DNA of 64,000 nt from Sulfurimonas sp. (GTDB lineage: Bacteria > Campylobacterota > Campylobacteria > Campylobacterales > Sulfurimonadaceae). The translations under genes and the position numbers were made by a program. The notes under the pieces are model-generated. The model did no database searches. It saw only the letters and a program-made list of their open reading frames with translations, and was not told where the DNA came from. Below, piece by piece: positions 1 to 64,000 of the stretch. The stretch is from the NCBI RefSeq assembly GCF_041583195.1, contig NZ_JBFHGL010000006.1, forward strand, positions 62,001 through 126,000, read 5' to 3'. Position 1 is the stretch's first letter. Each line of letters starts with the position of its first letter.

Positions 1-472
1 GTTTTGATGGTAGATTTATTTTAAGTCTATAAAAGTCACCATGGTTTAAATCAGGTATTGTTGAAGTACCAGCGTATCTTAATATCATATTTTGAGTATC
101 TCTTAACCTTAAAAACTCTACTAAAAAGTCTTTATTTAAGTCATCAGAATACTTTATTTTAAAGAAGTTGTTATGAAAAGCACCATTTACATTTGTAACT
201 ACTTGTCCTGTGTTACCTGTTCTAGTCATTAAAACATCACTTTCGGTACATAATACTGACTCAGGAGGATTTTTAATAAAATACTTATTACTTGAAGTCT
301 CTTTCAAAAACTCATTTGTTATATAAAAATAGCTATTTTCAACTTGTTCTGTAAATCTATCAGATATTTGTATTTGAAGTCCTTGATTTATTTTAGTTAA
401 ATCTTTAAGTGACTTTTCTTCCCATTCTTCACTAAACTCTTTAAATCTTAACTTAGGTACATTACTCATCAT
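1..472 (-). CDS. hsdS: Type I restriction enzyme specificity subunit HsdS, 3' end outside window
   Basis: Reading the minus strand from ATG at 472 gives an open frame that runs off the window edge (157 codons seen). It begins MMSNVPKLRFKEFSEEWEEK and continues with KSLKDLTKINQGLQIQ, the usual N-terminal target-recognition-domain start of HsdS. HsdS chooses the DNA sequence for the HsdM/HsdR complex. It starts 6 nt after the hsdM stop, so the two are co-transcribed. hsdR is not in the window and would be expected to the left. Only about a third of a normal HsdS is visible. Confidence 0.85.
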   Translation of the reverse strand, partial: MMSNVPKLRFKEFSEEWEEKSLKDLTKINQGLQIQISDRFTEQVENSYFYITNEFLKETSSNKYFIKNPPESVLCTESDVLMTRTGNTGQVVTNVNGAFHNNFFKIKYSDDLNKDFLVEFLRLRDTQNMILRYAGTSTIPDLNHGDFYRLKINLPSK

Positions 473-478
473 AAATCC

Positions 479-2038
479 CTAAAATGGTTTAGCTATGCCT
501 AGCTCATCGCAGAACTTAGCTATGGTTTCATCTGTATTAGCCATATCAACTTCAAGAGCTTTTAGTTCAAAACTAACATCATCTAAATCAATAGGCTCTT
601 CCTCTTCAAAAGTATCTACATATCTAGGGATGTTTAGGTTGTAGTCATTTTCTTTGATTTCATCCATTGAAGCTAGGTGAGAGTATTTCTCTATTTCAGT
701 CCTTGAAGCATAAGTATTAACTATCTTAGCTACATTTTCTTCTGTAAGATAGTTTTGAGTCTTTACTTTCTTGTAATCGTTTGAAGCATCTATGAAAAGT
801 ATATTATCACTATCTTCTCTACATTTTTTAAATACCAAGATACAAGTAGGAATACCTGTACCATAGAAGATATTTGCAGGTAGACCTATGACAGCATCAA
901 GGAAGTTTCTATCTTCTATAAGGTACTTTCTTATGTGACCTTCTGCTGAACCTCTAAACAGTACCCCGTGAGGTAGGACAATAGCCATAGTACCATTCTC
1001 ATCTAAATGGTGTATCATGTGTTGTACAAAAGCAAAATCGGCTTTACTAGATGGGGCTAGTTTACCGTACTGTGAGAATCTATCATCACTCAAAAACAAG
1101 TCATTAGCAGACCATTTAGCACTAAAAGGAGGATTAGCAACTATAGCTTCAAATCTCTCTTCTAAGTGTTGTGGATGTTCTAGTGTGTCATCTTGTTTGA
1201 TGTCAAACTTTCTGTAGTGAACATCGTGCATAATCATATTCATTCTAGCTAAGTTGTATGTAGTACGGTTAAGCTCTTGACCATAAAAAGCAGATACATC
1301 TTCAACCTCTTTAGCAACACGTAAAAGAAGTGAACCTGAACCACAAGTTGGGTCATAAACTGATTTTAGTTTTGATTTACCATTTGTTACTATCTTTGCT
1401 AATACTTTAGATACCTGTTGAGGAGTATAGAACTCTCCTGCTTTTTTACCTGCACCTGCGGCGAACTGAGCTATAAGATACTCATAGGCATCACCTAGAA
1501 CATCTCTGTCGTGGTTTTTAAGTTCAAAGTTGATTTTATCTAGGTGTGTAAGAACCTGAACTATAAGCTTGTTTCTTTGTTCTACAGATTTACCTAGTTT
1601 AGTTGAAGCTAAGTCAAGGTCTTCAAAAAGGTGTACAAAGTCATCTTCAGACTCTGTTCCCATAGTTGTTTGTTCTATGTTTCTAAGGATAGATGTAAGG
1701 TCTTCTAAGATAAAGTTGTTTTCTAAACCATTACCCCTTTTAGCAACCTCGGAGAATAGCTCTTCAGGTCTTAGGAAGTAACCTAGCTTTTCTATAGCCT
1801 CTTCTTTGATAGCCTCTATGTAGTCCTCTTCATCATCTGAGCCTATGATGTCAAAGTAAGTGATGTTGTCTTCTACAAGTATCTCGTTTGCATAATCTTC
1901 CATCTTCTCTGATAAGTACTTGTAAAAAATAAAACCTAATATGTAATCTCTAAACTCATCAGCATCCATCTTACCTCTAAGTGTGTTTGCTATATTCCAT
2001 AGTTGTTGTTCTAATAGTTTCTTTGCTTCTTCGCTCAT
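479..2038 (-). CDS. hsdM: Type I restriction-modification DNA methyltransferase HsdM
   Basis: This 519-residue protein has the standard HsdM layout: an N-terminal helical HsdM_N domain (about 1-150) and an N6-adenine methyltransferase core. AdoMet-binding motif I (DPTCGSGSLLL) is near residue 229 and catalytic motif IV (NPPF) at 302-305. GEFYTPQQV near 201 is also typical. It methylates adenine at sites chosen by HsdS, protecting host DNA from HsdR. Length is normal and the frame intact. It is followed 6 nt later by hsdS. The start at 2038 is the first ATG; the divergent gene at 2164 leaves about 125 bp for two promoters. Confidence 0.95.
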   Translation of the reverse strand: MSEEAKKLLEQQLWNIANTLRGKMDADEFRDYILGFIFYKYLSEKMEDYANEILVEDNITYFDIIGSDDEEDYIEAIKEEAIEKLGYFLRPEELFSEVAKRGNGLENNFILEDLTSILRNIEQTTMGTESEDDFVHLFEDLDLASTKLGKSVEQRNKLIVQVLTHLDKINFELKNHDRDVLGDAYEYLIAQFAAGAGKKAGEFYTPQQVSKVLAKIVTNGKSKLKSVYDPTCGSGSLLLRVAKEVEDVSAFYGQELNRTTYNLARMNMIMHDVHYRKFDIKQDDTLEHPQHLEERFEAIVANPPFSAKWSANDLFLSDDRFSQYGKLAPSSKADFAFVQHMIHHLDENGTMAIVLPHGVLFRGSAEGHIRKYLIEDRNFLDAVIGLPANIFYGTGIPTCILVFKKCREDSDNILFIDASNDYKKVKTQNYLTEENVAKIVNTYASRTEIEKYSHLASMDEIKENDYNLNIPRYVDTFEEEEPIDLDDVSFELKALEVDMANTDETIAKFCDELGIAKPF

Positions 2039-2163
2039 TAAATAGTTGTTCCATTATATTAATATTCGTATGGATAATATCTAAATTTTATTGAAGTACT
2101 GTTAAGAGCAATAGTGTTTTCTTTTATAGCATATACTGAGTATTAATTTTTATTATTGGATAT

Positions 2164-3294
2164 ATGATGATTAAGTTTATTAACAGAGAGCAACTCTATA
2201 AACAAGTGTGGAGTGAACCATTTACTAAGCTTGCTCCTAAACACAATGTATCAGCTACTGAACTAAGGAAGTTGTGTAATAAGTTTTTAATACCTTTACC
2301 TAAACAAGGGCATTGGCAAAGGATAGCTTTTGGTCATAATATAAAGACTCCTATACTTCCAAAATATAATACTTTAACTTTGTTGGTTGTTCAGAATAAT
2401 AGAGACTTGAAAAATATTACAAATAAATTAGCTATAAAAGTAAAAAGTTCAATAGAACCTCTTTCTAAAAAGTATGAAATCACTGTCAAAAAAACACTTT
2501 CAAGACCACATCTAATAATCGCTAAAACTCGAGACCAACTAAAGTCTAGAAAACCAGATGAGTATGGAATGCTGCATTCAGGAAATGGTGGTTTTGATAT
2601 GAGGATATCTCAAAAACAATCTATACATGTACTCAGAGTACTAGATGCATTAATAAAATGGTTTGAGAAAGAAGGATATACCGTAGATGTTTTCAATAGA
2701 TATGGTACATATGTTCAGGTTGATGGTGAAGAGATACAAATAGCAGTAGAAGAAAAATCAAATATTACAAAAACAACCATTGTAAATAATGGATATTGGG
2801 ACCAGACTATTCGAGAATATACTCCAAGTGGAAAAGTATCTTTAATGATTAAAAGCTATGTTGGAAATATGAGGCAAACATGGTCAGCTGGAAAACTCTA
2901 TACACTAGAGGAACTATTACCAAGTTTTATAGAGGCTATTTTTAAGTATGCAGCTGTAAAAAAAGAAAATAGACTCTTACGGGAACAAGAAGAGAAAGAC
3001 CAAGAAAAAGCTAGGCTAGAAAGAGTGTATAAAGAGAAATGTGAAATCCTTGAACAGGAGAAGGTTAAAGAACTAGAACAGCAAGTCAAAGATTGGCATT
3101 TTACTATGCAGCTTCAAAACTACATATCAGCAGTAGAAGAGAAAGCTAAAGTAAATAATGAAGAGATACCATTAGAGACTATGAAATGGTTAGAATGGGC
3201 AAGGCGTCATCTTGATAATAGAAATCCACTTAAAGATGGTTTACCAACTTATAGAACTTCAGAAGATATAATAAGTTTTGAAGATATAGTCTAA
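2164..3294 (+). CDS. Conserved hypothetical protein with HTH-like N-terminus and coiled coil
   Basis: This 376-residue protein belongs to no enzyme family I can name. Its N-terminus (residues 5-50, NREQLYKQVWSEPFTKLAPK then VSATELRKLCNKFLIPLPKQGHW) matches a recurrent motif in mobile-element-associated hypotheticals that resembles a helix-turn-helix. Residues about 265-330 are rich in E, K and Q and should form a coiled coil. The middle is mixed alpha/beta. It is divergent from hsdM, so it may be island cargo rather than part of the restriction system. DNA binding is inferred only from the N-terminal motif. Confidence 0.7.
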   Translation: MMIKFINREQLYKQVWSEPFTKLAPKHNVSATELRKLCNKFLIPLPKQGHWQRIAFGHNIKTPILPKYNTLTLLVVQNNRDLKNITNKLAIKVKSSIEPLSKKYEITVKKTLSRPHLIIAKTRDQLKSRKPDEYGMLHSGNGGFDMRISQKQSIHVLRVLDALIKWFEKEGYTVDVFNRYGTYVQVDGEEIQIAVEEKSNITKTTIVNNGYWDQTIREYTPSGKVSLMIKSYVGNMRQTWSAGKLYTLEELLPSFIEAIFKYAAVKKENRLLREQEEKDQEKARLERVYKEKCEILEQEKVKELEQQVKDWHFTMQLQNYISAVEEKAKVNNEEIPLETMKWLEWARRHLDNRNPLKDGLPTYRTSEDIISFEDIV

Positions 3295-3465
3295 GGTTTA
3301 ATGACTTGCTATTGTAAGATGATTTCATGCTCTGCAACACTCTCTACACAAATAATTATACTAATGCCTTTCTTGTTCCAAAAATTACAGGTTGTGAGAC
3401 ACTAGAATGTGATGCAATCTTAAAATTTACGAGAAACATTCTTCCTCCTATGAGTTCTGATTTCA

Positions 3466-4785
3466 TTGCGCCCATTAATTATAACCGAAACAAACATCAT
3501 ATTAAATAGGACATTAATTAAAATATTGATATTATCTTATATCACTTTTCTAGGAGCTCTTTTGACAAATTCTTCCTTCGCTATATGGTCTGAAAATACA
3601 GATATAAATATGGATTTACATATAAATTGCTGGATTTTTGGAAAAGGGCATGATGCTATAGACTTTGGTTTAATGTTATCAAAAGCAGTGCAAAATGATA
3701 CAGTATACTTTTATGTGCCTTTTCAGATTAAAGAAGAAAATGTTATTAATTTAACAAAGATAATACAAACAGACGAATCAATTAGATCTATCATTTTTAA
3801 CGAGGAAGTTTATGCAGATGAGAGATTAAGCACTGCCCCAAATTGTAAATTTTATACTCGTGAGAATGGAGATGTCTTTAGTTTTTGTTTATCAGAAATA
3901 GAACATGAACCTAATTACCAAAATGGTACATTATTAACTTTTAATATCTTAGGCGATACAAAAGAAAAACTCACTTATTTTAGATTTAGATTGAAAAATA
4001 TTTCTGATGGTAAAATATTTAAAAGGAGTGAGAGGCAAGTTTCTGCTTTAACTGGTATCAATGAGGATCATATCAACATTGAAATTAATATAAATCAATT
4101 TCGGAAACTGTGTACTACATTGAAGACGAAGATACATCAATCTAAGAGTATATTTAATAGAATCAATATGTTCTTAATAGCAGATATAGATCTTACTCCT
4201 ATATTTTCAACTCATACTGAAAGACCAAAGACAAGAACCCTTGAGGATGCAGAACAATGGAAGCGGTATATGGAAGTACAAAATAATGACCGCTATCTTG
4301 CGTATCAATATAAGAAAGAAATTCTAGAGACGGATAATGGAGAAACTACAAGGAAATTATTCCATGACTTCACCATTTTTAGTAAGTTTGAGCAAGTTAA
4401 AGCGACTCAATTTATAAAGAGTAAAGCATTCATATTCTTAACCGCAATTGGATTATTGTCAAGTATTATCGTTACATATGGTTTTAACTATTATAATGCT
4501 CATTCAGAATCAATTGAACTGACCAAGATTAAGGGGTTAGAACATATTGCCTTAGATAACAATAAATCGATAGTATCTATAAACAATGAGCTCCATATTG
4601 TGAAGAATTTAGTTAATGCAGGTTCAGATACTTTACTCTCCATTAAAGATGATTTAAATACTTTCAAAAATGATGGTGTTAATACAAAACCACTAAAAGA
4701 AATTACACACAATAAACAGGGTAAACGAGATGTTTTATCTGTTAAAAAAGATAGCCACACACTTATCAAGGAAAAACAAAAATGA
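3466..4785 (+). CDS. Membrane-anchored protein of unknown function, first gene of PIN-GNAT operon
   Basis: The frame is open for 439 codons and its stop overlaps the next start (ATGA at 4782), so it is translationally coupled to the PIN-GNAT-EVE gene. The start is uncertain: 3466 and 3526 are TTG codons and 3610 is the first ATG, none with a strong ribosome site. The upstream versions add a hydrophobic signal-like segment (residues 20-40). A clear transmembrane helix lies at about 320-340 (KAFIFLTAIGLLSSIIVTYG), followed by a polar, helical tail of about 100 residues. The large middle domain is not recognised. It may anchor or sense for the downstream PIN protein. Confidence 0.7.
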   Translation: MRPLIITETNIILNRTLIKILILSYITFLGALLTNSSFAIWSENTDINMDLHINCWIFGKGHDAIDFGLMLSKAVQNDTVYFYVPFQIKEENVINLTKIIQTDESIRSIIFNEEVYADERLSTAPNCKFYTRENGDVFSFCLSEIEHEPNYQNGTLLTFNILGDTKEKLTYFRFRLKNISDGKIFKRSERQVSALTGINEDHINIEININQFRKLCTTLKTKIHQSKSIFNRINMFLIADIDLTPIFSTHTERPKTRTLEDAEQWKRYMEVQNNDRYLAYQYKKEILETDNGETTRKLFHDFTIFSKFEQVKATQFIKSKAFIFLTAIGLLSSIIVTYGFNYYNAHSESIELTKIKGLEHIALDNNKSIVSINNELHIVKNLVNAGSDTLLSIKDDLNTFKNDGVNTKPLKEITHNKQGKRDVLSVKKDSHTLIKEKQK

Positions 4786-6281
4786 GGATATTAATTGACA
4801 CAAATATCTTCATTCACTTTGAAGATAATAAAGTCATGGATGAAAGCTATTCAAAATTCCTAAGATTATGTTCTCTGTATAAACATCAGATAGTTGTACA
4901 TCCATATTCTATTGAAGATATACTGCAAGACAAAGATCCTGTTAGGAAAAGTATTAGCCTTTCAAAAGTTAAAAGATATCAAGCTCTTGAATATCCACCA
5001 ATCCCTACGCAAACAGAGTTAAATGATTTAGGATTAAATTCATCAACTAGGAACGATGAAGTAGACAATATTATTTTATTCGCATTAGTTAAAGAAACGG
5101 TCGGTATATTAATTACTGAAGATGTTGGGATACATAAAAAAGCAAAGTATTTAGGATTGGATACAAGAGTCCTTTTTTTAAAGCAAGCCCTACATGCTTT
5201 GGAACTCTTGCATACTATTGAAGATCACCGATATCCTAATATTATAAATAACAAAGTATATAATCTAAATATTAATGAACCATTCTTCGATTCTTTAAAG
5301 CTTGACTATCCTGAGTTCAGCATATGGTTTAAAAGGATAAGTCAAGAGGCAAGAGATTGTTGGATATATAATGGGCATGATAACTCTTTGGGTGGATTAA
5401 TTATTTATAAAGATGAGATGAATCCTGTTATTACACATAACGGAGAGATATTAGAAGGTAAAACACTTAAGATATCAACATTAAAAGTTTCCGAACAAGA
5501 GCAAGGTAAAAAGATAGGAGAGCTTTTTTTAAAAAAAATATTTAGTTTTGCACTTAAAAATGATTATAAAAATATTTACTTAACAACTAAAAAGAATAAG
5601 CAAGAATATCTTATTAATCTTATTGAAGACTTTGGATTTAAAGAATTTGAATTATGTACAAAACAAAGAGATATAGTATATGTAAAAGAGATACCTTCTT
5701 CAGCACCATATAACCGTCAGCTTGATAGCTTTGAATATCATAAAAAGTTTTTTCCATATTTTGATGCTCATAGAACAAAGAAACATTTTATACCAATTCA
5801 ACCATCTTTTCATAGAATTCTTTTCCCAGAAATCGAAAAACAACAACAGTTTTTTTATAATAATCTACAAGCTGGAAATACAATCAAAAAAATATACCTA
5901 TCTCATTCTAAGTATACTAAAATGTCTTCAGGAGATATCGTATTATTTTATCGTTCAGAAGATCGTAAAGCTATCACTACACTCGGTATTGTAGAACATA
6001 TAAAAAATGCTAAAGCTAATGATTTTAATAAAGTCTTGGAATATTCAATAAAAAGGTCTGTTTACAACTATGAGCAGATTAAAGAGTATTCTAAAAAAGA
6101 CACACTCATAGTTTTATTTAGAATTATTAGTCATTTTAATACTCCACTTACAAGAGAGTGGCTATTATCAAATACACAATATAAGAATTGGCAAGCTATT
6201 ACTGAGATAGATGATACATCTTTTAGAAAAATTTTAAAACATGACAATTACCAATATTTCAACTATAGGGATGAATACTAA
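4782..6281 (+). CDS. PIN nuclease - GNAT acetyltransferase - EVE domain fusion
   Basis: Three domains can be read in 499 residues. Residues 1-150 are a PIN ribonuclease with acidic positions D6 (in LIDTN), E45/D46, D95 (in NDEVDN) and D114 (in ITEDVG). Residues about 170-305 resemble a GNAT acetyltransferase with an acetyl-CoA loop QGKKIG at 241-246. Residues about 315-495 look like an EVE/PUA-type domain (GDIVLFYRSEDRK). PIN domains cut RNA; EVE folds bind modified bases or RNA. The gene is coupled by ATGA to the upstream membrane protein and is followed 3 nt later by an ASCH protein. The architecture suggests RNA- or tRNA-directed toxicity or defence; that role is inferred. Confidence 0.8.
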   Translation: MRILIDTNIFIHFEDNKVMDESYSKFLRLCSLYKHQIVVHPYSIEDILQDKDPVRKSISLSKVKRYQALEYPPIPTQTELNDLGLNSSTRNDEVDNIILFALVKETVGILITEDVGIHKKAKYLGLDTRVLFLKQALHALELLHTIEDHRYPNIINNKVYNLNINEPFFDSLKLDYPEFSIWFKRISQEARDCWIYNGHDNSLGGLIIYKDEMNPVITHNGEILEGKTLKISTLKVSEQEQGKKIGELFLKKIFSFALKNDYKNIYLTTKKNKQEYLINLIEDFGFKEFELCTKQRDIVYVKEIPSSAPYNRQLDSFEYHKKFFPYFDAHRTKKHFIPIQPSFHRILFPEIEKQQQFFYNNLQAGNTIKKIYLSHSKYTKMSSGDIVLFYRSEDRKAITTLGIVEHIKNAKANDFNKVLEYSIKRSVYNYEQIKEYSKKDTLIVLFRIISHFNTPLTREWLLSNTQYKNWQAITEIDDTSFRKILKHDNYQYFNYRDEY

Positions 6282-6284
6282 TAT

Positions 6285-6683
6285 ATGAATGTCATCATCT
6301 CAATTAAACCGAAATACGTTAAACATATATTGGACGGTAGTAAAAAGTTTGAATTTAGAAAAAAAATATTTAAAAAAGAAGTGAACAAAGTATATATTTA
6401 TGCCTCAGCTCCAACAATGCGTATAGTAGCTTCATTTAACATACAAGATGTTATTATGGATGAACCTAGCAAACTATGGGAGCGATGCTCTAAATATGCT
6501 GGTATTAGTTCTAATGAATATGATAAATATTACTCTGGTAAATCAATTGGATATGCAATTAAAATTACAAATCTAAAAATTTTTAAAGAGCCTATCATAG
6601 CACAATCAGTCATAAGAAATTTTAAGGCCCCGCAATCTTTCCTATATACAGATAAAGACTTAGAGTTATGTAGTGTCAGATGA
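6285..6683 (+). CDS. ASCH/PUA-like domain protein
   Basis: This 132-residue protein starts VIISIKPKYVKHILDGSKKF, then EFRKK, the beta-barrel signature of ASCH domains (I-P-x-x-A/V-x-x-I-L-x-G-x-K-x-x-E-x-R). ASCH domains are related to PUA/EVE folds and bind RNA or modified nucleotides. It starts 3 nt after the PIN-GNAT-EVE gene and is surely co-expressed. Two base-recognition folds (EVE and ASCH) in one operon with a nuclease suggests recognition of a modified or damaged nucleic acid. Whether it is a partner, antitoxin or specificity factor cannot be told from sequence. Confidence 0.75.
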   Translation: MNVIISIKPKYVKHILDGSKKFEFRKKIFKKEVNKVYIYASAPTMRIVASFNIQDVIMDEPSKLWERCSKYAGISSNEYDKYYSGKSIGYAIKITNLKIFKEPIIAQSVIRNFKAPQSFLYTDKDLELCSVR

Positions 6684-6732
6684 AGTCTAGTTTTATTGAA
6701 CTATTTTCTAAAGCCCTACAAAAAGGAAAAAT

Positions 6733-7350
6733 ATGAAAATCCATCTACCATATGCAGAAAATATATATAAAAATAATTGGTTTTTTGCGCTGCTTTGGGC
6801 GTTATTGACATTTGCATATTTAATAGTTGAGAATTATTTTGTTTGTGTTAAGGATATTAAATGGTTTGGTTCATATTATTTGGGAGTATATGTACTCTTT
6901 TCAATATACATACTTTATATGATTAAATATTTGTTTGATCAAAATGAAAAAATTATTTATAATGTAAAAAATGATAACAATATTTTAGAAGATGTATCTA
7001 TGATTAATCAAATTGGTATAAGCAAAGAATTAAATATTTTACCATTATATTATGTACTTCTCTTTTCAATTTCAAAGGTCATATTATTTTTAGTAAATAT
7101 ACCTAATTTAAAGCTTGTTAATCCAAGTACATACTTTACCTATTTTGGTTTCAATGCTTATTTGTTAATAGTTATGGGTGTATTTTGGTATAGATATAAT
7201 AAGCTTAAAATATACGTAGTTAAAGAAAAAAGAATATCAATATCTTATACAATATTTATAATCGTGTATACTCTTTTAATGTTATTTGGAGAACATCTGC
7301 CATTTTTGAAAGATATAGTTGAACTATTGCAATGTGTATTAAAAAAGTAA
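6733..7350 (+). CDS. Small integral membrane protein, unknown
   Basis: This 205-residue protein has about five hydrophobic helices (near residues 15-33, 45-65, 105-122, 130-152 and 170-190) with short charged loops, and no motif I recognise. A ribosome site AAAAAGGAAAA lies just before the ATG. It follows the ASCH gene by 49 nt on the same strand and could be the last gene of that operon. Its codon use is very AT-rich, like the rest of the island. Function unknown. Confidence 0.6.
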   Translation: MKIHLPYAENIYKNNWFFALLWALLTFAYLIVENYFVCVKDIKWFGSYYLGVYVLFSIYILYMIKYLFDQNEKIIYNVKNDNNILEDVSMINQIGISKELNILPLYYVLLFSISKVILFLVNIPNLKLVNPSTYFTYFGFNAYLLIVMGVFWYRYNKLKIYVVKEKRISISYTIFIIVYTLLMLFGEHLPFLKDIVELLQCVLKK

Positions 7351-7367
7351 ATATTTATTTAATAAAA

Positions 7368-7553
7368 CTAAAAAAACTTATTAAGAGCCTTTCTAAAAGA
7401 CTCACTATGGACATATCCCAAAATTATAAAGCCTATACCAATACTTACGAATATACCAAAAGTACTTTGTTTATATAAACTATATACAAGTAAAATAAAT
7501 GCGCTGATATATACACATACAATAAAGTATTTATAAAATGTTTTTTCATTCAT
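7368..7553 (-). CDS. Very small membrane protein
   Basis: A 61-residue frame with two hydrophobic helices (residues 10-27 and 32-48) and a short basic tail. Its start overlaps the stop of the preceding 73-residue gene by 4 nt (7550-7553), which supports translation as a coupled pair. No family recognised. Confidence 0.45.
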   Translation of the reverse strand: MNEKTFYKYFIVCVYISAFILLVYSLYKQSTFGIFVSIGIGFIILGYVHSESFRKALNKFF

Positions 7554-7771
7554 ATGTTAATCTCAATTACTTTGTTTTCTATCTCAACACCATAAGCTGA
7601 CAAATTAATTTTAAAGTGTTCTTTTATTGAAGCTGCAATATCACTGTTAACACTATTTAAAATACATTCACTTTGGATGTTGATTCCATTTTCTTTTGAA
7701 TCGAAAGATAATACACTTTTCTTATCTTTATCTAAATTTATGGCCATATTATATTTTTTAATTATCAGCAT
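7550..7771 (-). CDS. Small hypothetical protein coupled to membrane peptide
   Basis: This 73-residue soluble protein looks beta-rich (alternating hydrophobic pattern in NIQSECILNSVNSDIAASIK). Start at 7771 is preceded by AAAAGG; an in-frame ATG at 7747 is an alternative. It overlaps the downstream 61-residue membrane protein by 4 nt. No known family. Together with the 201-residue protein at 7824 it forms a small minus-strand cluster inside the island. Confidence 0.45.
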   Translation of the reverse strand: MLIIKKYNMAINLDKDKKSVLSFDSKENGINIQSECILNSVNSDIAASIKEHFKINLSAYGVEIENKVIEINI

Positions 7772-7823
7772 TTTATACCTTTTAATTACCGTTGAGTATT
7801 ATAGTAATAAGTGTAAATGGATA

Positions 7824-8429
7824 CTAATATATATCTATTTTATTCTTTAATTTAATATGACTTGACAAAAAAAATAATAAAACTAAAATACTGACACTGA
7901 TAGATATGTATGAAACTAATTCAATTATGTCAAACTTGTAACCATACATGTTAAGGAACTTACCTACAAAAGATAAAAGCAACAGAATTAGACCTATGGC
8001 TACTAAAGCTCCTTTTTTGACAATATACAAAAACTTTTTAAAAGTAGCAAATAAAACTACTCTTAACCATCCTGAAGTATGAAAAATAAAATGGTAAAAA
8101 GCATATGCAACGTAAATTATAGAAAGAATTAATAATGTAGATAAGAGCATAATCTCATTCATTGTGTAGACTTTGTATAAGAGCATAATCTTATATATAA
8201 TAATTAAAATTGTAATTGATATAAATATCCTTATTATATAGTATTTAATATTTTTTTTTAATTTAAACTTTTGAATAATATAATGTCTTTTACTGCTATA
8301 GAAGCTTCTATTGATGTTAATATTTATAAGATTATTTATATAGTTAATTTCTTTTTTATAAAGAAAATACTCTATGCTAAAAAATATTGTGGAGATAAAT
8401 TCTAGTAATAATATATGTGACTCAGGCAT
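7824..8429 (-). CDS. Multi-pass membrane protein, unknown
   Basis: This 201-residue protein has about five strongly hydrophobic segments and a basic region near residues 40-65 (rich in R, K, H). There are no enzyme motifs. It is divergent from the DprA-like gene at 8539, with an AT-rich promoter region between. The gene may be cargo of the integrated element; function is not known. Confidence 0.5.
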   Translation of the reverse strand: MPESHILLLEFISTIFFSIEYFLYKKEINYINNLINININRSFYSSKRHYIIQKFKLKKNIKYYIIRIFISITILIIIYKIMLLYKVYTMNEIMLLSTLLILSIIYVAYAFYHFIFHTSGWLRVVLFATFKKFLYIVKKGALVAIGLILLLLSFVGKFLNMYGYKFDIIELVSYISISVSILVLLFFLSSHIKLKNKIDIY

Positions 8430-8538
8430 ATGTTTTAAAACCTTATTTTAATATGTTGTATTATAATAATATTATAATGTTTTTGATATACTAACTAGTA
8501 ATATAAGTATAACGAAAACAATTTTATGGAGAGTTTTA

Positions 8539-9387
8539 ATGATTAGCGCTGTTTCACCTTATGAAGAACTAATTGCTTATGAAACTTTGTGGGCAAGACA
8601 AAGTTCGACATTAGCTAAGATAGCAACTTTTTTAAAAAATGTTTCTATTCCTTCTAAAGCATCATTTGATTTAAGTGATATGACTAAAAAAGAAGAAGTT
8701 GAAGGTTTTTTTTCTCAAATACCAAAAGATTTTTCAGTTATTACAGCAGAAAGTGCACAATATCCGCAATCATTAAAAGATCCAAAACATCAAATTAAGC
8801 TATTTTACTATAAAGGTGATTTAGGATTACTAGAGGCAGAAAAAAGAATATCTATTGTTGGTGCAAGAAAAACAAGTGAAGAAGGAAGAAGAAGAGCTGC
8901 TAAAATAGCTAGATTATTAGTAAAGCAAGGTTATGTAATCGTTTCTGGTTTAGCTGCAGGAATAGATACAAGTGCAATGGAAGCTACAATTGATGTTGGT
9001 GGCAAAGTAATAGGTGTAATTGGAACACCAATAAATCAATATTATCCAAAAGAAAATAAGTCTCTACAAGATGAAATAGCTAACAAGCATCTTTTAATTA
9101 GTCATGTACCAATTTATAAATATTCTAAAGAACCATTTAATAGCAAAAAATTTTATTTTCCACAAAGAAATACAGTAATGGCAGCTATATCTGATGCCAC
9201 AATTATAGTTGAAGCTTCTGACACGAGTGGTTCTCTAACCCAAGCTAGAGCATGTATAAATATGGGAAGAAAATTATTTATACTTGATTCATGTTTTGAA
9301 AATTCATCTATAACATGGCCAAAAAAATATCTAGAACATGGTGCTATTAGAGTAAAGAGTATAAAAGATATAGTGGATAATCTTTAA
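8539..9387 (+). CDS. DprA/SMF-like Rossmann (SLOG) protein paired with a phosphoribosyltransferase
   Basis: This 282-residue protein matches the DprA/Smf core: ISIVGARKTSEEGRRRAAKI near 115, VSGLAAGIDTSAMEATIDVGG near 150, and FPQRNTVMAAISDATIIVEA near 215, the nucleotide-binding loops of the family. DprA normally loads RecA on incoming DNA, but island-borne copies like this are shorter and belong to the wider SLOG superfamily. The start has a GGAGAG ribosome site. Its stop overlaps the start of the phosphoribosyltransferase (TAATG at 9385-9389), so the two work as a unit. It is probably not the housekeeping dprA, given its place inside the element. Confidence 0.85.
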   Translation: MISAVSPYEELIAYETLWARQSSTLAKIATFLKNVSIPSKASFDLSDMTKKEEVEGFFSQIPKDFSVITAESAQYPQSLKDPKHQIKLFYYKGDLGLLEAEKRISIVGARKTSEEGRRRAAKIARLLVKQGYVIVSGLAAGIDTSAMEATIDVGGKVIGVIGTPINQYYPKENKSLQDEIANKHLLISHVPIYKYSKEPFNSKKFYFPQRNTVMAAISDATIIVEASDTSGSLTQARACINMGRKLFILDSCFENSSITWPKKYLEHGAIRVKSIKDIVDNL

Positions 9388-9983
9388 TGTTAACAAAATA
9401 TGACCATAAATTACATAATAGATTGAATTTGCTTGATAGTGATGAGTGCTATTATTTCTTTGAGGCAACTAATGAAGGTTATAAAGGCTCTAAAGTGAAT
9501 GATTTATTGTTTAATTTTAAAAAACCGATAGAAAAAAAAGGTAAAGCAGAATGGTATTATAGGGATAAAGCGGTTGACAAATTTGCAAAATATTTGTCTA
9601 AAATAGAAAGTTTTAATAACAATGTAATGGTAGTGATTCCTGCAGCAACTTCTAAAAATAGAAGTTCTGAATTATTTAATGATAGAATTGATGAGACGGT
9701 AAGAAAGCTAAAGCTGAAATGTCCTAATGTAGTAATAGAAATTCCATTTGATACCAAAATTGATGTTCAAGAGTCACATAATGGAGGGACAAGAAAGGTA
9801 GAGGATATTCAAAATAATACTGAATGGTTAGGGTTTAATACAAAAGCCGAAACTGTAGTCATTGTAGATGATGTATTAACAACCGGTGCTCATTATAGAG
9901 CATGGAAAGATATGATCTTATCAAAGGAACCGACAGTTAAAAGAGTCATAGGATTATTTTTAGCTTTATATACATGGAGATAG
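9387..9983 (+). CDS. Phosphoribosyltransferase-like protein, partner of DprA-like gene
   Basis: This 198-residue protein has a type I phosphoribosyltransferase PRPP loop near residues 155-168 (VVIVDDVLTTGAHY), as in ComF and other PRTases. An upstream segment (NVMVVIPAATSKNRSSELFN) fits the fold's first strand and loop. It may bind or cleave a PRPP-like or nucleotide ligand. Translation is coupled to the DprA-like gene. It lies directly beside the integrase at 9991, a usual place for defence cargo. A nucleotide-signal or DNA-sensing role is inference. Confidence 0.75.
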   Translation: MLTKYDHKLHNRLNLLDSDECYYFFEATNEGYKGSKVNDLLFNFKKPIEKKGKAEWYYRDKAVDKFAKYLSKIESFNNNVMVVIPAATSKNRSSELFNDRIDETVRKLKLKCPNVVIEIPFDTKIDVQESHNGGTRKVEDIQNNTEWLGFNTKAETVVIVDDVLTTGAHYRAWKDMILSKEPTVKRVIGLFLALYTWR

Positions 9984-9990
9984 AAATTGT

Positions 9991-11160
9991 TCAATTTAAA
10001 TAATCACTCAAAACATCATTTGCAGTATTTAAATCAGTTTTAGCATAGCGTTTTGTTACATGTACAGAACTATGTCCCATCGTTTTTCCTATCGCTTCTA
10101 AACTATATCCTTTGTTTATCATTGTATTTCCAAGTAAATGTCTTGAATCGTGTATTCTCATATTAATGCCTAAACTATCAATAAGTTTTTTCCAGTGTCT
10201 ACGAAATGTTTCTTGACTTAATGGTTTGGTTCTATCTTTATGTGCAGTAAATATTAAACCTGAGCTTTTTTGATCATAAGATAATAAAAATTTTTCAAGA
10301 AGTGGATTAAGTGGAAATTCCTGGTTTCGTCTATTCTTAGCATAAATACCTTCTATATTGTATGTCTTAGAGTTAAAATTAATATTTCTCCAATCAAGAG
10401 TCAGTACTTCATTTAAACGTCTACCGGCATATATAAAGAGCATGACCCCTTTATACTTTTGTATAGGATATGATTTTATTGCCTCAAATAGTTTTAGACG
10501 TTCTTCGTCACTAAGTTCAAAGTTAACAGTGTTGTCAAATTTTGGAATTTCAATATTTGTAGCAGGATTTTTATCAATAACATTTTGTTTCATATAATAA
10601 TTGTATAAGGATCTAATTTGCTGTTTTACACTTAAAGCAGTGCGTGGTGAATAAATTTTTTTAGTTAATGGGTTAGTACTTTTTAAAATTAAGTTGACTA
10701 TATCTTGTAAGTCTCTTGTAGTTACTTTTTCAAAATTAATTTCTCCAGCTTTATCTCTTATCCACTTATCATAAAAAGTTGTATTTGTTATTTTTGTATT
10801 TGGATCCCAAATTGAAGCTTTATAAGTCACATATTCATCCCAATATTCATTTAATGTTTTAAAGTCTTTCTTCTTAATAAGACCGTGTTCCTCAAGCTCT
10901 TCTTTTAATTCAGTTCTTTTAGAAATAGCCTTTTTTATAGCTTGTAAGCCAGTTATGCTATTGAAAGAGATAGTTTTCTTGATTTGTTTATTTCGAAAAT
11001 AGAATTTTAGTACTATACTAATATTTTCGTAGTCTAATTTTTTTAGATCATTCTTATTTAGTTCTTTTTTTGAAAAGAGATTTGAACTATCCTTTAGATA
11101 TAATCCTTTTGTATCTAGTACAGGTATATTGATTTTTTTAAGAGAATCATTAAGAGCCAT
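9991..11160 (-). CDS. Tyrosine recombinase (phage-type integrase) of the left element
   Basis: This 389-residue integrase has an N-terminal arm and SAM-like core-binding domain (about 100-200) and a C-terminal catalytic domain. The catalytic residues are visible: the first Arg in YAGRRLNEVLTLDW, then IHDSRHLLG (HxxR), GHSSVHVTKRY (His and nucleophile Tyr). It integrates or excises the element at tRNA-Leu. The gene lies about 145 bp left of the tRNA fragment and next to two tandem 11-bp repeats that could be arm sites. The frame is intact, so the element may still be mobile. Confidence 0.93.
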   Translation of the reverse strand: MALNDSLKKINIPVLDTKGLYLKDSSNLFSKKELNKNDLKKLDYENISIVLKFYFRNKQIKKTISFNSITGLQAIKKAISKRTELKEELEEHGLIKKKDFKTLNEYWDEYVTYKASIWDPNTKITNTTFYDKWIRDKAGEINFEKVTTRDLQDIVNLILKSTNPLTKKIYSPRTALSVKQQIRSLYNYYMKQNVIDKNPATNIEIPKFDNTVNFELSDEERLKLFEAIKSYPIQKYKGVMLFIYAGRRLNEVLTLDWRNINFNSKTYNIEGIYAKNRRNQEFPLNPLLEKFLLSYDQKSSGLIFTAHKDRTKPLSQETFRRHWKKLIDSLGINMRIHDSRHLLGNTMINKGYSLEAIGKTMGHSSVHVTKRYAKTDLNTANDVLSDYLN

Positions 11161-11182
11161 TAAAATTCCTATTTTGATTTAA

Positions 11183-11204
11183 GGGTACGGTTTGGGTACG
11201 GTTT
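11183..11204. repeat. Two tandem 11-bp repeats GGGTACGGTTT (candidate integrase arm sites)
   Basis: GGGTACGGTTT occurs twice with no gap (11183-11193, 11194-11204), 22 bp upstream of the integrase start and about 100 bp from the tRNA fragment. Tandem pairs of this kind are where the integrase N-terminal domain binds in many elements. A matching arrangement with another sequence lies on the other side of the core at 11412. Confidence 0.6.
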
Positions 11205-11303
11205 TAGATATAAAACTATATAAAATGGTATCATAAAGAAATTAATAAAAGCCCAAAAAATAGGCTATATATAACACAGTATTACTTGATATAACATATA
11301 TAA

Positions 11304-11362
11304 GTCAGACTTAGGATCTGGTGCCGCAAGGTGTGGAGGTTCGAGTCCTCTCATCCGCACCA
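11304..11362 (+). other. 3' fragment of tRNA-Leu(UAG), integration junction
   Basis: The sequence holds the anticodon arm with loop CTTAGGA (anticodon TAG), the variable arm, the T-loop GGTTCGAGTCC and the acceptor 3' strand ending CCA at 11360-11362. The 5' half is missing: the bases at the expected 5' end do not pair with the acceptor strand. It is a tRNA-Leu fragment left by site-specific integration. The full gene should lie left of the window. Integrase genes lie on both sides, so this is the junction of two elements. Confidence 0.85.
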
Positions 11363-11411
11363 TCCCTTAATAAACCCCTAAAATAAGTCATTTCAAGAGT
11401 TCAAAAATCTG

Positions 11412-11433
11412 ATTGTGCCAAAATTGTGCCAAT
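11412..11433. repeat. Two tandem 11-bp repeats ATTGTGCCAAA/T (candidate integrase arm sites)
   Basis: ATTGTGCCAA occurs at 11412 and again at 11423, a period of 11 as in the pair at 11183. It lies 50 bp right of the tRNA fragment and at the 3' side of the second integrase gene. This probably is the arm-binding site of the second integrase. Confidence 0.55.
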
Positions 11434-11450
11434 GATGTTCCAACTCCTTT

Positions 11451-12539
11451 TTACAGCTTGTCAAACACTGTTGATATTTTAGAATCTGAGGGAACGAATT
11501 TAGAGTATTTTTCCAGAGTAATTTTTGAATTTTTATGTCCCATTACTTTTGATACCCAAGCTAAATTAGAACCATCTTGTAAGTGTAAACTACAAAATGT
11601 ATGACGTGTCTGGTATATAGTCCTATATTTAATATCTGCTTTTTTAAGAACTTTCTTCCATAAACCATTTCTCAGATTTTTACTGTCAAAAAAATGTGAA
11701 TCATTAGGATTTAAGAATACATAACTTTTCTTCTGTCCAGTAATTGCATACTGATCTACAAGATAATCATACAATGAATCAAGTATGGGAATAGTTCTGA
11801 CACTAGATTTTGTCTTTGGAAGACCTTCAAGTCCTCTTCCTATCGTAGCAACTATATCAATAGTACGATTATCAAGATCCACATTTTCCCATTTTAAAGC
11901 GATCAGTTCACCGGTTCTTACTCCAGTCATAAAGAGAGTCGCAATCAAGTTTTTGTCTTGACCTTCAGCAGCTTCAAGTATCTTACCAACTTCATCTAAT
12001 GAAAAGGGAATAATACTTTTTTCAATATGAGGAGGAAGTGCTTTAGATTTTCTAACTGGATTTGATAGAACTACTTCATCATCTACGGCATCTTGCACTA
12101 TGGTGCCAAACACTTTTTTAATTGCATTTACACGTCTTGAAGAGAGCCCATTTTTATATAGTTTATTTTTCCAAACACTGACTTCACTTGCTTTTATTTT
12201 ATCTAACGTTACATTTCCAAAATATGGTTGGATATGTTTTCTGTATATATTTCGATAGTCAACTGTGGTAGTTGGTTTTCTTTCAGCTTCATGAGCTGTA
12301 AAAGAAATCTCTGCATACTCATCAACAGTCGGAATTTTAGCTTTTTCATTTTCAAAGAACTCTCCACTTGTTACTTTAAGAATCAACTGTGGAATTATCT
12401 GTAAATTTGCTATCTTTACATTTGTTTTAGAATTATCAAGATGTAAAGGCCTTTTTATAACCTTTCCATTAAAACTAAACCTAATCCAAAGCTTATTACC
12501 ACGTGTAAAAAGCTTTGGTTGTGTCATATTATGTATCAT
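11451..12539 (-). CDS. Tyrosine recombinase (integrase) of the right element
   Basis: This 362-residue phage-type integrase shows TGVRTGELIALKW (first catalytic Arg), YQTRHTFCSLHLQDG (HxxR-type box) and MGHKNSKITLEKYSKF (His and Tyr nucleophile). A start at 12539 is supported by AAGGAGACAGC just before ATG. It is a different subfamily from the integrase at 9991 and lies on the other side of the tRNA-Leu fragment. An excisionase-like gene is upstream. Two integrases facing one att site points to tandem integration at one tRNA locus. Confidence 0.92.
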   Translation of the reverse strand: MIHNMTQPKLFTRGNKLWIRFSFNGKVIKRPLHLDNSKTNVKIANLQIIPQLILKVTSGEFFENEKAKIPTVDEYAEISFTAHEAERKPTTTVDYRNIYRKHIQPYFGNVTLDKIKASEVSVWKNKLYKNGLSSRRVNAIKKVFGTIVQDAVDDEVVLSNPVRKSKALPPHIEKSIIPFSLDEVGKILEAAEGQDKNLIATLFMTGVRTGELIALKWENVDLDNRTIDIVATIGRGLEGLPKTKSSVRTIPILDSLYDYLVDQYAITGQKKSYVFLNPNDSHFFDSKNLRNGLWKKVLKKADIKYRTIYQTRHTFCSLHLQDGSNLAWVSKVMGHKNSKITLEKYSKFVPSDSKISTVFDKL

Positions 12540-12621
12540 GCTGTCTCCTTAGCATAACCCATAAACGACTTTTCTAACAACAGGGATATTTTACTGTTTT
12601 TGTTGATTTTAATCAAATAGT

Positions 12622-12930
12622 TTAACATGCTATATCCTCTAAAATATCAGACACTATTTCAGAAGTATTAATGTCATTTGATTTATAAGTAGTAACCCAT
12701 TCATCAAGCGCATATTTGTCGAATAGTAGCTTCCCTTTTTTATAATAGTGCTTGCCTTGAATAAGCTCATCATTTTTTAGTTTGTGCAGATGGTCTTTTG
12801 AATATCCAAGATAATAAGCTGCTTCGTTGATGTTTAACCATCTCTTTTCAGGATTTGTATTTTCTAAGAGTTGATTAACTTTAAGTACAAGCTCATCAAT
12901 CTTCTCTAAGTTTTCATATTTTATTTCCAC
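12622..12930 (-). CDS. Excisionase/MerR-like HTH DNA-binding protein
   Basis: The C-terminal 60 residues (WLNINEAAYYLGYSKDHLHK followed by a wing) are the HTH_17 winged helix of excisionases. I chose a GTG start at 12930 because ATAAAGGAGT sits 7 nt before it; a longer frame to 13077 exists but runs into repeated DNA. The result is 102 residues: a short coiled-coil N-terminus (EKIDELVLKVNQLLENTN) plus the HTH. It lies about 80 bp upstream of the integrase at 11451, as a recombination directionality factor would. Confidence 0.75.
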   Translation of the reverse strand: MEIKYENLEKIDELVLKVNQLLENTNPEKRWLNINEAAYYLGYSKDHLHKLKNDELIQGKHYYKKGKLLFDKYALDEWVTTYKSNDINTSEIVSDILEDIAC

Positions 12931-13045
12931 GAAAACTCCTTTATAAAAAGTAATTTCAGCTAAAGAAGCTGATATAAGTTCTCGAAAGAAATTAGTTGAT
13001 GAACATGCAGGTGAGCCTAACTGTATGTTTATTTGAGTGCTACTT

Positions 13046-13195
13046 TTAGATATTTTATAGTGAGGGGTATAGCACATTAATTTTTTTATTGAAAAAATAG
13101 ATTGTGCATGAATCTACATCTCATTTATTAAAATAGTTTCTCTCCTATTAGATATATTATGGTGAGGTATAGCATTAATTGAAAAAAGTAGAAAA
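13046..13195. repeat. Pair of imperfect direct repeats with GGTATAGCA core
   Basis: Two related stretches, 13046-13103 and 13148-13195, share AGATAT-TTAT-GTGAGG-TATAGCA-ATTAAT and then TTGAAAAAA. A third, inverted relative lies at 16362-16404. The first copy overlaps the upstream extension of the excisionase-like frame, which argues for the shorter start of that gene. They could be regulator sites or remnants of element ends. The rest of 13078-13397 has no gene I can support. Confidence 0.45.
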
Positions 13196-13268
13196 GTGAA
13201 TTTTGTTAAGGTTAGATTGAGTAGTTTATAAAATTTAAAATGATATATTTGTAATTTAATTAAGATCA

Positions 13269-13314
13269 TTTTTTCCGCTTCTTAAATATGATACTGTTTT
13301 TTCCGCTTCTTAAA
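13269..13314. repeat. 18-bp perfect direct repeat TTTTTTCCGCTTCTTAAA
   Basis: The 18-mer occurs at 13269-13286 and 13297-13314, spaced by 10 bp (28-bp period, near 2.7 helical turns). It lies in the non-coding stretch between the excisionase-like gene and the gene at 13398. Possibly a protein-binding site or iteron. Confidence 0.55.
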
Positions 13315-13397
13315 CTATATAAGTGTTGTCAAATATATATAGATTATTATTTGAATTTTGAGATGTCTTAAATCTTACTTCGCAGATCTTTTTGTAT

Positions 13398-14147
13398 CTA
13401 CACTATTTCTGTCTTAGAAACCAATAGTTTCTCCAGCGAGCTAATCTCTTCTGAATTTTCCTCCATTAGTACTTTTATAATTGCTTGTTGCTCAGAACTC
13501 ATAACTGTATTTGTTGAGTTTTCTATGCTTTCTTTATATTCTTTCAGTAGTTCATTTTTATACTCGTTAAGTAGCTTGGAAGCTTCCAGCTCTGATTCAG
13601 GTCGTTCACCTCGTTCTTGCATCATAATTTGAGCATATTCATCTATTCTGTTTTTTATTTCTTCTTTAACAATGCTAGATTTAACTCCAGATAAGTCTTT
13701 AGAATATAGATTTTCTAAAAATTCATCAACTACAGAATTCTCTTGATCTGCTATACTAGCACTAGCTGTTTCTTTTGCATATTGTTCTTTTAATTCTCTA
13801 GCTACTCTTTTTATCTCATCAGATAAATAACCACTGTTATCAGGATTGTTTATTTTGTCATCTAGATTATCTAAAATCGATTGTCTATCAGTTTTATATT
13901 CTCTTTCAATCTGAAGTTTACCATCTGAGAAACTTTCATTTTTTATACTCATGCTGAAACTAAGAGATAATTTTATAGCACCTTTGTCTTTGTCAGACAT
14001 ACCGACTAAAAGCTGATTAAGTATTTCATTTGCTTTATCATCAAGAGTATCAACTTTAACATCATCAACATTGATATTTTGTTGTTTTGATTGAGCTGTT
14101 TTATTGGTACTGTGGTATTGGATTTGTATTGCGGAAGTAACATTCAT
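13398..14147 (-). CDS. Hypothetical helical protein
   Basis: This 249-residue acidic, mostly helical protein is without transmembrane or signal segments. It is Q/N-rich at the N-terminus and has long E/K-rich stretches. I see no known domain. Its size and style resemble chromosomal helper proteins of unknown function in Campylobacterota, but that is an impression. It has a TetR-type gene 77 bp upstream and an ACCGAACGGT inverted repeat in between, so it may be the target of that regulator. Confidence 0.6.
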   Translation of the reverse strand: MNVTSAIQIQYHSTNKTAQSKQQNINVDDVKVDTLDDKANEILNQLLVGMSDKDKGAIKLSLSFSMSIKNESFSDGKLQIEREYKTDRQSILDNLDDKINNPDNSGYLSDEIKRVARELKEQYAKETASASIADQENSVVDEFLENLYSKDLSGVKSSIVKEEIKNRIDEYAQIMMQERGERPESELEASKLLNEYKNELLKEYKESIENSTNTVMSSEQQAIIKVLMEENSEEISSLEKLLVSKTEIV

Positions 14148-14201
14148 AATATTCTCCTAATATTTTATTAAAAATATTAAGCAATGAGTATTCCAAATTA
14201 T

Positions 14202-14211
14202 ACCGAACGGT
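14202..14211. promoter_or_regulatory. Inverted repeat ACCG-AA-CGGT, possible TetR operator
   Basis: The 10-bp palindrome lies 54 nt upstream of the gene at 13398 and just after the TetR stop. A looser relative (ACCGTCCGTT) is at 14955-14964, upstream of tetR. Two related sites around a TetR gene fit autoregulation plus control of the downstream gene, but the similarity is short. Confidence 0.35.
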
Positions 14212-14223
14212 TTGTATTTTATT

Positions 14224-14814
14224 TTAAAGTTCTAAAATATATGAATTTAGCACATCAAAACTTTTCCTTAGAGCATCCAAATCGTTATATGCTTTAGCAG
14301 TGCCTATTGAACCCTCAATTGATGATATGATAAAAAGAGATTTACTCTTTGCATCAAACTTGGTTTTTGTTTGGTTTAAGTCCTGTGCATATTGAAGCGC
14401 TTCTGTAACAGAATCTTCCCATCTTTTATAAACACTTTTTAAATAGGTAAAGAACTCTTCATTTTTATCACTCATATCTATTATGAAATTATTAAGAGGG
14501 CATCCATGCTTTATAGACAAAAAACTACTCTTATCTGCATACATAGCGTAAAATTCATCTATCTGTTTTGTTATGGTCTCTAATGGCTTTTCACTTTGTT
14601 TTAGAGGCTCTATCCATCCAGAAGTTAGGATAGGTTCTAAATAGTGCTCCATAGTTGCTAAAATAAGTACGTCTTTTGTAGAGAAATGATAATACATCGC
14701 ACCTTTTGTAAGTTTGGCGATATCTAAAATATCAGACATACTTGTAGCACAATAACCTTTTTTATATAGCAAGTCAAATGTAATATCTATTAGTAGCTTT
14801 TTAGTCTTATTCAT
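14224..14814 (-). CDS. TetR/AcrR family transcriptional regulator
   Basis: This 196-residue protein has the TetR N-terminal HTH (residues 4-50: LLIDITFDLLYKKGYCATSM, then LTKGAMYYHFSTKDVLI) with the classic K-G-x-x-Y-x-H-F recognition helix. The C-terminal ligand domain contains a short Cys motif (KHGCPLNN), common in the YxaF/LmrA-like group of TetR proteins. The ligand is unknown. It likely regulates itself and perhaps the gene at 13398. Confidence 0.88.
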   Translation of the reverse strand: MNKTKKLLIDITFDLLYKKGYCATSMSDILDIAKLTKGAMYYHFSTKDVLILATMEHYLEPILTSGWIEPLKQSEKPLETITKQIDEFYAMYADKSSFLSIKHGCPLNNFIIDMSDKNEEFFTYLKSVYKRWEDSVTEALQYAQDLNQTKTKFDAKSKSLFIISSIEGSIGTAKAYNDLDALRKSFDVLNSYILEL

Positions 14815-14910
14815 AAATAGATTTTACATAGATATTGATTTTATTTTTATTAATAACTATGGATTATCCATTATTGATATATTTTTTGATTAGTAAATGC
14901 TAGTTAAATA

Positions 14911-14949
14911 GTTATAAATTAGATGAATATTCACCATCTAATTTATAAC
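14911..14949. other. Perfect 15-bp inverted repeat (hairpin)
   Basis: GTTATAAATTAGATG (14911-14925) is exactly complementary to CATCTAATTTATAAC (14935-14949) around a 9-nt loop. There is no T-run, so it is not a classical terminator. It lies about 97 bp upstream of tetR and could be a protein-binding palindrome or part of an origin. Confidence 0.65.
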
Positions 14950-15067
14950 ACTTAACCGTCCGTTGTTTGACATAACAGATTAATAACCCATTTTATATAA
15001 ACTTTAGTTGTATTTAGCAGTATTTTCACCTAATTTGACAAACATAATATGTGAAAAATGGCACATC

Positions 15068-15155
15068 TGTTATGTAACTGAGGGTATAAGTGCACTTTTT
15101 GTTATGTAACTCACTGTATAAGTGGGTATTTATTATGTAACTGAGGGTATAAGTA
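15068..15155. repeat. Three iteron-like 25-bp direct repeats, period 31-32 bp
   Basis: The unit TGTTATGTAACTGAGGG with TATAAGTG after it starts at 15068, 15100 and 15131. Copies 1 and 3 differ at only two bases; copy 2 differs in the middle (TCACTG). The regular three-turn spacing is typical of iterons bound by a replication initiator or of multiple operator sites. Confidence 0.7.
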
Positions 15156-15367
15156 GAGCCCAAACTATATAATAATTTATATTATTCGAGCTGATTAGTA
15201 GATTTTTGTTGCCTTTGCTCTGGCATTAACCTGATTTACTAGGTTGAATAAATAAATTTCCAATGACCAGTTGGCTATTTATTGTAGTTGTTATTATAGC
15301 AGAAGTTATCCCTGACCGTATTATATATTAATTGAGCTAACCTAATAGTAGATTTTAAAGAAATAAA

Positions 15368-15489
15368 TTGCGACTATTTTTGCGGCTATTATTGCGACTG
15401 TATATATTGTCAATATATCCATATAATGTGATGTTATACAGCATTATGAATTTTGAAAATCATTAAAATATTGCGGCTATTTTTGCGGC
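15368..15489. repeat. TTGCGRC repeats with 12-bp period, two clusters
   Basis: TTGCGAC/TTGCGGC starts at 15368, 15380 and 15392, and again at 15471 and 15483, always 12 bp apart and followed by TATT/TGTA. They lie downstream of the 25-bp iterons. Five near-identical 7-mers on one strand in 120 bp is far above chance in this AT-rich DNA. DnaA-like or initiator binding is possible. Confidence 0.6.
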
Positions 15490-15643
15490 TATTAAAATTT
15501 AGTGATTGACTATATAACTTTTTAATAATTAATTTTATTTGCTTTAATAATCTCTACAAAAAATATAAAAAACTATAAACTTCATGATGATATGCAGCCT
15601 CTCAATGATATAATTGACTATTAAACATTTAGGAGTTAAGTAG

Positions 15644-16153
15644 ATGTCTCTTGAACACGATAAAAAGTACAAAAAACTTTATAATTATATTTATAAGTTT
15701 AAGCAGAGTGTTGCTCTTGTAGAAGATGACATTACAACTAACTTACTAGATGATTTAAAAAAAGATCTACAATCCAAAACAATATTTGTGTATATAGACT
15801 TTAAAAATATACATTCCACAAGAGAATTAGCTACTAAACTAATTGAACAATATAAACTACATATTGATAATAATATAGATATAAAACTATCTTCAGATGA
15901 TTATACGGCTTTAGATTATATTTTAGAACTTTTTGAACAAGCAGAAACTATACATGAAAACATAACGATATGGATGGATAGCTTTACAAATGTTTTAACT
16001 ATGGAAGAAGATTGGTTATTTGGATTATTACGAGGACACTTCCAGCAAAATCAATACACTGTATATATTTTTACGTCTGATTCAAAAGATAAAATCAATA
16101 GTGTTTTTTACGATAAAGAAAATCCTTTTTTTAGATTTGCACGTATTATATAA
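15644..16153 (+). CDS. Degenerate STAND/AAA ATPase-like protein lacking a P-loop
   Basis: This 169-residue protein resembles the core of archaeal-type ATPase_2/AAA_35 domains: TIFVYIDFKNIHSTRELATK matches the strand and helix after Walker A, ITIWMDSFTNVL sits where Walker B (hhhhDE) belongs, and LLRGHFQQNQYTVYIFTSDS then FYDKENPFFRFARII match the conserved C-terminal part. The expected GxxGxGKT is replaced by LVEDDITTNLLDD, so ATP binding is probably lost. It has a ribosome site AGGAG. It may be a regulatory leftover of a larger ATPase. Confidence 0.6.
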   Translation: MSLEHDKKYKKLYNYIYKFKQSVALVEDDITTNLLDDLKKDLQSKTIFVYIDFKNIHSTRELATKLIEQYKLHIDNNIDIKLSSDDYTALDYILELFEQAETIHENITIWMDSFTNVLTMEEDWLFGLLRGHFQQNQYTVYIFTSDSKDKINSVFYDKENPFFRFARII

Positions 16154-16476
16154 ATTATTGAGTTAGTAAATGTCTAGTTAAGAGAAGACATTCCATAAAT
16201 TTTTTTTATGAATTATACACCAATACAAATTTCAAGTTGATTGTTCTGTTTTAGTTCGTCCATTTTTTCTGCATCCATTGTATTATTTTGAATTTTAAGC
16301 TATCACGTGCGGTTCTAAAATTGGCAGTGATAAAGCTCTTAAAAAGTAGATTTAATAAATATATTGAATTTTTTCAACAATTGTTTTTAAGTGCTATACC
16401 ACTCGTTGTAAAAGATATGTGCAGTAATGCAATAACTATCTGAGATATCTTAGTTTACATCCGGTGGAGGATAATT
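16154..16476. other. Non-coding region with inverted copy of the GGTATAGCA repeat
   Basis: No gene is supported in these 323 bp. At 16362-16404 the minus strand reads GAGTGGTATAGCACTTAA, then TTGTTGAAAAAATTCAAT, matching the repeats at 13046 and 13148 in opposite orientation. A strong ribosome site GGTGGAGGA ends the region just before the gene at 16477. Confidence 0.45.
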
Positions 16477-16827
16477 ATGAAAACAGAAAAAATGATAGAA
16501 AAATATATTAAGGATAATGTGCTTGATCTCAATCAAAAGTATGGTACAAAAGCCAAAAGGGCTGAAGCTGCAATTATCAATATAATTGAAAACTCTACTA
16601 TAGAGTCTGTGACAAAAATTTTGGACCTTATATCATACCAAGAAATACAAAGTGGAGATGAAACTGATTTGAATGAGATTCTATATATAAAAATAGGAGG
16701 AGGAGAGTATAGTGCGTATATAAATTACATATGTGTGCCACGAGAAATATTGAAAAAATCTGTACAAAAAAGGCTGTTTCCAAGGAGATTAGTTTCGATT
16801 GACGCTAAAAAACTTATTATTAAATAA
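16477..16827 (+). CDS. Small hypothetical protein
   Basis: This 116-residue basic protein has a helical N-terminal half (MIEKYIKDNVLDLNQKYGTK) and a likely beta C-terminal half. There is no known family. The ribosome site GTGGAGG is strong and well placed. It is the last gene before the core-like cytochrome block, so it may mark the right edge of the mobile region. Confidence 0.55.
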   Translation: MKTEKMIEKYIKDNVLDLNQKYGTKAKRAEAAIINIIENSTIESVTKILDLISYQEIQSGDETDLNEILYIKIGGGEYSAYINYICVPREILKKSVQKRLFPRRLVSIDAKKLIIK

Positions 16828-16864
16828 AGTATTTTTTATGGGTAATATTTATTTCAATTATCTA

Positions 16865-16910
16865 TAAAATTCTATGTATCTTTAATGCTCCAAAACTATA
16901 TAGAATTTTA
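16865..16910. terminator. Inverted repeat between convergent genes
   Basis: TAAAATTCTAT (16865-16875) pairs with ATAGAATTTTA (16900-16910). A second inverted repeat, TTGGAACAC (16944-16952) with GTGTTCCAA (16975-16983), follows. Both lie between the convergent genes ending at 16827 and 17004, where termination from both sides is needed. Loops are long, so strength is uncertain. Confidence 0.4.
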
Positions 16911-17003
16911 GGAAATTAGATATATTCATTTTCTGAACACTTTTTGGAACACGTTAATCTAATTTTAGTGTTTTGTGTTCCAAAGGATAGTAAAACATGA
17001 ATA

Positions 17004-17417
17004 CTATTTAAATTCTACTCCATCATATCTATCATATATCCATTCCGCAACTGCTTGTTTTTCGGCTTCATTTAGTTTTCCTTTTTGCGAAGGCATTACA
17101 CCGAAACGCTCAAGTGCACCAGGATTACATAAGCTGTAGTCAAGTTGTGGATTGTCAATATAATTTTTAATAAACAAAATCACTAACTGACGGTGGACAT
17201 CTTCATCATCTCCTTTTATAGATATATAACTTTTTAGCTGACTAGAAACTTCAACCATAGGAGGTGCTTTCATAGTAGAAATATTTTTTACAAACTCACT
17301 CCTAGAAATATTTTCTATATGACACGCTGAACAATTGTTTTTATAAACCTCATAACCATCAGATGATGCCAAAAGTAAAATAGGTGAAAGTAGAAGTGTA
17401 AAAGTAATATTTTTCAT
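17004..17417 (-). CDS. Periplasmic monoheme c-type cytochrome
   Basis: This 137-residue protein has a signal peptide (residues 1-18, ITFTLLLSPILLLAS) and one heme site CSACH at about 29-33. A Met in GVMPSQKGKL may be the axial ligand. It would carry electrons in the periplasm; its partner is unknown. A perfect FNR-type box lies 57 nt upstream of the start, so oxygen or nitrogen-oxide control is likely. Two other small cytochromes lie next to it. Confidence 0.85.
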   Translation of the reverse strand: MKNITFTLLLSPILLLASSDGYEVYKNNCSACHIENISRSEFVKNISTMKAPPMVEVSSQLKSYISIKGDDEDVHRQLVILFIKNYIDNPQLDYSLCNPGALERFGVMPSQKGKLNEAEKQAVAEWIYDRYDGVEFK

Positions 17418-17473
17418 ATTAATCCTTCATATAATTTTGAGCAATATTCTACTTTAAGTAAGAAAAATATACA

Positions 17474-17487
17474 TTGATATTAATCAA
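17474..17487. promoter_or_regulatory. Crp/Fnr-type box TTGATATTAATCAA
   Basis: Perfect TTGAT-N4-ATCAA palindrome, 57 nt upstream of the cytochrome start at 17417. It is one of eight such sites in the 17-38 kb block. Confidence 0.7.
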
Positions 17488-17519
17488 GTATTTTTGATTA
17501 TAAAAAATATAGAAAATGA

Positions 17520-17543
17520 AAAAGCAAGCAAACACTTGCTTTT
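17520..17543 (-). terminator. Rho-independent terminator after cytochrome gene
   Basis: On the minus strand AAAAGCAAG, a 6-nt loop and CTTGCTTTT form a 9-bp stem followed by a T-rich run, just after the stop of the cytochrome gene at 17558. Confidence 0.7.
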
Positions 17544-17557
17544 ATTAAAGGGAGTGG

Positions 17558-17857
17558 TTATTTGCCTATGTTGTTTGCTATAGCTTCAATATCATCTTTA
17601 CTTAATTGTTTAGCTTGCCCCATCATCAAACCTTTCATAGGACCACCATACGAACCATTTTGATAACCTACCATAGCATCAACTATCTCTTTTTTTGTCA
17701 TATCTTTAATAACTTTACTTTTTCCAAGAGCTGGCTTTTCACCTTTAACACCATGACACCCTGCACACTTTTTATATGCATTAATCTCATTAGCTACTAA
17801 AACACCTGATGTCAATCCTAAAGTCATTACAGCCATTAACAATTTTTTCATACTCAA
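17558..17857 (-). CDS. Small cytochrome c553-like protein
   Basis: This 99-residue protein has a signal peptide (1-22) followed by one heme site CAGCH (about 32-36) and a C-terminal Met-rich stretch (GGPMKGLMMGQAKQLS), the layout of Campylobacterota cytochrome c553. It is a periplasmic electron carrier, plausible donor to reductases such as Nap-linked or oxidase enzymes. An Fnr-type box lies 52 nt upstream and is shared with the divergent cytochrome at 17978. Confidence 0.88.
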   Translation of the reverse strand: MSMKKLLMAVMTLGLTSGVLVANEINAYKKCAGCHGVKGEKPALGKSKVIKDMTKKEIVDAMVGYQNGSYGGPMKGLMMGQAKQLSKDDIEAIANNIGK

Positions 17858-17908
17858 TCCTTAATTGATTTTACATTGAAAGTTTATTTAAAAAAATTAT
17901 TTTTGTAT

Positions 17909-17922
17909 TTGACTTGAGTCAA
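17909..17922. promoter_or_regulatory. Crp/Fnr-type box TTGACTTGAGTCAA, divergent
   Basis: TTGAC-N4-GTCAA palindrome placed 52 nt from the start at 17857 and 56 nt from the start at 17978, so one site could serve both divergent cytochrome genes. Confidence 0.7.
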
Positions 17923-17977
17923 GCAATAGCTTGAAAGATGTAGTAAAATAGTAAATATAAAATACATGGATACGTAA

Positions 17978-18316
17978 ATGATAAAATTCTTTACATTATG
18001 GTTGTTTATATTATCATTTAGTTTAAATGCAGATAATTATGGAGGGTTGTTGTTACGTGGTAACTGTACCACTTGCCATCACATGGATAAAAGTATTTCA
18101 GCACCTGCTATGAAAATAATTAAACAAAAATATTTATCAGCTTTCCCACAAAAAAAAGATTTTGTCTCTTTTATGTCTGAGTGGGTACTAAAACCAAATA
18201 AAGAAACTTCTATAATGCACGATATGATCGATGAGTATGAACTTATGCCTGAGTTGGCATATGATAGAGATACTCTAGAGAAGATTGTTGAATATATTTA
18301 TGAAACAGATTTGTAA
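17978..18316 (+). CDS. Periplasmic monoheme cytochrome c
   Basis: This 112-residue protein has a signal peptide ending near residue 18 (FSLNA), then one heme motif CTTCH (about 30-34) followed by HMD. The remainder is helical and acidic, with Met residues that could bind heme. It shares its promoter region with the divergent cytochrome at 17857. Function beyond electron transfer is unknown. Confidence 0.85.
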   Translation: MIKFFTLWLFILSFSLNADNYGGLLLRGNCTTCHHMDKSISAPAMKIIKQKYLSAFPQKKDFVSFMSEWVLKPNKETSIMHDMIDEYELMPELAYDRDTLEKIVEYIYETDL

Positions 18317-18319
18317 AGC

Positions 18320-18388
18320 TAAAAATCGAAAAGCTTTGAATCGAGTGTAGTTATATCGGAGAAGAAAACAATAAAATTTCGATTTTTA
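18320..18388. terminator. 12-bp inverted repeat after cytochrome gene
   Basis: TAAAAATCGAAA (18320-18331) and TTTCGATTTTTA (18377-18388) are perfect complements with a 45-nt loop, directly after the cytochrome stop. It can act as a terminator or transcript-stabilising structure; the long loop makes this tentative. Confidence 0.45.
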
Positions 18389-18425
18389 ACTTTCATAATT
18401 GTATATACATTTCAATATAAATTCT

Positions 18426-18439
18426 GTGACTTAGATCAA
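18426..18439. promoter_or_regulatory. Crp/Fnr-type box GTGACTTAGATCAA upstream of nnrS
   Basis: One mismatch from the TTGAY-N4-RTCAA consensus. It is 57 nt upstream of the proposed ATT start of nnrS at 18496, the same distance as at the other sites; measured to the first ATG it would be 129 nt. Confidence 0.6.
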
Positions 18440-18495
18440 GCCTTGAAGGTTTTGCTTTTAGTAGAATACATAAGGAAAAACCAAAAGGAGTTGTA

Positions 18496-19668
18496 ATTTT
18501 TAAATCATCATTTTTATCTCAACCGCATAGACCTTTTTTTATACTAGGAGTAGCAAATGCTGTTATTATGATGGCATTTTTTGCCTTTGCTTACAAAGGT
18601 TTGTTTAGCGTGGAATTAGACCCATTGTTCATTCATGTATATACAACTGTTTTTACTGTATTTATAAACTTTTTTTTAGGTTTTATTTTTACCACATATC
18701 CCAGATTCGCTGCCGTTGAACCAATTAGTCAAGGTATATATTCTCGTATTTTTTTTAGCATGCTTTTAGGATCGGTTATTTTTTTACTAGGTACATATAT
18801 ATCTATATGGATATCTTTAGTTGCAATGTTTATAATAGCCTATGCAAACTATAAAAGTACTATTGTGCTTCAAAATATTTATAAAAGTTCTCCACTGGAT
18901 GATCTTGAAGATGCTTTTTGGATATTAAGATCATTTCAAATATCTATTGCGGCCAATATTCTTATGATTATTTCACTTTTTATTCAACCCTTGCAAAATA
19001 TTGCTATTGCAGTGTCTTTTTTTATGTTTTGTATTTTTTTAACTTTTGCCGTAGGTCAAAGAATGATCCCTTTTTTCTCACATAGCATGAGCCAAAAAAA
19101 TCCATACTTAGTTAAAACAATATTTATACTTTTTATATTTAAGACTTTGTTTTTTGCATTTGATACTAACAACTATCTTAAATCTATGGAAATTTTAGTA
19201 GATCTTATTTTGTGCATGTTCCTAATGAAAGAGTTTTTAAGATGGAATCTTTTTGAGATCAAAGCAGCCCCAATTTTGTGGATCTTGCATTTGGGATTAT
19301 TTTGGCTTCCAGTTGCTTTTTTTATAGATGCTTTGGCATTAGTGGCTGAAATGTTTTTAGAGACATCTTTTTCATTTTTAGGATTACATCTTATAGCACT
19401 TGGTTTTTTGACAACCATCCTAATAGGTTTTGGTACAAGAGTAACTTATGGACATTCTGGACAAGTACCTCAGGCAAGTGGACTGGTTTTGTACTTATTT
19501 TACTTTACACAACTTGTAGTACTTTCAAGATTTTTATACAGTTTAAACTTAGGTTTTTCTTGGAGTTTTGAGTTTTTATTTGATATATCAATTACTGCGT
19601 GGTTAATATTATTTATCTTATGGGCTTACAAATTTATATCTATTTTAATAAAGGGTTATGTTGATTAA
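18496..19668 (+). CDS. nnrS: NnrS family heme-copper membrane protein
   Basis: This is a protein of about 12 membrane helices of the NnrS family, linked to nitric-oxide stress. The first ATG (18568) would cut off the conserved N-terminus. The frame upstream reads KSSFLSQPHRPFFILGVANA, and HxPFFxLG is the family's usual start. There is no ATG, GTG or TTG in that part, but ATT at 18496 sits 5 nt after AAAAGGAG. I therefore call an ATT start, giving 390 residues. Conserved GHSGQ near 295 fits the family. It heads a nine-gene plus-strand operon. Confidence 0.85.
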   Translation: MFKSSFLSQPHRPFFILGVANAVIMMAFFAFAYKGLFSVELDPLFIHVYTTVFTVFINFFLGFIFTTYPRFAAVEPISQGIYSRIFFSMLLGSVIFLLGTYISIWISLVAMFIIAYANYKSTIVLQNIYKSSPLDDLEDAFWILRSFQISIAANILMIISLFIQPLQNIAIAVSFFMFCIFLTFAVGQRMIPFFSHSMSQKNPYLVKTIFILFIFKTLFFAFDTNNYLKSMEILVDLILCMFLMKEFLRWNLFEIKAAPILWILHLGLFWLPVAFFIDALALVAEMFLETSFSFLGLHLIALGFLTTILIGFGTRVTYGHSGQVPQASGLVLYLFYFTQLVVLSRFLYSLNLGFSWSFEFLFDISITAWLILFILWAYKFISILIKGYVD

Positions 19669-19674
19669 GATCAA
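19661..19674. promoter_or_regulatory. Crp/Fnr-type box TTGATTAAGATCAA
   Basis: Perfect TTGAT-N4-ATCAA overlapping the nnrS stop codon, 55 nt upstream of the DUF2249 gene. It gives the rest of the operon its own regulated promoter. Confidence 0.7.
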
Positions 19675-19728
19675 TAAAAAAATCTATTTATACTGATAAA
19701 CTTTTAAAAAGTAAAAAAGGAAAATTAG

Positions 19729-20067
19729 ATGGAAAAAATAGAAGTTTTAGGGGCAACGGTAGATTTTTTTAAAGATACTAATGATGGTATCACAACATAT
19801 CAATTTGACTCAAGCAGGTGTGCACCACCAGAACCAATGGTAAATGCGATGGCAGGGTTGCAGTTACTTGATGAAAATTCGTCTCTTATAATGATAAACC
19901 ATCATTCTCCAGGTGGACTTTTCCCAAAAATAGAGCAGGAGTTCAACTATGAGGAAAGTATACTTGAGGATGGTAAGGTGAAGATAGTGTTTAGACGAAA
20001 AGTTGATGCAGACAGTACAACTGACTTCACACAAAACAGTTGTAGCGGTGGAAGGTGCAGTCATTAA
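19729..20067 (+). CDS. DUF2249 protein with C-terminal cysteines
   Basis: This 112-residue protein is of the TusA/SirA-like DUF2249 type: FDSSRCAPPEPMVNAMAGLQ followed by NHHSPGGLFP, where a conserved H-x-P-x-x-L/F element is expected. It ends in CSGGRCSH, a possible metal- or sulfur-binding tail. DUF2249 genes are often found beside nitrogen-oxide and hemerythrin genes. It lies in the nnrS operon, followed 3 nt later by a membrane protein. Confidence 0.8.
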   Translation: MEKIEVLGATVDFFKDTNDGITTYQFDSSRCAPPEPMVNAMAGLQLLDENSSLIMINHHSPGGLFPKIEQEFNYEESILEDGKVKIVFRRKVDADSTTDFTQNSCSGGRCSH

Positions 20068-20070
20068 AAA

Positions 20071-21318
20071 ATGAATATTTCACAACAATTTTCGCCACCA
20101 TTTAAATTGATTGCACCTTTTTTTATTGTTGGAATAAGTGTTTATGTTGCTAGTGTACTTAGTTTGTTTAGTTTTGATATAGGTACTTTACACTATTTAA
20201 ACAATCTTACTCTAGCTTGGGTTCATGTTTTTTTACTTGGGTTTATGATGATGATAATATTTGGAGCAATGGCGCAGTTAGTACCGGTAGTACTTGAAGT
20301 TGAGCATTTTGCAATCGAGCTGTATTATGCAGTCTATCCTTTACTTCTTATAGGAACTTCATTAATGGCCGTTGGTTTTTATGGCTTCCCTGTATTGTTG
20401 CCTTTTGGAGGCACTATTGCATTGATAGCATTTGGTATATTTCTGTTTGAAACATTTTTAACTATAAAAAAAGTAAAAAAAATGAGCTTTGTAATAGGAA
20501 GTATGATAATTGCAAATATATTTTTACTACTTGGATTAATAGTAGGGATTGTTATGGCTCTAGGGTACAGTGGACTGATGGATGTAGATCTAAATGGTTT
20601 ACTTAGAAGTCATGTTTATCTTGTGCTTGTGGGATATGTGTCTATTACGATAATGGGAATTGGTTTAGTACTTATTCCTATGTTTTGGTTGAGTCATGGT
20701 TTTTCTTGGAAATACGCAAAAATAGCACTGTTAACCTTGTCAATTGCAGTTATATTGATCTTTATAGGATCTTTGACTTGTATAAATACTTTAAACATAT
20801 CAGCTTACGGTTTGACGATAATATCCTTTTCTCTGTATTCATACAACATTTATGTCATATATAAAAAAAGAGTTAGAGTTGAAACAGATATATACTTTAA
20901 AAGTATTCTTTTTTCATCTATCAGTTTATTTATAGCCTTGATACTTGGAATATTTTATTTTCTTACACAAAAACAGGAAGTTCTTTTGGCGACATTCTGG
21001 ATGGTATTTTTAGGCTTCATTACCCATATAATAATAGGACATCTTTATAAAATTATCCCTTTTTTAGTTTGGTATGAAAAGTTTTCTCCTTATGTAGGTA
21101 AGAAACAAGTTCCAATGTTAGCAGACATGATTCCAGTTAATAGCGCCAATATGCAGTTTATATTTAGCAGCATAGGAGTTCTTTGTGTATTAATTAGCAT
21201 ACTAACTGGCAATGAAGTTGTTTATAAAAGCGGATTAAGTTTTTTAAGTATGGGTGCAATATTTCTATTTAAAGATGTATTATCTATGATAAGTTTCAAA
21301 GGAGGCTTAGATGTATAG
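20071..21318 (+). CDS. Heme-copper-oxidase-subunit-I-like polytopic membrane protein
   Basis: This 415-residue protein has about 12 membrane helices. Conserved histidines fall inside helices in LAWVHVFLLGFMMMIIFGAM (near 50) and RSHVYLVLVGYVS (near 185), as well as GHLYKIIPFLVWYEKFSP near 335. The pattern recalls NnrS and NorB/CcoN-like heme proteins, but it is not a complete oxidase subunit. It probably binds heme and takes part in NO or nitrite handling with NnrS; that is inferred from the fold and operon. It overlaps the next gene by 8 nt. Confidence 0.7.
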   Translation: MNISQQFSPPFKLIAPFFIVGISVYVASVLSLFSFDIGTLHYLNNLTLAWVHVFLLGFMMMIIFGAMAQLVPVVLEVEHFAIELYYAVYPLLLIGTSLMAVGFYGFPVLLPFGGTIALIAFGIFLFETFLTIKKVKKMSFVIGSMIIANIFLLLGLIVGIVMALGYSGLMDVDLNGLLRSHVYLVLVGYVSITIMGIGLVLIPMFWLSHGFSWKYAKIALLTLSIAVILIFIGSLTCINTLNISAYGLTIISFSLYSYNIYVIYKKRVRVETDIYFKSILFSSISLFIALILGIFYFLTQKQEVLLATFWMVFLGFITHIIIGHLYKIIPFLVWYEKFSPYVGKKQVPMLADMIPVNSANMQFIFSSIGVLCVLISILTGNEVVYKSGLSFLSMGAIFLFKDVLSMISFKGGLDV

Positions 21319-21622
21319 TAAAGATGAGATATTTAAAGCAGTGTCATCAGTAGTTGATCCGGAAGTTGGATTCAATCTTGTGGATATGGGGCTTGTATAT
21401 GATGCTATGTGCAACAAAGATATGGAAGTCACTGTCACTATGACACTAAGTACAAAAGCCTGCCCACTTCATCAGATGTTAGTTCAATGGGTAGAGGAAG
21501 CTGTACTTAGAGAACTTCCAGATGCAGATCTTGCCAAAGTTGAGCTAGTATGGGAACCTGTATGGAATATATCTATGGCAACGGATGAAGTCAAGCAAAG
21601 GTTAGGAGGTAAAATAATATGA
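21311..21622 (+). CDS. MIP18/DUF59 iron-sulfur assembly factor (SufT/PaaD-like)
   Basis: This 103-residue DUF59 protein has the motif DPEVGFNLVDMGLVYDAMC (residues 16-35) and the conserved TLSTKACPLH Cys near 58. Such proteins assist insertion of Fe-S clusters. It is translationally coupled on both sides (overlaps of 8 and 4 nt). In this operon it may help repair or load Fe-S proteins hit by NO. Confidence 0.88.
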   Translation: MYSKDEIFKAVSSVVDPEVGFNLVDMGLVYDAMCNKDMEVTVTMTLSTKACPLHQMLVQWVEEAVLRELPDADLAKVELVWEPVWNISMATDEVKQRLGGKII

Positions 21623-22038
21623 TTTACCTCACTATGAAACTATTGCATATCTTTTCAGTTCTTATCTATGGCGGTTTTTTATTTACTGATAATCTTATAT
21701 TAATGAGAATGCAAAAGACTCTTTCCAAAAACAGATATGAAGAAGTAAGAGCTTACTTTAAGGACTTTACAAAAGTCATAGTTCCAAAAGCTCTCGTTGT
21801 TGCAGTTATAAGCGGTCTGTATTTAGTCCATACAGCTTTTGGCCCAATAAATGATACTGGTTTATCAAACTTTCAGATCGTATTAACAATAAAAGCATTG
21901 TTAGGGTTATGGCTTGGGACAAGGGGTATACTGCAAGTGTTTTTTGGTATCCAGCCACTTGTGTTTAAAAGTCATAAATTGCCTTTTTTATTGGTAATAT
22001 TAATTGTCCTACTCTCACAAGTTATGTGGAGCGTTTAA
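21619..22038 (+). CDS. Small four-helix membrane protein (CopD/DUF2269-like)
   Basis: This 139-residue protein has four predicted helices: MKLLHIFSVLIYGGFLFTDN carries a His in helix 1, as in CopD/DUF2269-like families that bind heme. Helix 2 holds PKALVVAVISGLYLVHTA, again with a His. It overlaps the DUF59 gene by 4 nt. A heme-bearing membrane role in the NnrS pathway is plausible but unproven. Confidence 0.65.
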   Translation: MIYLTMKLLHIFSVLIYGGFLFTDNLILMRMQKTLSKNRYEEVRAYFKDFTKVIVPKALVVAVISGLYLVHTAFGPINDTGLSNFQIVLTIKALLGLWLGTRGILQVFFGIQPLVFKSHKLPFLLVILIVLLSQVMWSV

Positions 22039-22050
22039 AAGGAAAATATT

Positions 22051-22398
22051 ATGACAACTCAAAAGTTTGAAGAAGATGTTGAAGTATTGAAAAGTTTTTT
22101 TCCTATTTTTTGTAATGACAATCATAAGCATCAAATAAAAAAGAATTATGTATTTAAATACAAATCAGAAGAATACTACTTCCAAACAAATCTTTGTGTA
22201 GAGTGTCATAACCTTCTAAACTACTCATTACAAAAACTGAAAGAATGTCCTCACGACATAAAACCAAAATGCAGAAAATGTCCTAGCCCATGTTATGAAA
22301 AGCCTCAGTGGAAAACCTTAGCAAAGTTAATGAAATATAGTGGTATAAAATTAGGCTATATAAAAATAAAAAATAAATTAACAGAACTGTTAAGATAA
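22051..22398 (+). CDS. YgbA-like nitrous-oxide-stimulated-promoter family protein
   Basis: This 115-residue Cys-rich protein has CVECHNLLNYSLQKLKECPH then KCRKCPSPCYE, the signature of the YgbA_NO family (C-x2-C, CPHD-x-KP-x-CRKC, PCY). In Escherichia coli ygbA is under NsrR and helps recovery from NO. Lengths agree. The neighbours nnrS and a Crp/Fnr gene support a nitrogen-oxide stress role. Metal or Fe-S binding by the Cys cluster is probable. Confidence 0.85.
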   Translation: MTTQKFEEDVEVLKSFFPIFCNDNHKHQIKKNYVFKYKSEEYYFQTNLCVECHNLLNYSLQKLKECPHDIKPKCRKCPSPCYEKPQWKTLAKLMKYSGIKLGYIKIKNKLTELLR

Positions 22399-22407
22399 GA
22401 AGTACTA

Positions 22408-22818
22408 GTGATAATGAACAAATTCATATTAAGAAACTATATGATATATTCTTATATGCAAAAACAAGAAAATACAGAGTATAAAATTGGTGGACAAATC
22501 TGGGTTCAAAAAAATGCTGAGAACTTTATGGGACCTGGAAGAGTAGCTTTGCTTGAGAAGTTATCTGAGGGTTGTTCTATCTCACGAGCAGCAGAATCGT
22601 TGGGCATGGATTATACAACAGCGGTTAAAAATATAATAGCTATTAATAAAGTTGCTGATAAACCGTTGGTAATAAACCATAATGATGAGCACTTCGAGGT
22701 TACAAGGTACGGAAATGAAATAATCAAGGTCTATTTGCAACTAAAAGAAGAACATACTGTATTTTTGGAAAAGCTAAATAAAACTTTTGAAGAAAAGTTA
22801 ACTAAGATTATCTTATGA
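22408..22818 (+). CDS. ModE-type winged-helix regulator without molybdate domain
   Basis: This 136-residue protein has a ModE/LysR-like winged helix (FMGPGRVALLEKLSEGCSIS then RAAESLGMDYTTAVKNI). The molybdate-binding TOBE/MopI half of ModE is absent. A GTG start at 22408 or ATG at 22414 is possible. Placed between ygbA and crp-type genes, it could adjust expression to molybdenum or to another signal; since napA and moaA in this window need molybdenum cofactor, that link is attractive but unproved. Confidence 0.78.
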   Translation: MIMNKFILRNYMIYSYMQKQENTEYKIGGQIWVQKNAENFMGPGRVALLEKLSEGCSISRAAESLGMDYTTAVKNIIAINKVADKPLVINHNDEHFEVTRYGNEIIKVYLQLKEEHTVFLEKLNKTFEEKLTKIIL

Positions 22819-22831
22819 GAATGGATTTGAT

Positions 22832-23491
22832 ATGAATATAAAAGATGCAATAAAATCTATCACTTTGTTTAATCACTTAAATGAAGAAGAAGTTGAGTTT
22901 ATAGCATCAATGTCCCATGTATCAAAGTTTGATGCAGGATCGGTATTGTATTATGAATCTGAGTCTATTGATAAGCTTCTTTTTTTAGTGGACGGGCTTT
23001 TAAAAGTGTATAAAATAGATAAATATGATAATGAAATTTTTCTATATTATATCTATCCTAATTCCATGATATCTGAACTCTCAAACCTAAATGAAAATAA
23101 AATAAACTGTTTTTCTAATAGTGAATTTGTAAGACAAAGTACTCTCTTATCAATAGACTTTAAAAGGTTTAAAGATGAATTTTTATTCCAAAATGAGCTG
23201 GTCTTTAAGTTTATAAGTGAACTGATATATAAAAACCAGCAGCTACAATGTATAGTAAATAGGGAACTTGTTTTTGATGCTACCAGTAAAGTTGCTTTTA
23301 TGCTAATAAATGATCTAGAAATATTTAACCAGTTAAAAAGGAATGAAGTGTCGCTTCTTCTTCACATACAACCTGAAACTCTTTCGAGAGTTTTAAAAAG
23401 ATTAAGCAGAAATGAAATAATTATTATAGATAAAGGCATTGTTATGATCAACAAAGAAGAAGAATTGAAAAATATATATATGGGAATGTAA
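22832..23491 (+). CDS. Crp/Fnr family regulator A
   Basis: This 219-residue protein has an N-terminal cyclic-nucleotide-like beta barrel (residues 10-120, with DKLLFLVDGLLKVYKIDKYD) and a C-terminal HTH (SLLLHIQPETLSRVLKRLSR). There is no N-terminal Cys cluster, so it is not an FNR with [4Fe-4S]; it resembles DNR/NssR/NarR-like heme or NO sensors. The recognition helix PETLSRVLKRL should bind TTGAY-N4-RTCAA sites, and several lie in this region. Lies 2 nt before the sensor-like gene. Confidence 0.88.
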   Translation: MNIKDAIKSITLFNHLNEEEVEFIASMSHVSKFDAGSVLYYESESIDKLLFLVDGLLKVYKIDKYDNEIFLYYIYPNSMISELSNLNENKINCFSNSEFVRQSTLLSIDFKRFKDEFLFQNELVFKFISELIYKNQQLQCIVNRELVFDATSKVAFMLINDLEIFNQLKRNEVSLLLHIQPETLSRVLKRLSRNEIIIIDKGIVMINKEEELKNIYMGM

Positions 23492-23492
23492 G

Positions 23493-24476
23493 ATGAAAAG
23501 TATAAGCGTTAAACAGACTATAAAAGTTTTGGGAATATTACTAATACTCTCAATATTCATTGTTATTAGTGTGTCAATATATTTGAACCAAAAAAATATT
23601 AAAGATGCGACAATAGTTAATATTGCTGGAAAACAAAGAATGCTGACACAAAGAATTACAAAGAATATCTATTATCTTTATAATACAAGGTCACATGACT
23701 TTAAAGAGATTGATCAAGCTATAGATGAGTTTAATTATGGTTTGGATACATTAAAAAATGGGAATAGTTTATTGAATATCTCAGAAGCTCCAACTCAAGA
23801 GATAAATAATCAGATATCTAAAGTCTTGGTACTTTGGAAGACTTTCGAAAAGAATACAAACGACTTTAAAACAGCACTTTTAAACAATGATATCGCAAAC
23901 CTTAACTATCTTCTTAGTTATATGTATAAATCTAATAATGAACTCCTTGAAGAGGTTGATGAAATTGTTACATTATATACTATGCATATAGAAGAAAAAA
24001 CAAATTTTATAAAAAAATTCCAATATGTATCTTTTGCGTTTCTTTTTGTATTTGCCTTGTATTCACTAATCCAATTGAAACAAATCGAATCCCATGCTAG
24101 AGAGTTTTTTGAAAAATATAAAAAGATTAGCAGTTCAGAAATTTCAAACTTAGAACCTATGGAAATAAGTTCTGAGCAAGAATTTGTAGAAATTGCAGAC
24201 GGTATGAACTGTTTTATAGATAAAGTAAATTCTGTAATCACATATTCTCAAAGTGCACTGGAACAATCAGAAGTAGCAGCAAATCAGCTTGAGGCACTAA
24301 CAAAAGAGTTTGGGAATATAATTCAAGACTTAGAGAATAAACCAGAAATTATGAAAAATATCGATATGAGTGAAGACATTGCTATCGAGTCCTCTGAGAA
24401 TCTTTTAAAGACAACCAAGCAACTGAATGAATTAAAAAAACAACTGGACTCTTTACTAAAAAATTGTAAGAACTAG
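23493..24476 (+). CDS. NarX/PilJ-type nitrate-sensing membrane protein without kinase output
   Basis: This 327-residue protein has one N-terminal helix (10-30), a periplasmic domain starting with the P-box-like NIAGKQRMLTQRITKNIYYL (about 42-62), a second membrane helix (about 172-195), then a HAMP-like linker and a long coiled coil (residues 245-325). The P-box is the nitrate/nitrite-binding motif of NarX and PilJ-type domains. There is no histidine kinase or MCP signalling hairpin, so the output must go through another protein. It is immediately downstream of the Crp/Fnr gene. Confidence 0.78.
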   Translation: MKSISVKQTIKVLGILLILSIFIVISVSIYLNQKNIKDATIVNIAGKQRMLTQRITKNIYYLYNTRSHDFKEIDQAIDEFNYGLDTLKNGNSLLNISEAPTQEINNQISKVLVLWKTFEKNTNDFKTALLNNDIANLNYLLSYMYKSNNELLEEVDEIVTLYTMHIEEKTNFIKKFQYVSFAFLFVFALYSLIQLKQIESHAREFFEKYKKISSSEISNLEPMEISSEQEFVEIADGMNCFIDKVNSVITYSQSALEQSEVAANQLEALTKEFGNIIQDLENKPEIMKNIDMSEDIAIESSENLLKTTKQLNELKKQLDSLLKNCKN

Positions 24477-24494
24477 ACTTTTTATATGAAGAGA

Positions 24495-24528
24495 AATAGA
24501 AAAAGTGACTTAAGCAACTTTTTCTATT
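24495..24528. terminator. Bidirectional terminator between sensor-like gene and hcp
   Basis: AATAGAAAAAGT (24495-24506) and ACTTTTTCTATT (24517-24528) form a 12-bp stem with a 10-nt loop. The hcp stop codon lies inside the loop. A-rich and T-rich flanks serve both strands. Confidence 0.7.
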
Positions 24529-25835
24529 AATAAATTTTTTAAATCTTCTTTTGCATCACCTGTAAGATGTAGATTAAAATTCTCAGCCAAGAAATTAAAG
24601 ATATCCTCATTTACAAACTGAGGTGGTTTTGGTCCAAGGTATATATCTTTTATTCCCAAACTAAATAATGCAAGAAGTATGATAACCGCTTTTTGTTCCA
24701 TCCAAGAAAGGACTATGGAAATTGGAAGATCATTTATAGGCGTATCAAGAGCTTCACTTACAGCCTTAGCTATCTCTACAGCACCGTTTGAATCGTTACA
24801 CTGTCCTAAATCAAGATAACGAGGAATCTCAGTTCCAGGAATATTTCCAAAGTCAATATCATTAAAGCGGAACTTCCCGCAGCTTGAAGTTATGATCACA
24901 CAATCTTTAGGAAGATTCTCAGCCATCTCTCTATAATACTCTCCTGCACGACCCGGTGCATCACATCCTGCAATTACAAAAAATTGTCTGATCTTTCCAG
25001 CTTGCAGCGCTTCTAGAATCTGAGGAGCTAAAGTTAAAATAGTTTTATAATGATGCCCTGTAACTAGTGATAGATTATCATCCATATTTGTATCTTCACA
25101 CTGTAGTGTTTTCTCTATAAGCTCATCGAAGTTGTCATCAACAATCTGAGTCCCACCCTCAATACCTACTATCTTGTAAGTGAACACTCTATCTACATAA
25201 TCAGCATCTTTTTTTGGAGGAACTATACAGTTTGTATTTACTACAAATGTTCCCTTAAAGCGTTTCATAAGCTCTGCTTGATCAAACCATGCCTTACCAA
25301 CATTACCTTTAAGGTGTGAATATTTTCTAAGTTCAGGGTAACCGTGAGCCGGTAGCATCTCTGAGTGTGTATATACATTTATACCTTTACCATCTGTTGC
25401 TTTTAAAAGTTTTTCCATCATCTCTAGGTTATGACCACTTACAAGGATAGCTTTTCCTTCAACTTTGTTTTGATCAACGATTACAGGAGTAGGTACACCA
25501 AACTTACCAGTATGTGCGTTTGAGAGCTTATCCATAACCTCTACACCGGCACTTCCTACTTTCATTAGCTGTGCTATGTGATCATCAAAATTAAAATTTA
25601 CATTCGTAAGGGTAAAATAGAGTGTCTCACTCATAACATCATCAACGTTTTTAGTCTCTTGAGGTTTAAGCTCATTTAGGTGTTCACGATAAGCACTAAG
25701 CCCTTTAAGCCCGAAAATCATTGTATCTTGAAGTCTGCTCAGGTTCTCATCTTTTCCACACGTACCTACAGTAGCTCCAGTAGAACCACAACCGTTTGGT
25801 GTACTCATCTCACACTGGTAACAAAACATACTCAT
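24510..25835 (-). CDS. hcp: Hybrid cluster protein (hydroxylamine/NO reductase), short form
   Basis: This 441-residue Hcp has N-terminal Fe-S cysteines (FCYQCEMSTPNGCGSTGATV, then TCGK) and the hybrid-cluster ligands in NTNCIVPP, AGCDAPGR and SSCGKFRFN, plus the C-terminal EQKAVIILLALFSLG. Most Hcp proteins are about 540 residues; the missing stretch lies soon after the N-terminal Cys motif, which is the feature of class III Hcp. The enzyme reduces hydroxylamine or NO. A perfect Fnr-type box lies 62 nt upstream. Confidence 0.95.
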   Translation of the reverse strand: MSMFCYQCEMSTPNGCGSTGATVGTCGKDENLSRLQDTMIFGLKGLSAYREHLNELKPQETKNVDDVMSETLYFTLTNVNFNFDDHIAQLMKVGSAGVEVMDKLSNAHTGKFGVPTPVIVDQNKVEGKAILVSGHNLEMMEKLLKATDGKGINVYTHSEMLPAHGYPELRKYSHLKGNVGKAWFDQAELMKRFKGTFVVNTNCIVPPKKDADYVDRVFTYKIVGIEGGTQIVDDNFDELIEKTLQCEDTNMDDNLSLVTGHHYKTILTLAPQILEALQAGKIRQFFVIAGCDAPGRAGEYYREMAENLPKDCVIITSSCGKFRFNDIDFGNIPGTEIPRYLDLGQCNDSNGAVEIAKAVSEALDTPINDLPISIVLSWMEQKAVIILLALFSLGIKDIYLGPKPPQFVNEDIFNFLAENFNLHLTGDAKEDLKNLLIEKVA

Positions 25836-25896
25836 TAATATCCTTTATAATTGTTTTTGTTTTGCGGAATATTAATGGGTTATACAGATAAATTCA

Positions 25897-25910
25897 TTGA
25901 TTTATATCAA
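25897..25910. promoter_or_regulatory. Crp/Fnr-type box TTGATTTATATCAA for hcp
   Basis: Perfect TTGAT-N4-ATCAA, 62 nt upstream of hcp and overlapping the last codon of the Crp/Fnr gene at 25907. This is the place for activation of hcp by a regulator of that family. Confidence 0.72.
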
Positions 25911-26542
25911 CAATACTTGCTAAGTCGTATACTGTCTAGTACTATAATCTTTCTTTTTTCAACACTGACAAGTTCTTCTTTTTTTAAGGTTGCTATGTTT
26001 CTAGAGAGAGTTTCTGGAGTTATATTTAGGATTGCAGCTATTTTTCTATGTGAGAGTTCATCTATATGATTTTGGTTTTCATAAATAAACTTACATACCC
26101 TGCTAAATGTATCCATGGTGAGATTTGTAGTAATAACGTTTTGAAGAGCTTTAACTTTTTTAGATAATGATTCGATGATTTTAAAACTAATATCTGGATT
26201 ACGTAAAAAATCTTTTTCAAATAACTCATAGTCTATTTCAAGTAGCTGACAATCTGTTTCACACATCGCCGTAGCCGGGTAGTTTATCTTTTGCATATGT
26301 GCTGTTTCTGCTATCAATGTTTGAGGTTGAAAAAAGTGCATAACCACTTCATTACCCTTTGGATCAACCTTATATACTTTTATAATACCATCCAGCAAAA
26401 GCTTTAGTTTGTTTGGTTTATCACCCTCATAAAAGATAATATTACCTTTACTATAGTTTTTAAGCTGTGAGATTTCATAAAGTCTGTTATTCTCAACATT
26501 ATTTAATTCTTCAAAAAGTTCGATGTTAATATTATTATTCAT
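25907..26542 (-). CDS. Crp/Fnr family regulator B
   Basis: This 211-residue protein has an N-terminal sensor barrel (KGNIIFYEGDKPNKLKLLLD then GIIKVYKVDPKGNEVVMHFF) and a C-terminal HTH (RKIAAILNITPETLSRNIAT). It lacks an FNR Cys cluster. Its recognition helix PETLSRNIATL is close to that of regulator A, so both may read similar boxes. It is directly upstream of hcp on the same strand, and a box for hcp overlaps its stop. Confidence 0.88.
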   Translation of the reverse strand: MNNNINIELFEELNNVENNRLYEISQLKNYSKGNIIFYEGDKPNKLKLLLDGIIKVYKVDPKGNEVVMHFFQPQTLIAETAHMQKINYPATAMCETDCQLLEIDYELFEKDFLRNPDISFKIIESLSKKVKALQNVITTNLTMDTFSRVCKFIYENQNHIDELSHRKIAAILNITPETLSRNIATLKKEELVSVEKRKIIVLDSIRLSKYC

Positions 26543-26585
26543 GGAGTAAGCATATCCATTTTATTACACTAAATACAATTTAACT

Positions 26586-26828
26586 TTAGTCATAAACATT
26601 GTCCATGTCAAAATCATCATTATAATCAGGTTGCGGAGGTATCTTTTTTAAAGATTTATCATTTACTTCTGCACCTTCAAAGTCATACTCATCTACACCA
26701 TAAAACTTTTGTTCAACAGAATATTTTTTTTCCTTTTCCATTTGCTTTTCCAAATGTTTTTTCGTTTCATTATTATCTGCACTAAACACTACTGTGAAAA
26801 GCAAGAATATCGTTGCAAATAGTTTCAC
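26586..26828 (-). CDS. Small exported acidic protein after the nap operon
   Basis: An 80-residue protein with a signal peptide (1-16, LFATIFLLFTVVFSA) and a charged, acidic mature part ending QPDYNDDFDMDNVYD. No known domain. It follows the PAS gene by 12 nt, so it is likely the last gene of the nap transcript. Role unknown. Confidence 0.6.
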   Translation of the reverse strand: MKLFATIFLLFTVVFSADNNETKKHLEKQMEKEKKYSVEQKFYGVDEYDFEGAEVNDKSLKKIPPQPDYNDDFDMDNVYD

Positions 26829-26840
26829 ATCAATCCTTAT

Positions 26841-27287
26841 TTATAAGCTATAAATAACTTTTCTGATATTTTCTTTATCTGTATTTCTGTACTCATCATA
26901 AAGCTTCTGGTATTTAAGTTTTGTAACATAATCTATAGGTACTCTAATAGATTTATATTCAATTAACTCATTATTCTTATATACTCCACTTATAGTTGCA
27001 TGTACCCAGTAGAAACCTCTATCTTTTCGGAGATTTTTTACTATACCTTCCCATTTTCTGCCCTGCTTTAACTTAGTCCACATATCTTTATAAACACGTT
27101 TAGGCATATCTGGATGTCTAACTATATTGTGTGAATTACCAATAAGTTCATCTACACTATAACCACTTATACTGGCAAACGTGTCATTCGCATAAGTAAT
27201 TATACCTCTGAGATCTGTTCTTGAGATAATTAACTCATGATCAGGAACAATAGTTTCAATCAAAAATTCACTCTCATTAAATTCCAT
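26841..27287 (-). CDS. Aer-like PAS domain protein at the end of the nap operon
   Basis: Residues 15-130 are one PAS domain (VPDHELIISRTDLRGIITYA then FASISGYSVDELIGNSHNIVRHPDMP), the FAD-type PAS of Aer redox sensors. There is no transmembrane or MCP output domain, so it is a stand-alone 148-residue sensor. I chose ATG at 27287: it starts 1 nt after the napD stop, while the longer frame would overlap napD by 38 nt. Redox or energy sensing linked to nitrate respiration is plausible. Confidence 0.8.
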   Translation of the reverse strand: MEFNESEFLIETIVPDHELIISRTDLRGIITYANDTFASISGYSVDELIGNSHNIVRHPDMPKRVYKDMWTKLKQGRKWEGIVKNLRKDRGFYWVHATISGVYKNNELIEYKSIRVPIDYVTKLKYQKLYDEYRNTDKENIRKVIYSL

Positions 27288-27288
27288 T

Positions 27289-27672
27289 TTAATCAACCTT
27301 GTCAAAGTCAGCGGCAAATCCTTCAAGATCTTTCTTCTTTAGATCTCCTCTGTAAATTATTTTATCCACATCTACATTGTCATCATTTAACATTTTTGGT
27401 ACTGCATCTGCATTGTTAATAATTTCTATGTGCTCATCAAGTTCATCCTCACTATATGCCATCTGCATATCGGCAGTGATTACATGAGGTATAGCTTCGA
27501 TAACTCTAAGTTTTTCTAACTCTTCCTTAACACCGTCACCCTCTATTGTTATGATTATCCTGCCTTTTTCATCATGCATATGGTAATCACACACTTCACA
27601 AGACTTTAAACTCTCAACAACTTCATCTAAATACTTAGGTACTGTTTGTACCACAATGCTTGAAATATTCAT
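27289..27672 (-). CDS. napD: NapD, chaperone for the NapA Tat signal
   Basis: This 127-residue protein starts MNISSIVVQTVPKYLDEVVE, with the ferredoxin-like NapD fold (residues 1-80) that binds the twin-arginine signal of NapA before export. It is longer than E. coli NapD (about 87) by an acidic C-terminal tail (VDVDKIIYRGDLKKKD), as is usual in Campylobacterota. It lies at the end of the nap operon as in relatives. Confidence 0.9.
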   Translation of the reverse strand: MNISSIVVQTVPKYLDEVVESLKSCEVCDYHMHDEKGRIIITIEGDGVKEELEKLRVIEAIPHVITADMQMAYSEDELDEHIEIINNADAVPKMLNDDNVDVDKIIYRGDLKKKDLEGFAADFDKVD

Positions 27673-27674
27673 AA

Positions 27675-28625
27675 CTACTCCTTATTTAAGTTAAAATAAT
27701 TTATGTTTGGATCATCACTACTGAGAAAAACTTCTTTTTCATTTTTAAAAAGTATCTGTGTAAGCGTAGCTTTTTGCCCTTTTAAGTTATATAGCTTTTT
27801 TTTGGTATTCACATCAAATACTAAAACTTCATTTTTCTCATTATATGCAACAGCACCTAATTTTGCTTTTGGGCTTAAAGCACAGCTGTATAGTAAAAAG
27901 TCAAAGTCTAAAAAAGATGATGAACTGTCTTTATAAACTACAGATTTTCTATCTTGACCTGCTGTTAAGATCACACCTTTTTTATAATCAAGCTGATAAA
28001 CTCTATCTAGGTTGATCGCCTTGGGCTGTTTTAATACTTGAGCTGTCTCTATATCCATTATTCTGACTATTCCACTTTCATCTGTTGTAGCTATTTTCTT
28101 CTTATCTTCGCTTATTATAAAGTGTGAAAAAGAAGATGGGCTAACTTGTATCAAATAAGATAGTTTTTTAGTTTTATAGTTATAAACGCCTATTTGATTG
28201 CTAAGCAGTGCGAACACTATTTTTTCATCATCCACAAAAGACGCTTTTTGAATAAAGTATTTTTTATCTATATCTATAATTTTGTTTAGCTTTTCATTTT
28301 CATATATAAATATATTTCTGTACCCTTTCATCCCCTGTGAAACAATTAAAATTTTATCTTTGAAAATGTCGATTGAGTATATTTTAGATGGTAAAACATC
28401 ACCCATAAAATCTTTTATATCTGGTATTTTAATTGTTTTAACATTCTGCTTTGTATCCGTGTTAAATATTTCAATAGTTCCATTATCAGTACCTGCATAA
28501 AGTTTGTTTTTTTTCACAACTATACTTTGAACAGTGCCAGTTGCTTTAAATACTTTGCTAGGTTCCAAGCTCTCTATCGCAAAAAGACTCGTAAAAACGA
28601 GTAATACAATTATAGTTTTAAGCAT
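27675..28625 (-). CDS. napL: NapL, periplasmic WD40-like protein of the nap operon
   Basis: This 316-residue protein has a signal peptide (1-17, TIIVLLVFTSLFAIES) and WD40/PQQ-type repeats (for example TVQSIVVKKNKLYAGTDNGT). NapL is known from the nap operons of Campylobacterota and is not essential for activity; its exact role is unclear. It overlaps the upstream gene by 8 nt and is followed 2 nt later by napD. Confidence 0.88.
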   Translation of the reverse strand: MLKTIIVLLVFTSLFAIESLEPSKVFKATGTVQSIVVKKNKLYAGTDNGTIEIFNTDTKQNVKTIKIPDIKDFMGDVLPSKIYSIDIFKDKILIVSQGMKGYRNIFIYENEKLNKIIDIDKKYFIQKASFVDDEKIVFALLSNQIGVYNYKTKKLSYLIQVSPSSFSHFIISEDKKKIATTDESGIVRIMDIETAQVLKQPKAINLDRVYQLDYKKGVILTAGQDRKSVVYKDSSSSFLDFDFLLYSCALSPKAKLGAVAYNEKNEVLVFDVNTKKKLYNLKGQKATLTQILFKNEKEVFLSSDDPNINYFNLNKE

Positions 28626-28938
28626 TTGGATTAAACCCTGGATTTTCTTGTGAATATTGATTCTGATTGTTTATCTGATTTATCTCATCTTCATACTCTA
28701 TTTGAAGTTTCATCATCTCTTGATTTAGTTCTTCATAACTTTTTGGAGAAAGTGTTTTGGACTTGGTCCACTTTACCATTATATCGTTACCGTATTCAGC
28801 CCCTAACTCTTCTATGCTTTTTTTGTATTCAGCCATATTTATACATACTACTGTTTTATCAGCCAATGTATCTGTCAATTCTATAAACCAGTTACCAGAA
28901 CTATCTTCATCAACATACGATATAAACTCTACAGACAT
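28618..28938 (-). CDS. Uncharacterised protein between napF and napL
   Basis: This 106-residue soluble acidic protein has a beta-rich start (SVEFISYVDEDSSGNWFIEL) and a Q/N-rich helical tail. I recognise no family. It lies between napF and napL, overlaps napL by 8 nt, and must be made with them. A role in NapF or NapL function is inferred only from position. Confidence 0.65.
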   Translation of the reverse strand: MSVEFISYVDEDSSGNWFIELTDTLADKTVVCINMAEYKKSIEELGAEYGNDIMVKWTKSKTLSPKSYEELNQEMMKLQIEYEDEINQINNQNQYSQENPGFNPNA

Positions 28939-28947
28939 ATTTTTTCC

Positions 28948-29421
28948 TTACTTAATTTTAATTGCTTCTGTTGGGCATACACTTATGCAAAAACCACAGC
29001 TTGTGCATTTAGAATCGTTTATGCTTGGTCTAAACATACCCAAGAACTCTATTGCATCATCTAGACAAGGGTCTTTACATGAAAAACACATTGTTTGACT
29101 CCAACTCATACATTTTAGCACATCTATCTCAATTACAGCATCTATCTTCTTTTTATATTCAAGTTCTAAGACATCGCTTGGACAAGCTTCCGCACACTCA
29201 TCACAATATGTACATCCACCTTCTTTAAAGTTCAAAACAGGTGTCTTGTCACTAGATATAATTATAATATTCTCTTCGCAAAAAGTGACACAAGGTGTAT
29301 CAATACACTCTGGACACTCTTTGTAAAAAGAATTCTCATCATCAAAGTATGGCGGTCTTACTACAGTATTCTCTTTTTTCTTATTTGAAAAAAGAGAACT
29401 AAAAAGTTCTCTTCTTTTCAT
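28948..29421 (-). CDS. napF: NapF-like ferredoxin
   Basis: This 157-residue protein has four Cys-rich segments: CPECIDTPCVTFC, CTYCDECAEACP, CMSWSQTMCFSCKDPC and CTSCGFCISVCP. The second and fourth are clear [4Fe-4S] motifs. NapF is a cytoplasmic protein thought to help load Fe-S into NapA. No signal peptide. It follows napB by 4 nt. Confidence 0.9.
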   Translation of the reverse strand: MKRRELFSSLFSNKKKENTVVRPPYFDDENSFYKECPECIDTPCVTFCEENIIIISSDKTPVLNFKEGGCTYCDECAEACPSDVLELEYKKKIDAVIEIDVLKCMSWSQTMCFSCKDPCLDDAIEFLGMFRPSINDSKCTSCGFCISVCPTEAIKIK

Positions 29422-29425
29422 TTTC

Positions 29426-30070
29426 TTACTTCATTAAAGTATCTAAACCTTCTGTAAGTTTAGAACCGCTCCAACTTGATTTCTCAGCACCATCCTTATG
29501 TGTATATTCAGGTGTAAAAGTATTTTCAACAAGTTGTCCTTCACTTTGAGGTGCATGACACTGTGAACAGTTAAATCTAGCTCCAGCTAAGTCACCGATC
29601 TTTTTAATAGAGATCTCATTTTTATTGTTGTCTATAGACTTTTCAAATTTTTTACCATCAAACTTATGTTTTGGTCTAAAGTCTGTAAAGTGCGATTCAG
29701 GTATTGCTGTAGCACCCATACTTGGAGCCACTTCCGGCATATGACAACTCGTACATTGATTATCATTTATTGTAATAGGCAGCATTCCTTCTACGTCATG
29801 CGGAATCATAGGAGGAGCATCCTGAAACGCTCTGTTTATTTTGTATCCACTACCAGCATACTCTTTAGAGTATTTTGTTTCTTCTGGCTTTACTGAATCT
29901 TCACTGTAAAGATCAACTTTTCTTAATCCTAAAGACTGTTCGCTAATTGTAGGCTTAACAACTGCTTCTGTTCTTTCAACTTTCGCTGATGGAGCAGTAT
30001 CATTACAACCATTAAAAAACAACACAGAAACTGCAGTCATACAAAGACCGATTTTAGTAACTAGTTTCAT
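29426..30070 (-). CDS. napB: NapB, diheme cytochrome subunit of periplasmic nitrate reductase
   Basis: This 214-residue protein has a lipoprotein-like signal (VSVLFFNGC near residue 22) and two heme motifs CTSCH (about 106) and CSQCH (about 169), the NapB pattern. It passes electrons to NapA in the periplasm. A possible lipid anchor at C22 differs from the plain signal peptide of classical NapB. Follows napH by 1 nt. Confidence 0.93.
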   Translation of the reverse strand: MKLVTKIGLCMTAVSVLFFNGCNDTAPSAKVERTEAVVKPTISEQSLGLRKVDLYSEDSVKPEETKYSKEYAGSGYKINRAFQDAPPMIPHDVEGMLPITINDNQCTSCHMPEVAPSMGATAIPESHFTDFRPKHKFDGKKFEKSIDNNKNEISIKKIGDLAGARFNCSQCHAPQSEGQLVENTFTPEYTHKDGAEKSSWSGSKLTEGLDTLMK

Positions 30071-30071
30071 A

Positions 30072-30887
30072 TTAACTCTCCTTATTTTTTTTATTTATTA
30101 AATCTCTTATTGAGAAATTTAAAGCATCATCATCACAAACTTCTATACATCTAGCACAATTTGTACATTCACCGGAAAGCACCTGATCACTTGATTTTCC
30201 AACCATGAACAGCACCTGACTTTCTGGACAAACTTCTTTACATTTCATACATAATGTACATTTTTCCTCATCGTACTTCACTCGAATAAGACTAAACCTG
30301 CCTATTATTGAGTAAAAACCTCCTATTGGACAAATATATCCACACCAACCATTTTTTAAAACAAACAGATCAAAGAAAAAGATAACAGCTATTGCAGCCC
30401 AACCAAAACCAAGACCAAATATGATTCCTCTATGAACCATACCTACCGGTGATATAAACTCAAAAGCTGTTACACCAAAACCAAAAGAAATTATCAAGCT
30501 TATAACTATCACCCAATATCTCATATATCTAGTGGCAGGCTGTTTTTTCTGAATTTTTTTAAATTCGAACTTTCTTCTTAAGTAGTTGGCCGCGTCTGTT
30601 ATAATGTTTACTGGGCATACCCAAGAACAAAATGCACGACCTCCCACTAATGAATAAAATAAAAGAGCGACCAAAGCACCTATAAAAATATCAGAAGCTA
30701 TAACTGCACCCGCTGCGAACATCTGTAATACCGCATAAGGATCACTCATCGGGATAGTCCCAAGAATGCTAGATGAACTTAAATTACCTATTATAAAAGT
30801 CCAACCCCATGCATTAGCTCCAAAGTATAGAGTCATTAAACCAATTTGGAACACTCTGCGAAGTATTAAATATTTATTTTTAATCAT
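30072..30887 (-). CDS. napH: NapH, membrane quinol dehydrogenase with Fe-S clusters
   Basis: This 271-residue protein has about four membrane helices. Membrane-interface motifs CSWVCPV and CGYICPIGG and two C-terminal [4Fe-4S] motifs (CTLCMKCKEVCP, CTNCARCIEVC) match NapH. With NapG it oxidises menaquinol, which explains the lack of napC here. It overlaps napG by 8 nt. Confidence 0.95.
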   Translation of the reverse strand: MIKNKYLILRRVFQIGLMTLYFGANAWGWTFIIGNLSSSSILGTIPMSDPYAVLQMFAAGAVIASDIFIGALVALLFYSLVGGRAFCSWVCPVNIITDAANYLRRKFEFKKIQKKQPATRYMRYWVIVISLIISFGFGVTAFEFISPVGMVHRGIIFGLGFGWAAIAVIFFFDLFVLKNGWCGYICPIGGFYSIIGRFSLIRVKYDEEKCTLCMKCKEVCPESQVLFMVGKSSDQVLSGECTNCARCIEVCDDDALNFSIRDLINKKNKES

Positions 30888-31674
30888 CTAAAAGTCCTCC
30901 CATATCATTTAACGTGTCTATAGCTTTTTCTTTGCTAAGCTCAGTTTTTGTTATATGCGCTTCAGCATTTTTAAGCCTTTTTTCATCTGACTTATCCCAG
31001 CCTTTTATGTAGTGATCTCCGACTTTTCCAAGAGCAACTTCTCTTGGAAGTACGAAAATTGCAGCTTTTTCAGTAACACAAGCATGTTCACATAAACCAC
31101 AACCAGTACAAAAATCACTATCCACAATAGGTTTTAAAAAAGCATGCTTTCCTGTTCTCTCATTTTTCTCATAGTCAAGATAGATAGCTTGATCTAAAAG
31201 AGGACAAGCTCTATAACAAGCATCACACTGAATACCCCAAAAAGCGATACAATTTTTTGTATCAACTACAGCAACACCCATATCAGCTTTATTAATATCA
31301 AGCTGATTATTAGTAGATACTTTTTTTATATCTAACGCGTTACTTGGGCAAACAGGCACACAAGGTATATCTGTACACATATAGCAAGGGATATCCCTAG
31401 GCTCAAAATAAGGAGTACCCAATGGTTTATTATCACCAGGTTTTGCAAGTTTTAACGTATCATATGGGCATGCTTCAACACACATTCCACACTTAATACA
31501 AGTTGCAAGAAAGTCCTCTTCATCAAGTGCACCAGGTGGTCTTAGTGTAAGCTCCGAAGCAGTTACTTCGTCAAGGTATGCACTCCATACCAAGCCACCA
31601 AGAGCAGCCAAACCTATAGCCCTTGCAGTGTTTAATAAGAATTTTCTTCTTTCACTTATCGTTTCTGTTTTCAT
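30880..31674 (-). CDS. napG: NapG, periplasmic Fe-S protein
   Basis: This 264-residue protein starts with a Tat signal (SERRKFLLNTARAIGLAALG) and has four [4Fe-4S] motifs (for example CIKCGMCVEACP, CYMCTDIPCVPVCP, CDACYRACP, CTGCGLCEHACV). It takes electrons from NapH and gives them to NapB/NapA. Length is normal. Confidence 0.95.
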   Translation of the reverse strand: MKTETISERRKFLLNTARAIGLAALGGLVWSAYLDEVTASELTLRPPGALDEEDFLATCIKCGMCVEACPYDTLKLAKPGDNKPLGTPYFEPRDIPCYMCTDIPCVPVCPSNALDIKKVSTNNQLDINKADMGVAVVDTKNCIAFWGIQCDACYRACPLLDQAIYLDYEKNERTGKHAFLKPIVDSDFCTGCGLCEHACVTEKAAIFVLPREVALGKVGDHYIKGWDKSDEKRLKNAEAHITKTELSKEKAIDTLNDMGGLLDD

Positions 31675-31724
31675 TGTTTTCTTCTTCTAGGAGTTGAAGC
31701 CTTTTCAGACAACAAATCCTCTGT

Positions 31725-34535
31725 TTATGCTTGATAAATTTTAACCGCACATTTTTTAAAGTCTGTTTGCTTTGACTGAGGACAAGTCGCATCTAAACAT
31801 ACTTTGTTTATAAAAACTTTTTCATCAAACCAAGGAACAAACACCAATCCACGGCTAGGTCTGTTTCTACCACGAGTTTCAACTCTAGCTTTTACTCTGC
31901 CACGACGAGATTCAACCCAGCAAAGACCACCCTGTTTTAGTCCTTTATCTTCTGCATCTTGAGGATGCATATAACATAGGGCTTCAGGAACTGCACGATA
32001 TAACTCAGGTACACGCATAGTCATAGTCCCAGAGTGCCAGTGTTCGAGCACACGACCTGTACATAACCATGTATCATATTCAGAATCCGGTTTTTCCGGT
32101 GGATCCATATATGGTCTAGCAAATATTTTTGCTTTATTTTTTAGAGCACGTTTTGTCTGGTCTTTAACTCCGTTTAAATCTCCGTATGGTAGTGCTTTTG
32201 CCAGTGTTCCATAAAATGCGAATTCTGTATGCCCTGTCTCTTTCCCATACTTTTTGGCATATGGGTCATATTTGGTATTAAATCTCCACTGAGTCTCTTT
32301 ACCATCAACAACAGGCCATTTAAGACCACGAACTTTGTGGTAAGTATCAAAGTCTGCAAGGTCATGCGCATGTCCTCTACCAAACCATGCGTATTCTTCA
32401 AACAGGTACTTATCTATAAAGAATCCGTAACCATTAAACACTTTACCATCACTACCAACAACATTTCTACTATCACCGCTTGAATTTGTGTTATCATAGC
32501 CTTTTTGAACAGGATCGTTAAGATCTACCTTATATGATTTAGCCTCATCATTTGCAAATAAGATTTCAAACATAGTAGTGTCATCGTTATATCCCATCTT
32601 CTTAGCATCAGCTTTAACATCAGCTAGCTTAGTTCCATCTCTAAGGGTATATCCACCCCACAGATCTTTTACAGTAAATCTTTTTGAAAGCTCAACCCAT
32701 TGCCATGTATCACTCATAGCATCACCCACAGGAAGAACTTGTTGTCTCCAATGTTGGGTACGTCTCTCAGCATTACCGTAAGCTCCCCATTTTTCATAGA
32801 TCATAGCACTTGGTAAGATCAGATCAGATACTTTTGCAGAGATACCAGGATATCCATCTGAAGTTACAATGAAGTTGTCCATCTCACGAGCAGCTTTTAT
32901 CCAGTGTTTAGCACTGGCCGTATCTTGATAAGGATTACAAACATTAACCCATGCAAACTTGATAACACCATCTTCTATATCTCTATGGATCTTCATGATA
33001 TGTTGATTTCCAATAGGATTTAGAGTACCTTCTGGAAGCTTCCATCTGTTTTCAGTGATTTTTCTATGTGCAGGATTTGCAACCATCATGTCAGCAGGTA
33101 AACGGTGACAGAATGTCCCAACTTCACGTGCTGTACCACAAGCAGATGGCTGACCAGTTAAAGAAAATGCACCTGAACCAGGTTTAGCTTGTTTATTTAG
33201 TAAAAAGTGAACATTATATGAAAGTGTATTTACCCAAGTACCACGAGTATGTTGATTCATACCCATAGTCCAGAAAGACACTACTTTACGACCTTTTTCT
33301 ATATATAAGTCTGCTAATAGTTTAAGCTTGCGTTTAAACTCATTAATATCTTCATCAGGATTACCTTTAGATATTTTAGCTACATAATCAAGAGTGTAAG
33401 GCTCTAAAAATCTTTTATACTCTTCAAAAGAGATCTCCCAGTGTTTAAGCCCTGCTGGTTCATTAACCATTACATCACCTTCTTTATATCCATAAGGTGC
33501 AAGTGCAGGAGCTTCTTCTGCTGAGATGACTTTTTTCATCTCTTTAGAAACTGTTTCCATCTCTTTATCCGTATATTTACCTTCTTTTATAGACTTCTCA
33601 TCGCTTCTACGCATACCATAGCCTAAATTAACAGGAGATGCTGCAAAAATTATATGCTTTTTAACAAAATCCCAATCAATTGCTTCAGGATGGTTATAAA
33701 CTATCTCGTGAGCGATATAGTTCCATAAAGCCAAGTCGGTATTTGGAGTAAAGATTATCTCTTCATCAGCTAGATCGGAAGTTCTATGTCTGTATGTTTG
33801 TATAGATATAACTTTTACTCTTTCAGGATCTGAAAGTTTTCTGTCAGTTACACGTGACCAAAGGATCGGGTGCATCTCTGCCATATTTGAACCCCAAGAT
33901 ACTACAGTGTCTGTAAGCTCAATATCATCATAACATCCTGATGGCTCATCGATACCGAATGTCTGATAAAAACCAACAACGGCAGATGCCATACAGTGAC
34001 GTGCATTTGGATCAAGAGCATTAGATCTAAATCCACCTTTCATCATTTTTTGTGCTGCATAACCTTCCATAACAGTGTATTGACCAGATGCAAATACTCC
34101 TACACCCTCTGGTCCACTTGCTTTGAGTGCTTTTCTAATGTGGATTTCCATCTCATCAAACGCTCTTTTCCATGAAACAGGAGCAAATTTACCGTTTTTG
34201 TCAAATTCACCTTTAGAGTTTACTCTAAGAAGTGGTGTCTTAAGCCTATCGGCTCCATACATTATCTTAGCGTTAAAATAACCTTTTATACAGTTAAGTC
34301 CTCTGTTTACAGGAGCAGCAGGATCACCTTTTACTGCAACTATTTTACCATTCTTAGTCGCCATCATGATCCCACAACCAGTACCACAGAATCTACATGC
34401 AGCTTTATCCCATCTCCAACCAGCCTCAGCTGCGCTAGATGCCGCACTCAATTCACTAGGTACGCTCATACCTACTGCTGCTGCTGCCGAAGCTGCTGCA
34501 GAACTTTTAAGAAAATCTCTTCTTGAAAGTGACAT
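31725..34535 (-). CDS. napA: NapA, periplasmic nitrate reductase catalytic subunit
   Basis: This 936-residue molybdopterin enzyme begins with a Tat signal ([20 protein letters not shown]). The [4Fe-4S] site [12 protein letters not shown] is near residue 46, with the last Cys in GLNCIKGYF. The Mo ligand Cys lies in [13 protein letters not shown]. It reduces nitrate to nitrite in the periplasm. The start has a TTAAGGAGAGTTAA ribosome site. An Fnr-type box is 68 nt upstream, and the operon runs A-G-H-B-F-orf-L-D, then PAS and small exported gene. Confidence 0.97.
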
Positions 34536-34602
34536 TTAACTCTCCTTAATTTTTTTCCGTTTTTCAACATTAACAGTCTAACAATTGAAAAACTTTTTTT
34601 TC

Positions 34603-34616
34603 TTGACTTAGGTCAA
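34603..34616. promoter_or_regulatory. Crp/Fnr-type box TTGACTTAGGTCAA upstream of napA
   Basis: TTGAC-N4-GTCAA palindrome, 68 nt upstream of the napA start. Likely the operon's main control site. Confidence 0.72.
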
Positions 34617-34720
34617 AAACTAAAAAAACTCATGAACGCTTTTCACATCGCAACATACATATTATATTTGATTATAGTTAGTTAAATCTTAATAAAACAA
34701 ATTGATGACTAAGGTGTTTT

Positions 34721-35698
34721 TCAGCCACCAGTAAAATAGAAAGCCCTGCTGGAAATATTCTCATTGTTTACAGTTTCAGTACTGTTATGAGACCATCTGT
34801 TTTTTTCAGGTTTATTTTTTATAACCTCTTTGAGAATATGCTCCATATCATCTTTTGAAGATGTTTTACCCTTTATGCTTTGTGAGTCTTCATAATATAG
34901 ACATGGAATAAGATCACCCTCAGCACTAAGTCTTATCCTATTACATGTTTTACAAAAAGAGTCATCATATGGTTCTATAATTCCAAATGTATATCCGCTG
35001 TTATCTACATAAAGTTTTGCTGCTGAGTTTTCTTTGGCTACTAATTCTTGAATGAGTTGTTGCCCAGATATAATCTCTAATATTTCCTTGCTTTGCATAG
35101 TTTTTAAATTTGAATAAGCACTTTCATTTTCCATATACTCAATAAATCTTATTTGGATTCCCCTATTTTTTGCAAATTCATATAATGACATTACTTCGTT
35201 TTCATTGATATCTTTGAGTATCACACTATTTAGTTTTACAATCATTCCTGCGTCAACAGCTGCATCAATACCATCTAGTACATTTTGCAAGACATTTTTC
35301 TTGGTTAAATACCAAAAAGTTTCTTTTTCTAGTGAATCTATTGATATATTAATTCTGTTTAGTCCTGCTTTTTTTAATTTTTCAACCTGAGATTTTAAAA
35401 GATATCCGTTGGTTGTCAAAGCTAAATCAATATCACTTTTATACGTGTTAATCATCTTAATAAACTGATCAAGGTTTTCTCTAACTAACGGCTCTCCACC
35501 AGTTATTCTTATTTTTTTAATTCCATTATCTATGGCTATTTTTATAAATGAAAACATCTCTTCATAAGATAACAAGTTTTCTTTTGGAGTCCATTCAAAT
35601 GGTTTTTCTGGCATACAATATTGACATCTAAAATTACATCTTTGCGTAACCGAAACTCTTAAATATTCAACCTCTCTATCAAAGCTATCTATTAACAT
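34721..35698 (-). CDS. moaA: MoaA, GTP 3',8-cyclase (molybdopterin synthesis)
   Basis: This 325-residue radical-SAM protein has CNFRCQYC (C21, C25, C28) and the C-terminal cluster CKTCNRIRLSAEGDLIPC, and ends in the essential GG. It makes the first step of molybdenum cofactor synthesis from GTP. Location between nap and an Fnr-type box 49 nt upstream fits co-regulation, since NapA needs the cofactor. Confidence 0.96.
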   Translation of the reverse strand: MLIDSFDREVEYLRVSVTQRCNFRCQYCMPEKPFEWTPKENLLSYEEMFSFIKIAIDNGIKKIRITGGEPLVRENLDQFIKMINTYKSDIDLALTTNGYLLKSQVEKLKKAGLNRINISIDSLEKETFWYLTKKNVLQNVLDGIDAAVDAGMIVKLNSVILKDINENEVMSLYEFAKNRGIQIRFIEYMENESAYSNLKTMQSKEILEIISGQQLIQELVAKENSAAKLYVDNSGYTFGIIEPYDDSFCKTCNRIRLSAEGDLIPCLYYEDSQSIKGKTSSKDDMEHILKEVIKNKPEKNRWSHNSTETVNNENISSRAFYFTGG

Positions 35699-35746
35699 CT
35701 TTAACTCCTAATGATAAAACTATACTAGGAGTGTTATGCTTTTTCT

Positions 35747-35760
35747 TTGACCTATGTCAA
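35747..35760. promoter_or_regulatory. Crp/Fnr-type box TTGACCTATGTCAA upstream of moaA
   Basis: TTGAC-N4-GTCAA palindrome that overlaps the end of nrdJ, 49 nt upstream of moaA. Confidence 0.7.
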
Positions 35761-37730
35761 ATTTCACATTGATCATTACTACAAAATTTGCTTTGCATTC
35801 CATCACTACCCTCAAACAATTTCCAATCAATTTTTGGTAGATCTTTTAAACGTTTTTCATATTCTTCTTTTGATATGCCTTCATATGGCATCTGCTTATA
35901 TGCACCGCTATCAGAATGAGGTAGCATAGATACAGATTTAATTATAGGTGCAAATTGAGCAAGCATGTGTTCAATCTGTTTCCCTTCAGTTTTTGGATCA
36001 AAATAAATTGTACAACTTACCATATTATCACTCCACTCCCGTTGCAACATAGCTAAAAAAGAAAACTGCTCCCATGCTGATACATCCGTTGCCTTCCGTG
36101 TTTTACCTTGGTCGATAGGAAACTCAAAAACTGTAGTATTTTCACTGTATTCATCTTTTTCATTTGGAATACCTGCTTTTTTTAATACTTCGCAAATCGG
36201 TGAAGTATTACCAACTCTCATTCTTCTTATGGCATACTGAAAAGTTGGAAAGTGCATACCAGAACTAACTCCAACTAGCTGGCTAATAGTTCCTGAGGGC
36301 TTAATTGTAGTAAGTCTTATAGATGATGGAATACCAGCTTCTGAAGCTAATTTAGCATTTGTATCCTTAACTACTTTATATCCTATTCTTAACTTTCGTG
36401 TTAACTCTGTTGCACCAAATTCATCAAGCATATCTGCTACACCTGAAAGGCTTACACCTATTCTTCTGTTTCTAACAACTATTGCGTTTGTTTCACTTCT
36501 GTGCGTAGGCAGAAGTGAAACTGTTGAAGCATAAAATGTTGCATACTCAAGTGCCTCATAAAATTCTTCATCATTATTGCAGCGTGCGGCAAATACTTCT
36601 GCCAAATTACAAAGTTCAAAACTTTCAAGTGGTATTTCAGAACATGGATTTGCAAGCCAAGCTTTATCTTCACAATCATCTCCATATCTGCCAAATTTTT
36701 GAACATTGATTAAATTCATAATACCTGGTTCACCGTTATTTTGTATTCGCTCTGCAATTTGAGGAAGCTTTTGAAATTCTTCACTTTTAGTCAAAACAAC
36801 TGTGTTGTTTGACATCCATCCGATTTCAGCACGTTCAGGATATTTTTCATAGTTTTTAAGATTCAAAAAATTTTCATCGTCAACTGAACCTAATGATATT
36901 TCTGCACTTCTTCTTACATTTCCAGCAACTACGCAGGCACCTATAGAATTAAATATATCAGCTACACATCTAGTACTACTTATTTCATTTACACAAAAAC
37001 TGTCTAAAAACTTTTCTATTCTATTATGAAGTTGAATTAATGGTTCAGCACCAGATGCAGTACCTCCAAAGCCTTTAATTGGTTCACCTGAAGAACGTAT
37101 TTTCGAATAATCAAAATCAAACCATGAACCACCCTTTGTGTAACTCTCTATTAACAGTCTAACAGAAGAAACCCATCCCTCTCTACTATCTGGTATAGTA
37201 AAAACAATTGGTCTAGACTTATCTGGCAGACTACTGTCTTCACCGTTCCATGCAGTATTAAATCCGACTCCAACTCCGCACATCAGCATGTCCATTGCCC
37301 AATCTGCTGATGCTGCTAAATCTTCTGTATCTACAGCACCACAGTTATTTAGTGCGGCTGCACCTCTTTGATAAACATATTCAGTCCCCATTACCCATAA
37401 ACCACGCCCAGGTGGTAGCCATTTCATATCAAACATTGTCACAGCAAGCTCATATGCAAACTGCTGCCATACTTCCTCTTTCCACTGAAGCTTATTGACA
37501 ATATAATGGTGCTTTCGTATTGACATTATTCCATTAACAACCCTTACGACTGTATCTGCCCAATGCTCTTGTGAACCATCTTCCTTTAAACGACTATAAG
37601 TTCTGTAATACGTAGCTTCACCAAATCCACCAAACCCAAAGTTTGGAGTTTTTAGATTTAGTTCATTACAAAATGATTCCTTTAGATAAAATCTCTCTTG
37701 AATTATGTACTGGTTCTTCTGATTTTGCAT
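35757..37730 (-). CDS. nrdJ: Class II (cobalamin-dependent) ribonucleotide reductase, monomeric RTPR type
   Basis: The protein has LNNCGAVD, NPCSEIPLESFELCNLAEVF (active-site Cys region) and ends with a Cys pair (FCSNDQCEI), the redox tail of RTPR. It makes deoxyribonucleotides without oxygen, using adenosylcobalamin. I place the start at ATG 37730 (AGGAA 6 nt before), giving 657 residues; a frame to 37763 is possible. An Fnr-type box is 62 nt upstream, so it is likely used under low oxygen. No cobalamin riboswitch is evident. Confidence 0.92.
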   Translation of the reverse strand: MQNQKNQYIIQERFYLKESFCNELNLKTPNFGFGGFGEATYYRTYSRLKEDGSQEHWADTVVRVVNGIMSIRKHHYIVNKLQWKEEVWQQFAYELAVTMFDMKWLPPGRGLWVMGTEYVYQRGAAALNNCGAVDTEDLAASADWAMDMLMCGVGVGFNTAWNGEDSSLPDKSRPIVFTIPDSREGWVSSVRLLIESYTKGGSWFDFDYSKIRSSGEPIKGFGGTASGAEPLIQLHNRIEKFLDSFCVNEISSTRCVADIFNSIGACVVAGNVRRSAEISLGSVDDENFLNLKNYEKYPERAEIGWMSNNTVVLTKSEEFQKLPQIAERIQNNGEPGIMNLINVQKFGRYGDDCEDKAWLANPCSEIPLESFELCNLAEVFAARCNNDEEFYEALEYATFYASTVSLLPTHRSETNAIVVRNRRIGVSLSGVADMLDEFGATELTRKLRIGYKVVKDTNAKLASEAGIPSSIRLTTIKPSGTISQLVGVSSGMHFPTFQYAIRRMRVGNTSPICEVLKKAGIPNEKDEYSENTTVFEFPIDQGKTRKATDVSAWEQFSFLAMLQREWSDNMVSCTIYFDPKTEGKQIEHMLAQFAPIIKSVSMLPHSDSGAYKQMPYEGISKEEYEKRLKDLPKIDWKLFEGSDGMQSKFCSNDQCEI

Positions 37731-37791
37731 ATCATTTCCTATGATTGGAATTAAGATTTGCAAATTTTAATTAAATTTATAGTTTTTTATT

Positions 37792-37805
37792 TTGACATTA
37801 GTCAA
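37792..37805. promoter_or_regulatory. Crp/Fnr-type box TTGACATTAGTCAA upstream of nrdJ
   Basis: TTGAC-N4-GTCAA palindrome 62 nt upstream of the chosen nrdJ start. It is the last of the eight boxes. Confidence 0.7.
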
Positions 37806-37832
37806 ATTTATGAAAGATATTGAAGTTCAACA

Positions 37833-37925
37833 AACTGTTCTTTTTGGAGCATGTTCAAATATTTAAGTCTTAATGGAGCAAGTTTTCTAACAGTTAATCT
37901 TGTTCCAGAAGTAAGAGAATATTGC
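37833..37925 (+). repeat. Dispersed repeat, copy 1
   Basis: Holds AACTGTTCTTTTTGGAG, AAGTCTTAATGGAGCAAGTT, TCTAACAGTTAATCTTGTTC and GTAAGAG. GGAGCAAG and CTTGTTCC can pair (one G-T), giving a stem-loop. Relatives lie at 42809 and 57445. This copy has a deletion before its core. It fills the 314-bp gap between nrdJ and the gene at 38078. Confidence 0.6.
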
Positions 37926-38017
37926 CTATAGTGTAGATAATGAAAGCGCAACTACGAATATTTTTTTCACTTTTATCTCAATTTAGCTAAAACTTTTTTC
38001 AAAGTTACTTGTTAAAT

Positions 38018-38033
38018 AGACTTTAAGTTGTCT
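38018..38033. promoter_or_regulatory. WYL-type palindrome AGACTTTAAGTTGTCT
   Basis: One of 11 related palindromes (AGAC-N8-GTCT). It lies 44 nt upstream of the gene at 38078. Confidence 0.6.
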
Positions 38034-38077
38034 AATTTGCCAAATATACTTGCCTGTGAAATTTATGAAAACGGAAT

Positions 38078-38287
38078 ATGAAAATGTTAAACATAGATCA
38101 AAATATTATAGATGCAGGATTATTGTTTTTGTTATACACATTGTTGATTATTTTATATGAAAGAATAGCCAAACGAGCATATTTAAGCCAAAATATACAG
38201 CATGAGCTTTATAAAGATATAGAGATAAACTATATTGAGCAGGATGAACTTTTATTACTCAGTAGTAAAAAACAAAGAAAATTGTAA
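38078..38287 (+). CDS. Small membrane protein of the palindrome regulon
   Basis: A 69-residue protein with one transmembrane helix (about 11-28, IDAGLLFLLYTLLIILYE) and a charged cytoplasmic tail. No known family. It overlaps the convergent DnaB-like gene by 33 nt at their 3' ends. The palindrome 44 nt upstream is placed as at the other genes of this block. Small single-helix proteins in damage regulons often act on division or membrane functions, but nothing shows that here. Confidence 0.5.
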   Translation: MKMLNIDQNIIDAGLLFLLYTLLIILYERIAKRAYLSQNIQHELYKDIEINYIEQDELLLLSSKKQRKL

Positions 38288-38650
38288 TGCATTGTCAACA
38301 TCTTGATCATATATAAAAAGTTTTGCAGCACTCATTTTATCAAATGCATAACCTAACCTTTCCCATTGTTTATCGTCCATATCACCGACGCAAAGTTTCT
38401 CTAGTGGAATTGATGTTTGAATTGATAAAAGTCTTAATCCTAACTCTTTAGCCGGCATTTTATATGAGAATAAAATAACACCTTTTCCCCGTTTGATAGC
38501 TGGGGATAAGGTATGTAGTAAAAAATATTTAGTATTTGGATCAGTATCATCGAGTACAGATTTGCCTGCTTTCAACTCTTTAATATACTCCATAGATTCA
38601 TAGGCTAACTCCTGAGAATTCTTGAAGTTACTTAATATATTTTCTTTCAT
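38255..38650 (-). CDS. DnaB replicative helicase fragment-like protein
   Basis: Residues 45-115 (GKGVILFSYKMPAKELGLRL, then LLSIQTSIPLEKLCVGDMDD and QWERLGYAF) match the part of DnaB just after Walker A, where DnaB has a run like FSLEMP-LRMLS-TSIPLQ-LR-G-MDD-W. The P-loop itself and the rest of the helicase are missing; the protein is only 131 residues with its own start and stop. It follows the exported gene at 38654 by 3 nt and so shares its palindrome-controlled promoter. It may be a decoy or inhibitor of replication, or a relic. Confidence 0.65.
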   Translation of the reverse strand: MKENILSNFKNSQELAYESMEYIKELKAGKSVLDDTDPNTKYFLLHTLSPAIKRGKGVILFSYKMPAKELGLRLLSIQTSIPLEKLCVGDMDDKQWERLGYAFDKMSAAKLFIYDQDVDNALQFSLFFTTE

Positions 38651-38653
38651 GGA

Positions 38654-38992
38654 TTAGTTTTTAAACTGCTTGATCAGATCACTAACGTAGATAAGCTTTT
38701 TCATATCATTTTTCAAAATGACCCAGTCCTCTTTTGTCCAATGTGTATTTTGTGAGTTAAGATCACTAAAGCTTCTGTTTAGAAGTCTTTTATATACATC
38801 TGTATTGACTGCTTGACTATAAGCAGCACATTGTTGCCCGTTCAAGCTTCTTGTGTAAGCAACTTCTTCTAGACACTTATTAGCTACAACCATGTTGACT
38901 TGGATCTCTCCGTAAAGATCAACATATCCTACAGTAGTGTTTGCAAACAAACTTGAAATGTATAACCCAACAAGTAAAACTATCTTTTTCAT
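38654..38992 (-). CDS. Small exported protein
   Basis: A 112-residue protein with a signal peptide (1-17, LLVGLYISSLFA) and two Cys in the mature part (C41, C54) that could form a disulfide. No family recognised. It starts 44 nt from an AGAC-type palindrome and is followed 3 nt later by the DnaB-like gene, so both form one unit. Confidence 0.6.
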   Translation of the reverse strand: MKKIVLLVGLYISSLFANTTVGYVDLYGEIQVNMVVANKCLEEVAYTRSLNGQQCAAYSQAVNTDVYKRLLNRSFSDLNSQNTHWTKEDWVILKNDMKKLIYVSDLIKQFKN

Positions 38993-39036
38993 CTTTTCTC
39001 CTATTTTTGATGTGGAAGAAGTTTAGAACATGTTAT

Positions 39037-39052
39037 GGACAGCTTTGTGTCT
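39037..39052. promoter_or_regulatory. WYL-type palindrome GGACAGCTTTGTGTCT
   Basis: Close to the consensus AGACAGCTTTATGTCT (two differences). It lies 44 nt upstream of the start at 38992. Confidence 0.65.
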
Positions 39053-39074
39053 AGAATCTTAAATTTTTGATATT

Positions 39075-39458
39075 TTATAAACTGGATTTTGGGCGTATAT
39101 TATTGTTTAAATAGATTATAGACAAGTTTTTCCACTCTTGCATAGTTTTAGGATATTCATATACTGTAAGTCTGCAAACATAAATTTTTAAATCTTTAAA
39201 AAACTCATACTCTTTCCAGTCTATTTTAGAAAAAGCTTTTGCAAATGTTTCTCCTTCAGTTTCCCCAAAATGCACTACAAACTCATATTCAAATTCAGGA
39301 TGTTTACCATATACACTATAAGTTCCACAGTCTTCTTTTTCATCGTTTAAAATATCTTTTTTTGGTTCATACCTATAGCCACCATTTGTTTTATAGATAC
39401 CAATATCTTCTAAACTAAAAGGACCTTCCCATTTCGCTCTTATATCTGGCATATTCAT
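39075..39458 (-). CDS. Divergent GIY-YIG-like domain protein
   Basis: A 127-residue protein whose middle (CGTYSVYGKHPEFEYEFVVH, then FGETEGETFAKAFSKIDWKE) resembles the GIY-YIG nuclease pattern seen in proteins with G-I-Y-x-I-Y-G-x-H-P, Y-I-G-x-T and T-F-x-x-R. The first Tyr motif is GTY, and the usual Arg is absent, so catalysis may be lost. It overlaps the upstream gene by 4 nt. The fold assignment is tentative. Confidence 0.5.
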   Translation of the reverse strand: MNMPDIRAKWEGPFSLEDIGIYKTNGGYRYEPKKDILNDEKEDCGTYSVYGKHPEFEYEFVVHFGETEGETFAKAFSKIDWKEYEFFKDLKIYVCRLTVYEYPKTMQEWKNLSIIYLNNNIRPKSSL

Positions 39459-39712
39459 TCTTTTAAATACTTTGAATATGGGTTGATATTAAACCTACGT
39501 CCTTGAACTTGTATCATATTATCTACATCCCAATGTGATAACGTAGGTACATTGTATGGATTTTGTTTCAAATGTCCGTAGTACTTCTCTAATGCTTCAC
39601 TTCTAATATCTAAACTGTAAGCTTTTTTAATAACACTAGGCTTTTTTACTTCATAGCTTTCTGGGATGAGTTCAGTATTGTACTGAACATACTTTCTATC
39701 AGATATTATCAA
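39455..39712 (-). CDS. Small hypothetical protein coupled to GIY-YIG-like gene
   Basis: An 85-residue basic protein rich in Tyr and Pro, no known domain. Its stop overlaps the start of the GIY-YIG-like gene (4 nt), so the two are a two-gene unit under the palindrome at 39755. It may be its inhibitor or partner; that is a guess from the arrangement. Confidence 0.5.
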   Translation of the reverse strand: MIISDRKYVQYNTELIPESYEVKKPSVIKKAYSLDIRSEALEKYYGHLKQNPYNVPTLSHWDVDNMIQVQGRRFNINPYSKYLKE

Positions 39713-39754
39713 GTTATCAACCTTATATTTTTATCAAATGATAGAAAAATGTTT

Positions 39755-39770
39755 AGACAGCTTTATGTCT
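39755..39770. promoter_or_regulatory. WYL-type palindrome AGACAGCTTTATGTCT
   Basis: Exact consensus copy, 42 nt upstream of the start at 39712 and just after the stop of the nuclease-like gene at 39775. Confidence 0.7.
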
Positions 39771-39774
39771 AGTT

Positions 39775-40467
39775 TTAATCTTTATATACTCGTGCTAGCA
39801 AATGGATATATGGATAATTTTGCTCACTTCCATCTTCATATGTATGTTTGATCATACTTTCATCTACAGACCAGTTAAAAATGAAATTAGGTGCATCACC
39901 TTCATTATTTAGATAAGTCTTTATACCTTTACCTATTTTTATGCAGTTATCTAAGGAATATACTTCATTTAGTTTAGAATCATCATACGTTAGATTAAAC
40001 TGTAAAGCGATTTTAATTACAGGTTCTTCATTTACAGAAAAGTCTGCAACTTTAGGTATATCTTCCAGCTGTTCATTTGCTTTAGACCACTCTTTTAATA
40101 TTTTTTTATCAGTAGTATAGTCTTCTATATTTGAATAACTATACTTTAGTTCCATCAAAAATACATTTTTTTTATACAGTACCCAGTAATCAATCCATCC
40201 ACTATTTGATTTTGAATCACCTGGTTTAATTCTATCTGTAGGACACTCTAATAAATAAGCATCTGATATATCATCAATAATAGGGGCTAATATAGTGTGT
40301 AACTGTATTTCAGAATATATATAAACTTGTTCCTTGGTTGCATTAAAATATTTTTCACACTTTTTTGGGAGTGCTGTTGATAACTCTGTCAAAAATTCTT
40401 TTGCTTGAAAAAGATCTTTATCTTTTATATCATCCAAAAATTTTACTTCACCTACATGCTTACTCAT
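39775..40467 (-). CDS. PD-(D/E)XK nuclease-like protein
   Basis: The region SGWIDYWVLYKKNVFLMELK (about residues 90-110) has an Asp, then a strand ending in E-x-K, the PD-(D/E)XK nuclease pattern. The remaining sequence is alpha/beta and unrecognised. A start at 40467 is preferred (AAAGGAATAAAG before the ATG), giving 230 residues, though an earlier ATG overlaps the WYL gene. It follows the WYL regulator by 10 nt and is probably expressed with it. Confidence 0.55.
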   Translation of the reverse strand: MSKHVGEVKFLDDIKDKDLFQAKEFLTELSTALPKKCEKYFNATKEQVYIYSEIQLHTILAPIIDDISDAYLLECPTDRIKPGDSKSNSGWIDYWVLYKKNVFLMELKYSYSNIEDYTTDKKILKEWSKANEQLEDIPKVADFSVNEEPVIKIALQFNLTYDDSKLNEVYSLDNCIKIGKGIKTYLNNEGDAPNFIFNWSVDESMIKHTYEDGSEQNYPYIHLLARVYKD

Positions 40468-40477
40468 CTTTATTCCT

Positions 40478-41392
40478 TTATTTTTCATTCAAAAACTCTC
40501 TAACATCTTCAGCTATTTTATCATCCAACCATTTAGGTTCTATAACTCTTAAATGTGGCATCCAATACTTTACGATCGGGATTATCTCCATCTCATAAGT
40601 TATAGTAACTATTATCTCCAAAGAACCGTCTTGATTCACACTATGCAGTTTTTGTGTCGGAAGTGGTTTTCTTCTAAAGTATTTTGCTATATCTGAACCT
40701 ACATACAAGTGTATATCAAAAGGCTCGCGGTCAGATTGAAACCATATTGAGATTGAATCGTTTAACATCTCATCTATCTTAGTGCTTGTTTTAAATACTT
40801 CATCTTTTACTTTTATATTGGATACTTTTTTTAGATATAACTTTCTTACATAGTCATCTTCATCTAGTGCTACAAGATACCAAAACCCTTCATAGTTTAC
40901 TATTTTAAGTGGCTTTAGGATCTCTTTATACGGTTCATTGAACTCATCATCATAGATGCATTCAAGGATGTTTTTATTTTTTATGGCATCTTCAAGTATC
41001 TTTATCTCATCAAACTTATCGCCTATATCTTCGATGTTAAGTTTTGTATAGATTGGGTTTAGTTCATCGTTTTTTAGTTTATCTAACAGTTGGTGTGCTT
41101 TAATGGAGAATTTACCGCCGATGGAGCTTGAAAACTCCTCCAAAATTCCAAGTACAACCTCTTCTTCAAAAGAGTTGTTTTTCTCCAGCTTAAAGCCATC
41201 CTGCATCTTCCATCTTTTAGAGTCTTTATATATTGGAAATGAGCTCAATCTTTCCATATCTCTAAGAATTGTTCTATCTGCAACATTGAATCTTTCTGCT
41301 AACTCTTTTGTAGTCGGTTGTTCTCCATCGTTTAAAATAGAAAGTATATTGATTAGTCTTGTAAGTATTTTGTCATATTCATGTTTTGCCAT
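40478..41392 (-). CDS. HTH-WYL transcriptional regulator 1
   Basis: A protein of about 304 residues with a DeoR-type winged HTH (residues 5-60: TTKELAERFNVADRTILRDM) and a WYL domain in the middle (LKPLKIVNYEGFWYLVALDE) plus a C-terminal WCX-like part. WYL proteins (BrxR, CapW, PafBC groups) sense nucleic acids or damage signals and control defence or damage genes. Palindromes at 41414 and 41439 lie right upstream, so it may control itself. Start ATG at 41392; the nuclease-like gene follows. Confidence 0.88.
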   Translation of the reverse strand: MAKHEYDKILTRLINILSILNDGEQPTTKELAERFNVADRTILRDMERLSSFPIYKDSKRWKMQDGFKLEKNNSFEEEVVLGILEEFSSSIGGKFSIKAHQLLDKLKNDELNPIYTKLNIEDIGDKFDEIKILEDAIKNKNILECIYDDEFNEPYKEILKPLKIVNYEGFWYLVALDEDDYVRKLYLKKVSNIKVKDEVFKTSTKIDEMLNDSISIWFQSDREPFDIHLYVGSDIAKYFRRKPLPTQKLHSVNQDGSLEIIVTITYEMEIIPIVKYWMPHLRVIEPKWLDDKIAEDVREFLNEK

Positions 41393-41413
41393 AAACAAGT
41401 ATATCTAATTTTT

Positions 41414-41429
41414 AGACAGCTTTATGTCC
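41414..41429. promoter_or_regulatory. WYL-type palindrome AGACAGCTTTATGTCC
   Basis: 21 nt upstream of the WYL regulator 1 start. Together with the site at 41439 it forms a pair with 25-bp spacing in the divergent promoter. Confidence 0.7.
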
Positions 41430-41438
41430 ATTTTTAAT

Positions 41439-41454
41439 AGACACAATGTTGTCT
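41439..41454. promoter_or_regulatory. WYL-type palindrome AGACACAATGTTGTCT
   Basis: 46 nt upstream of the LRR gene at 41501, matching the usual distance. A related copy lies 25 bp to the left. Confidence 0.7.
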
Positions 41455-41500
41455 ATTAAACTATTTAAAATTTGAACATACATATTTTATAGGAGCAATA

Positions 41501-41809
41501 ATGCATAGGTGTGAGTACACTAAAGAACTTCAAAAGTGGGCAGAAGATAATCAAATAGATGCTACCAATATACCGAATATTAAAAGTTTGGATTTATCAA
41601 ACAAAAAACTCCATTGTGTACCATCGTATATACTTGAATTTACATCATTAGAGAGCTTGAATTTATCTCACAACAATTTAAAAGAACTTCCAAAAGATAT
41701 AACAAAACTAAAATATTTAAAAAAGCTTGATATATCTTGGAACCATATTATGGATATTAACTTTTTACCTAAAAATATAGAAGTAAATTATGCTTGGAAC
41801 AGGCTATGA
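41501..41809 (+). CDS. Short leucine-rich-repeat protein
   Basis: A 102-residue protein with about three LRRs (SLDLSNKKLHCVPSYILEFT, then LESLNLSHNNLKELPKDITK and LKKLDISWNHI). LRRs bind other proteins. Its stop overlaps the next gene's start (ATGA at 41806), so the two act as a pair. A ribosome site AGGAG lies 6 nt before ATG. Confidence 0.8.
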   Translation: MHRCEYTKELQKWAEDNQIDATNIPNIKSLDLSNKKLHCVPSYILEFTSLESLNLSHNNLKELPKDITKLKYLKKLDISWNHIMDINFLPKNIEVNYAWNRL

Positions 41810-42264
41810 GAGTATTATCCAAGGAACAAGTATATATTGAACTAAACAATATAAAAGGAGATGGCAAGAATGATATTTTATTGGATGACGAAGATATCGC
41901 AACTATAACACAGAACAAAGATTTAGTGCTTATGGAAGCAAAAGAATATATAGACAAAGACGCTGCATATAAAACCATATACACAATTGTTTCTGACTTT
42001 GAAAAGGTTGATTTGTCTCATATGAATGTTGATGGCATATTGATATATTTTCAGATCCATTCTGCATACAAAACAATGAAACTGTATGATGGACTAGAAA
42101 TTATCAACAATAAATTTGAAAGTGAAAATATAGGTGATGAACCTGACATACTCTTTGGCATATATTATGATGATAGTTTGCATGTAAACTATGTAAAAGC
42201 TACAGTTTTTTTTGCTTTGTCAAAAAAAGAAAAGCTAAAGTATGTAAATACATACTCTAGGTAG
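41806..42264 (+). CDS. FtsZ C-terminal-domain-like protein, no GTPase domain
   Basis: Starting at ATG 41806, the 152-residue protein aligns in order with the C-terminal half of FtsZ: a helix with YIDKDAAYKTIYTIVSDFEK, then VDLSHMNVDGILIYFQIHSA (like IDLSGARGVLVNITAG), YDGLEIINNKFE and GDEPDILFGIYYDDSL with VKATVFFAL (like the I-G-x-x-x-D-x-x-L-x-V-x-V-x-A end). The GTP-binding half is missing. It is coupled to an LRR protein. It could bind or block FtsZ, which is inference. Confidence 0.6.
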   Translation: MRVLSKEQVYIELNNIKGDGKNDILLDDEDIATITQNKDLVLMEAKEYIDKDAAYKTIYTIVSDFEKVDLSHMNVDGILIYFQIHSAYKTMKLYDGLEIINNKFESENIGDEPDILFGIYYDDSLHVNYVKATVFFALSKKEKLKYVNTYSR

Positions 42265-42265
42265 T

Positions 42266-42733
42266 TTATTTGATATTTACAGCGTATTCATACTGTACTT
42301 TAACGTCAAAAAATATACGCTTTATTTTAAAAATATCATCCCAATCTAGTGAATAATTGTCATACAAAGAATGTAAAAGCCAACAATGCTTTTGAGTGTT
42401 TAAATCTTCATCTTTTTGATAAACAGATGTAGTGTTATGGCACTTTTTATCATTTAATCCACACCAATCATTTTTCATCACTTCAAGGTTTAAATGAGCT
42501 TCAAATTCAGCTAATGGTTCATCTGAAATATCTTCGTCATTTTCAGCACATGCATAAAAGTAATAAACAACTTCTGTTTCGTAGTCTATGATATTATTTT
42601 CATTTTTGGATAACTCAAGTTCAGTTGCCTGTATCCTCTCATATGCTACATCATAGATTGTTTGTTCTATATCTATAAATTGTTGATTTAGTGTATTTAG
42701 TTTTTGTATTTCGTGCTTATTTAGTTGTTTCAT
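42266..42733 (-). CDS. Hypothetical protein of the palindrome regulon
   Basis: A 155-residue acidic protein with no signal or membrane segment. It starts with a helical region (LNKHEIQKLNTLNQQFIDIE) and has several Cys and His (CGLNDKKCHNTT, QKHCWLLH). The palindrome at 42772 is 38 nt upstream. Stops 1 nt after the convergent FtsZ-like gene. No family recognised. Confidence 0.55.
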   Translation of the reverse strand: MKQLNKHEIQKLNTLNQQFIDIEQTIYDVAYERIQATELELSKNENNIIDYETEVVYYFYACAENDEDISDEPLAEFEAHLNLEVMKNDWCGLNDKKCHNTTSVYQKDEDLNTQKHCWLLHSLYDNYSLDWDDIFKIKRIFFDVKVQYEYAVNIK

Positions 42734-42771
42734 TCTAACTCCAATAATTAATGAAGTTTAGAATGTGAATT

Positions 42772-42787
42772 AGACAACATAATGTCT
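42772..42787. promoter_or_regulatory. WYL-type palindrome AGACAACATAATGTCT
   Basis: 38 nt upstream of the gene at 42733. Confidence 0.65.
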
Positions 42788-42808
42788 GTTTATAAGTATG
42801 TGCTGAAT

Positions 42809-42910
42809 ACTGTTGCTTTTGGAGAAGAAAAAATAACTGTTCAACAATTCAAGTCATTGAGGAGCAAGTTTTATAACAGTGATTCTTGTTCCATATATAA
42901 GTATTATTGC
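42809..42910 (+). repeat. Dispersed repeat, copy 2
   Basis: The fullest copy: ACTGTTGCTTTTGGAG, ATAACTGTTCAACAATTCAA, GTCATTGAGGAGCAAGTTTT, ATAACAGTGATTCTTGTTCC. Inverted ACTGTT/AACAGT and GGAGCAAG/CTTGTTCC allow a folded RNA or hairpin. It is non-coding, between 42733 and 42993. Confidence 0.65.
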
Positions 42911-42992
42911 ATATTTATTAATAATAAAAATTAATAAATATAAATAATGTTACAATTTTGTTTATTACAAAATTATAGTTACAAAAGGTATT

Positions 42993-43472
42993 TTGTTGAA
43001 AAAAATTAATTACATCTTTTTTTGGTTTATAGGCTGTTTTGGTATGCTTGGATTTCATAGATTTTATTTAGGTAAAAAAATAAGTGGGTTTATATGGTTG
43101 TTTTCAGCTGGTTTATTCATGATAGGTGCACTTTATGATCTAATTTACATGAATGATGTAATAGCATCATCAGAAGGTAAAGAAAATGAACCTAGTAAAA
43201 ATAAAAAGTCTCAAAAAAAGAAAGAACCTACAAAAACCGTAAAAAAAAGTGCTCCTAAACAAAAAGCTTACACTAATAGTAAGGCAAAAGTTGCTACAGG
43301 AATGAGTATTAGATTTATATTAATTTTTAAAAGTGGTAAATCACAAGATATGACTGAAGATATCAATGGTGTAATTAATCAATATGATGCGAGAAAAATT
43401 ATTGAAGCTAAATACATGAATGAATCGGTACAAAGAATATCATGGGTAAATGACAAAGTTTTATATTCTTAA
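42993..43472 (+). CDS. TM2-domain membrane protein
   Basis: A 159-residue protein with a TM2 domain (residues 10-50: FIGCFGMLGFHRFYLGKKIS then two helices), a lysine-rich linker (about 65-100) and a C-terminal globular part of about 60 residues. TM2 proteins are short membrane proteins with no fixed function. The start is a TTG codon at 42993 or 42996, with AAAAGG upstream. It converges with WYL regulator 2 and overlaps its end by 4 nt. Confidence 0.75.
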   Translation: MLKKINYIFFWFIGCFGMLGFHRFYLGKKISGFIWLFSAGLFMIGALYDLIYMNDVIASSEGKENEPSKNKKSQKKKEPTKTVKKSAPKQKAYTNSKAKVATGMSIRFILIFKSGKSQDMTEDINGVINQYDARKIIEAKYMNESVQRISWVNDKVLYS

Positions 43473-44389
43473 TCTAAATATTCATGAAGCCTTTTTAAAA
43501 ATGACTCTTTTAAAGAGTCTGGCGATATAATTTTTATATGAGGTACCCAGTATCCAATGATAGGAATAATCTCCATATCGTCTGTAACACTTACACTAAT
43601 TTCCATAGAGCCGTCACTGTACTCTTTGATAACTCTCTGTGTTAAAGATATGGGTTTTCTTTTTAAACTTTTAGCCGCGTATTTATCTAAAAATAGTTCA
43701 ACATCATATGGTTTAACATCAGCATTAAACCAAACATTAATTGAGTTATTTAGGTTCTCTTCCAACTCTTTAGAAACTAAGAAGTTTTCATCCAATATTT
43801 GAATATTATTTATACTTTTTAGATGATATTTTTTCAATACATCATTTCTTGAATCTAAAGCTATCAGATACCAATATCCTTCATAGTTAGCAATTTTTAA
43901 AGGTTTCACTCTTATTTCTCTTGTGTACTCTCCGAAGTTATAAACAAATACTATTTGCTGTTTCTCTTTAATACTTCTTTCAAGCATAGCTATATCAGAT
44001 AATTTAGTAGATATATCTTCCATATTTAATTTAGCATAGAATGGATTTAGATCATTATTTTTTATTTTAGAAAGAAGATGTTTTGCTTTAGATGAAAAAT
44101 TAATACCCAGCCCATCAGTCATTTTCTCCAATATGTCTAAAACTATAAGCTCTTCATTATTTGTTGATTTCTCTATTTTATATCCATCCTGCATCTTCCA
44201 TTTTTTCTTATCTTGATATATTGGATACAAGCTTACAAGCCTGTTGTTAAAATCTCTTTGAATTGTTCTCTCACTTACATTAAATTCTTTTGCTAATTCT
44301 TTTACAGATAATTCTTCACCATCATTAAGACGAGCTATGATCGTATTTAACCTTGTTAATGTTTTATCGTAATCGTGTTTATATGCCAT
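43469..44389 (-). CDS. HTH-WYL transcriptional regulator 2
   Basis: A 306-residue paralogue of the regulator at 40478, with the same lay-out: HTH (SVKELAKEFNVSERTIQRDF), WYL domain (VKPLKIANYEGYWYLIALDS) and C-terminal part. The two share many identical blocks (KKWKMQDGYKIEK; EISVSVTDDMEIIPI). Two palindromes lie upstream (44428, 44462). Having two similar regulators with the same operators suggests heterodimers or layered control. Confidence 0.88.
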   Translation of the reverse strand: MAYKHDYDKTLTRLNTIIARLNDGEELSVKELAKEFNVSERTIQRDFNNRLVSLYPIYQDKKKWKMQDGYKIEKSTNNEELIVLDILEKMTDGLGINFSSKAKHLLSKIKNNDLNPFYAKLNMEDISTKLSDIAMLERSIKEKQQIVFVYNFGEYTREIRVKPLKIANYEGYWYLIALDSRNDVLKKYHLKSINNIQILDENFLVSKELEENLNNSINVWFNADVKPYDVELFLDKYAAKSLKRKPISLTQRVIKEYSDGSMEISVSVTDDMEIIPIIGYWVPHIKIISPDSLKESFLKRLHEYLD

Positions 44390-44427
44390 AGTTTAATCTC
44401 CATGTAGCGTATTCTTACCTTTATTAT

Positions 44428-44443
44428 TGACAACTTTATGTCT
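44428..44443. promoter_or_regulatory. WYL-type palindrome TGACAACTTTATGTCT
   Basis: 38 nt upstream of WYL regulator 2. It pairs with the site at 44462 as an 18-bp inverted repeat (one mismatch). Confidence 0.68.
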
Positions 44444-44461
44444 GAATTATACTAAAAAAGC

Positions 44462-44477
44462 AGACATAATGTTGTCA
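44462..44477. promoter_or_regulatory. WYL-type palindrome AGACATAATGTTGTCA
   Basis: Inverted partner of 44428. It is 121 nt from the next start on the plus strand (44599), further than usual, so it may act mainly on the regulator gene. Confidence 0.62.
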
Positions 44478-44598
44478 AATATACTATTTAAAATATAAGC
44501 TAATGAACAACTGAAGTTCAAGATATAAAACAAGAGAACGTAAAAAGCTTATCAAAAGATAATATTTGATAACATATTTAAGTAATAAGGAAGTATTA

Positions 44599-46077
44599 AT
44601 GAGATTATCTAAGTCACTATATACAAGAGGTTTACAATGTGTTAAGTCTCTATGGCTGAAAAAATATAATAAAGAGATATTAACTCCTCCAGACTCTAGT
44701 GCAGAAGCTATTTTTGAGAGAGGTAATGAAGTTGGAGCTTTGGCTTGTCAACTTTTCCCAAACGGTATAGAGATTGAGTTTAATCCATCCGATTATGATG
44801 GAATGATAAACACTACAAAAACTTTAATAGATGATGGTGTTAACAATATTTATGAAGCATCTTTCAATTATGATGATATTTTTGTAGCAGTAGATATATT
44901 ACACATTAACGATGATGATAGTGTAGAGATATATGAGGTTAAAAGCTCAACAGATGTAAAAGATGTGTACAAACATGATGCAAGTATTCAATACTATGTT
45001 TTAAAAGGACTTGGTTTTAAAGTAAAAAAAGTATCAATTATACATATAAACAATAAGTATGTTAGAGACGAAGAGTTAGAAATAGATAAACTTTTTACAA
45101 TAGCAGATATAACAGAAGAAGTTTTAGAACTTCAAGAAGATATACCAACATATCTAAGAACCTTTAAAACATTTTTAGATGATAAAGAAAATGAGCCTGA
45201 AAAAGAGATAGGCGTACATTGTTCTAATCCTTACGATTGTGATGCAATAGCTTATTGCTGGTCTCATATACCAAAATATAGTATCTTTAATATTTCTAGA
45301 CTAAATGCAAAGAAAAAGTTTGAACTATATAATCAAGGGATTATAAACTTTACAGACATAGCTGACATATCTAGCTTTTCTACAGCTCAACAAGTCCAAA
45401 TAGAATCAGAAGTTAATAATAAGACCATAATAAATAATGAAGCTATAAAAGACTTTCTAGGTGGATTAACTTATCCTATATATCATCTTGATTTTGAAAC
45501 ATTTCAACAGGCTATTCCTGAATGGAAAGGTATAAGTCCTTTTATGCAAATACCGTTTCAATACTCAGTTCATGTCCAACATGAAGACGGTAACTTAGAA
45601 CATAAAGAACATTTAGCTAAAGATGGATTTGATCCAAGATATGAACTTGCAAAAAAGTTAGTAGAAGATATACCTACTGATGTGACAGTACTAGCTTATA
45701 ACATGGGATTTGAAAAAGGTGTGATTAGAAAACTAGCTGAACAGTTTGATGATTTTGCACATCATCTTATGTGCATACATGACAATATACAAGACTTAAT
45801 GACACCATTTCAAAAGAAAGATTACTACACACCATCTATGAGAGGAGGCTACTCTATAAAAAAAGTGCTTCCTGCATTAGTTCCAGATATGGAAAAAGCC
45901 TATAAAGAACTAAGTTTGGTTCATAATGGTGGTGAAGCTATGCAGACATTTGCAAGACTTTCAAAAATGGATGATACGCAGAAGAGTGAATATAGAAATG
46001 CATTACTGGAGTATTGTAAGTTAGATACTTTAGCAATGGTTAAAGTATTGGATAAATTAAAGGAGACTAGTAAATGA
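44599..46077 (+). CDS. DUF2779 two-domain nuclease-like protein
   Basis: A 492-residue protein with two enzyme-like parts. The N-terminal half has RLSKSLYTRGLQCVKSLWLK and VAVDILHINDDDSVEIYEVK (D then E-x-K), as in Cas4/RecB-type nucleases. The C-terminal half holds YPIYHLDFETFQ (D298, E300) and YCKLDTLAM, as in DEDD exonucleases. DUF2779 proteins have this architecture. Start at 44599 (AAGGAAG before ATG). It overlaps mcrB by 4 nt, so it may serve the McrBC system. Confidence 0.85.
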   Translation: MRLSKSLYTRGLQCVKSLWLKKYNKEILTPPDSSAEAIFERGNEVGALACQLFPNGIEIEFNPSDYDGMINTTKTLIDDGVNNIYEASFNYDDIFVAVDILHINDDDSVEIYEVKSSTDVKDVYKHDASIQYYVLKGLGFKVKKVSIIHINNKYVRDEELEIDKLFTIADITEEVLELQEDIPTYLRTFKTFLDDKENEPEKEIGVHCSNPYDCDAIAYCWSHIPKYSIFNISRLNAKKKFELYNQGIINFTDIADISSFSTAQQVQIESEVNNKTIINNEAIKDFLGGLTYPIYHLDFETFQQAIPEWKGISPFMQIPFQYSVHVQHEDGNLEHKEHLAKDGFDPRYELAKKLVEDIPTDVTVLAYNMGFEKGVIRKLAEQFDDFAHHLMCIHDNIQDLMTPFQKKDYYTPSMRGGYSIKKVLPALVPDMEKAYKELSLVHNGGEAMQTFARLSKMDDTQKSEYRNALLEYCKLDTLAMVKVLDKLKETSK

Positions 46078-48434
46078 GCGGAATAATTGAGAATTTGAAA
46101 AATTGGTTAGACAAAGTCTATCAAAAAGATATTAATATTGCATGTTTAGAACTGCCGATTTTAAGTATTTTAGTAAAATATAATGAACCAGTTTCAAGAG
46201 ATGATATTATTGAAGAATTATCTCAGTATGGTAGTTTTGAAAGAGGTGGTTTATCGTTTGATCATTTATGGTCGCAAAGATTTGGAAAAGGTGAAGAAAA
46301 AGATATTTTAAATAGTTTAGTTGAACATGATGGACAAAATGCTGGTGACAAAAAAACAGAATATCAAATTAAAAATACAATTAATAAGCAAGAATTAGAG
46401 GAACTCTTAAAAACATATGATGGAACAAAAATAGAAAACCTAATAAGAAGCAGATTAGAAGCTGTAAAAAAAGTTAAAATATGGAAGCTTGCTCATAGTG
46501 ATCTAGGGGATAAATATAATGAAGCTTTAGCAAAAAATATTGCTACAATAGGAAAAAATACAAAAGCTAAAGCACAAAGTAAAAAAACACAAGCAGAACA
46601 TTTTAAAGAGGCAAACACTGGAGACTATTTCTTCTTACTGAAAAATTCAAATGAAATTGAATTGATAGGAAAGTTTATAGATAATGAAGTATTTGATACA
46701 GATGAATTAAGACATGATTATTTTGGAAGAAAATATGAAAAAATTCATGAAGCAAAAAGTAGACAAATAAATTATGCAGGAAAATGGTGGGCACCATCTG
46801 ATAATTCAACGTTTATAGAAGTTCCAGAAAAAGATTATTTGGAGTTTGAAGAAAAAATTTTAAAACCAAGTTTTGGTATTACTCTAGATGATTTAGACAT
46901 ATCTACAAGTAGAAAAAATACAAAAGACAATAAAGGAAATTCAAGTATGCCAAAAGATACAACACAACCCTTAAACCAAATCCTCTACGGACCTCCAGGT
47001 ACAGGTAAAACATATAATACAATTAATAAAGCACTAGAGATTATTTTTGAAAAAGAAGGTCAAAAAAATCTTGAATTTTATGATTTTGATTTTGATTCAA
47101 AATTAAAAATAACTTATCAAGATGCATTAAAAGAAGAAGATGAACAATATAAAAGACAACTTTTAAAAGGGATCTTTGAGCATTTTGTAGGAACACAAAT
47201 TGAATTTGTCACGTTTCATCAAAGTTATGGATATGAAGAGTTTGTTGAAGGAATAAAAGCAATACCTGCAGGGAAAGAAGGTAATGAAAACGGCAATGAT
47301 ATGATTTATGATATTGTTGATGGTATCTTTAAACAATTATCAGATAAAGCATATAAAAATTATTTGACAAAAAATACTGATGAGACAAAACAGAAAAAGA
47401 AATTTATATTAAATGCTAAATCTTTAAATATTCAAGCAGAACTGATTCAAGAAGATGAGAATACATTTAAAGTATTGAAAGGTTCAAAAATTAGAAAAGG
47501 GGAAGCTGATTCTTTCAAAAATTACAACTATCATGAATTAAAAACTAAAGTTTTAGAAGAAGCAAAATTAAAAGAAGAAAGTGAATTCTATATTTTAGAT
47601 GATGATTATATTTTTCAAAGTTTAAGCGCTGCATCTTCTGTAATACTTGGTAGAATGTCTAATGGTTTGATAGATTGGAAAGAAGTTGTAATTGAAAATG
47701 ATTTATTAGATCGTAAAGATACTAAAGAAATCAAAAACTACATTTTAATAATAGACGAAATAAACCGTGGAAATATCTCTAAGATTTTTGGAGAACTAAT
47801 CACTCTGATTGAACCAAGTAAAAGAATTGGTGCAGAAGAAGCTTTACATGTAAAACTTCCATATTCAAATGACCCTTTTGGTGTACCTTCAAATCTTTAT
47901 ATCATAGGGACTATGAATACGGCTGATAGAAGTATTGCTCTTATGGATACAGCACTTAGAAGAAGATTTGAGTTTACTGAGATGATGCCTGATTCTACAA
48001 CTCTTGATGATATAGGCAATATTGGAGATATCAATATTAAAAGTCTTCTCGAAACTATCAACAAACGCATAGAATACTTATATGATCGAGATCATACTAT
48101 TGGACATGCTTATTTTATGAGCTTAAAAGGGAAAGATGGAGATGAGGCGAAAGCAGAGCTAGATAATATTTTTAGAAATAAAATTATTCCATTACTTCAA
48201 GAATATTTTTACGATGATTGGGAAAAAATACAGATAGTTTTAGGCGACCATCCAGACCAAAAAGCTTCTGATGATGACAAGTTTATAAAAAATATAAAAA
48301 CAGAGGAAAAAATACTGTTTGGCTTTGATCACGAAGAGATAGAAGATGAACAAAACAATTATATTATTAATAAGCCTTTTTCAGTAAAAGCCTATAGCAA
48401 AATTAAAGAGTTCTCTAAAGCCAATGACAATTAA
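46074..48434 (+). CDS. mcrB: McrB-type GTPase with N-terminal EVE-like domain
   Basis: A 786-residue AAA+ protein with Walker A GPPGTGKT (306-313), Walker B LIIDEINRG (D561), and the McrB signature MNTADRS (M614) followed by RRRFEF. N-terminal residues 1-150 look like a winged-helix or helical adaptor, and about 170-270 (NTGDYFFLLKNSNEIELIGK, NYAGKWWAPSDN) like an EVE/PUA-type reader of modified DNA. McrB moves along DNA with GTP and recruits the nuclease McrC. It overlaps both neighbours. Confidence 0.92.
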   Translation: MSGIIENLKNWLDKVYQKDINIACLELPILSILVKYNEPVSRDDIIEELSQYGSFERGGLSFDHLWSQRFGKGEEKDILNSLVEHDGQNAGDKKTEYQIKNTINKQELEELLKTYDGTKIENLIRSRLEAVKKVKIWKLAHSDLGDKYNEALAKNIATIGKNTKAKAQSKKTQAEHFKEANTGDYFFLLKNSNEIELIGKFIDNEVFDTDELRHDYFGRKYEKIHEAKSRQINYAGKWWAPSDNSTFIEVPEKDYLEFEEKILKPSFGITLDDLDISTSRKNTKDNKGNSSMPKDTTQPLNQILYGPPGTGKTYNTINKALEIIFEKEGQKNLEFYDFDFDSKLKITYQDALKEEDEQYKRQLLKGIFEHFVGTQIEFVTFHQSYGYEEFVEGIKAIPAGKEGNENGNDMIYDIVDGIFKQLSDKAYKNYLTKNTDETKQKKKFILNAKSLNIQAELIQEDENTFKVLKGSKIRKGEADSFKNYNYHELKTKVLEEAKLKEESEFYILDDDYIFQSLSAASSVILGRMSNGLIDWKEVVIENDLLDRKDTKEIKNYILIIDEINRGNISKIFGELITLIEPSKRIGAEEALHVKLPYSNDPFGVPSNLYIIGTMNTADRSIALMDTALRRRFEFTEMMPDSTTLDDIGNIGDINIKSLLETINKRIEYLYDRDHTIGHAYFMSLKGKDGDEAKAELDNIFRNKIIPLLQEYFYDDWEKIQIVLGDHPDQKASDDDKFIKNIKTEEKILFGFDHEEIEDEQNNYIINKPFSVKAYSKIKEFSKANDN

Positions 48435-49752
48435 AGAATTCGGATTTCTTCAATATAAAAAAGAAGAAGATAAACACAACTATATCAAACCCGATGCTTT
48501 TGAAGCAATAGAAAAGTTTGTTTTAGAGAATGAAGCAACTGCACAATATCTGAAGATTACAACAAAAAAAGGATATGGCAAAGTTCTTCAAGCTCAAAAC
48601 TATGTAGGTGTCATCCAAACTAAAGATGGTACGACTATAGAGATTTTGCCGAAGATTTCAAGTTTAAAAGACGATAAAAAGTCGGAAGAGAAAACAAAAG
48701 AAGACAAAGCTAAGGAGATATTAATCCGTATGCTGAAAACTCTTAAAAACTCTCCTTTTAAAAACTTCAATATGGCAAATATGAAATCTTCAAAGATGCC
48801 ATTGTTGGAAATATTTATCACTATGTTTTTGGAAGAGTTGTCAAAGCTGATTCAAAAAGGGATAAAAAGCGATTATATCTCAAAAGAGGAAAACCTCAAG
48901 TTCTTAAAAGGTAAGTTGCTTATAGGGCAACAGATCAAATATAATACTGTGCATAAAGAGCGTTTTTTTGTAGACTACCAAGAGTTTTTGAGTGACAGAG
49001 TTGAAAACCGTCTTATCAAAACTACATTGGACTATCTCTATAAAAAGTCTAAATCAAATCGTAATCAACAACGCATACGGGAATTTTTATTCGTGTTTGA
49101 TGAAATATCTATTTGTAGAGATGTAAAAATAGGTTTTAGCAAAGTGAAACTTAACCGTCAAATGAAAGACTACGAACAAGTGCTTTTATGGTGTAAGACA
49201 TTTTTGATAGAGAACTCCTTTTCTCCTTACAAAGGAAACGATGTTGCATTTGCTTTACTGTTTGATATGAATCTACTTTTTGAGAGTTATGTATATGATT
49301 ACTTAAGGAGATATGGAAATTTTAATAGTATTACTGCCCAAGATAAAACTCATCATTTAGCCTATTTGGATGGGAAAGAGAAGAAGTTTCAACTCAAACC
49401 AGATATTGTTATCAATGACGGGGGAATAATCGCAGATACAAAGTGGAAACTACTAAGTGAAGACAAAACCCATCAAGGGATCTCTCAAGCTGATATGTAC
49501 CAGCTCTATGCATATGGTACAAAGTATGATAATTGTAACTATATGTATCTCATATACCCTTACGATGGTATTGAAAATGGAAATTCCTACAAATACTTTT
49601 CTGACAATTTTAATAGCTCTGAAAAACTAACAAAAGAACTTCATTTAAATGTTTTATTTTTTGATATATCACTAGATAAGCCTAGATTTTTTGAAAATGA
49701 TAAAACTAATAATAAAAAGTATAATATTCTAAGTTTCATTAACCAGACATAA
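48424..49752 (+). CDS. mcrC: McrC nuclease subunit
   Basis: A 442-residue McrC protein with an N-terminal domain (FLQYKKEEDKHNYIKPDAFE, then VGVIQTKDGTTIEILPKISS) that meets McrB, and a PD-(D/E)XK nuclease at the C-terminus: D327 in KPDIVI and D338-T-K340 in IIADTKWKLL. It cuts DNA with modified bases when driven by McrB. It overlaps mcrB by 11 nt. The stop codon overlaps the AGAC-type palindrome at 49745. Confidence 0.92.
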   Translation: MTIKEFGFLQYKKEEDKHNYIKPDAFEAIEKFVLENEATAQYLKITTKKGYGKVLQAQNYVGVIQTKDGTTIEILPKISSLKDDKKSEEKTKEDKAKEILIRMLKTLKNSPFKNFNMANMKSSKMPLLEIFITMFLEELSKLIQKGIKSDYISKEENLKFLKGKLLIGQQIKYNTVHKERFFVDYQEFLSDRVENRLIKTTLDYLYKKSKSNRNQQRIREFLFVFDEISICRDVKIGFSKVKLNRQMKDYEQVLLWCKTFLIENSFSPYKGNDVAFALLFDMNLLFESYVYDYLRRYGNFNSITAQDKTHHLAYLDGKEKKFQLKPDIVINDGGIIADTKWKLLSEDKTHQGISQADMYQLYAYGTKYDNCNYMYLIYPYDGIENGNSYKYFSDNFNSSEKLTKELHLNVLFFDISLDKPRFFENDKTNNKKYNILSFINQT

Positions 49753-49760
49753 AGCTGTCT
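49745..49760. promoter_or_regulatory. WYL-type palindrome AGACATAAAGCTGTCT
   Basis: Overlaps the mcrC stop and lies 47 nt upstream of the gene at 49808, so that gene and its followers form a new unit. Confidence 0.7.
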
Positions 49761-49807
49761 AAAAATTATATATAATCAATTTTATCTACATATACTAAAG
49801 GAAATAT

Positions 49808-50257
49808 ATGGCTCAGTTATTAAAAACTATTGACGAATATGTTACGAATGTTAGAAAAAAAACTACTATGTGGATAGTATTTAACACTATCTATAATGAT
49901 GTTCACGCCTTTAACAAAAAACTTAATCCCAATGAATTAAATAAATACTTGAAAAAAGAATATACTGATTTAGAAGAACAAAAGAATTTTTTGGATTTTA
50001 TGTCTACAGAGTTTCCTGATACAGTTATTGAACAAGTATTTGATTTAGCTAGTGCAAATTATCTAATGTATCCATATTTAGGTAGTTATGTAATTGACAC
50101 TAATATAGGAAGTGATGTGTATAATGCATTGGCAGAAAAGTATGGAGATCCATATCAAGATCCAGTAAAAAACAATGCCGTTTTGTGGGTAATAGAGTAC
50201 GAAGAAGCGCAAAAATTCCATAAAGATAGAGAAGAGATGGTCGATTCTGAGTTTTAG
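49808..50257 (+). CDS. Hypothetical protein of the palindrome regulon
   Basis: A 149-residue acidic helical protein without a known motif or signal. It has AAAGGAAATAT as ribosome site, with an AGAC palindrome 47 nt upstream. The next gene (5'-nucleotidase) follows after 19 nt. No function can be named. Confidence 0.55.
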   Translation: MAQLLKTIDEYVTNVRKKTTMWIVFNTIYNDVHAFNKKLNPNELNKYLKKEYTDLEEQKNFLDFMSTEFPDTVIEQVFDLASANYLMYPYLGSYVIDTNIGSDVYNALAEKYGDPYQDPVKNNAVLWVIEYEEAQKFHKDREEMVDSEF

Positions 50258-50276
50258 CTAAGGAGAATTAATAGAT

Positions 50277-51203
50277 ATGGGATACACATTACATGACAAG
50301 TTGGTGGTAGCAGTAAGTTCGAGAGCTTTGTTTAACTTGGAAGAGGAAAATAAAGTTTTTGAAGAAAAAGGTCTTGATGAGTATTATAAATATCAACTTG
50401 AAAACGAATCTAAACCATTAAAAAAAGGGACAGGATATAGGCTTGTAAAAAACTTACTAAATATCAATCAATATTTTGATACAAAAGAGCGTCAAGTAGA
50501 AGTAATCATTCTCTCAAAAAACAATGCTGCGACAAGTTTACGTATAACCAATGCTATAAATGAACTTGGTTTAGATATAGTGCGCTCAGGTTGGACAAGT
50601 GGAAATAGTATCTCTAATTATCTAAAAGCATTTAAAGTAGATCTGTTTTTAAGTGCAGATGATAACGATGTACTAAATGCTATAGAGAGTGGTGTAGCAG
50701 CCGCTAAGATATTACACTCTAATGATAATGTACATAACAGCCTAGGTGAACAAGTTCGTATAGCTTTTGATGGTGATTCAGTACTTTTTAGTGAAGAGTC
50801 AGAATTAATATTTAAAGAAAATGGTTTAGAAGCCTTTATAGAACATGAAAAACAAAACCGTGATAACCCTCTTAAAATGGGACCATTTGCTAAACTACTT
50901 TTAGTTATAGCAAGTATGCAAGAAAAGTTTCCTACTGAAAAATCCCCTATTAGAACAGCATTAGTAACAGCCAGAAGTGCACCTACTCATGAGAGAGTGA
51001 TAAAAACACTTAATGTTTGGGGCGTAAGGATCGATGAGTCCTTCTTCTTAGGTGGAAGTGATAAGTATGAAATTTTAGAAGCTTTTGGAGCTGATATTTT
51101 TTTTGATGATCAAGATACTCATCTAACTCTTTCCTCCAAAGTTGTACCTAGTGCTAAAGTTCTTAACAAAAATATTATTTCGCATGAAAATAAGCAGTCA
51201 TAA
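50277..51203 (+). CDS. Cytosolic 5'-nucleotidase family protein
   Basis: A 308-residue protein that matches the 5'-nucleotidase family (PF06189): KLVVAVSSRALFNLEEENKV near residue 8, VEVIILSKNNAATSLRITNA near 78, and repeats of the same elements in the C-terminal half (VRIAFDGDSVLFSEESELIF; RTALVTARSAPTHERVIKTL; DIFFDDQDTH). It removes phosphate from nucleoside monophosphates. Its place in a damage or defence-type regulon could mean nucleotide depletion or clean-up, but this is inference. Followed by an ankyrin protein. Confidence 0.85.
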   Translation: MGYTLHDKLVVAVSSRALFNLEEENKVFEEKGLDEYYKYQLENESKPLKKGTGYRLVKNLLNINQYFDTKERQVEVIILSKNNAATSLRITNAINELGLDIVRSGWTSGNSISNYLKAFKVDLFLSADDNDVLNAIESGVAAAKILHSNDNVHNSLGEQVRIAFDGDSVLFSEESELIFKENGLEAFIEHEKQNRDNPLKMGPFAKLLLVIASMQEKFPTEKSPIRTALVTARSAPTHERVIKTLNVWGVRIDESFFLGGSDKYEILEAFGADIFFDDQDTHLTLSSKVVPSAKVLNKNIISHENKQS

Positions 51204-51212
51204 AGATGCAAA

Positions 51213-51878
51213 ATGAAACCTTATTTAGATATAGATGAAGCATTTGGAATTATTGATGATAATGTAGGTTTTCAAAAGAAAATTCAGCACTATATAGATA
51301 ACAATTTGATTGATATTCAAACAAAATATGGCTGGACTTTATTACATTATGCAGTTTGCTTTGAGGATATTGAAAAAACTATTTATCTTTTAGATACTGG
51401 AGCTGGTGTAAATGGTGTAGATAACGGTGGGTACTCACCATTACTTATTGCTAGTAAAGATAGATACTGTAATGAAATAGTAGATATATTAATCAAAAAT
51501 GGTGCAGATATAAATATACAAGGTTCAGATTCCAAATCTATATTGTATTTTGCAATCGAGCAAAACAATATAGATTTATTAAACAAATTGATAAAAAATA
51601 ATATAAATATAAATGAGAGATATAAAGACAATAAAACACCTTTATTTGTTGCTGTAAATTTTGGATACGTTAATATCGTAAAAATATTAATAGCAAATGG
51701 GGCTATATTGGATCTACAAGATAATCTTGGTTGGACACCTTTATATTTGGCTATTGAATATGATAATATAGCTATTGCAAATCTTTTAATAAAAAACGGT
51801 GCCAACCTACATATAGAAACAAGAATGGGAAATAATCCCATGGATATAGCTAAAACTAAAGGATATATTTTTAATTAA
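51213..51878 (+). CDS. Ankyrin-repeat protein
   Basis: A 221-residue protein with about five ankyrin repeats: YGWTLLHYAVCFEDIEKTIY, NGGYSPLLIASKDRYCNEIV, SKSILYFAIEQNNIDLLNKL, NKTPLFVAVNFGYVNIVKIL and GWTPLYLAIEYDNIAIANLL. Ankyrin repeats mediate protein contact. It follows the 5'-nucleotidase by 9 nt, so they share a promoter, and it may hold or inhibit a partner protein. Confidence 0.88.
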   Translation: MKPYLDIDEAFGIIDDNVGFQKKIQHYIDNNLIDIQTKYGWTLLHYAVCFEDIEKTIYLLDTGAGVNGVDNGGYSPLLIASKDRYCNEIVDILIKNGADINIQGSDSKSILYFAIEQNNIDLLNKLIKNNININERYKDNKTPLFVAVNFGYVNIVKILIANGAILDLQDNLGWTPLYLAIEYDNIAIANLLIKNGANLHIETRMGNNPMDIAKTKGYIFN

Positions 51879-51884
51879 CACCTT

Positions 51885-52805
51885 CTATCTTTCTGTGCAC
51901 ATAATTTTTAGTGTGTTGTACACACATTTTCCTAATACATCTAAATTATAACCACCTTCAAGCATAAAAACTTTTGGAACATTTGAAATATTGATAATTA
52001 TTTCAACTATCTCTTTGATTCCATAATCGCTTATTTGTAAGAATGTCAGAGGATCGTCAATATGTAAATCATAACCTGCGGATACTAAAATAATATGTGG
52101 TTGAAATCTTTTTACCTCTTCTGTTAAGTTATTTTTGTAAATGCCTATTAGATCTTCATCCGTAGTATCACTTTTGAGTGGGAAATTTCGTGTGTAACCT
52201 TTTCCAAGTCCTTTACCGGAAGTATTTGATTTTCCACTACCCGGGAAAGAAAGATATTCATGTGTACTAAAATAGAATACTGTATCATCTTCATAAAAAA
52301 TGTCTTGTGTACCATTGCCATGATGTGCATCAAAGTCAATAATTATTACTTTGCTATATCCTACTGACTGTGCGTAACGTGCTGCTATAGCAATATTGTT
52401 AAATAAACAAAATCCCATACTTTTATTTCTATTTGCGTGATGTCCAGGTGGTCTAACTGCACAAAAAGCATTTTTTATTTTATTTTCTCTTATTAATTCT
52501 ATTGCTTTAATACCTGCACAAACTGCCATTAAAGCAGCATCAAAAGATTCTTTTGACACTTGTGTATCAATATCTATCTCTTCAGTTTTTTTGCATTTTT
52601 CTTCAATCATATATATGTGCTTTTTAGAATGAACAAGTTCTAATGTCTCAACAGGTGCTTTATCTGGCTTTATGATCAATAAGTTATTTTTTATTGGCTT
52701 TATTGCATTAAGAATTGATTTAAGTCTATTTACATTTTCAGGATGATTTTCACCTGTATTGTGATTTAAATACATCTCGTCATATATGAATGCTGTTTGT
52801 CGCAT
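51885..52805 (-). CDS. Histone-deacetylase-like amidohydrolase
   Basis: A 306-residue HDAC/AcuC-type protein with RPPGHHANRNKSMGFCLFNN (His pair) and IIDFDAHHGNGTQDIFYEDD (zinc-binding Asp and His), plus SAGYDLHIDDPL. It removes acetyl groups from lysine or polyamine-type substrates. I chose ATG at 52805 (AAAAGGAGATAT before it). An AGAC-type palindrome lies 43 nt upstream, so it belongs to the regulon. Confidence 0.9.
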   Translation of the reverse strand: MRQTAFIYDEMYLNHNTGENHPENVNRLKSILNAIKPIKNNLLIIKPDKAPVETLELVHSKKHIYMIEEKCKKTEEIDIDTQVSKESFDAALMAVCAGIKAIELIRENKIKNAFCAVRPPGHHANRNKSMGFCLFNNIAIAARYAQSVGYSKVIIIDFDAHHGNGTQDIFYEDDTVFYFSTHEYLSFPGSGKSNTSGKGLGKGYTRNFPLKSDTTDEDLIGIYKNNLTEEVKRFQPHIILVSAGYDLHIDDPLTFLQISDYGIKEIVEIIINISNVPKVFMLEGGYNLDVLGKCVYNTLKIMCTER

Positions 52806-52848
52806 ATATCTCCTTTTATAACTAATAATATAAGTATAAAACATAACC

Positions 52849-52864
52849 TGACAGCTTTATGTCT
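52849..52864. promoter_or_regulatory. WYL-type palindrome TGACAGCTTTATGTCT
   Basis: 43 nt upstream of the HDAC-like gene. It is one arm of a 25-bp inverted repeat with 52886-52910. Confidence 0.7.
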
Positions 52865-52886
52865 GTCAAGTTAAATGATATAAAGC

Positions 52887-52902
52887 AGACATAAAGTTGT
52901 CA
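52887..52902. promoter_or_regulatory. WYL-type palindrome AGACATAAAGTTGTCA
   Basis: 42 nt upstream of the lipoprotein gene at 52945. The 25-bp stretches 52841-52865 and 52886-52910 are inverted copies with one mismatch, so the divergent promoters are mirror images. Confidence 0.7.
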
Positions 52903-52944
52903 GGTTATGTAAATAAAATTCTTCTAACTATTAAAGGAGAAAAA

Positions 52945-53289
52945 ATGAAAAAAATAATAGCTTCAAGCGTACTAGCTACAATCTTATTAGTTGGCTGTAA
53001 TGATATGCCTAGATATGAAGGTTCATACATTTGTAATGGTAAAGTTCCATTTAGCATTACAATAAAAGAAAATAAGATAAATGATAGTTTACCCATTTTA
53101 AACGTTAAAACCACTAAGTTTGAAAATGATAAAGGAATTGGTTATATTGATACACTAACTGTTAAGGATACAGATTCAAATAGAAATATAATTGTAAGAG
53201 TTGACTCGGCATCTGATAAACCTGTAAAACTTATTTGGAATCAAAATAGTGCAGACTTTGCAGTTTGTACACCAGTGAAAAATGACTAA
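52945..53289 (+). CDS. Small lipoprotein of the palindrome regulon
   Basis: ATG at 52945 follows AAAGGAGAAAA and gives 114 residues with a lipobox at LLVGC (C18). The mature part looks like a small beta domain (FSITIKENKINDSLPILNVK). Two further Cys (C31, C109) could pair. The function is unknown. The palindrome 42 nt upstream ties it to the regulon. Confidence 0.75.
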   Translation: MKKIIASSVLATILLVGCNDMPRYEGSYICNGKVPFSITIKENKINDSLPILNVKTTKFENDKGIGYIDTLTVKDTDSNRNIIVRVDSASDKPVKLIWNQNSADFAVCTPVKND

Positions 53290-53359
53290 ATTTTCTATAG
53301 TTGTTTCTGTAATACTTAGAGTATATTACTCTAAGTAAATACATAAATTAAATTCTTGT

Positions 53360-53569
53360 TCAATAATCTGTAGGATTTGGAGTAAAAGTATAATTTTGTA
53401 TTTTGCCAAAAAACATATCAATTGATATAATTTGTTTGTCTCTTTGAGTAACATGTAATTTAAAAGTATTGGTGACTTTTTAACTATTATTACAAGTTTT
53501 CACCCCAAAGAGCTTCATCTTGATATATCCATGAGGTGCATTTTGTACCTTGTGGTACTCATTTATCAC
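53360..53569 (-). pseudogene. Probable broken small gene with in-frame stop
   Basis: On the minus strand a GTG at 53569 overlaps the HEAT gene's TGA stop (GTGA), a normal coupling. The frame reads NEYHKVQNAPHGYIKMKLFG, VKTCNNS, then TAA at 53480-53482, and then continues open for about 38 codons (KVTNTFKLHVTQRDKQIISI, DMFFGKIQNYTFTPN). Two coding-like halves in the same frame split by one stop suggest a recent nonsense mutation. Confidence 0.35.
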
Positions 53570-53868
53570 ATTTTATTTTTACAATTTGACAATCTTTTTT
53601 TATTCATTAAATTCATGGAAGCAATCTCCCTTACACCAGGGTTTTTATCAAGAAGAAGATTTAGTAGAATCTGAGTAGAAGAGTTCTGATTATTAGCTAC
53701 TTCTATTCTTACAAAGTATGAATTATCAAGTACCAGTTCGTTTAATATCTCAAGAGGGATAGTTTTTGATCTTGCAATATCAGCTCTTATAAACTCATCT
53801 GCATCTGCGATAATTTTCTTTAATATTTTATTCTTCTTTGTCATCTTCAGACTTGCGTTTTTTGTCAT
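53566..53868 (-). CDS. Short HEAT-repeat-like protein
   Basis: From ATG at 53868 (or 53844) this gives about 100 residues with three helical repeat units: ADADEFIRADIARSKTIPLE, ILNELVLDNSYFVRIEVANN and LLNLLLDKNPGVREIASMNL. The recurring V/IRxxxAxN/S pattern is that of leucine-rich variant/HEAT repeats. It probably binds protein. It overlaps the small membrane gene at its start and a broken gene at its end. Confidence 0.6.
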   Translation of the reverse strand: MTKNASLKMTKKNKILKKIIADADEFIRADIARSKTIPLEILNELVLDNSYFVRIEVANNQNSSTQILLNLLLDKNPGVREIASMNLMNKKRLSNCKNKM

Positions 53869-53965
53869 ATTCTTTTTTCCTGCTCGCAAGACCAAATGTG
53901 AAAAACACCAGAACAATCATAAAAAAATCAAACCACGTAAATTCAAAGTTAAAAACAAACTCCAT
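53828..53965 (-). CDS. Tiny membrane protein (45 residues)
   Basis: ATG at 53965 after AAAGGAATGAGT gives one helix (FFMIVLVFFTFGLA) and a charged tail (SRKKEYDKKRKSEDDKEE). The topology (helix then KR-rich tail) and the ribosome site are convincing for such a small frame. It overlaps the start of the HEAT-like gene, so they may be coupled. Confidence 0.5.
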   Translation of the reverse strand: MEFVFNFEFTWFDFFMIVLVFFTFGLASRKKEYDKKRKSEDDKEE

Positions 53966-54001
53966 ACTCATTCCTTTATGATGATATAGTATAATCCTTA
54001 T

Positions 54002-54088
54002 ATGGAAACTTTCGATATCGTAAAACTTATTTTTTTCGCTGTAGCCGTGATTACAGTTACGTATTTTTCTTTCAAGCTAAAGAGGTGA
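54002..54088 (+). CDS. Possible 28-residue membrane peptide
   Basis: METFDIVKLIFFAVAVITVT then YFSFKLKR is a typical single-helix micro-protein, with a TATAGTATAAT-like -10 close upstream and no clear ribosome site. It overlaps the minus-strand frame at 54072 by 17 nt. Only the composition supports it. Confidence 0.3.
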   Translation: METFDIVKLIFFAVAVITVTYFSFKLKR

Positions 54089-54173
54089 AACTTAATTTGT
54101 ATTGTTCAACGGTTATCTCGTTTTGAGAATATAAACTGCTAAACAACATTAGTATTAGAAATATTTTTTTCAT
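54072..54173 (-). CDS. Possible 33-residue secreted peptide
   Basis: ATG at 54173 follows AAAGGTAAAAGC. The peptide begins with a signal-like segment (KKIFLILMLFSSLYSQ) and then a short polar part. Convergent with the plus-strand frame at 54002. No homologue is known to me. Confidence 0.3.
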   Translation of the reverse strand: MKKIFLILMLFSSLYSQNEITVEQYKLSFTSLA

Positions 54174-54235
54174 GCTTTTACCTTTGATTGAGATAGGAGC
54201 AGTTTATATGAATTTTGAAGTTTTGACCAATTGGG

Positions 54236-54263
54236 AAATCTGGCAAAAATAAGTGCCAGATTT
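54236..54263 (-). terminator. Hairpin after the lipoprotein gene at 54278
   Basis: AAATCTGGCA (54236-54245) and TGCCAGATTT (54254-54263) form a 10-bp stem with an 8-nt loop, 15 nt past the lipoprotein stop. There is no strong T-run, so it may be a weak terminator or mRNA end protector. Confidence 0.5.
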
Positions 54264-54277
54264 GTAGGTAAAGAAGA

Positions 54278-55441
54278 TTAAATATCTTTGTCTAACTCTT
54301 GCATAGAGTAGTTATTAACTTTATAAAGGTTCTTTGTTTGGTTTGTGTTTAACACTTTGTAGCTGACTGAGAATCCGTAACTAGATTTTTGATTTTTTGA
54401 AGTGACTTTTAACATGTTGCTTGATGGAAAGGCAATTGATATTGTTTTTGTACTCATAGGAGCTATCTTTATTTTCTCTGCAGAAAGGCTGTCAACAACA
54501 TCTTTCCCATAGTATCCGGCAATATTAACTACCTCTATGAAACCTTTAGTATTGTTAGATATTTTAAATGATTTGATAGCTTTGTTTTGGGTAGGTGAGT
54601 TTATCACCTCTATTTTAATATTCTTATCTTTTGATACGTATTTAGTTGGAATAAAACTATACTTTACTTCATCAATATTAAAAACAATCTCTGAGGGTAT
54701 TTTTTCATACTGAATATTATCTGCTTCCTCAAAGCCAAACTGATATCTGTTATAGGATTTTGATTTGTTTACTAGAGTGAAACCTTTGTATATAAACTCT
54801 AGGTGACTGCTATTTTCTAGATATGACTTCATAGGAGTAAATGATCTGGTGTCAACAGCATTATGGTTTGAGCTTAGTTGCATTAATAAGTTTTTGTCAA
54901 GAGTATCTGTTTTATCAATAAATACTTTTTTTGCATTTTGCAAATTCTTAAACTGTTTATCATGCTCCAGGTAAGTATGTTTATATTTTGAAAAACCAAT
55001 CAAAGCACCGTTATAATATTTTTGAAGATTATTTTGGTAGTCATTAATATAGCGAATAAAGCTATTTCCAATAGTATATGGATGTTTAGAATAGTTGTAG
55101 CTTTTATCAATCATCTCAAGAGTATTATATTTATCATCAACTTTAAACTGGTATTGATAAACACTAGGCTTTTTACCGCCATAATCATATCTTCTTGTTA
55201 TTGTAGAATATTTCACCGAAACCTTGGCTCTTGGCTCTTTATTAGCAAAAGGTTTTATCCTATATAGGTCTTTCATAGTTTTTTCTAAGAGCAAGTTTTT
55301 TTCACCACGTGTTACATTGTTTACTTTCTCAGTAAGTTTTACCTTAAATGGCTTTGGCGGTTCTCCCATACATCCAGTTAAACTTAGACTGAGTAGTGCA
55401 GCACAAACACTTCCTAAAATGGTAAGTTTTAAATTTTTCAT
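54278..55441 (-). CDS. Large lipoprotein, unknown
   Basis: A 387-residue protein with a lipobox at SLTGC (near residue 24). The mature part is beta-rich in the C-terminal half (FIEVVNIAGYYGKDVVDSLS). The start at 55441 has AAGAAGG before it. It is divergent from an XRE-type regulator, with an 18-bp palindrome between them, so that regulator probably controls it. No family recognised. Confidence 0.7.
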   Translation of the reverse strand: MKNLKLTILGSVCAALLSLSLTGCMGEPPKPFKVKLTEKVNNVTRGEKNLLLEKTMKDLYRIKPFANKEPRAKVSVKYSTITRRYDYGGKKPSVYQYQFKVDDKYNTLEMIDKSYNYSKHPYTIGNSFIRYINDYQNNLQKYYNGALIGFSKYKHTYLEHDKQFKNLQNAKKVFIDKTDTLDKNLLMQLSSNHNAVDTRSFTPMKSYLENSSHLEFIYKGFTLVNKSKSYNRYQFGFEEADNIQYEKIPSEIVFNIDEVKYSFIPTKYVSKDKNIKIEVINSPTQNKAIKSFKISNNTKGFIEVVNIAGYYGKDVVDSLSAEKIKIAPMSTKTISIAFPSSNMLKVTSKNQKSSYGFSVSYKVLNTNQTKNLYKVNNYSMQELDKDI

Positions 55442-55470
55442 GTACAACCTTCTTGTTATTATTTAACTAT

Positions 55471-55488
55471 AACTAACTATAGTTAGTT
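55471..55488. promoter_or_regulatory. 18-bp perfect palindrome AACTAACTATAGTTAGTT
   Basis: Lies between the divergent lipoprotein gene (start 55441) and the XRE gene (start 55547). A half-site (TTAACTATA) is repeated on both sides. It is a good candidate operator for the XRE protein. Confidence 0.65.
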
Positions 55489-55546
55489 GTGTCAAAATTA
55501 TTTCAAAAATATACTTATGGTTATATTAACTATAGGTGGTTATTTA

Positions 55547-55798
55547 GTGAAAGAGTGTTCGATTTCAGATGAAAATATGAATGAAATCTATAAAACAATT
55601 GGCAAAAATGTTAAACGAATCAGAAAAGACAAAGGTGTGTCACAATTGGTTCTTGCTCTTGCGATTGGTCACAAAGCAGTAGGTACGGTATCTATGGCAG
55701 AGCTTTGCATAAATGGTAAACATTTTAATATTGAACATCTTTACAAGATAGCAGATGTGCTTGAAGTGGATGTATGTGAGTTCTTCAAAGATACTTGA
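55547..55798 (+). CDS. XRE-family small DNA-binding regulator
   Basis: An 83-residue XRE HTH (KTIGKNVKRIRKDKGVSQLV, then IEHLYKIADVLEVDVCEFF). The GTG start at 55547 is preceded by ATAGGTGG; a longer frame from 55487 would run through the palindrome. It likely binds the 18-bp palindrome and controls the divergent lipoprotein. One HTH and no other domain. Confidence 0.82.
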   Translation: MKECSISDENMNEIYKTIGKNVKRIRKDKGVSQLVLALAIGHKAVGTVSMAELCINGKHFNIEHLYKIADVLEVDVCEFFKDT

Positions 55799-55913
55799 GA
55801 ATACTTTTTATCTTCATTTTTTTTAATATTAGATTATTGATTTTTTTTCGATTTGGACAAGATTTAATTTTTAGGTTAGTATTTTTCTAAGAATTAAATT
55901 TTAGGAGTCCATT

Positions 55914-56288
55914 ATGCAAAATGACACTTTAATACTTATAACTATTGTATCTATCGTCTGTCTTATAATAATCACAGGAACTACTGTATATATTTTAAAA
56001 CAAAAGCTCAAAGCAAATAATATCAACAATATATCCAGAGAATATTTTAATGATCAGGTTGATGAGATTGAATGGGAGTATGACAGAAAATGTATGGCTT
56101 ACAAGATACTGCTTAGTACAACTTTGATTACTGCATTGTGTTTTGCTGTATCTTTGTATATATACTTTAGCGGTAACAAATTTTATATATTTCACATAGC
56201 TACTCTTGTTTCATTAATTATGACTACATACTACAATTACCTAAACCGTGAAGCATTGCTACAGCCTATACAAAGTAAAAGACTTTAA
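55914..56288 (+). CDS. Small membrane protein with three helices
   Basis: A 124-residue protein with a helix at 8-28, a charged coiled segment (about 30-60) and two helices at 62-82 and 87-107. The ribosome site TTTTAGGAG is well placed. Directly followed by another small membrane protein. No family. Confidence 0.55.
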   Translation: MQNDTLILITIVSIVCLIIITGTTVYILKQKLKANNINNISREYFNDQVDEIEWEYDRKCMAYKILLSTTLITALCFAVSLYIYFSGNKFYIFHIATLVSLIMTTYYNYLNREALLQPIQSKRL

Positions 56289-56289
56289 A

Positions 56290-56517
56290 ATGATAAGTAA
56301 ATTTATTGAAGTAATGGACAAGCTCTCAAACATTACAAGTTTAAAAAATGAATACAAGTTTCATTGGTCAAGAGCACCATTGACACTATTTTTCTGTATC
56401 AGTGTAGTATATTTATATCCAAAACAGGATATAAACACTTTAGCGGATTATATGCCAACTTTATACACCTTTATAATAGCTATTATTTCTAGCGCAAGTC
56501 TGGCTAAAAGACGCTAG
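56290..56517 (+). CDS. Small membrane protein, downstream partner
   Basis: ATG at 56290, one base after the previous stop, gives 75 residues with two helices (about 28-45 and 55-70). The tight spacing and similar style suggest an operon with the gene at 55914. Function unknown. Confidence 0.5.
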   Translation: MISKFIEVMDKLSNITSLKNEYKFHWSRAPLTLFFCISVVYLYPKQDINTLADYMPTLYTFIIAIISSASLAKRR

Positions 56518-56560
56518 ATCTTAGACTTATTCTTTTTATTTAACAGAATTTTCATAACTG

Positions 56561-56665
56561 CTATACCAATTGACTCAGTTGGTTCATTATATTCAACATA
56601 TCAGAGATATTGCTCATAGACATCGTTACAAAAAATACGATACTGCTTTCTTTTATAACCTTCAT
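56561..56665 (-). CDS. 34-residue protein, translationally coupled
   Basis: ATG at 56665 overlaps the stop of the 138-residue gene (ATGA), and AAAGGAG lies 5 nt before it. The product MKVIKESSIVFFVTMSMSNI with SDMLNIMNQLSQLV is amphipathic. Strong ribosome site plus coupling makes this a better small gene than most of its size. Confidence 0.5.
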   Translation of the reverse strand: MKVIKESSIVFFVTMSMSNISDMLNIMNQLSQLV

Positions 56666-57078
56666 ACTAGCTCCTTTAGTTTTAGTTTGTAGAGTAATTT
56701 TATGATGAATTTTGAAGGTTGTCCAATTTGAAAAAAAGAGTATTGTTTTAAGGAAGATATGTTTTGTTTAAGCCAAATATATATTGCCTCATCTTCATCA
56801 AGAGCAAGTAGAATTCTGAAAGAAAATGTATTATTTTTACGAAAAATCACCTGATCAAAACAACCTTCACTGTCTTGATAAATTATTACAGCGTTGTGAA
56901 GACCATTAAATATACTTTTAAGATCAAAAAGTACAGCTTGCATATCGTTTGTAAGGCTTCGGTTGCCCCTGTTCAAATCATACATAAAAATAAAGATTTC
57001 ATCGTTGATTATTTTAGCTTCATATTCAACATCAGCTCTAGGTAATCCTGTGTATGTTTTTGTTTTTAATAATGGCAT
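56662..57078 (-). CDS. Hypothetical protein
   Basis: A 138-residue soluble protein. The middle (ADVEYEAKIINDEIFIFMYD; LHNAVIIYQDSEGCFDQVIF) looks like alternating strands and helices. No known domain. Ends overlapping a 34-residue gene by 4 nt. Confidence 0.55.
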   Translation of the reverse strand: MPLLKTKTYTGLPRADVEYEAKIINDEIFIFMYDLNRGNRSLTNDMQAVLFDLKSIFNGLHNAVIIYQDSEGCFDQVIFRKNNTFSFRILLALDEDEAIYIWLKQNISSLKQYSFFQIGQPSKFIIKLLYKLKLKELV

Positions 57079-57312
57079 ATTTCTCTTTTTTTAATTAATA
57101 AATTTCTAATTAAATCATCAAAAAATATAGCTAAAAAAATGCAGTAGTGCAAAGTTAATGTAAGAAGTATAAAGTAAAAGCGTTTTTAAGCACTATATAT
57201 TCTAATATAAAAAATATGTTTTTTCTATAGCAAGAAAATAATAGCTGCAGATTTAATTTGTATGATACAGTTCAATTATTTAATTTTAAAATAAATCTAT
57301 AAGGAGAATAAA

Positions 57313-57498
57313 ATGAATAACAATAGGTTCTACACAGTTGAAAGAGATGGACATAAATTAAATGTCAGACATCTGGTTAGTAATCACATGAATGGTTTCT
57401 ATTATACTTATAAATTCAAGATGAGATGGTATCGATTCATATCGTGTACTTTTTGGAGAGAAAAACACAACTGTTCACAAAATCAAGTCTTTGAGTGA
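57313..57498 (+). CDS. Short protein whose end runs into the dispersed repeat
   Basis: A 61-residue basic frame with a very good ribosome site (AAGGAGAATAAA). The first 40 residues look like a real beta-type domain (FYTVERDGHKLNVRHLVSNH). The last 15 codons overlap dispersed repeat copy 3, so the original gene may have been cut by insertion of the repeat. Confidence 0.45.
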   Translation: MNNNRFYTVERDGHKLNVRHLVSNHMNGFYYTYKFKMRWYRFISCTFWREKHNCSQNQVFE

Positions 57499-57538
57499 CA
57501 AGTTTTATAACAGTTATATTTGCTCCATATGTAAGAGG
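57445..57538 (+). repeat. Dispersed repeat, copy 3
   Basis: Reads CTTTTTGGAGAGAAAAACAC, AACTGTTCACAAAATCAAGT, TTTGAGTGACAAGTTTTATA, ACAGTTATATTTGCTCCATA. It is closest to copy 2. It overlaps the 3' end of the gene at 57313. Confidence 0.62.
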
Positions 57539-57648
57539 TTTTTGAATTGAATAATGTTAAATTTATAGGGGACATTCCAAATTATTTAAATGTAATTGTG
57601 GTGTTTTTAGATAAAATAGCTAATATTTTACAAACATAGGTATATAAC

Positions 57649-60093
57649 ATGCGAAAAATCCCATTTACAGTATCAGCTAGAACAGCGAGATTAATTGGTA
57701 GAGAAAATATTGCCTCATCTAAAGGCGCTATTGTTGAGCTAGTAAAAAACTGTTATGATGCAGATAGTCCTATTGCCATAATATATTTTAAAAGAATAAT
57801 TGAAACTGTTATTGAAAAAGAAATTATAGATGGAAAAGAAGTAGACGTAGAAAATAAAGTTGATAAAAGTGAGTTGTTTATTATTGATGCTGGTGAAGGT
57901 ATGACGGAGCAAATAATAAAAAAACATTGGATGACTATAGGAACTAATAATAAAGAATCAGATTTTTTTACAAAAAGTGGAAGAGTCAAAGCTGGAGCTA
58001 AAGGAATAGGACGATTTGCATTAGATAAACTTGGTGATAAATGTGAGATGATTACAAAGTTTAATCCTAAAGTCCATAAAGATGTGGATGACAATGGTCA
58101 AGATACAAACTTTAAGGCTTATCAATGGGAAGTAGATTGGACTGACTTTGAAGGTGCTGGAAAAACTATTGATCAAGTTAGTGCGACATTGATTGGTGCA
58201 GAAGAATTAGATTTAAAAGATTATTTATTAAATGAAATTAATGATGAAAATATTAAGAATGTAATACAAAACTATAGTTTTGAATATGGGACCATATTTA
58301 AAATTAGTAGTTTAAGAGATGAGTGGGAAGACTTTTATGTAGAACAGGTTTTTAATGATTTAGAAGTATTAGTTCCCCCAAAAGAACAAAATACTTTTGA
58401 GTTATATCTTTATAGTAGTGAAAATCCAAATGAATATGGACAACTGATAGGTTCTATTTGCGATGATTATGATTATAAATTAGTTGCAAAAGCAGATGAA
58501 AATCAAAAAGTATCTATTCGAATATACAGAGAAGAGTATGACTTAGAAAGAATAAATCCAAAACTATTTGATTATCAAGAAATGAAGGAAGATAAATTTA
58601 CATTAAAGTCATTTCAAAAAGGTTATTGGGATAAAGAAACTACATTTTCTAAATTATTACCAGGTTATGAAGAAGTTGATGCAAAGAATAACTTAGGAAA
58701 TATTGGAACTTTTGAGTTTACATTATATTTTATGAAAAAAGATTATCTGACAAAAGATATTGAAAAGTTTTTTTATAAAAAATTCAATTCTAATGAACGT
58801 AAAGCTTGGCTTGACAAATTTGGTGGAATAAAAATTTTTAGAGATGACTTTAGAGTACGTCCTTATGGAGAATCTAAAGATAGTGCTTTTGATTGGTTAG
58901 GATTAGGTGGTATAAAAAGTAAAAGTCCTGCTCCAATAGCACATAAGTCAAGAGGCTGGAAAGTTGGACCATCACATATATCAGGTGCGATTAATATATC
59001 CAGAATAGGAAATATTAATTTTCAAGATAAATCAAGTAGAGAGGGTTTACAAGAGAATGAAAGCTTCAAAATATTTAAAGAAATAATTATATCTATAATA
59101 AAAGTTTTTGAAAAAGACCGTGCACAAATTGCATATATGATGAATAAATTAGACTATGATGTCAACTTTGATAGAAGACAACAAGAGGAAGCAGACAAAT
59201 TAGCAAAAAGAATATTAGAAGAACAAGAGAGACGAAGAAAAAACAATAAGTCAGGCACAGAAGAAGATTCTGAAAAAATTCAATTGGCACAGTCTAATAA
59301 AGATAAAGATGCAAAAATTGAAAAGTTAGAAGATGAGCAAAAAACACTTAGAGGTATGGCGAGTAGTGGTATTGTTATAGCTTCATTTACTCATGAACTT
59401 GGTAATTTAAATGAAAAGTTACAAAGTAGAATGGAAAAATTAAAACAGTTATTTGCAAGGAAAGTTTCTGAAGATACATTTCAAGATGTACAAGATTATA
59501 TGAATCCTTATATATTGATGGAAGAAATGCAAAAACAAGATAATAAATTAAGTAACTGGTTAAAGTTTTCATTGGCATCAGCAAGAAGAGATAAAAGAAA
59601 AAGAAAAAAAATAAACTTAATAAATTATTTTGAAAATTTTAAAAATTCTTGGGAATCAGTACTCCAACATAGACATATTACTTTTAAACTTAATATATTA
59701 AAAAAAGACTTATATGAAATGAGATTTTTTGAAATAGATATAGATAGTATTTACAATAATTTATTAGTTAATTCAATTGAAGCTATGTCAAAAGAGAAAA
59801 CAAGAGAGATTACAATTAGTTTAAATTCAAATGACAAAGAAATAATTATTGACTATACTGATACTGGAAAAGGCTTATCAAAGGACATAGAAAATCCATA
59901 TGATATATTTGAACCTTTATATACTACAAAAAGAAATAAACATACTGGTGAGGTAATTGGTACAGGTTTAGGAATGTGGATTATAAAAACGATTGTAAAA
60001 GATTATGATGGTAGTTATAGTTTAGTATATCCAAAAAATGGTGGGTTTGGATTAAGAATCTCATTTATTAAAAAATATTTAAATAGGAGTTAG
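57649..60093 (+). CDS. MORC/MutL-like GHKL ATPase fused to a histidine kinase
   Basis: An 814-residue protein with two ATPase parts. The N-terminal one has SKGAIVELVKNCYDADS (N-box with E and N), IIDAGEGMTEQIIKKHW (G1) and KAGAKGIGRFALDK (G2), as in MORC/Hsp90-type clamps. The middle (about 200-490) is an S5-like or transducer region. A coiled coil (about 495-560) leads to a histidine kinase: H-box SFTHELGN (H582), N-box LLVNSIEAMS (N708), DTGKGLSK and GTGLGMWIIK. It heads a four-gene operon with REC, HNH and methyltransferase genes. Confidence 0.85.
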   Translation: MRKIPFTVSARTARLIGRENIASSKGAIVELVKNCYDADSPIAIIYFKRIIETVIEKEIIDGKEVDVENKVDKSELFIIDAGEGMTEQIIKKHWMTIGTNNKESDFFTKSGRVKAGAKGIGRFALDKLGDKCEMITKFNPKVHKDVDDNGQDTNFKAYQWEVDWTDFEGAGKTIDQVSATLIGAEELDLKDYLLNEINDENIKNVIQNYSFEYGTIFKISSLRDEWEDFYVEQVFNDLEVLVPPKEQNTFELYLYSSENPNEYGQLIGSICDDYDYKLVAKADENQKVSIRIYREEYDLERINPKLFDYQEMKEDKFTLKSFQKGYWDKETTFSKLLPGYEEVDAKNNLGNIGTFEFTLYFMKKDYLTKDIEKFFYKKFNSNERKAWLDKFGGIKIFRDDFRVRPYGESKDSAFDWLGLGGIKSKSPAPIAHKSRGWKVGPSHISGAINISRIGNINFQDKSSREGLQENESFKIFKEIIISIIKVFEKDRAQIAYMMNKLDYDVNFDRRQQEEADKLAKRILEEQERRRKNNKSGTEEDSEKIQLAQSNKDKDAKIEKLEDEQKTLRGMASSGIVIASFTHELGNLNEKLQSRMEKLKQLFARKVSEDTFQDVQDYMNPYILMEEMQKQDNKLSNWLKFSLASARRDKRKRKKINLINYFENFKNSWESVLQHRHITFKLNILKKDLYEMRFFEIDIDSIYNNLLVNSIEAMSKEKTREITISLNSNDKEIIIDYTDTGKGLSKDIENPYDIFEPLYTTKRNKHTGEVIGTGLGMWIIKTIVKDYDGSYSLVYPKNGGFGLRISFIKKYLNRS

Positions 60094-60094
60094 C

Positions 60095-60745
60095 ATGGAT
60101 TATAGAATATTGTATATTGATGAAGTTCAAGGCGATAGACATGATTTTCAAAGTTATGTTGAACTAAATAGTGATGAAGGAAAATTTCAAGTAGATGCAA
60201 TAGAACCGGAAGAGAATCTAGAAGAGTTTATTGAAAAAATAAATAATGAGAACTATGATGCAATTATTACAGATCATCAATTAGGGGAAGAAAAACCATC
60301 TATTCAGTATGATGGGGTAGAATTAGTTCAAGCCTTTTTAAAAGTTAGGTTGGATTATCCTTGTTTCATTTTAACTGGATGGGAAGATGATGCTATTAGA
60401 GATGGCTATGATGTGAATATTGTTTATCCTAAAGGCATAAAAAGTATAACAAGAAGTAATGTTGATAAACATCAAGCTGTTTTTATAGATAAGATTGAAA
60501 ATCAAATAAAACACCATAAAGATAAGATTTCTGCATTAGAGTCTGAATATAAAGAATTGCTAAATAAAGAGACATTAGATTCTTTTGAAGATGACAGATT
60601 AGTTGAATTAGATACTATGATTGAGAAGATGACAAATCAAAGTTCTTCTATCCCGAAAGACCTAAAAAAAAGAAATAATTTAGATGAGTTGCATAAAATG
60701 ATTAATAATACGGATACTCTTATTGAAAGATTAAAAGGGTTATAG
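60095..60745 (+). CDS. Response-regulator-like (REC) protein with helical tail
   Basis: A 216-residue protein with a REC domain in residues 1-125. The acidic pocket D9/E10 is in LYIDEVQGD, the likely phosphorylated Asp is D60 (YDAIITDHQLGE), the switch Thr is T94 (FILTGWED) and the conserved Lys is K113 (VYPKGIKS). The remaining 90 residues are helical with no DNA-binding domain. It starts 1 nt after the kinase gene, so a direct phosphorelay is likely. Confidence 0.82.
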   Translation: MDYRILYIDEVQGDRHDFQSYVELNSDEGKFQVDAIEPEENLEEFIEKINNENYDAIITDHQLGEEKPSIQYDGVELVQAFLKVRLDYPCFILTGWEDDAIRDGYDVNIVYPKGIKSITRSNVDKHQAVFIDKIENQIKHHKDKISALESEYKELLNKETLDSFEDDRLVELDTMIEKMTNQSSSIPKDLKKRNNLDELHKMINNTDTLIERLKGL

Positions 60746-60747
60746 TC

Positions 60748-61329
60748 ATGACATACTCAATACAAGAAAAAAAACCGGAAAGAGACTACACTGGGACAAA
60801 GTATAACACTTATGGTGCATATAAACCTTATCTAAGAGAAAATTTCAATAAGAGGTGTGGTTATTGTGATGGACTAGATGTTTATGCTGGAGGATCGCAA
60901 GGATTTCAAATTGACCATTTTAAGCCAAAAAAACTTTTTCCTGATTTAGAAACAGAGTATGAAAATTTAGTTTACTCTTGTCCTTATTGCAATAGGTCAA
61001 AATGGGATTACTGGAGGGATGATAAAGGTTTTATAGACCCTTGTAGTGATTTATATAGTGAAACATTATATAGAAATGATAAAGGACAAATTAAATATTA
61101 TGATGGTTGTGAGCAAGGTGAGTATATACACCAAAAACTCAAATTAGATTTAAGACGACATGAGTTAATATGGATTATAGAAAAGCTTAAAAAACAAAGC
61201 GATGATCTTGATGCTCTATCTGACAGTTTAGGAGAAGACCATCCAGAAGAGTTAACTATATTAAGAGAATTCAAAAATGTACAAAAAGAAATTAAAAAAT
61301 ATACAAATCTTTTTTATGACGAGATATAG
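60748..61329 (+). CDS. HNH endonuclease
   Basis: A 193-residue HNH nuclease: two zinc knuckles C37-x2-C40 and C78-x2-C81, and the catalytic core FQIDHFKPKKLFPDLETEYE (D56-H57) followed by NLVYSCPYCNRSKW (N73, N82). It matches the HNH family that includes PtuB- and retron-linked nucleases. It probably cuts DNA. Placed 2 nt after the REC gene and directly before the methyltransferase gene. Confidence 0.9.
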   Translation: MTYSIQEKKPERDYTGTKYNTYGAYKPYLRENFNKRCGYCDGLDVYAGGSQGFQIDHFKPKKLFPDLETEYENLVYSCPYCNRSKWDYWRDDKGFIDPCSDLYSETLYRNDKGQIKYYDGCEQGEYIHQKLKLDLRRHELIWIIEKLKKQSDDLDALSDSLGEDHPEELTILREFKNVQKEIKKYTNLFYDEI

Positions 61330-63180
61330 TTGAATCAGTCAATATATAATTATTTAAAAAATTATGATAATAATGTCGATTCAATAAATAGGCTTTTAGC
61401 ATCTGCTTTTGTTAATGTTAAAAATATTAGAATAAAGCATAATCAATATATAAAAAGTTTAATAATTACAGAAAATTGTCAAAATGAATATAATAATCTT
61501 CAAGAGTTTATTAAGTTAATAAAGAGAGTAGATAAAGAGTTTTGTTTTGAAGAACTTCTTGAGCTTTTTGAATTTGTTATTTCTCCTTCCGATAAGCTTG
61601 TTAATGGCGCAATTTATACTCCAGAAAATATTAGAAAATATATAACTAAACAATCATTTAACGAACTATCCAATAAATCTATTAATGAAATAAAGATAGC
61701 TGATATTGCTTGTGGCTGTGGAGGATTTTTAATAGATGCTAGTCTTGAACTCAGACAAAAAACAAATAAATCTTTTAAACAAATTTTTCAGGAAAATATT
61801 TTTGGCCTAGATATTCAAAAATATAGTATTGAAAGAACAGAAATATTACTTTCTCTGTTGGCGATTATTCATGGTGAAGATGAAATACAATTTAATTTCA
61901 ATTTATATGCTGCTGATTCATTAGAGTTTGAATGGAAAAAAGAAGATGAACAAATTAAAAAGAATGGTGGTTTTGATTTAATATTAGGTAATCCTCCTTA
62001 TGTTTGTTCAAGAAATATGGATAATAAAACAAAAGAACTTATGAAAAAATGGAGTACAAGTAAAACTGGACATCCTGATTTATATATTCCATTTTTTGAA
62101 ATAGGTCATAAATTATTGACAAATAATGGTGTCTTAGGCTTTATAACTGTAAATACATTTATGAATAGTGTAAATGGTCGAGCTATAAGAGAATACTTTA
62201 GTGAAGAAAAAGTACTCTTAAAAATAATAGATTTTAAAGATGAACAGATATTTAAGTCAAGAATGACATATACGTGTATATGTTTATTGGAAAAGAAGGT
62301 ATCAGATTTTGTGTATTATACCAGTACCAAGGAAGTAAATTTACAAGATGTTTCAACGCTAGAATTTAACAAAGATAGTTATGAAAGTTTAGATACTCAA
62401 AAGGGATGGAGTTTAAAGAATAGTCAGTTAGTAACAAGATTAGAATCCATAGGAAGACCATTTGGAAAAATATATAACACTAAAAGTGGTATAGCCACAT
62501 TAAAAAATCATGTGTATATTTTTAAATCAATTAAAGAAGATAAAAAATATTTTTATATGGAAGATGGAACAGCTATAGAAAAAGATGTATGTAAAGAAAT
62601 TATAAATTCAAATAACTTAAATAGATATGATGATATTGATAATTTGAAAGAAAAAATTATTTTCCCTTATACCCATAATAAAAATAATCAAGCAGTTATT
62701 ATTGAAGAAGAAATATTCTCATTGAAATTTCCTAAAGCATATGCTTATCTACTTACAAAAAAAGAATTACTAGCGACTAGAGATAAGGGAAATGGAAAAT
62801 ATCCTGTTTGGTATGCATTTGGTAGAACACAATCCCTAGATAAGATTAAGCACAAATTATTTTTTCCACAGCTTGTTAAACAAGGCTTTAAAGCTGTATT
62901 GAATAGTGATGAGAACTTGTACTTTTATAATGGAATGGCAGCATATTCAGAAAATAAAAGAAACTTACATATACTTCAAAAGCTTATAGTCTCAAGTGTG
63001 GCATGGAGTTATATAGAAAATAAATGTAAACATTATGCATCAGGATATTTTGGATTAGGGAAAAATTATTTAAAAGACTTTGGAATATATGATTTTACTG
63101 AAAAAGAAGTGAAATTTTTACTTGCTAAAATAAATTATGAGGAACTTGATAATTTTATTACATCCAAATATACAACTTAA
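61330..63180 (+). CDS. N6-adenine DNA methyltransferase (type IIG/Eco57I-like)
   Basis: A 616-residue methyltransferase with AdoMet motif I (IADIACGCGGFLIDA, near 128-142) and catalytic motif IV (LGNPPYVCSRN, near 219). The C-terminal half (about 380-600) looks like a TaqI/Eco57I-type target-recognition domain. There is no nuclease domain; the HNH protein may supply that. TTG start directly after the HNH stop. It probably marks self DNA. Confidence 0.9.
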   Translation: MNQSIYNYLKNYDNNVDSINRLLASAFVNVKNIRIKHNQYIKSLIITENCQNEYNNLQEFIKLIKRVDKEFCFEELLELFEFVISPSDKLVNGAIYTPENIRKYITKQSFNELSNKSINEIKIADIACGCGGFLIDASLELRQKTNKSFKQIFQENIFGLDIQKYSIERTEILLSLLAIIHGEDEIQFNFNLYAADSLEFEWKKEDEQIKKNGGFDLILGNPPYVCSRNMDNKTKELMKKWSTSKTGHPDLYIPFFEIGHKLLTNNGVLGFITVNTFMNSVNGRAIREYFSEEKVLLKIIDFKDEQIFKSRMTYTCICLLEKKVSDFVYYTSTKEVNLQDVSTLEFNKDSYESLDTQKGWSLKNSQLVTRLESIGRPFGKIYNTKSGIATLKNHVYIFKSIKEDKKYFYMEDGTAIEKDVCKEIINSNNLNRYDDIDNLKEKIIFPYTHNKNNQAVIIEEEIFSLKFPKAYAYLLTKKELLATRDKGNGKYPVWYAFGRTQSLDKIKHKLFFPQLVKQGFKAVLNSDENLYFYNGMAAYSENKRNLHILQKLIVSSVAWSYIENKCKHYASGYFGLGKNYLKDFGIYDFTEKEVKFLLAKINYEELDNFITSKYTT

Positions 63181-63188
63181 TAATGTAT

Positions 63189-63299
63189 TTAAAATATACC
63201 GTCAACAAAATCTCGATCACTATCTTTACTAAGTTTTGCATAGCGTTCTGTCATCTTTATGTCACTATGATTCATTAGTTTTTGGATCGTATATATAGT
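63189..63299 (-). pseudogene. C-terminal remnant of a tyrosine recombinase
   Basis: The minus strand reads TIYTIQKLMNHSDIKMTERY then AKLSKDSDRDFVDGIF and a stop at 63189. This is the His-x-Tyr end (MNHSDIKMTERYAKL) of a phage-type integrase, but no other part of the gene remains upstream. It suggests a decayed element on the right of the four-gene operon. Confidence 0.7.
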
Positions 63300-64000
63300 G
63301 TAAGCATCCCCTCAATCTATACCATAAAACATGTTCAGACCACGCTACTTCAAAAGTATATGAAGTATCAGTTAAAGGCAGTTCTCTTCCAAGTCATCCA
63401 ACAGGTATATGTATGGGATATATATGTGAATAATACAATGGATGGATACAGAAGAAAATCTCAGCAGACATATCAAATGCCAATATAGTTATAGGGAGAC
63501 CTATAATGTGTCAATAAATTATACGGAGTAGTTATTAAACTTCTCTGTATTTAAGTTACTCTTTTTTACCTTCTATGTAATTGGTGATTGTATCTTTTAT
63601 GTTTGTAACTCAATTTGTAGTTAATGGAAAAGATGGGGAATTATTATATAATGAACTTAGATATGTTTTTGGTGAGCCATTTGATGTTGCTGTTGACTTA
63701 CATGTCGAAATAAAACAGCTAAAAGTTAGAGATAGATTAATGGTGGCTAATTAGAGTACATTAAAATTGTTCCTTTACAAAAAAATTTCAATCCAACGTA
63801 TATATATACGATAATTACTCTTATGAGCAATGGTTAAAAACTGATAGTATCAAAGAGTTAAACTCAAACTTTTTTACAAAATTAGTGATGAACCACTTTA
63901 GACCATTTATAGTGGAGGATTGTTCTATTCTTATTACAAGTAGCTATCTCGTCACCAGATATAGAACTGATATAACATAATAATTTGTAAAATAAAAAAA
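63300..64000. other. Gene debris to the window end
   Basis: No intact gene. Short open stretches have coding-like sense: HATSKVYEVSVKGSSLPSHP then TGICMGYICE (near 63340-63430, plus strand), a 51-codon frame from ATG 63599 to 63754 (MFVTQFVVNGKDGELLYNEL), and a frame ending at 63980 (YDNYSYEQWLKTDSIKELNS). They look like scraps of more than one former gene. Confidence 0.45.

What the first reader, a model, noticed from the sequence alone, without database searches (positions are those of the whole stretch)
57649..63180. Four-gene operon: MORC-type ATPase/histidine kinase fusion, response regulator, HNH nuclease and adenine methyltransferase
The genes are spaced by 0-2 nt and form one unit. 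Seen directly: two GHKL ATPase modules in one protein with a full H-box (H582), a REC domain with D60, T94 and K113, an HNH core, and methyltransferase motifs I and IV. MORC/MutL-like ATPases are known next to restriction-modification genes; I know of no described case where the ATPase is joined to a histidine kinase and a partner REC protein. Inference: DNA sensing by the clamp changes REC phosphorylation, which licenses the HNH nuclease, while the methyltransferase protects self DNA. It would be a restriction system with phosphorelay control.
Basis: partly seen in the sequence, partly recalled or inferred. Interest (0 to 1): 0.85.

Follow-up and report, generated by a model that had tools for sequence, protein, structure and literature searches.

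The report
Kinase-controlled restriction cassette with MORC ATPase
Four adjacent bacterial genes encode a DNA-clamp ATPase fused to a signalling kinase, its receiver partner, a DNA-cutting enzyme and a DNA-marking enzyme; together they look like a mobile anti-virus restriction system whose cutter is switched by protein phosphorylation, a little-studied kind that was predicted in 2021 but, as far as I could find, never tested.

Summary
At 57649-63180 four same-strand genes spaced 1, 2 and 0 nt encode: an 814-aa protein with a MORC-type GHKL/S5 module, a DHp helix pair carrying H582 and a kinase CA domain; a receiver (D60, T94, K113) with a helical tail and no DNA-binding domain; a PtuB-like HNH nuclease; and a stand-alone Eco57I-type adenine methyltransferase.

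It recurs: 18 loci (Campylobacterota, Bacteroidota, Alphaproteobacteria; plasmids; contigs with phage genes) keep HK-REC-HNH adjacent. H582, D60 and T94 are invariant in the 14 systems aligned. In an HNH-anchored search the 10 strongest hits all lie in this cassette, the 12 weak ones do not. The methyltransferase is nearly always present but is replaced independently of the other three genes.

These proteins do not match the 2021 Pfam models and PADLOC has no model for the kinase, so this is a distinct, apparently unnamed subtype. Best explanation: a phosphorelay-gated restriction cassette. Activity and polarity of the switch are untested.

The parts
57649..60093 (+). Gene 1: paraMORC-type GHKL ATPase fused to a histidine kinase (814 aa)
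   Evidence: Pfam HATPase_c_3 + HATPase_c; PDB profile matches to DHp-CA kinases; Foldseek to HK853/ZraS and SMCHD1/MORC2; conserved in 14 systems
57715..58071 (+). N-terminal GHKL nucleotide-binding domain (aa 23-141; motifs ELVKNCYDAD, DxGxGM, GAKGIGRFA intact)
   Evidence: PF13589 E 2e-11; motif columns
59059..59364 (+). Long helical linker between the S5-like region and the DHp (aa 471-572)
   Evidence: AlphaFold2 model
59371..59577 (+). DHp helix pair (aa 575-643) with phospho-acceptor H582 (codon 59392-59394)
   Evidence: Model helices 575-605 and 620-643; profile alignment through the DHp of HK853; H582 invariant in 14/14
59737..60045 (+). Kinase CA domain (HATPase_c, aa 697-799; N, G1, F and G2 boxes)
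   Evidence: PF02518 E 6e-15; boxes
60095..60745 (+). Gene 2: receiver protein (216 aa); D60 codon 60272-60274; tail aa 120-215 is a three-helix extension with no DNA-binding domain
60748..61329 (+). Gene 3: HNH nuclease (193 aa), PtuB/TIGR02646-like, core aa 37-85
   Evidence: Pfam HNH; PADLOC PtuB1 E 1e-23; PDB retron Ec78/PtuB E 1e-6
61330..63180 (+). Gene 4: stand-alone Eco57I-type N6-adenine DNA methyltransferase (616 aa, TTG start; NPPY motif 61990-62001)
   Evidence: Pfam Eco57I E 5e-35; PADLOC MTase_II E 3e-102 over aa 39-615; PDB CamA and BseCI
57579..63210 (+). Extent of the cassette shared with the Campylobacterales MAG locus L003 (about 70 nt of leader and 30 nt of trailer included; flanks unrelated)
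   Evidence: blastn window vs L003; leader alignment
63192..63311 (-). C-terminal remnant of a tyrosine recombinase/integrase next to the cassette (assigned by eye, broken upstream)
   Evidence: Translation ...QKLMNHSDIKMTERYAKLSKDSDRDFVDGIF*

Best explanation
A mobile anti-virus/anti-plasmid restriction cassette in which an intracellular phosphorelay gates an HNH nuclease. The MORC-like ATPase-kinase, probably a dimer, is the sensor: its N-terminal GHKL/S5 module is expected to close as an ATP-driven clamp on DNA, and the state of the clamp is passed through the long helical linker to the DHp/CA module, setting the phosphorylation of H582 and hence of D60 on the receiver. The receiver's helical tail, with no DNA-binding domain, then acts on the HNH protein and releases or recruits it for cutting. 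The adenine methyltransferase marks self DNA and supplies the site specificity, because the small HNH protein shows no DNA-recognition domain of its own. Shown here: the domains, the conserved catalytic and phospho-acceptor residues, the receiver fold, constant HK-REC-HNH linkage, independent replacement of the methyltransferase, and carriage on plasmids and phage-like contigs. Inferred: defence activity, DNA as the signal, the REC-HNH contact, and that phosphorylation (rather than dephosphorylation) switches the nuclease on.
For: Architecture and folds. Invariant H582, N-box, G2, D9, D60 and T94 in 14 systems. HK-REC-HNH adjacent in 18/18 loci. HNH-anchored scan: the 10 best hits all in this cassette, the 12 weak ones in none. 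REC and HNH co-diverge beyond what HK divergence explains (partial Mantel 0.41, p 0.003) whereas the methyltransferase does not (0.009, p about 0.44). PtuB-type nucleases are defence effectors in Septu and retron Ec78. Plasmid, phage-tail, phage-head and integrase contexts; cassette shared as a 5.6-kb unit with unrelated flanks. A McrBC system lies about 8 kb upstream. A DNA-activated GHKL kinase controlling an immune operon has been shown for CapK (PMC13373217).
Against: No experiment on this subtype was found. Nothing shows that the kinase phosphorylates, that DNA is the signal, or that REC touches HNH. The single-chain kinase model has low confidence just before the H-box (pLDDT below 50 at aa 558-581) and pTM 0.55. 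The receiver is below Pfam's curated cut-off. HNH could still be a sequence-specific type II enzyme. The Mantel test uses only 14 systems.
Confidence: 0.6

Rival explanations
1. An ordinary type II restriction-modification pair (HNH = sequence-specific endonuclease, gene 4 = cognate methyltransferase), with the kinase/receiver pair as a modulator of expression or activity that is not needed for cutting.
For: HNH and methyltransferase genes are adjacent in most loci; HNH-type type II enzymes exist (knowledge: KpnI, PacI).
Against: The methyltransferase is replaced while HK, REC and HNH stay related (L012/L017 vs L018: HK 45-48%, HNH 43-46%, MTase 20-21%), which a nuclease with its own fixed site should not tolerate; HNH is 193 aa with no recognition domain found; REC has no DNA-binding output; HNH of this subfamily was not found without HK and REC.
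Confidence: 0.17
2. Reverse polarity: in uninfected cells the ATPase-kinase keeps the receiver phosphorylated and the HNH nuclease inhibited; clamp loss, ATP drop or sensor inactivation during infection lets the receiver lose phosphate and frees the nuclease (possibly an abortive-infection response).
For: Same anatomy; many histidine kinases are bifunctional kinase/phosphatases (knowledge); PtuB-type HNH proteins in Septu and retrons work inside larger complexes (knowledge).
Against: No sequence feature decides polarity; the invariant receiver residues fit both.
Confidence: 0.13
3. A mobile-element maintenance or epigenetic regulation module in which the two-component pair senses host methylation state, not infection.
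For: Carried on plasmids and phage-like contigs; restriction-modification systems can act as selfish elements (argued in PMC8011034).
Against: Copies in a Campylobacterales MAG contig among metabolic genes (L003) and beside mnmG in G370 (L018), without an element identified there; does not exclude defence.
Confidence: 0.1

Closest known systems
HEF_HK / Response_reg_2 two-component-like pairs linked to restriction-modification (Bellieny-Rabelo et al. 2021, PMC8011034)
   Same: HATPase_c_3 + DHp + HATPase_c kinase, adjacent receiver protein, neighbourhoods rich in DNA methyltransferases and nucleases
   Different: No member scanned here matches PF19191 or PF19192; receiver of 206-232 aa versus a 600-aa query protein; N6-adenine Eco57I-type methyltransferase and PtuB-like HNH instead of mainly C5 methylase and Vsr/HNH_2
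paraMORC ATPases in restriction-modification operons (Iyer et al. 2008, PMC2292703)
   Same: GHKL + S5 ATPase beside methylases and, for paraMORC1, HNH nucleases; a C-terminal extension was noted
   Different: No receiver, response regulator or two-component role is mentioned there; no helicase or separate MORC partner in this cassette
Septu / retron Ec78 PtuB HNH nuclease
   Same: Same HNH subfamily (PADLOC PtuB E 1e-23, PDB E 1e-6)
   Different: No PtuA ABC ATPase, no reverse transcriptase among the four genes; the partner is a receiver plus ATPase-kinase, and a methyltransferase is present
Detocs (defensive two-component system)
   Same: Two-component-type proteins inside a defence operon
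   Different: Three genes, with an ATP-cleaving PNP effector in the best-described system; no nuclease or methyltransferase
CapK/CapS (PMC13373217)
   Same: GHKL kinase activated by DNA that controls an immune pathway
   Different: Serine kinase acting on a transcriptional repressor; no receiver and no restriction genes inside the pair
GHKL-Shedu (VcSduA, paraMORC3-like; PMC12137116)
   Same: A MORC-like GHKL ATPase thought to control a nuclease, shown to be anti-phage
   Different: Single protein with a PD-(D/E)xK nuclease; no kinase, receiver or methyltransferase

Membership tests
HEF_HK / Response_reg_2 TCS-like systems (2021) | N-terminal HATPase_c_3, DHp, C-terminal HATPase_c in one protein | tested here: met
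HEF_HK / Response_reg_2 TCS-like systems (2021) | Match to PF19191 (HEF_HK) at the curated cut-off | tested here: not met
   No match for the window protein or 8 relatives; no hit over cut-off in 9 genomes
HEF_HK / Response_reg_2 TCS-like systems (2021) | Adjacent protein matching PF19192 (Response_reg_2) | tested here: not met
   No match for the receiver or 8 relatives; own genome has nothing over cut-off
HEF_HK / Response_reg_2 TCS-like systems (2021) | Adjacent receiver with conserved Asp/Thr/Lys, in a restriction-modification neighbourhood | tested here: met
   D60 and T94 14/14, K113 13/14; methyltransferase and HNH adjacent
MORC / paraMORC GHKL ATPases | GHKL motifs plus S5-type second domain, similar to MORC/SMCHD1 structures | tested here: met
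   Motifs intact; Foldseek SMCHD1 and MORC2 over about 490-530 columns
MORC family proper | GhXhhpXXRhl motif of the S5 domain (Iyer 2008) | tested here: inconclusive
   Block is G-I-K/R-h-[FY]-R-D-x-F-x-V-R-P-Y-G, similar but shifted by one residue; compared by eye; fits paraMORC better than MORC
Canonical two-component system | Phospho-acceptor His in the DHp and Asp in the REC, with CA boxes | tested here: met
   phosphotransfer itself not testable here
Septu | PtuB HNH together with PtuA ATPase | tested here: not met
   PtuB-like yes; no PtuA gene among the four
Type II restriction-modification system | DNA methyltransferase plus cognate site-specific endonuclease | tested here: inconclusive
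   Methyltransferase met; site specificity of HNH not testable, and MTase replacement argues against it
PADLOC-listed defence systems | Kinase and receiver models present in the library | tested here: not met
   Kinase 0 hits; receiver only weak matches to PtuA/LmuB coils
Detocs | PNP (ATP-cleaving) effector of the best-described system | tested here: not met
   Effector is HNH

The most novel reading that the evidence does not exclude
A restriction system in which the nuclease has no site specificity of its own: an interchangeable methyltransferase defines self, a MORC-like DNA clamp senses its absence or invader replication, and a true His-Asp phosphorelay carries that signal to the nuclease. 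To my knowledge it would be the first restriction system licensed by two-component signalling.
Probability: 0.4. Interest if true: 0.85.

Novelty: new variant of a known kind. Interest (0 to 1): 0.55.

Why it matters
Predicted kinase/receiver/MORC systems next to restriction genes have been known from sequence since 2021, but in the literature searched here I found no mechanism for them. This compact four-gene subtype, with a receiver that has no DNA-binding output and a nuclease that is always beside it, makes the question testable: does His-Asp signalling directly switch a restriction nuclease? If so, it links bacterial two-component signalling, the MORC clamps that also silence genes in animals and plants, and restriction in one device. 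Independent replacement of the methyltransferase suggests an exchangeable specificity module.

Tried and rejected
Filing it as HEF_HK/Response_reg_2: rejected because no member matches either Pfam model. Filing it as Septu: rejected, no PtuA. A literature precedent for the exact four-gene order: not found in eight searches; a 2026 DefensePredictor figure legend lists HATPase and REC among predicted but unvalidated domains, and the gene content of that figure could not be read. Weak PADLOC hits of the receiver tail to the PtuA/LmuB C-terminus (E 6e-3 to 7e-4): tempting as an HNH-binding adaptor, but the PDB profile search gave only unrelated coiled-coil matches for the tail; left as speculation. 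Reading the high identity between window and L003 at both ends of the cassette as selection: rejected, because third codon positions are also conserved there (mostly 0.8-0.97, against mostly 0.45-0.78 in the middle), which indicates recombination. A receiver-anchored collection scan failed. The promoter/terminator scan gave no signal above chance.
Full report
1. Observation. The four ORFs exist exactly as described: 57649-60093, 60095-60745, 60748-61329 and 61330-63180, all on the + strand with gaps of 1, 2 and 0 nt. Pfam finds HATPase_c_3 and HATPase_c in the first, HNH in the third, and Eco57I/N6_Mtase in the fourth; the second is a sub-threshold Response_reg match. The fourth is a stand-alone methyltransferase: PADLOC's MTase_II model covers aa 39-615, and its solved relatives are CamA and BseCI (protein names partly from my own knowledge).

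2. Kinase and receiver are real. A profile of nine relatives aligns with solved kinases across DHp and CA (HK853, E 6e-14). The AlphaFold2 model (pLDDT 74.7) has a DHp-like helix pair with H582 in the first helix, and Foldseek returns ZraS, HK853 and CpxA for the C-terminal half and SMCHD1 and MORC2 over a longer stretch that includes the ATPase module. The receiver model (pLDDT 79.6) is a receiver fold followed by three helices (aa 120-215); PorX, DctD, PhoB and CheY-like receivers are the best matches. No DNA-binding output domain was found. In 14 systems H582, N704, N708, D9, D60 and T94 are invariant and K113 is kept in 13. In Salipiger the kinase gene is cut by an IS66 element, which explains its missing N-terminal motif.

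3. Recurrence. Relatives with full-length kinase similarity were found in a Campylobacterales MAG (L003), two further genomes of the same order (L017, L018), plasmids of Bacteroides finegoldii, Ensifer, Rhizobium and Salipiger, and IMG/VR contigs (L022-L028). All have kinase, receiver and HNH adjacent. An independent scan anchored on HNH gave 22 loci: the 10 best (E 6e-18 or better) are all in the cassette, three of them new (L043, L045, L047), and the 12 weak ones have no kinase or receiver nearby. In total HK-REC-HNH adjacency is 18 of 18. A methyltransferase follows HNH in most loci, precedes the kinase in L018, L024, L027 and L043, would lie beyond the contig end in L045, and in Rhizobium (L014) is a different enzyme behind a HTH gene. 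In the phylum sample, 3 of 397 genomes carry the close family and the other same-genus genomes listed lack it, i.e. sporadic acquisition. That the host order is Campylobacterales is an inference from a same-order genome (G192) sharing 92% identity over 10 kb with a Campylobacter coli plasmid.

4. Mobility and modularity. Homology with L003 covers window 57579-63210 only, with unrelated flanks: a discrete 5.6-kb unit. Within it, kinase aa 1-120 and methyltransferase aa 81-600 are 91-98% identical in DNA, while the stretch between (rest of the kinase, receiver, HNH, first 80 aa of the methyltransferase) is 53-83%; third codon positions follow, so this is recombination. Kinase, receiver and HNH diverge together; the methyltransferase does not (partial Mantel controlling for kinase: REC-HNH 0.41, p 0.003; REC-MT and HNH-MT about 0.01, p about 0.44). 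For example L017 and L018 share 48% (kinase) and 43% (HNH) but 21% in the methyltransferase. The window's methyltransferase also has relatives (56-57% identity) in two genomes beside a different kinase/receiver pair without HNH (L020, L021). So the marking enzyme is exchangeable while kinase, receiver and nuclease form the working core. Phage context: tape-measure and tail genes beside L023, a major head protein near L025, an integrase beside L027. In the window a McrBC type IV system lies about 8 kb upstream, and a broken tyrosine-recombinase end follows the cassette (assigned by eye).

5. Mechanism. Shown: domains, residues, linkage, modularity. Established knowledge: GHKL/S5 ATPases dimerise on ATP and can clamp DNA; DHp/CA kinases pass phosphate from His to a receiver Asp; PtuB-type HNH proteins are defence effectors. 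Inference: the clamp senses invading DNA and sets receiver phosphorylation; the receiver's helical tail acts on HNH; the methyltransferase protects self and defines the site. The polarity of the switch is unknown. Rivals are a conventional type II pair with an accessory regulator, reverse polarity, and a maintenance module.

6. Comparison and novelty. Bellieny-Rabelo et al. 2021 (PMC8011034) reported HATPase_c_3+HEF_HK+HATPase_c kinases linked (91.6%) to Response_reg_2 proteins in restriction-modification neighbourhoods and proposed a paraMORC-derived two-component system; Iyer et al. 2008 (PMC2292703) noted paraMORC1 with HNH. But the window's proteins and their relatives do not match PF19191 or PF19192, PADLOC has no model for the kinase, and literature searches found no named system with this order. 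Verdict: new variant of a known, untested kind.

7. Limits. No complex prediction, no DefenseFinder or REBASE look-up, no experiment; 14-18 loci; the kinase model is weak around the H-box.

Noticed in passing
window 44566-49752: McrBC type IV restriction system (McrB-like AAA_5/DUF4357 protein and McrC) downstream of a DUF2779 gene, with WYL regulators at 40478-41398 and 43469-44389: a defence-rich neighbourhood.
   Followed up: partly
window 63192-63311, minus strand: C-terminal end of a tyrosine recombinase with no intact gene upstream of it: a degraded integrase next to the cassette.
   Followed up: partly
L020:6774-12707 and L021:6441-12396: A second type: paraMORC-kinase, 365-383 aa receiver-like protein, a 230-251 aa protein with no Pfam hit (the L020 copy also has no PADLOC hit), and a methyltransferase 56-57% identical to the window's. 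The unknown protein sits where the HNH would be and may be an unrecognised nuclease.
   Followed up: partly
L016:7971-14346 and L019:1979-8478: Campylobacter conjugative pTet plasmids and a same-order genome carry a related kinase + response regulator + C5 methyltransferase + AAA ATPase block, 92% identical between them over 10 kb.
   Followed up: partly
L015:5451-8094: IS66 insertion inside the kinase gene of the Salipiger plasmid copy while receiver, HNH and methyltransferase stay open: a possible natural kinase knock-out.
   Followed up: no
L014:7941-13814: Rhizobium phaseoli copy has the kinase split in two ORFs and a HTH gene plus a different methyltransferase after HNH.
   Followed up: no
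window 57649-63180 vs L003:8001-13557: Recombination mosaic: kinase aa 1-120 and methyltransferase aa 81-600 at 91-98% DNA identity, the middle at 53-83%.
   Followed up: yes
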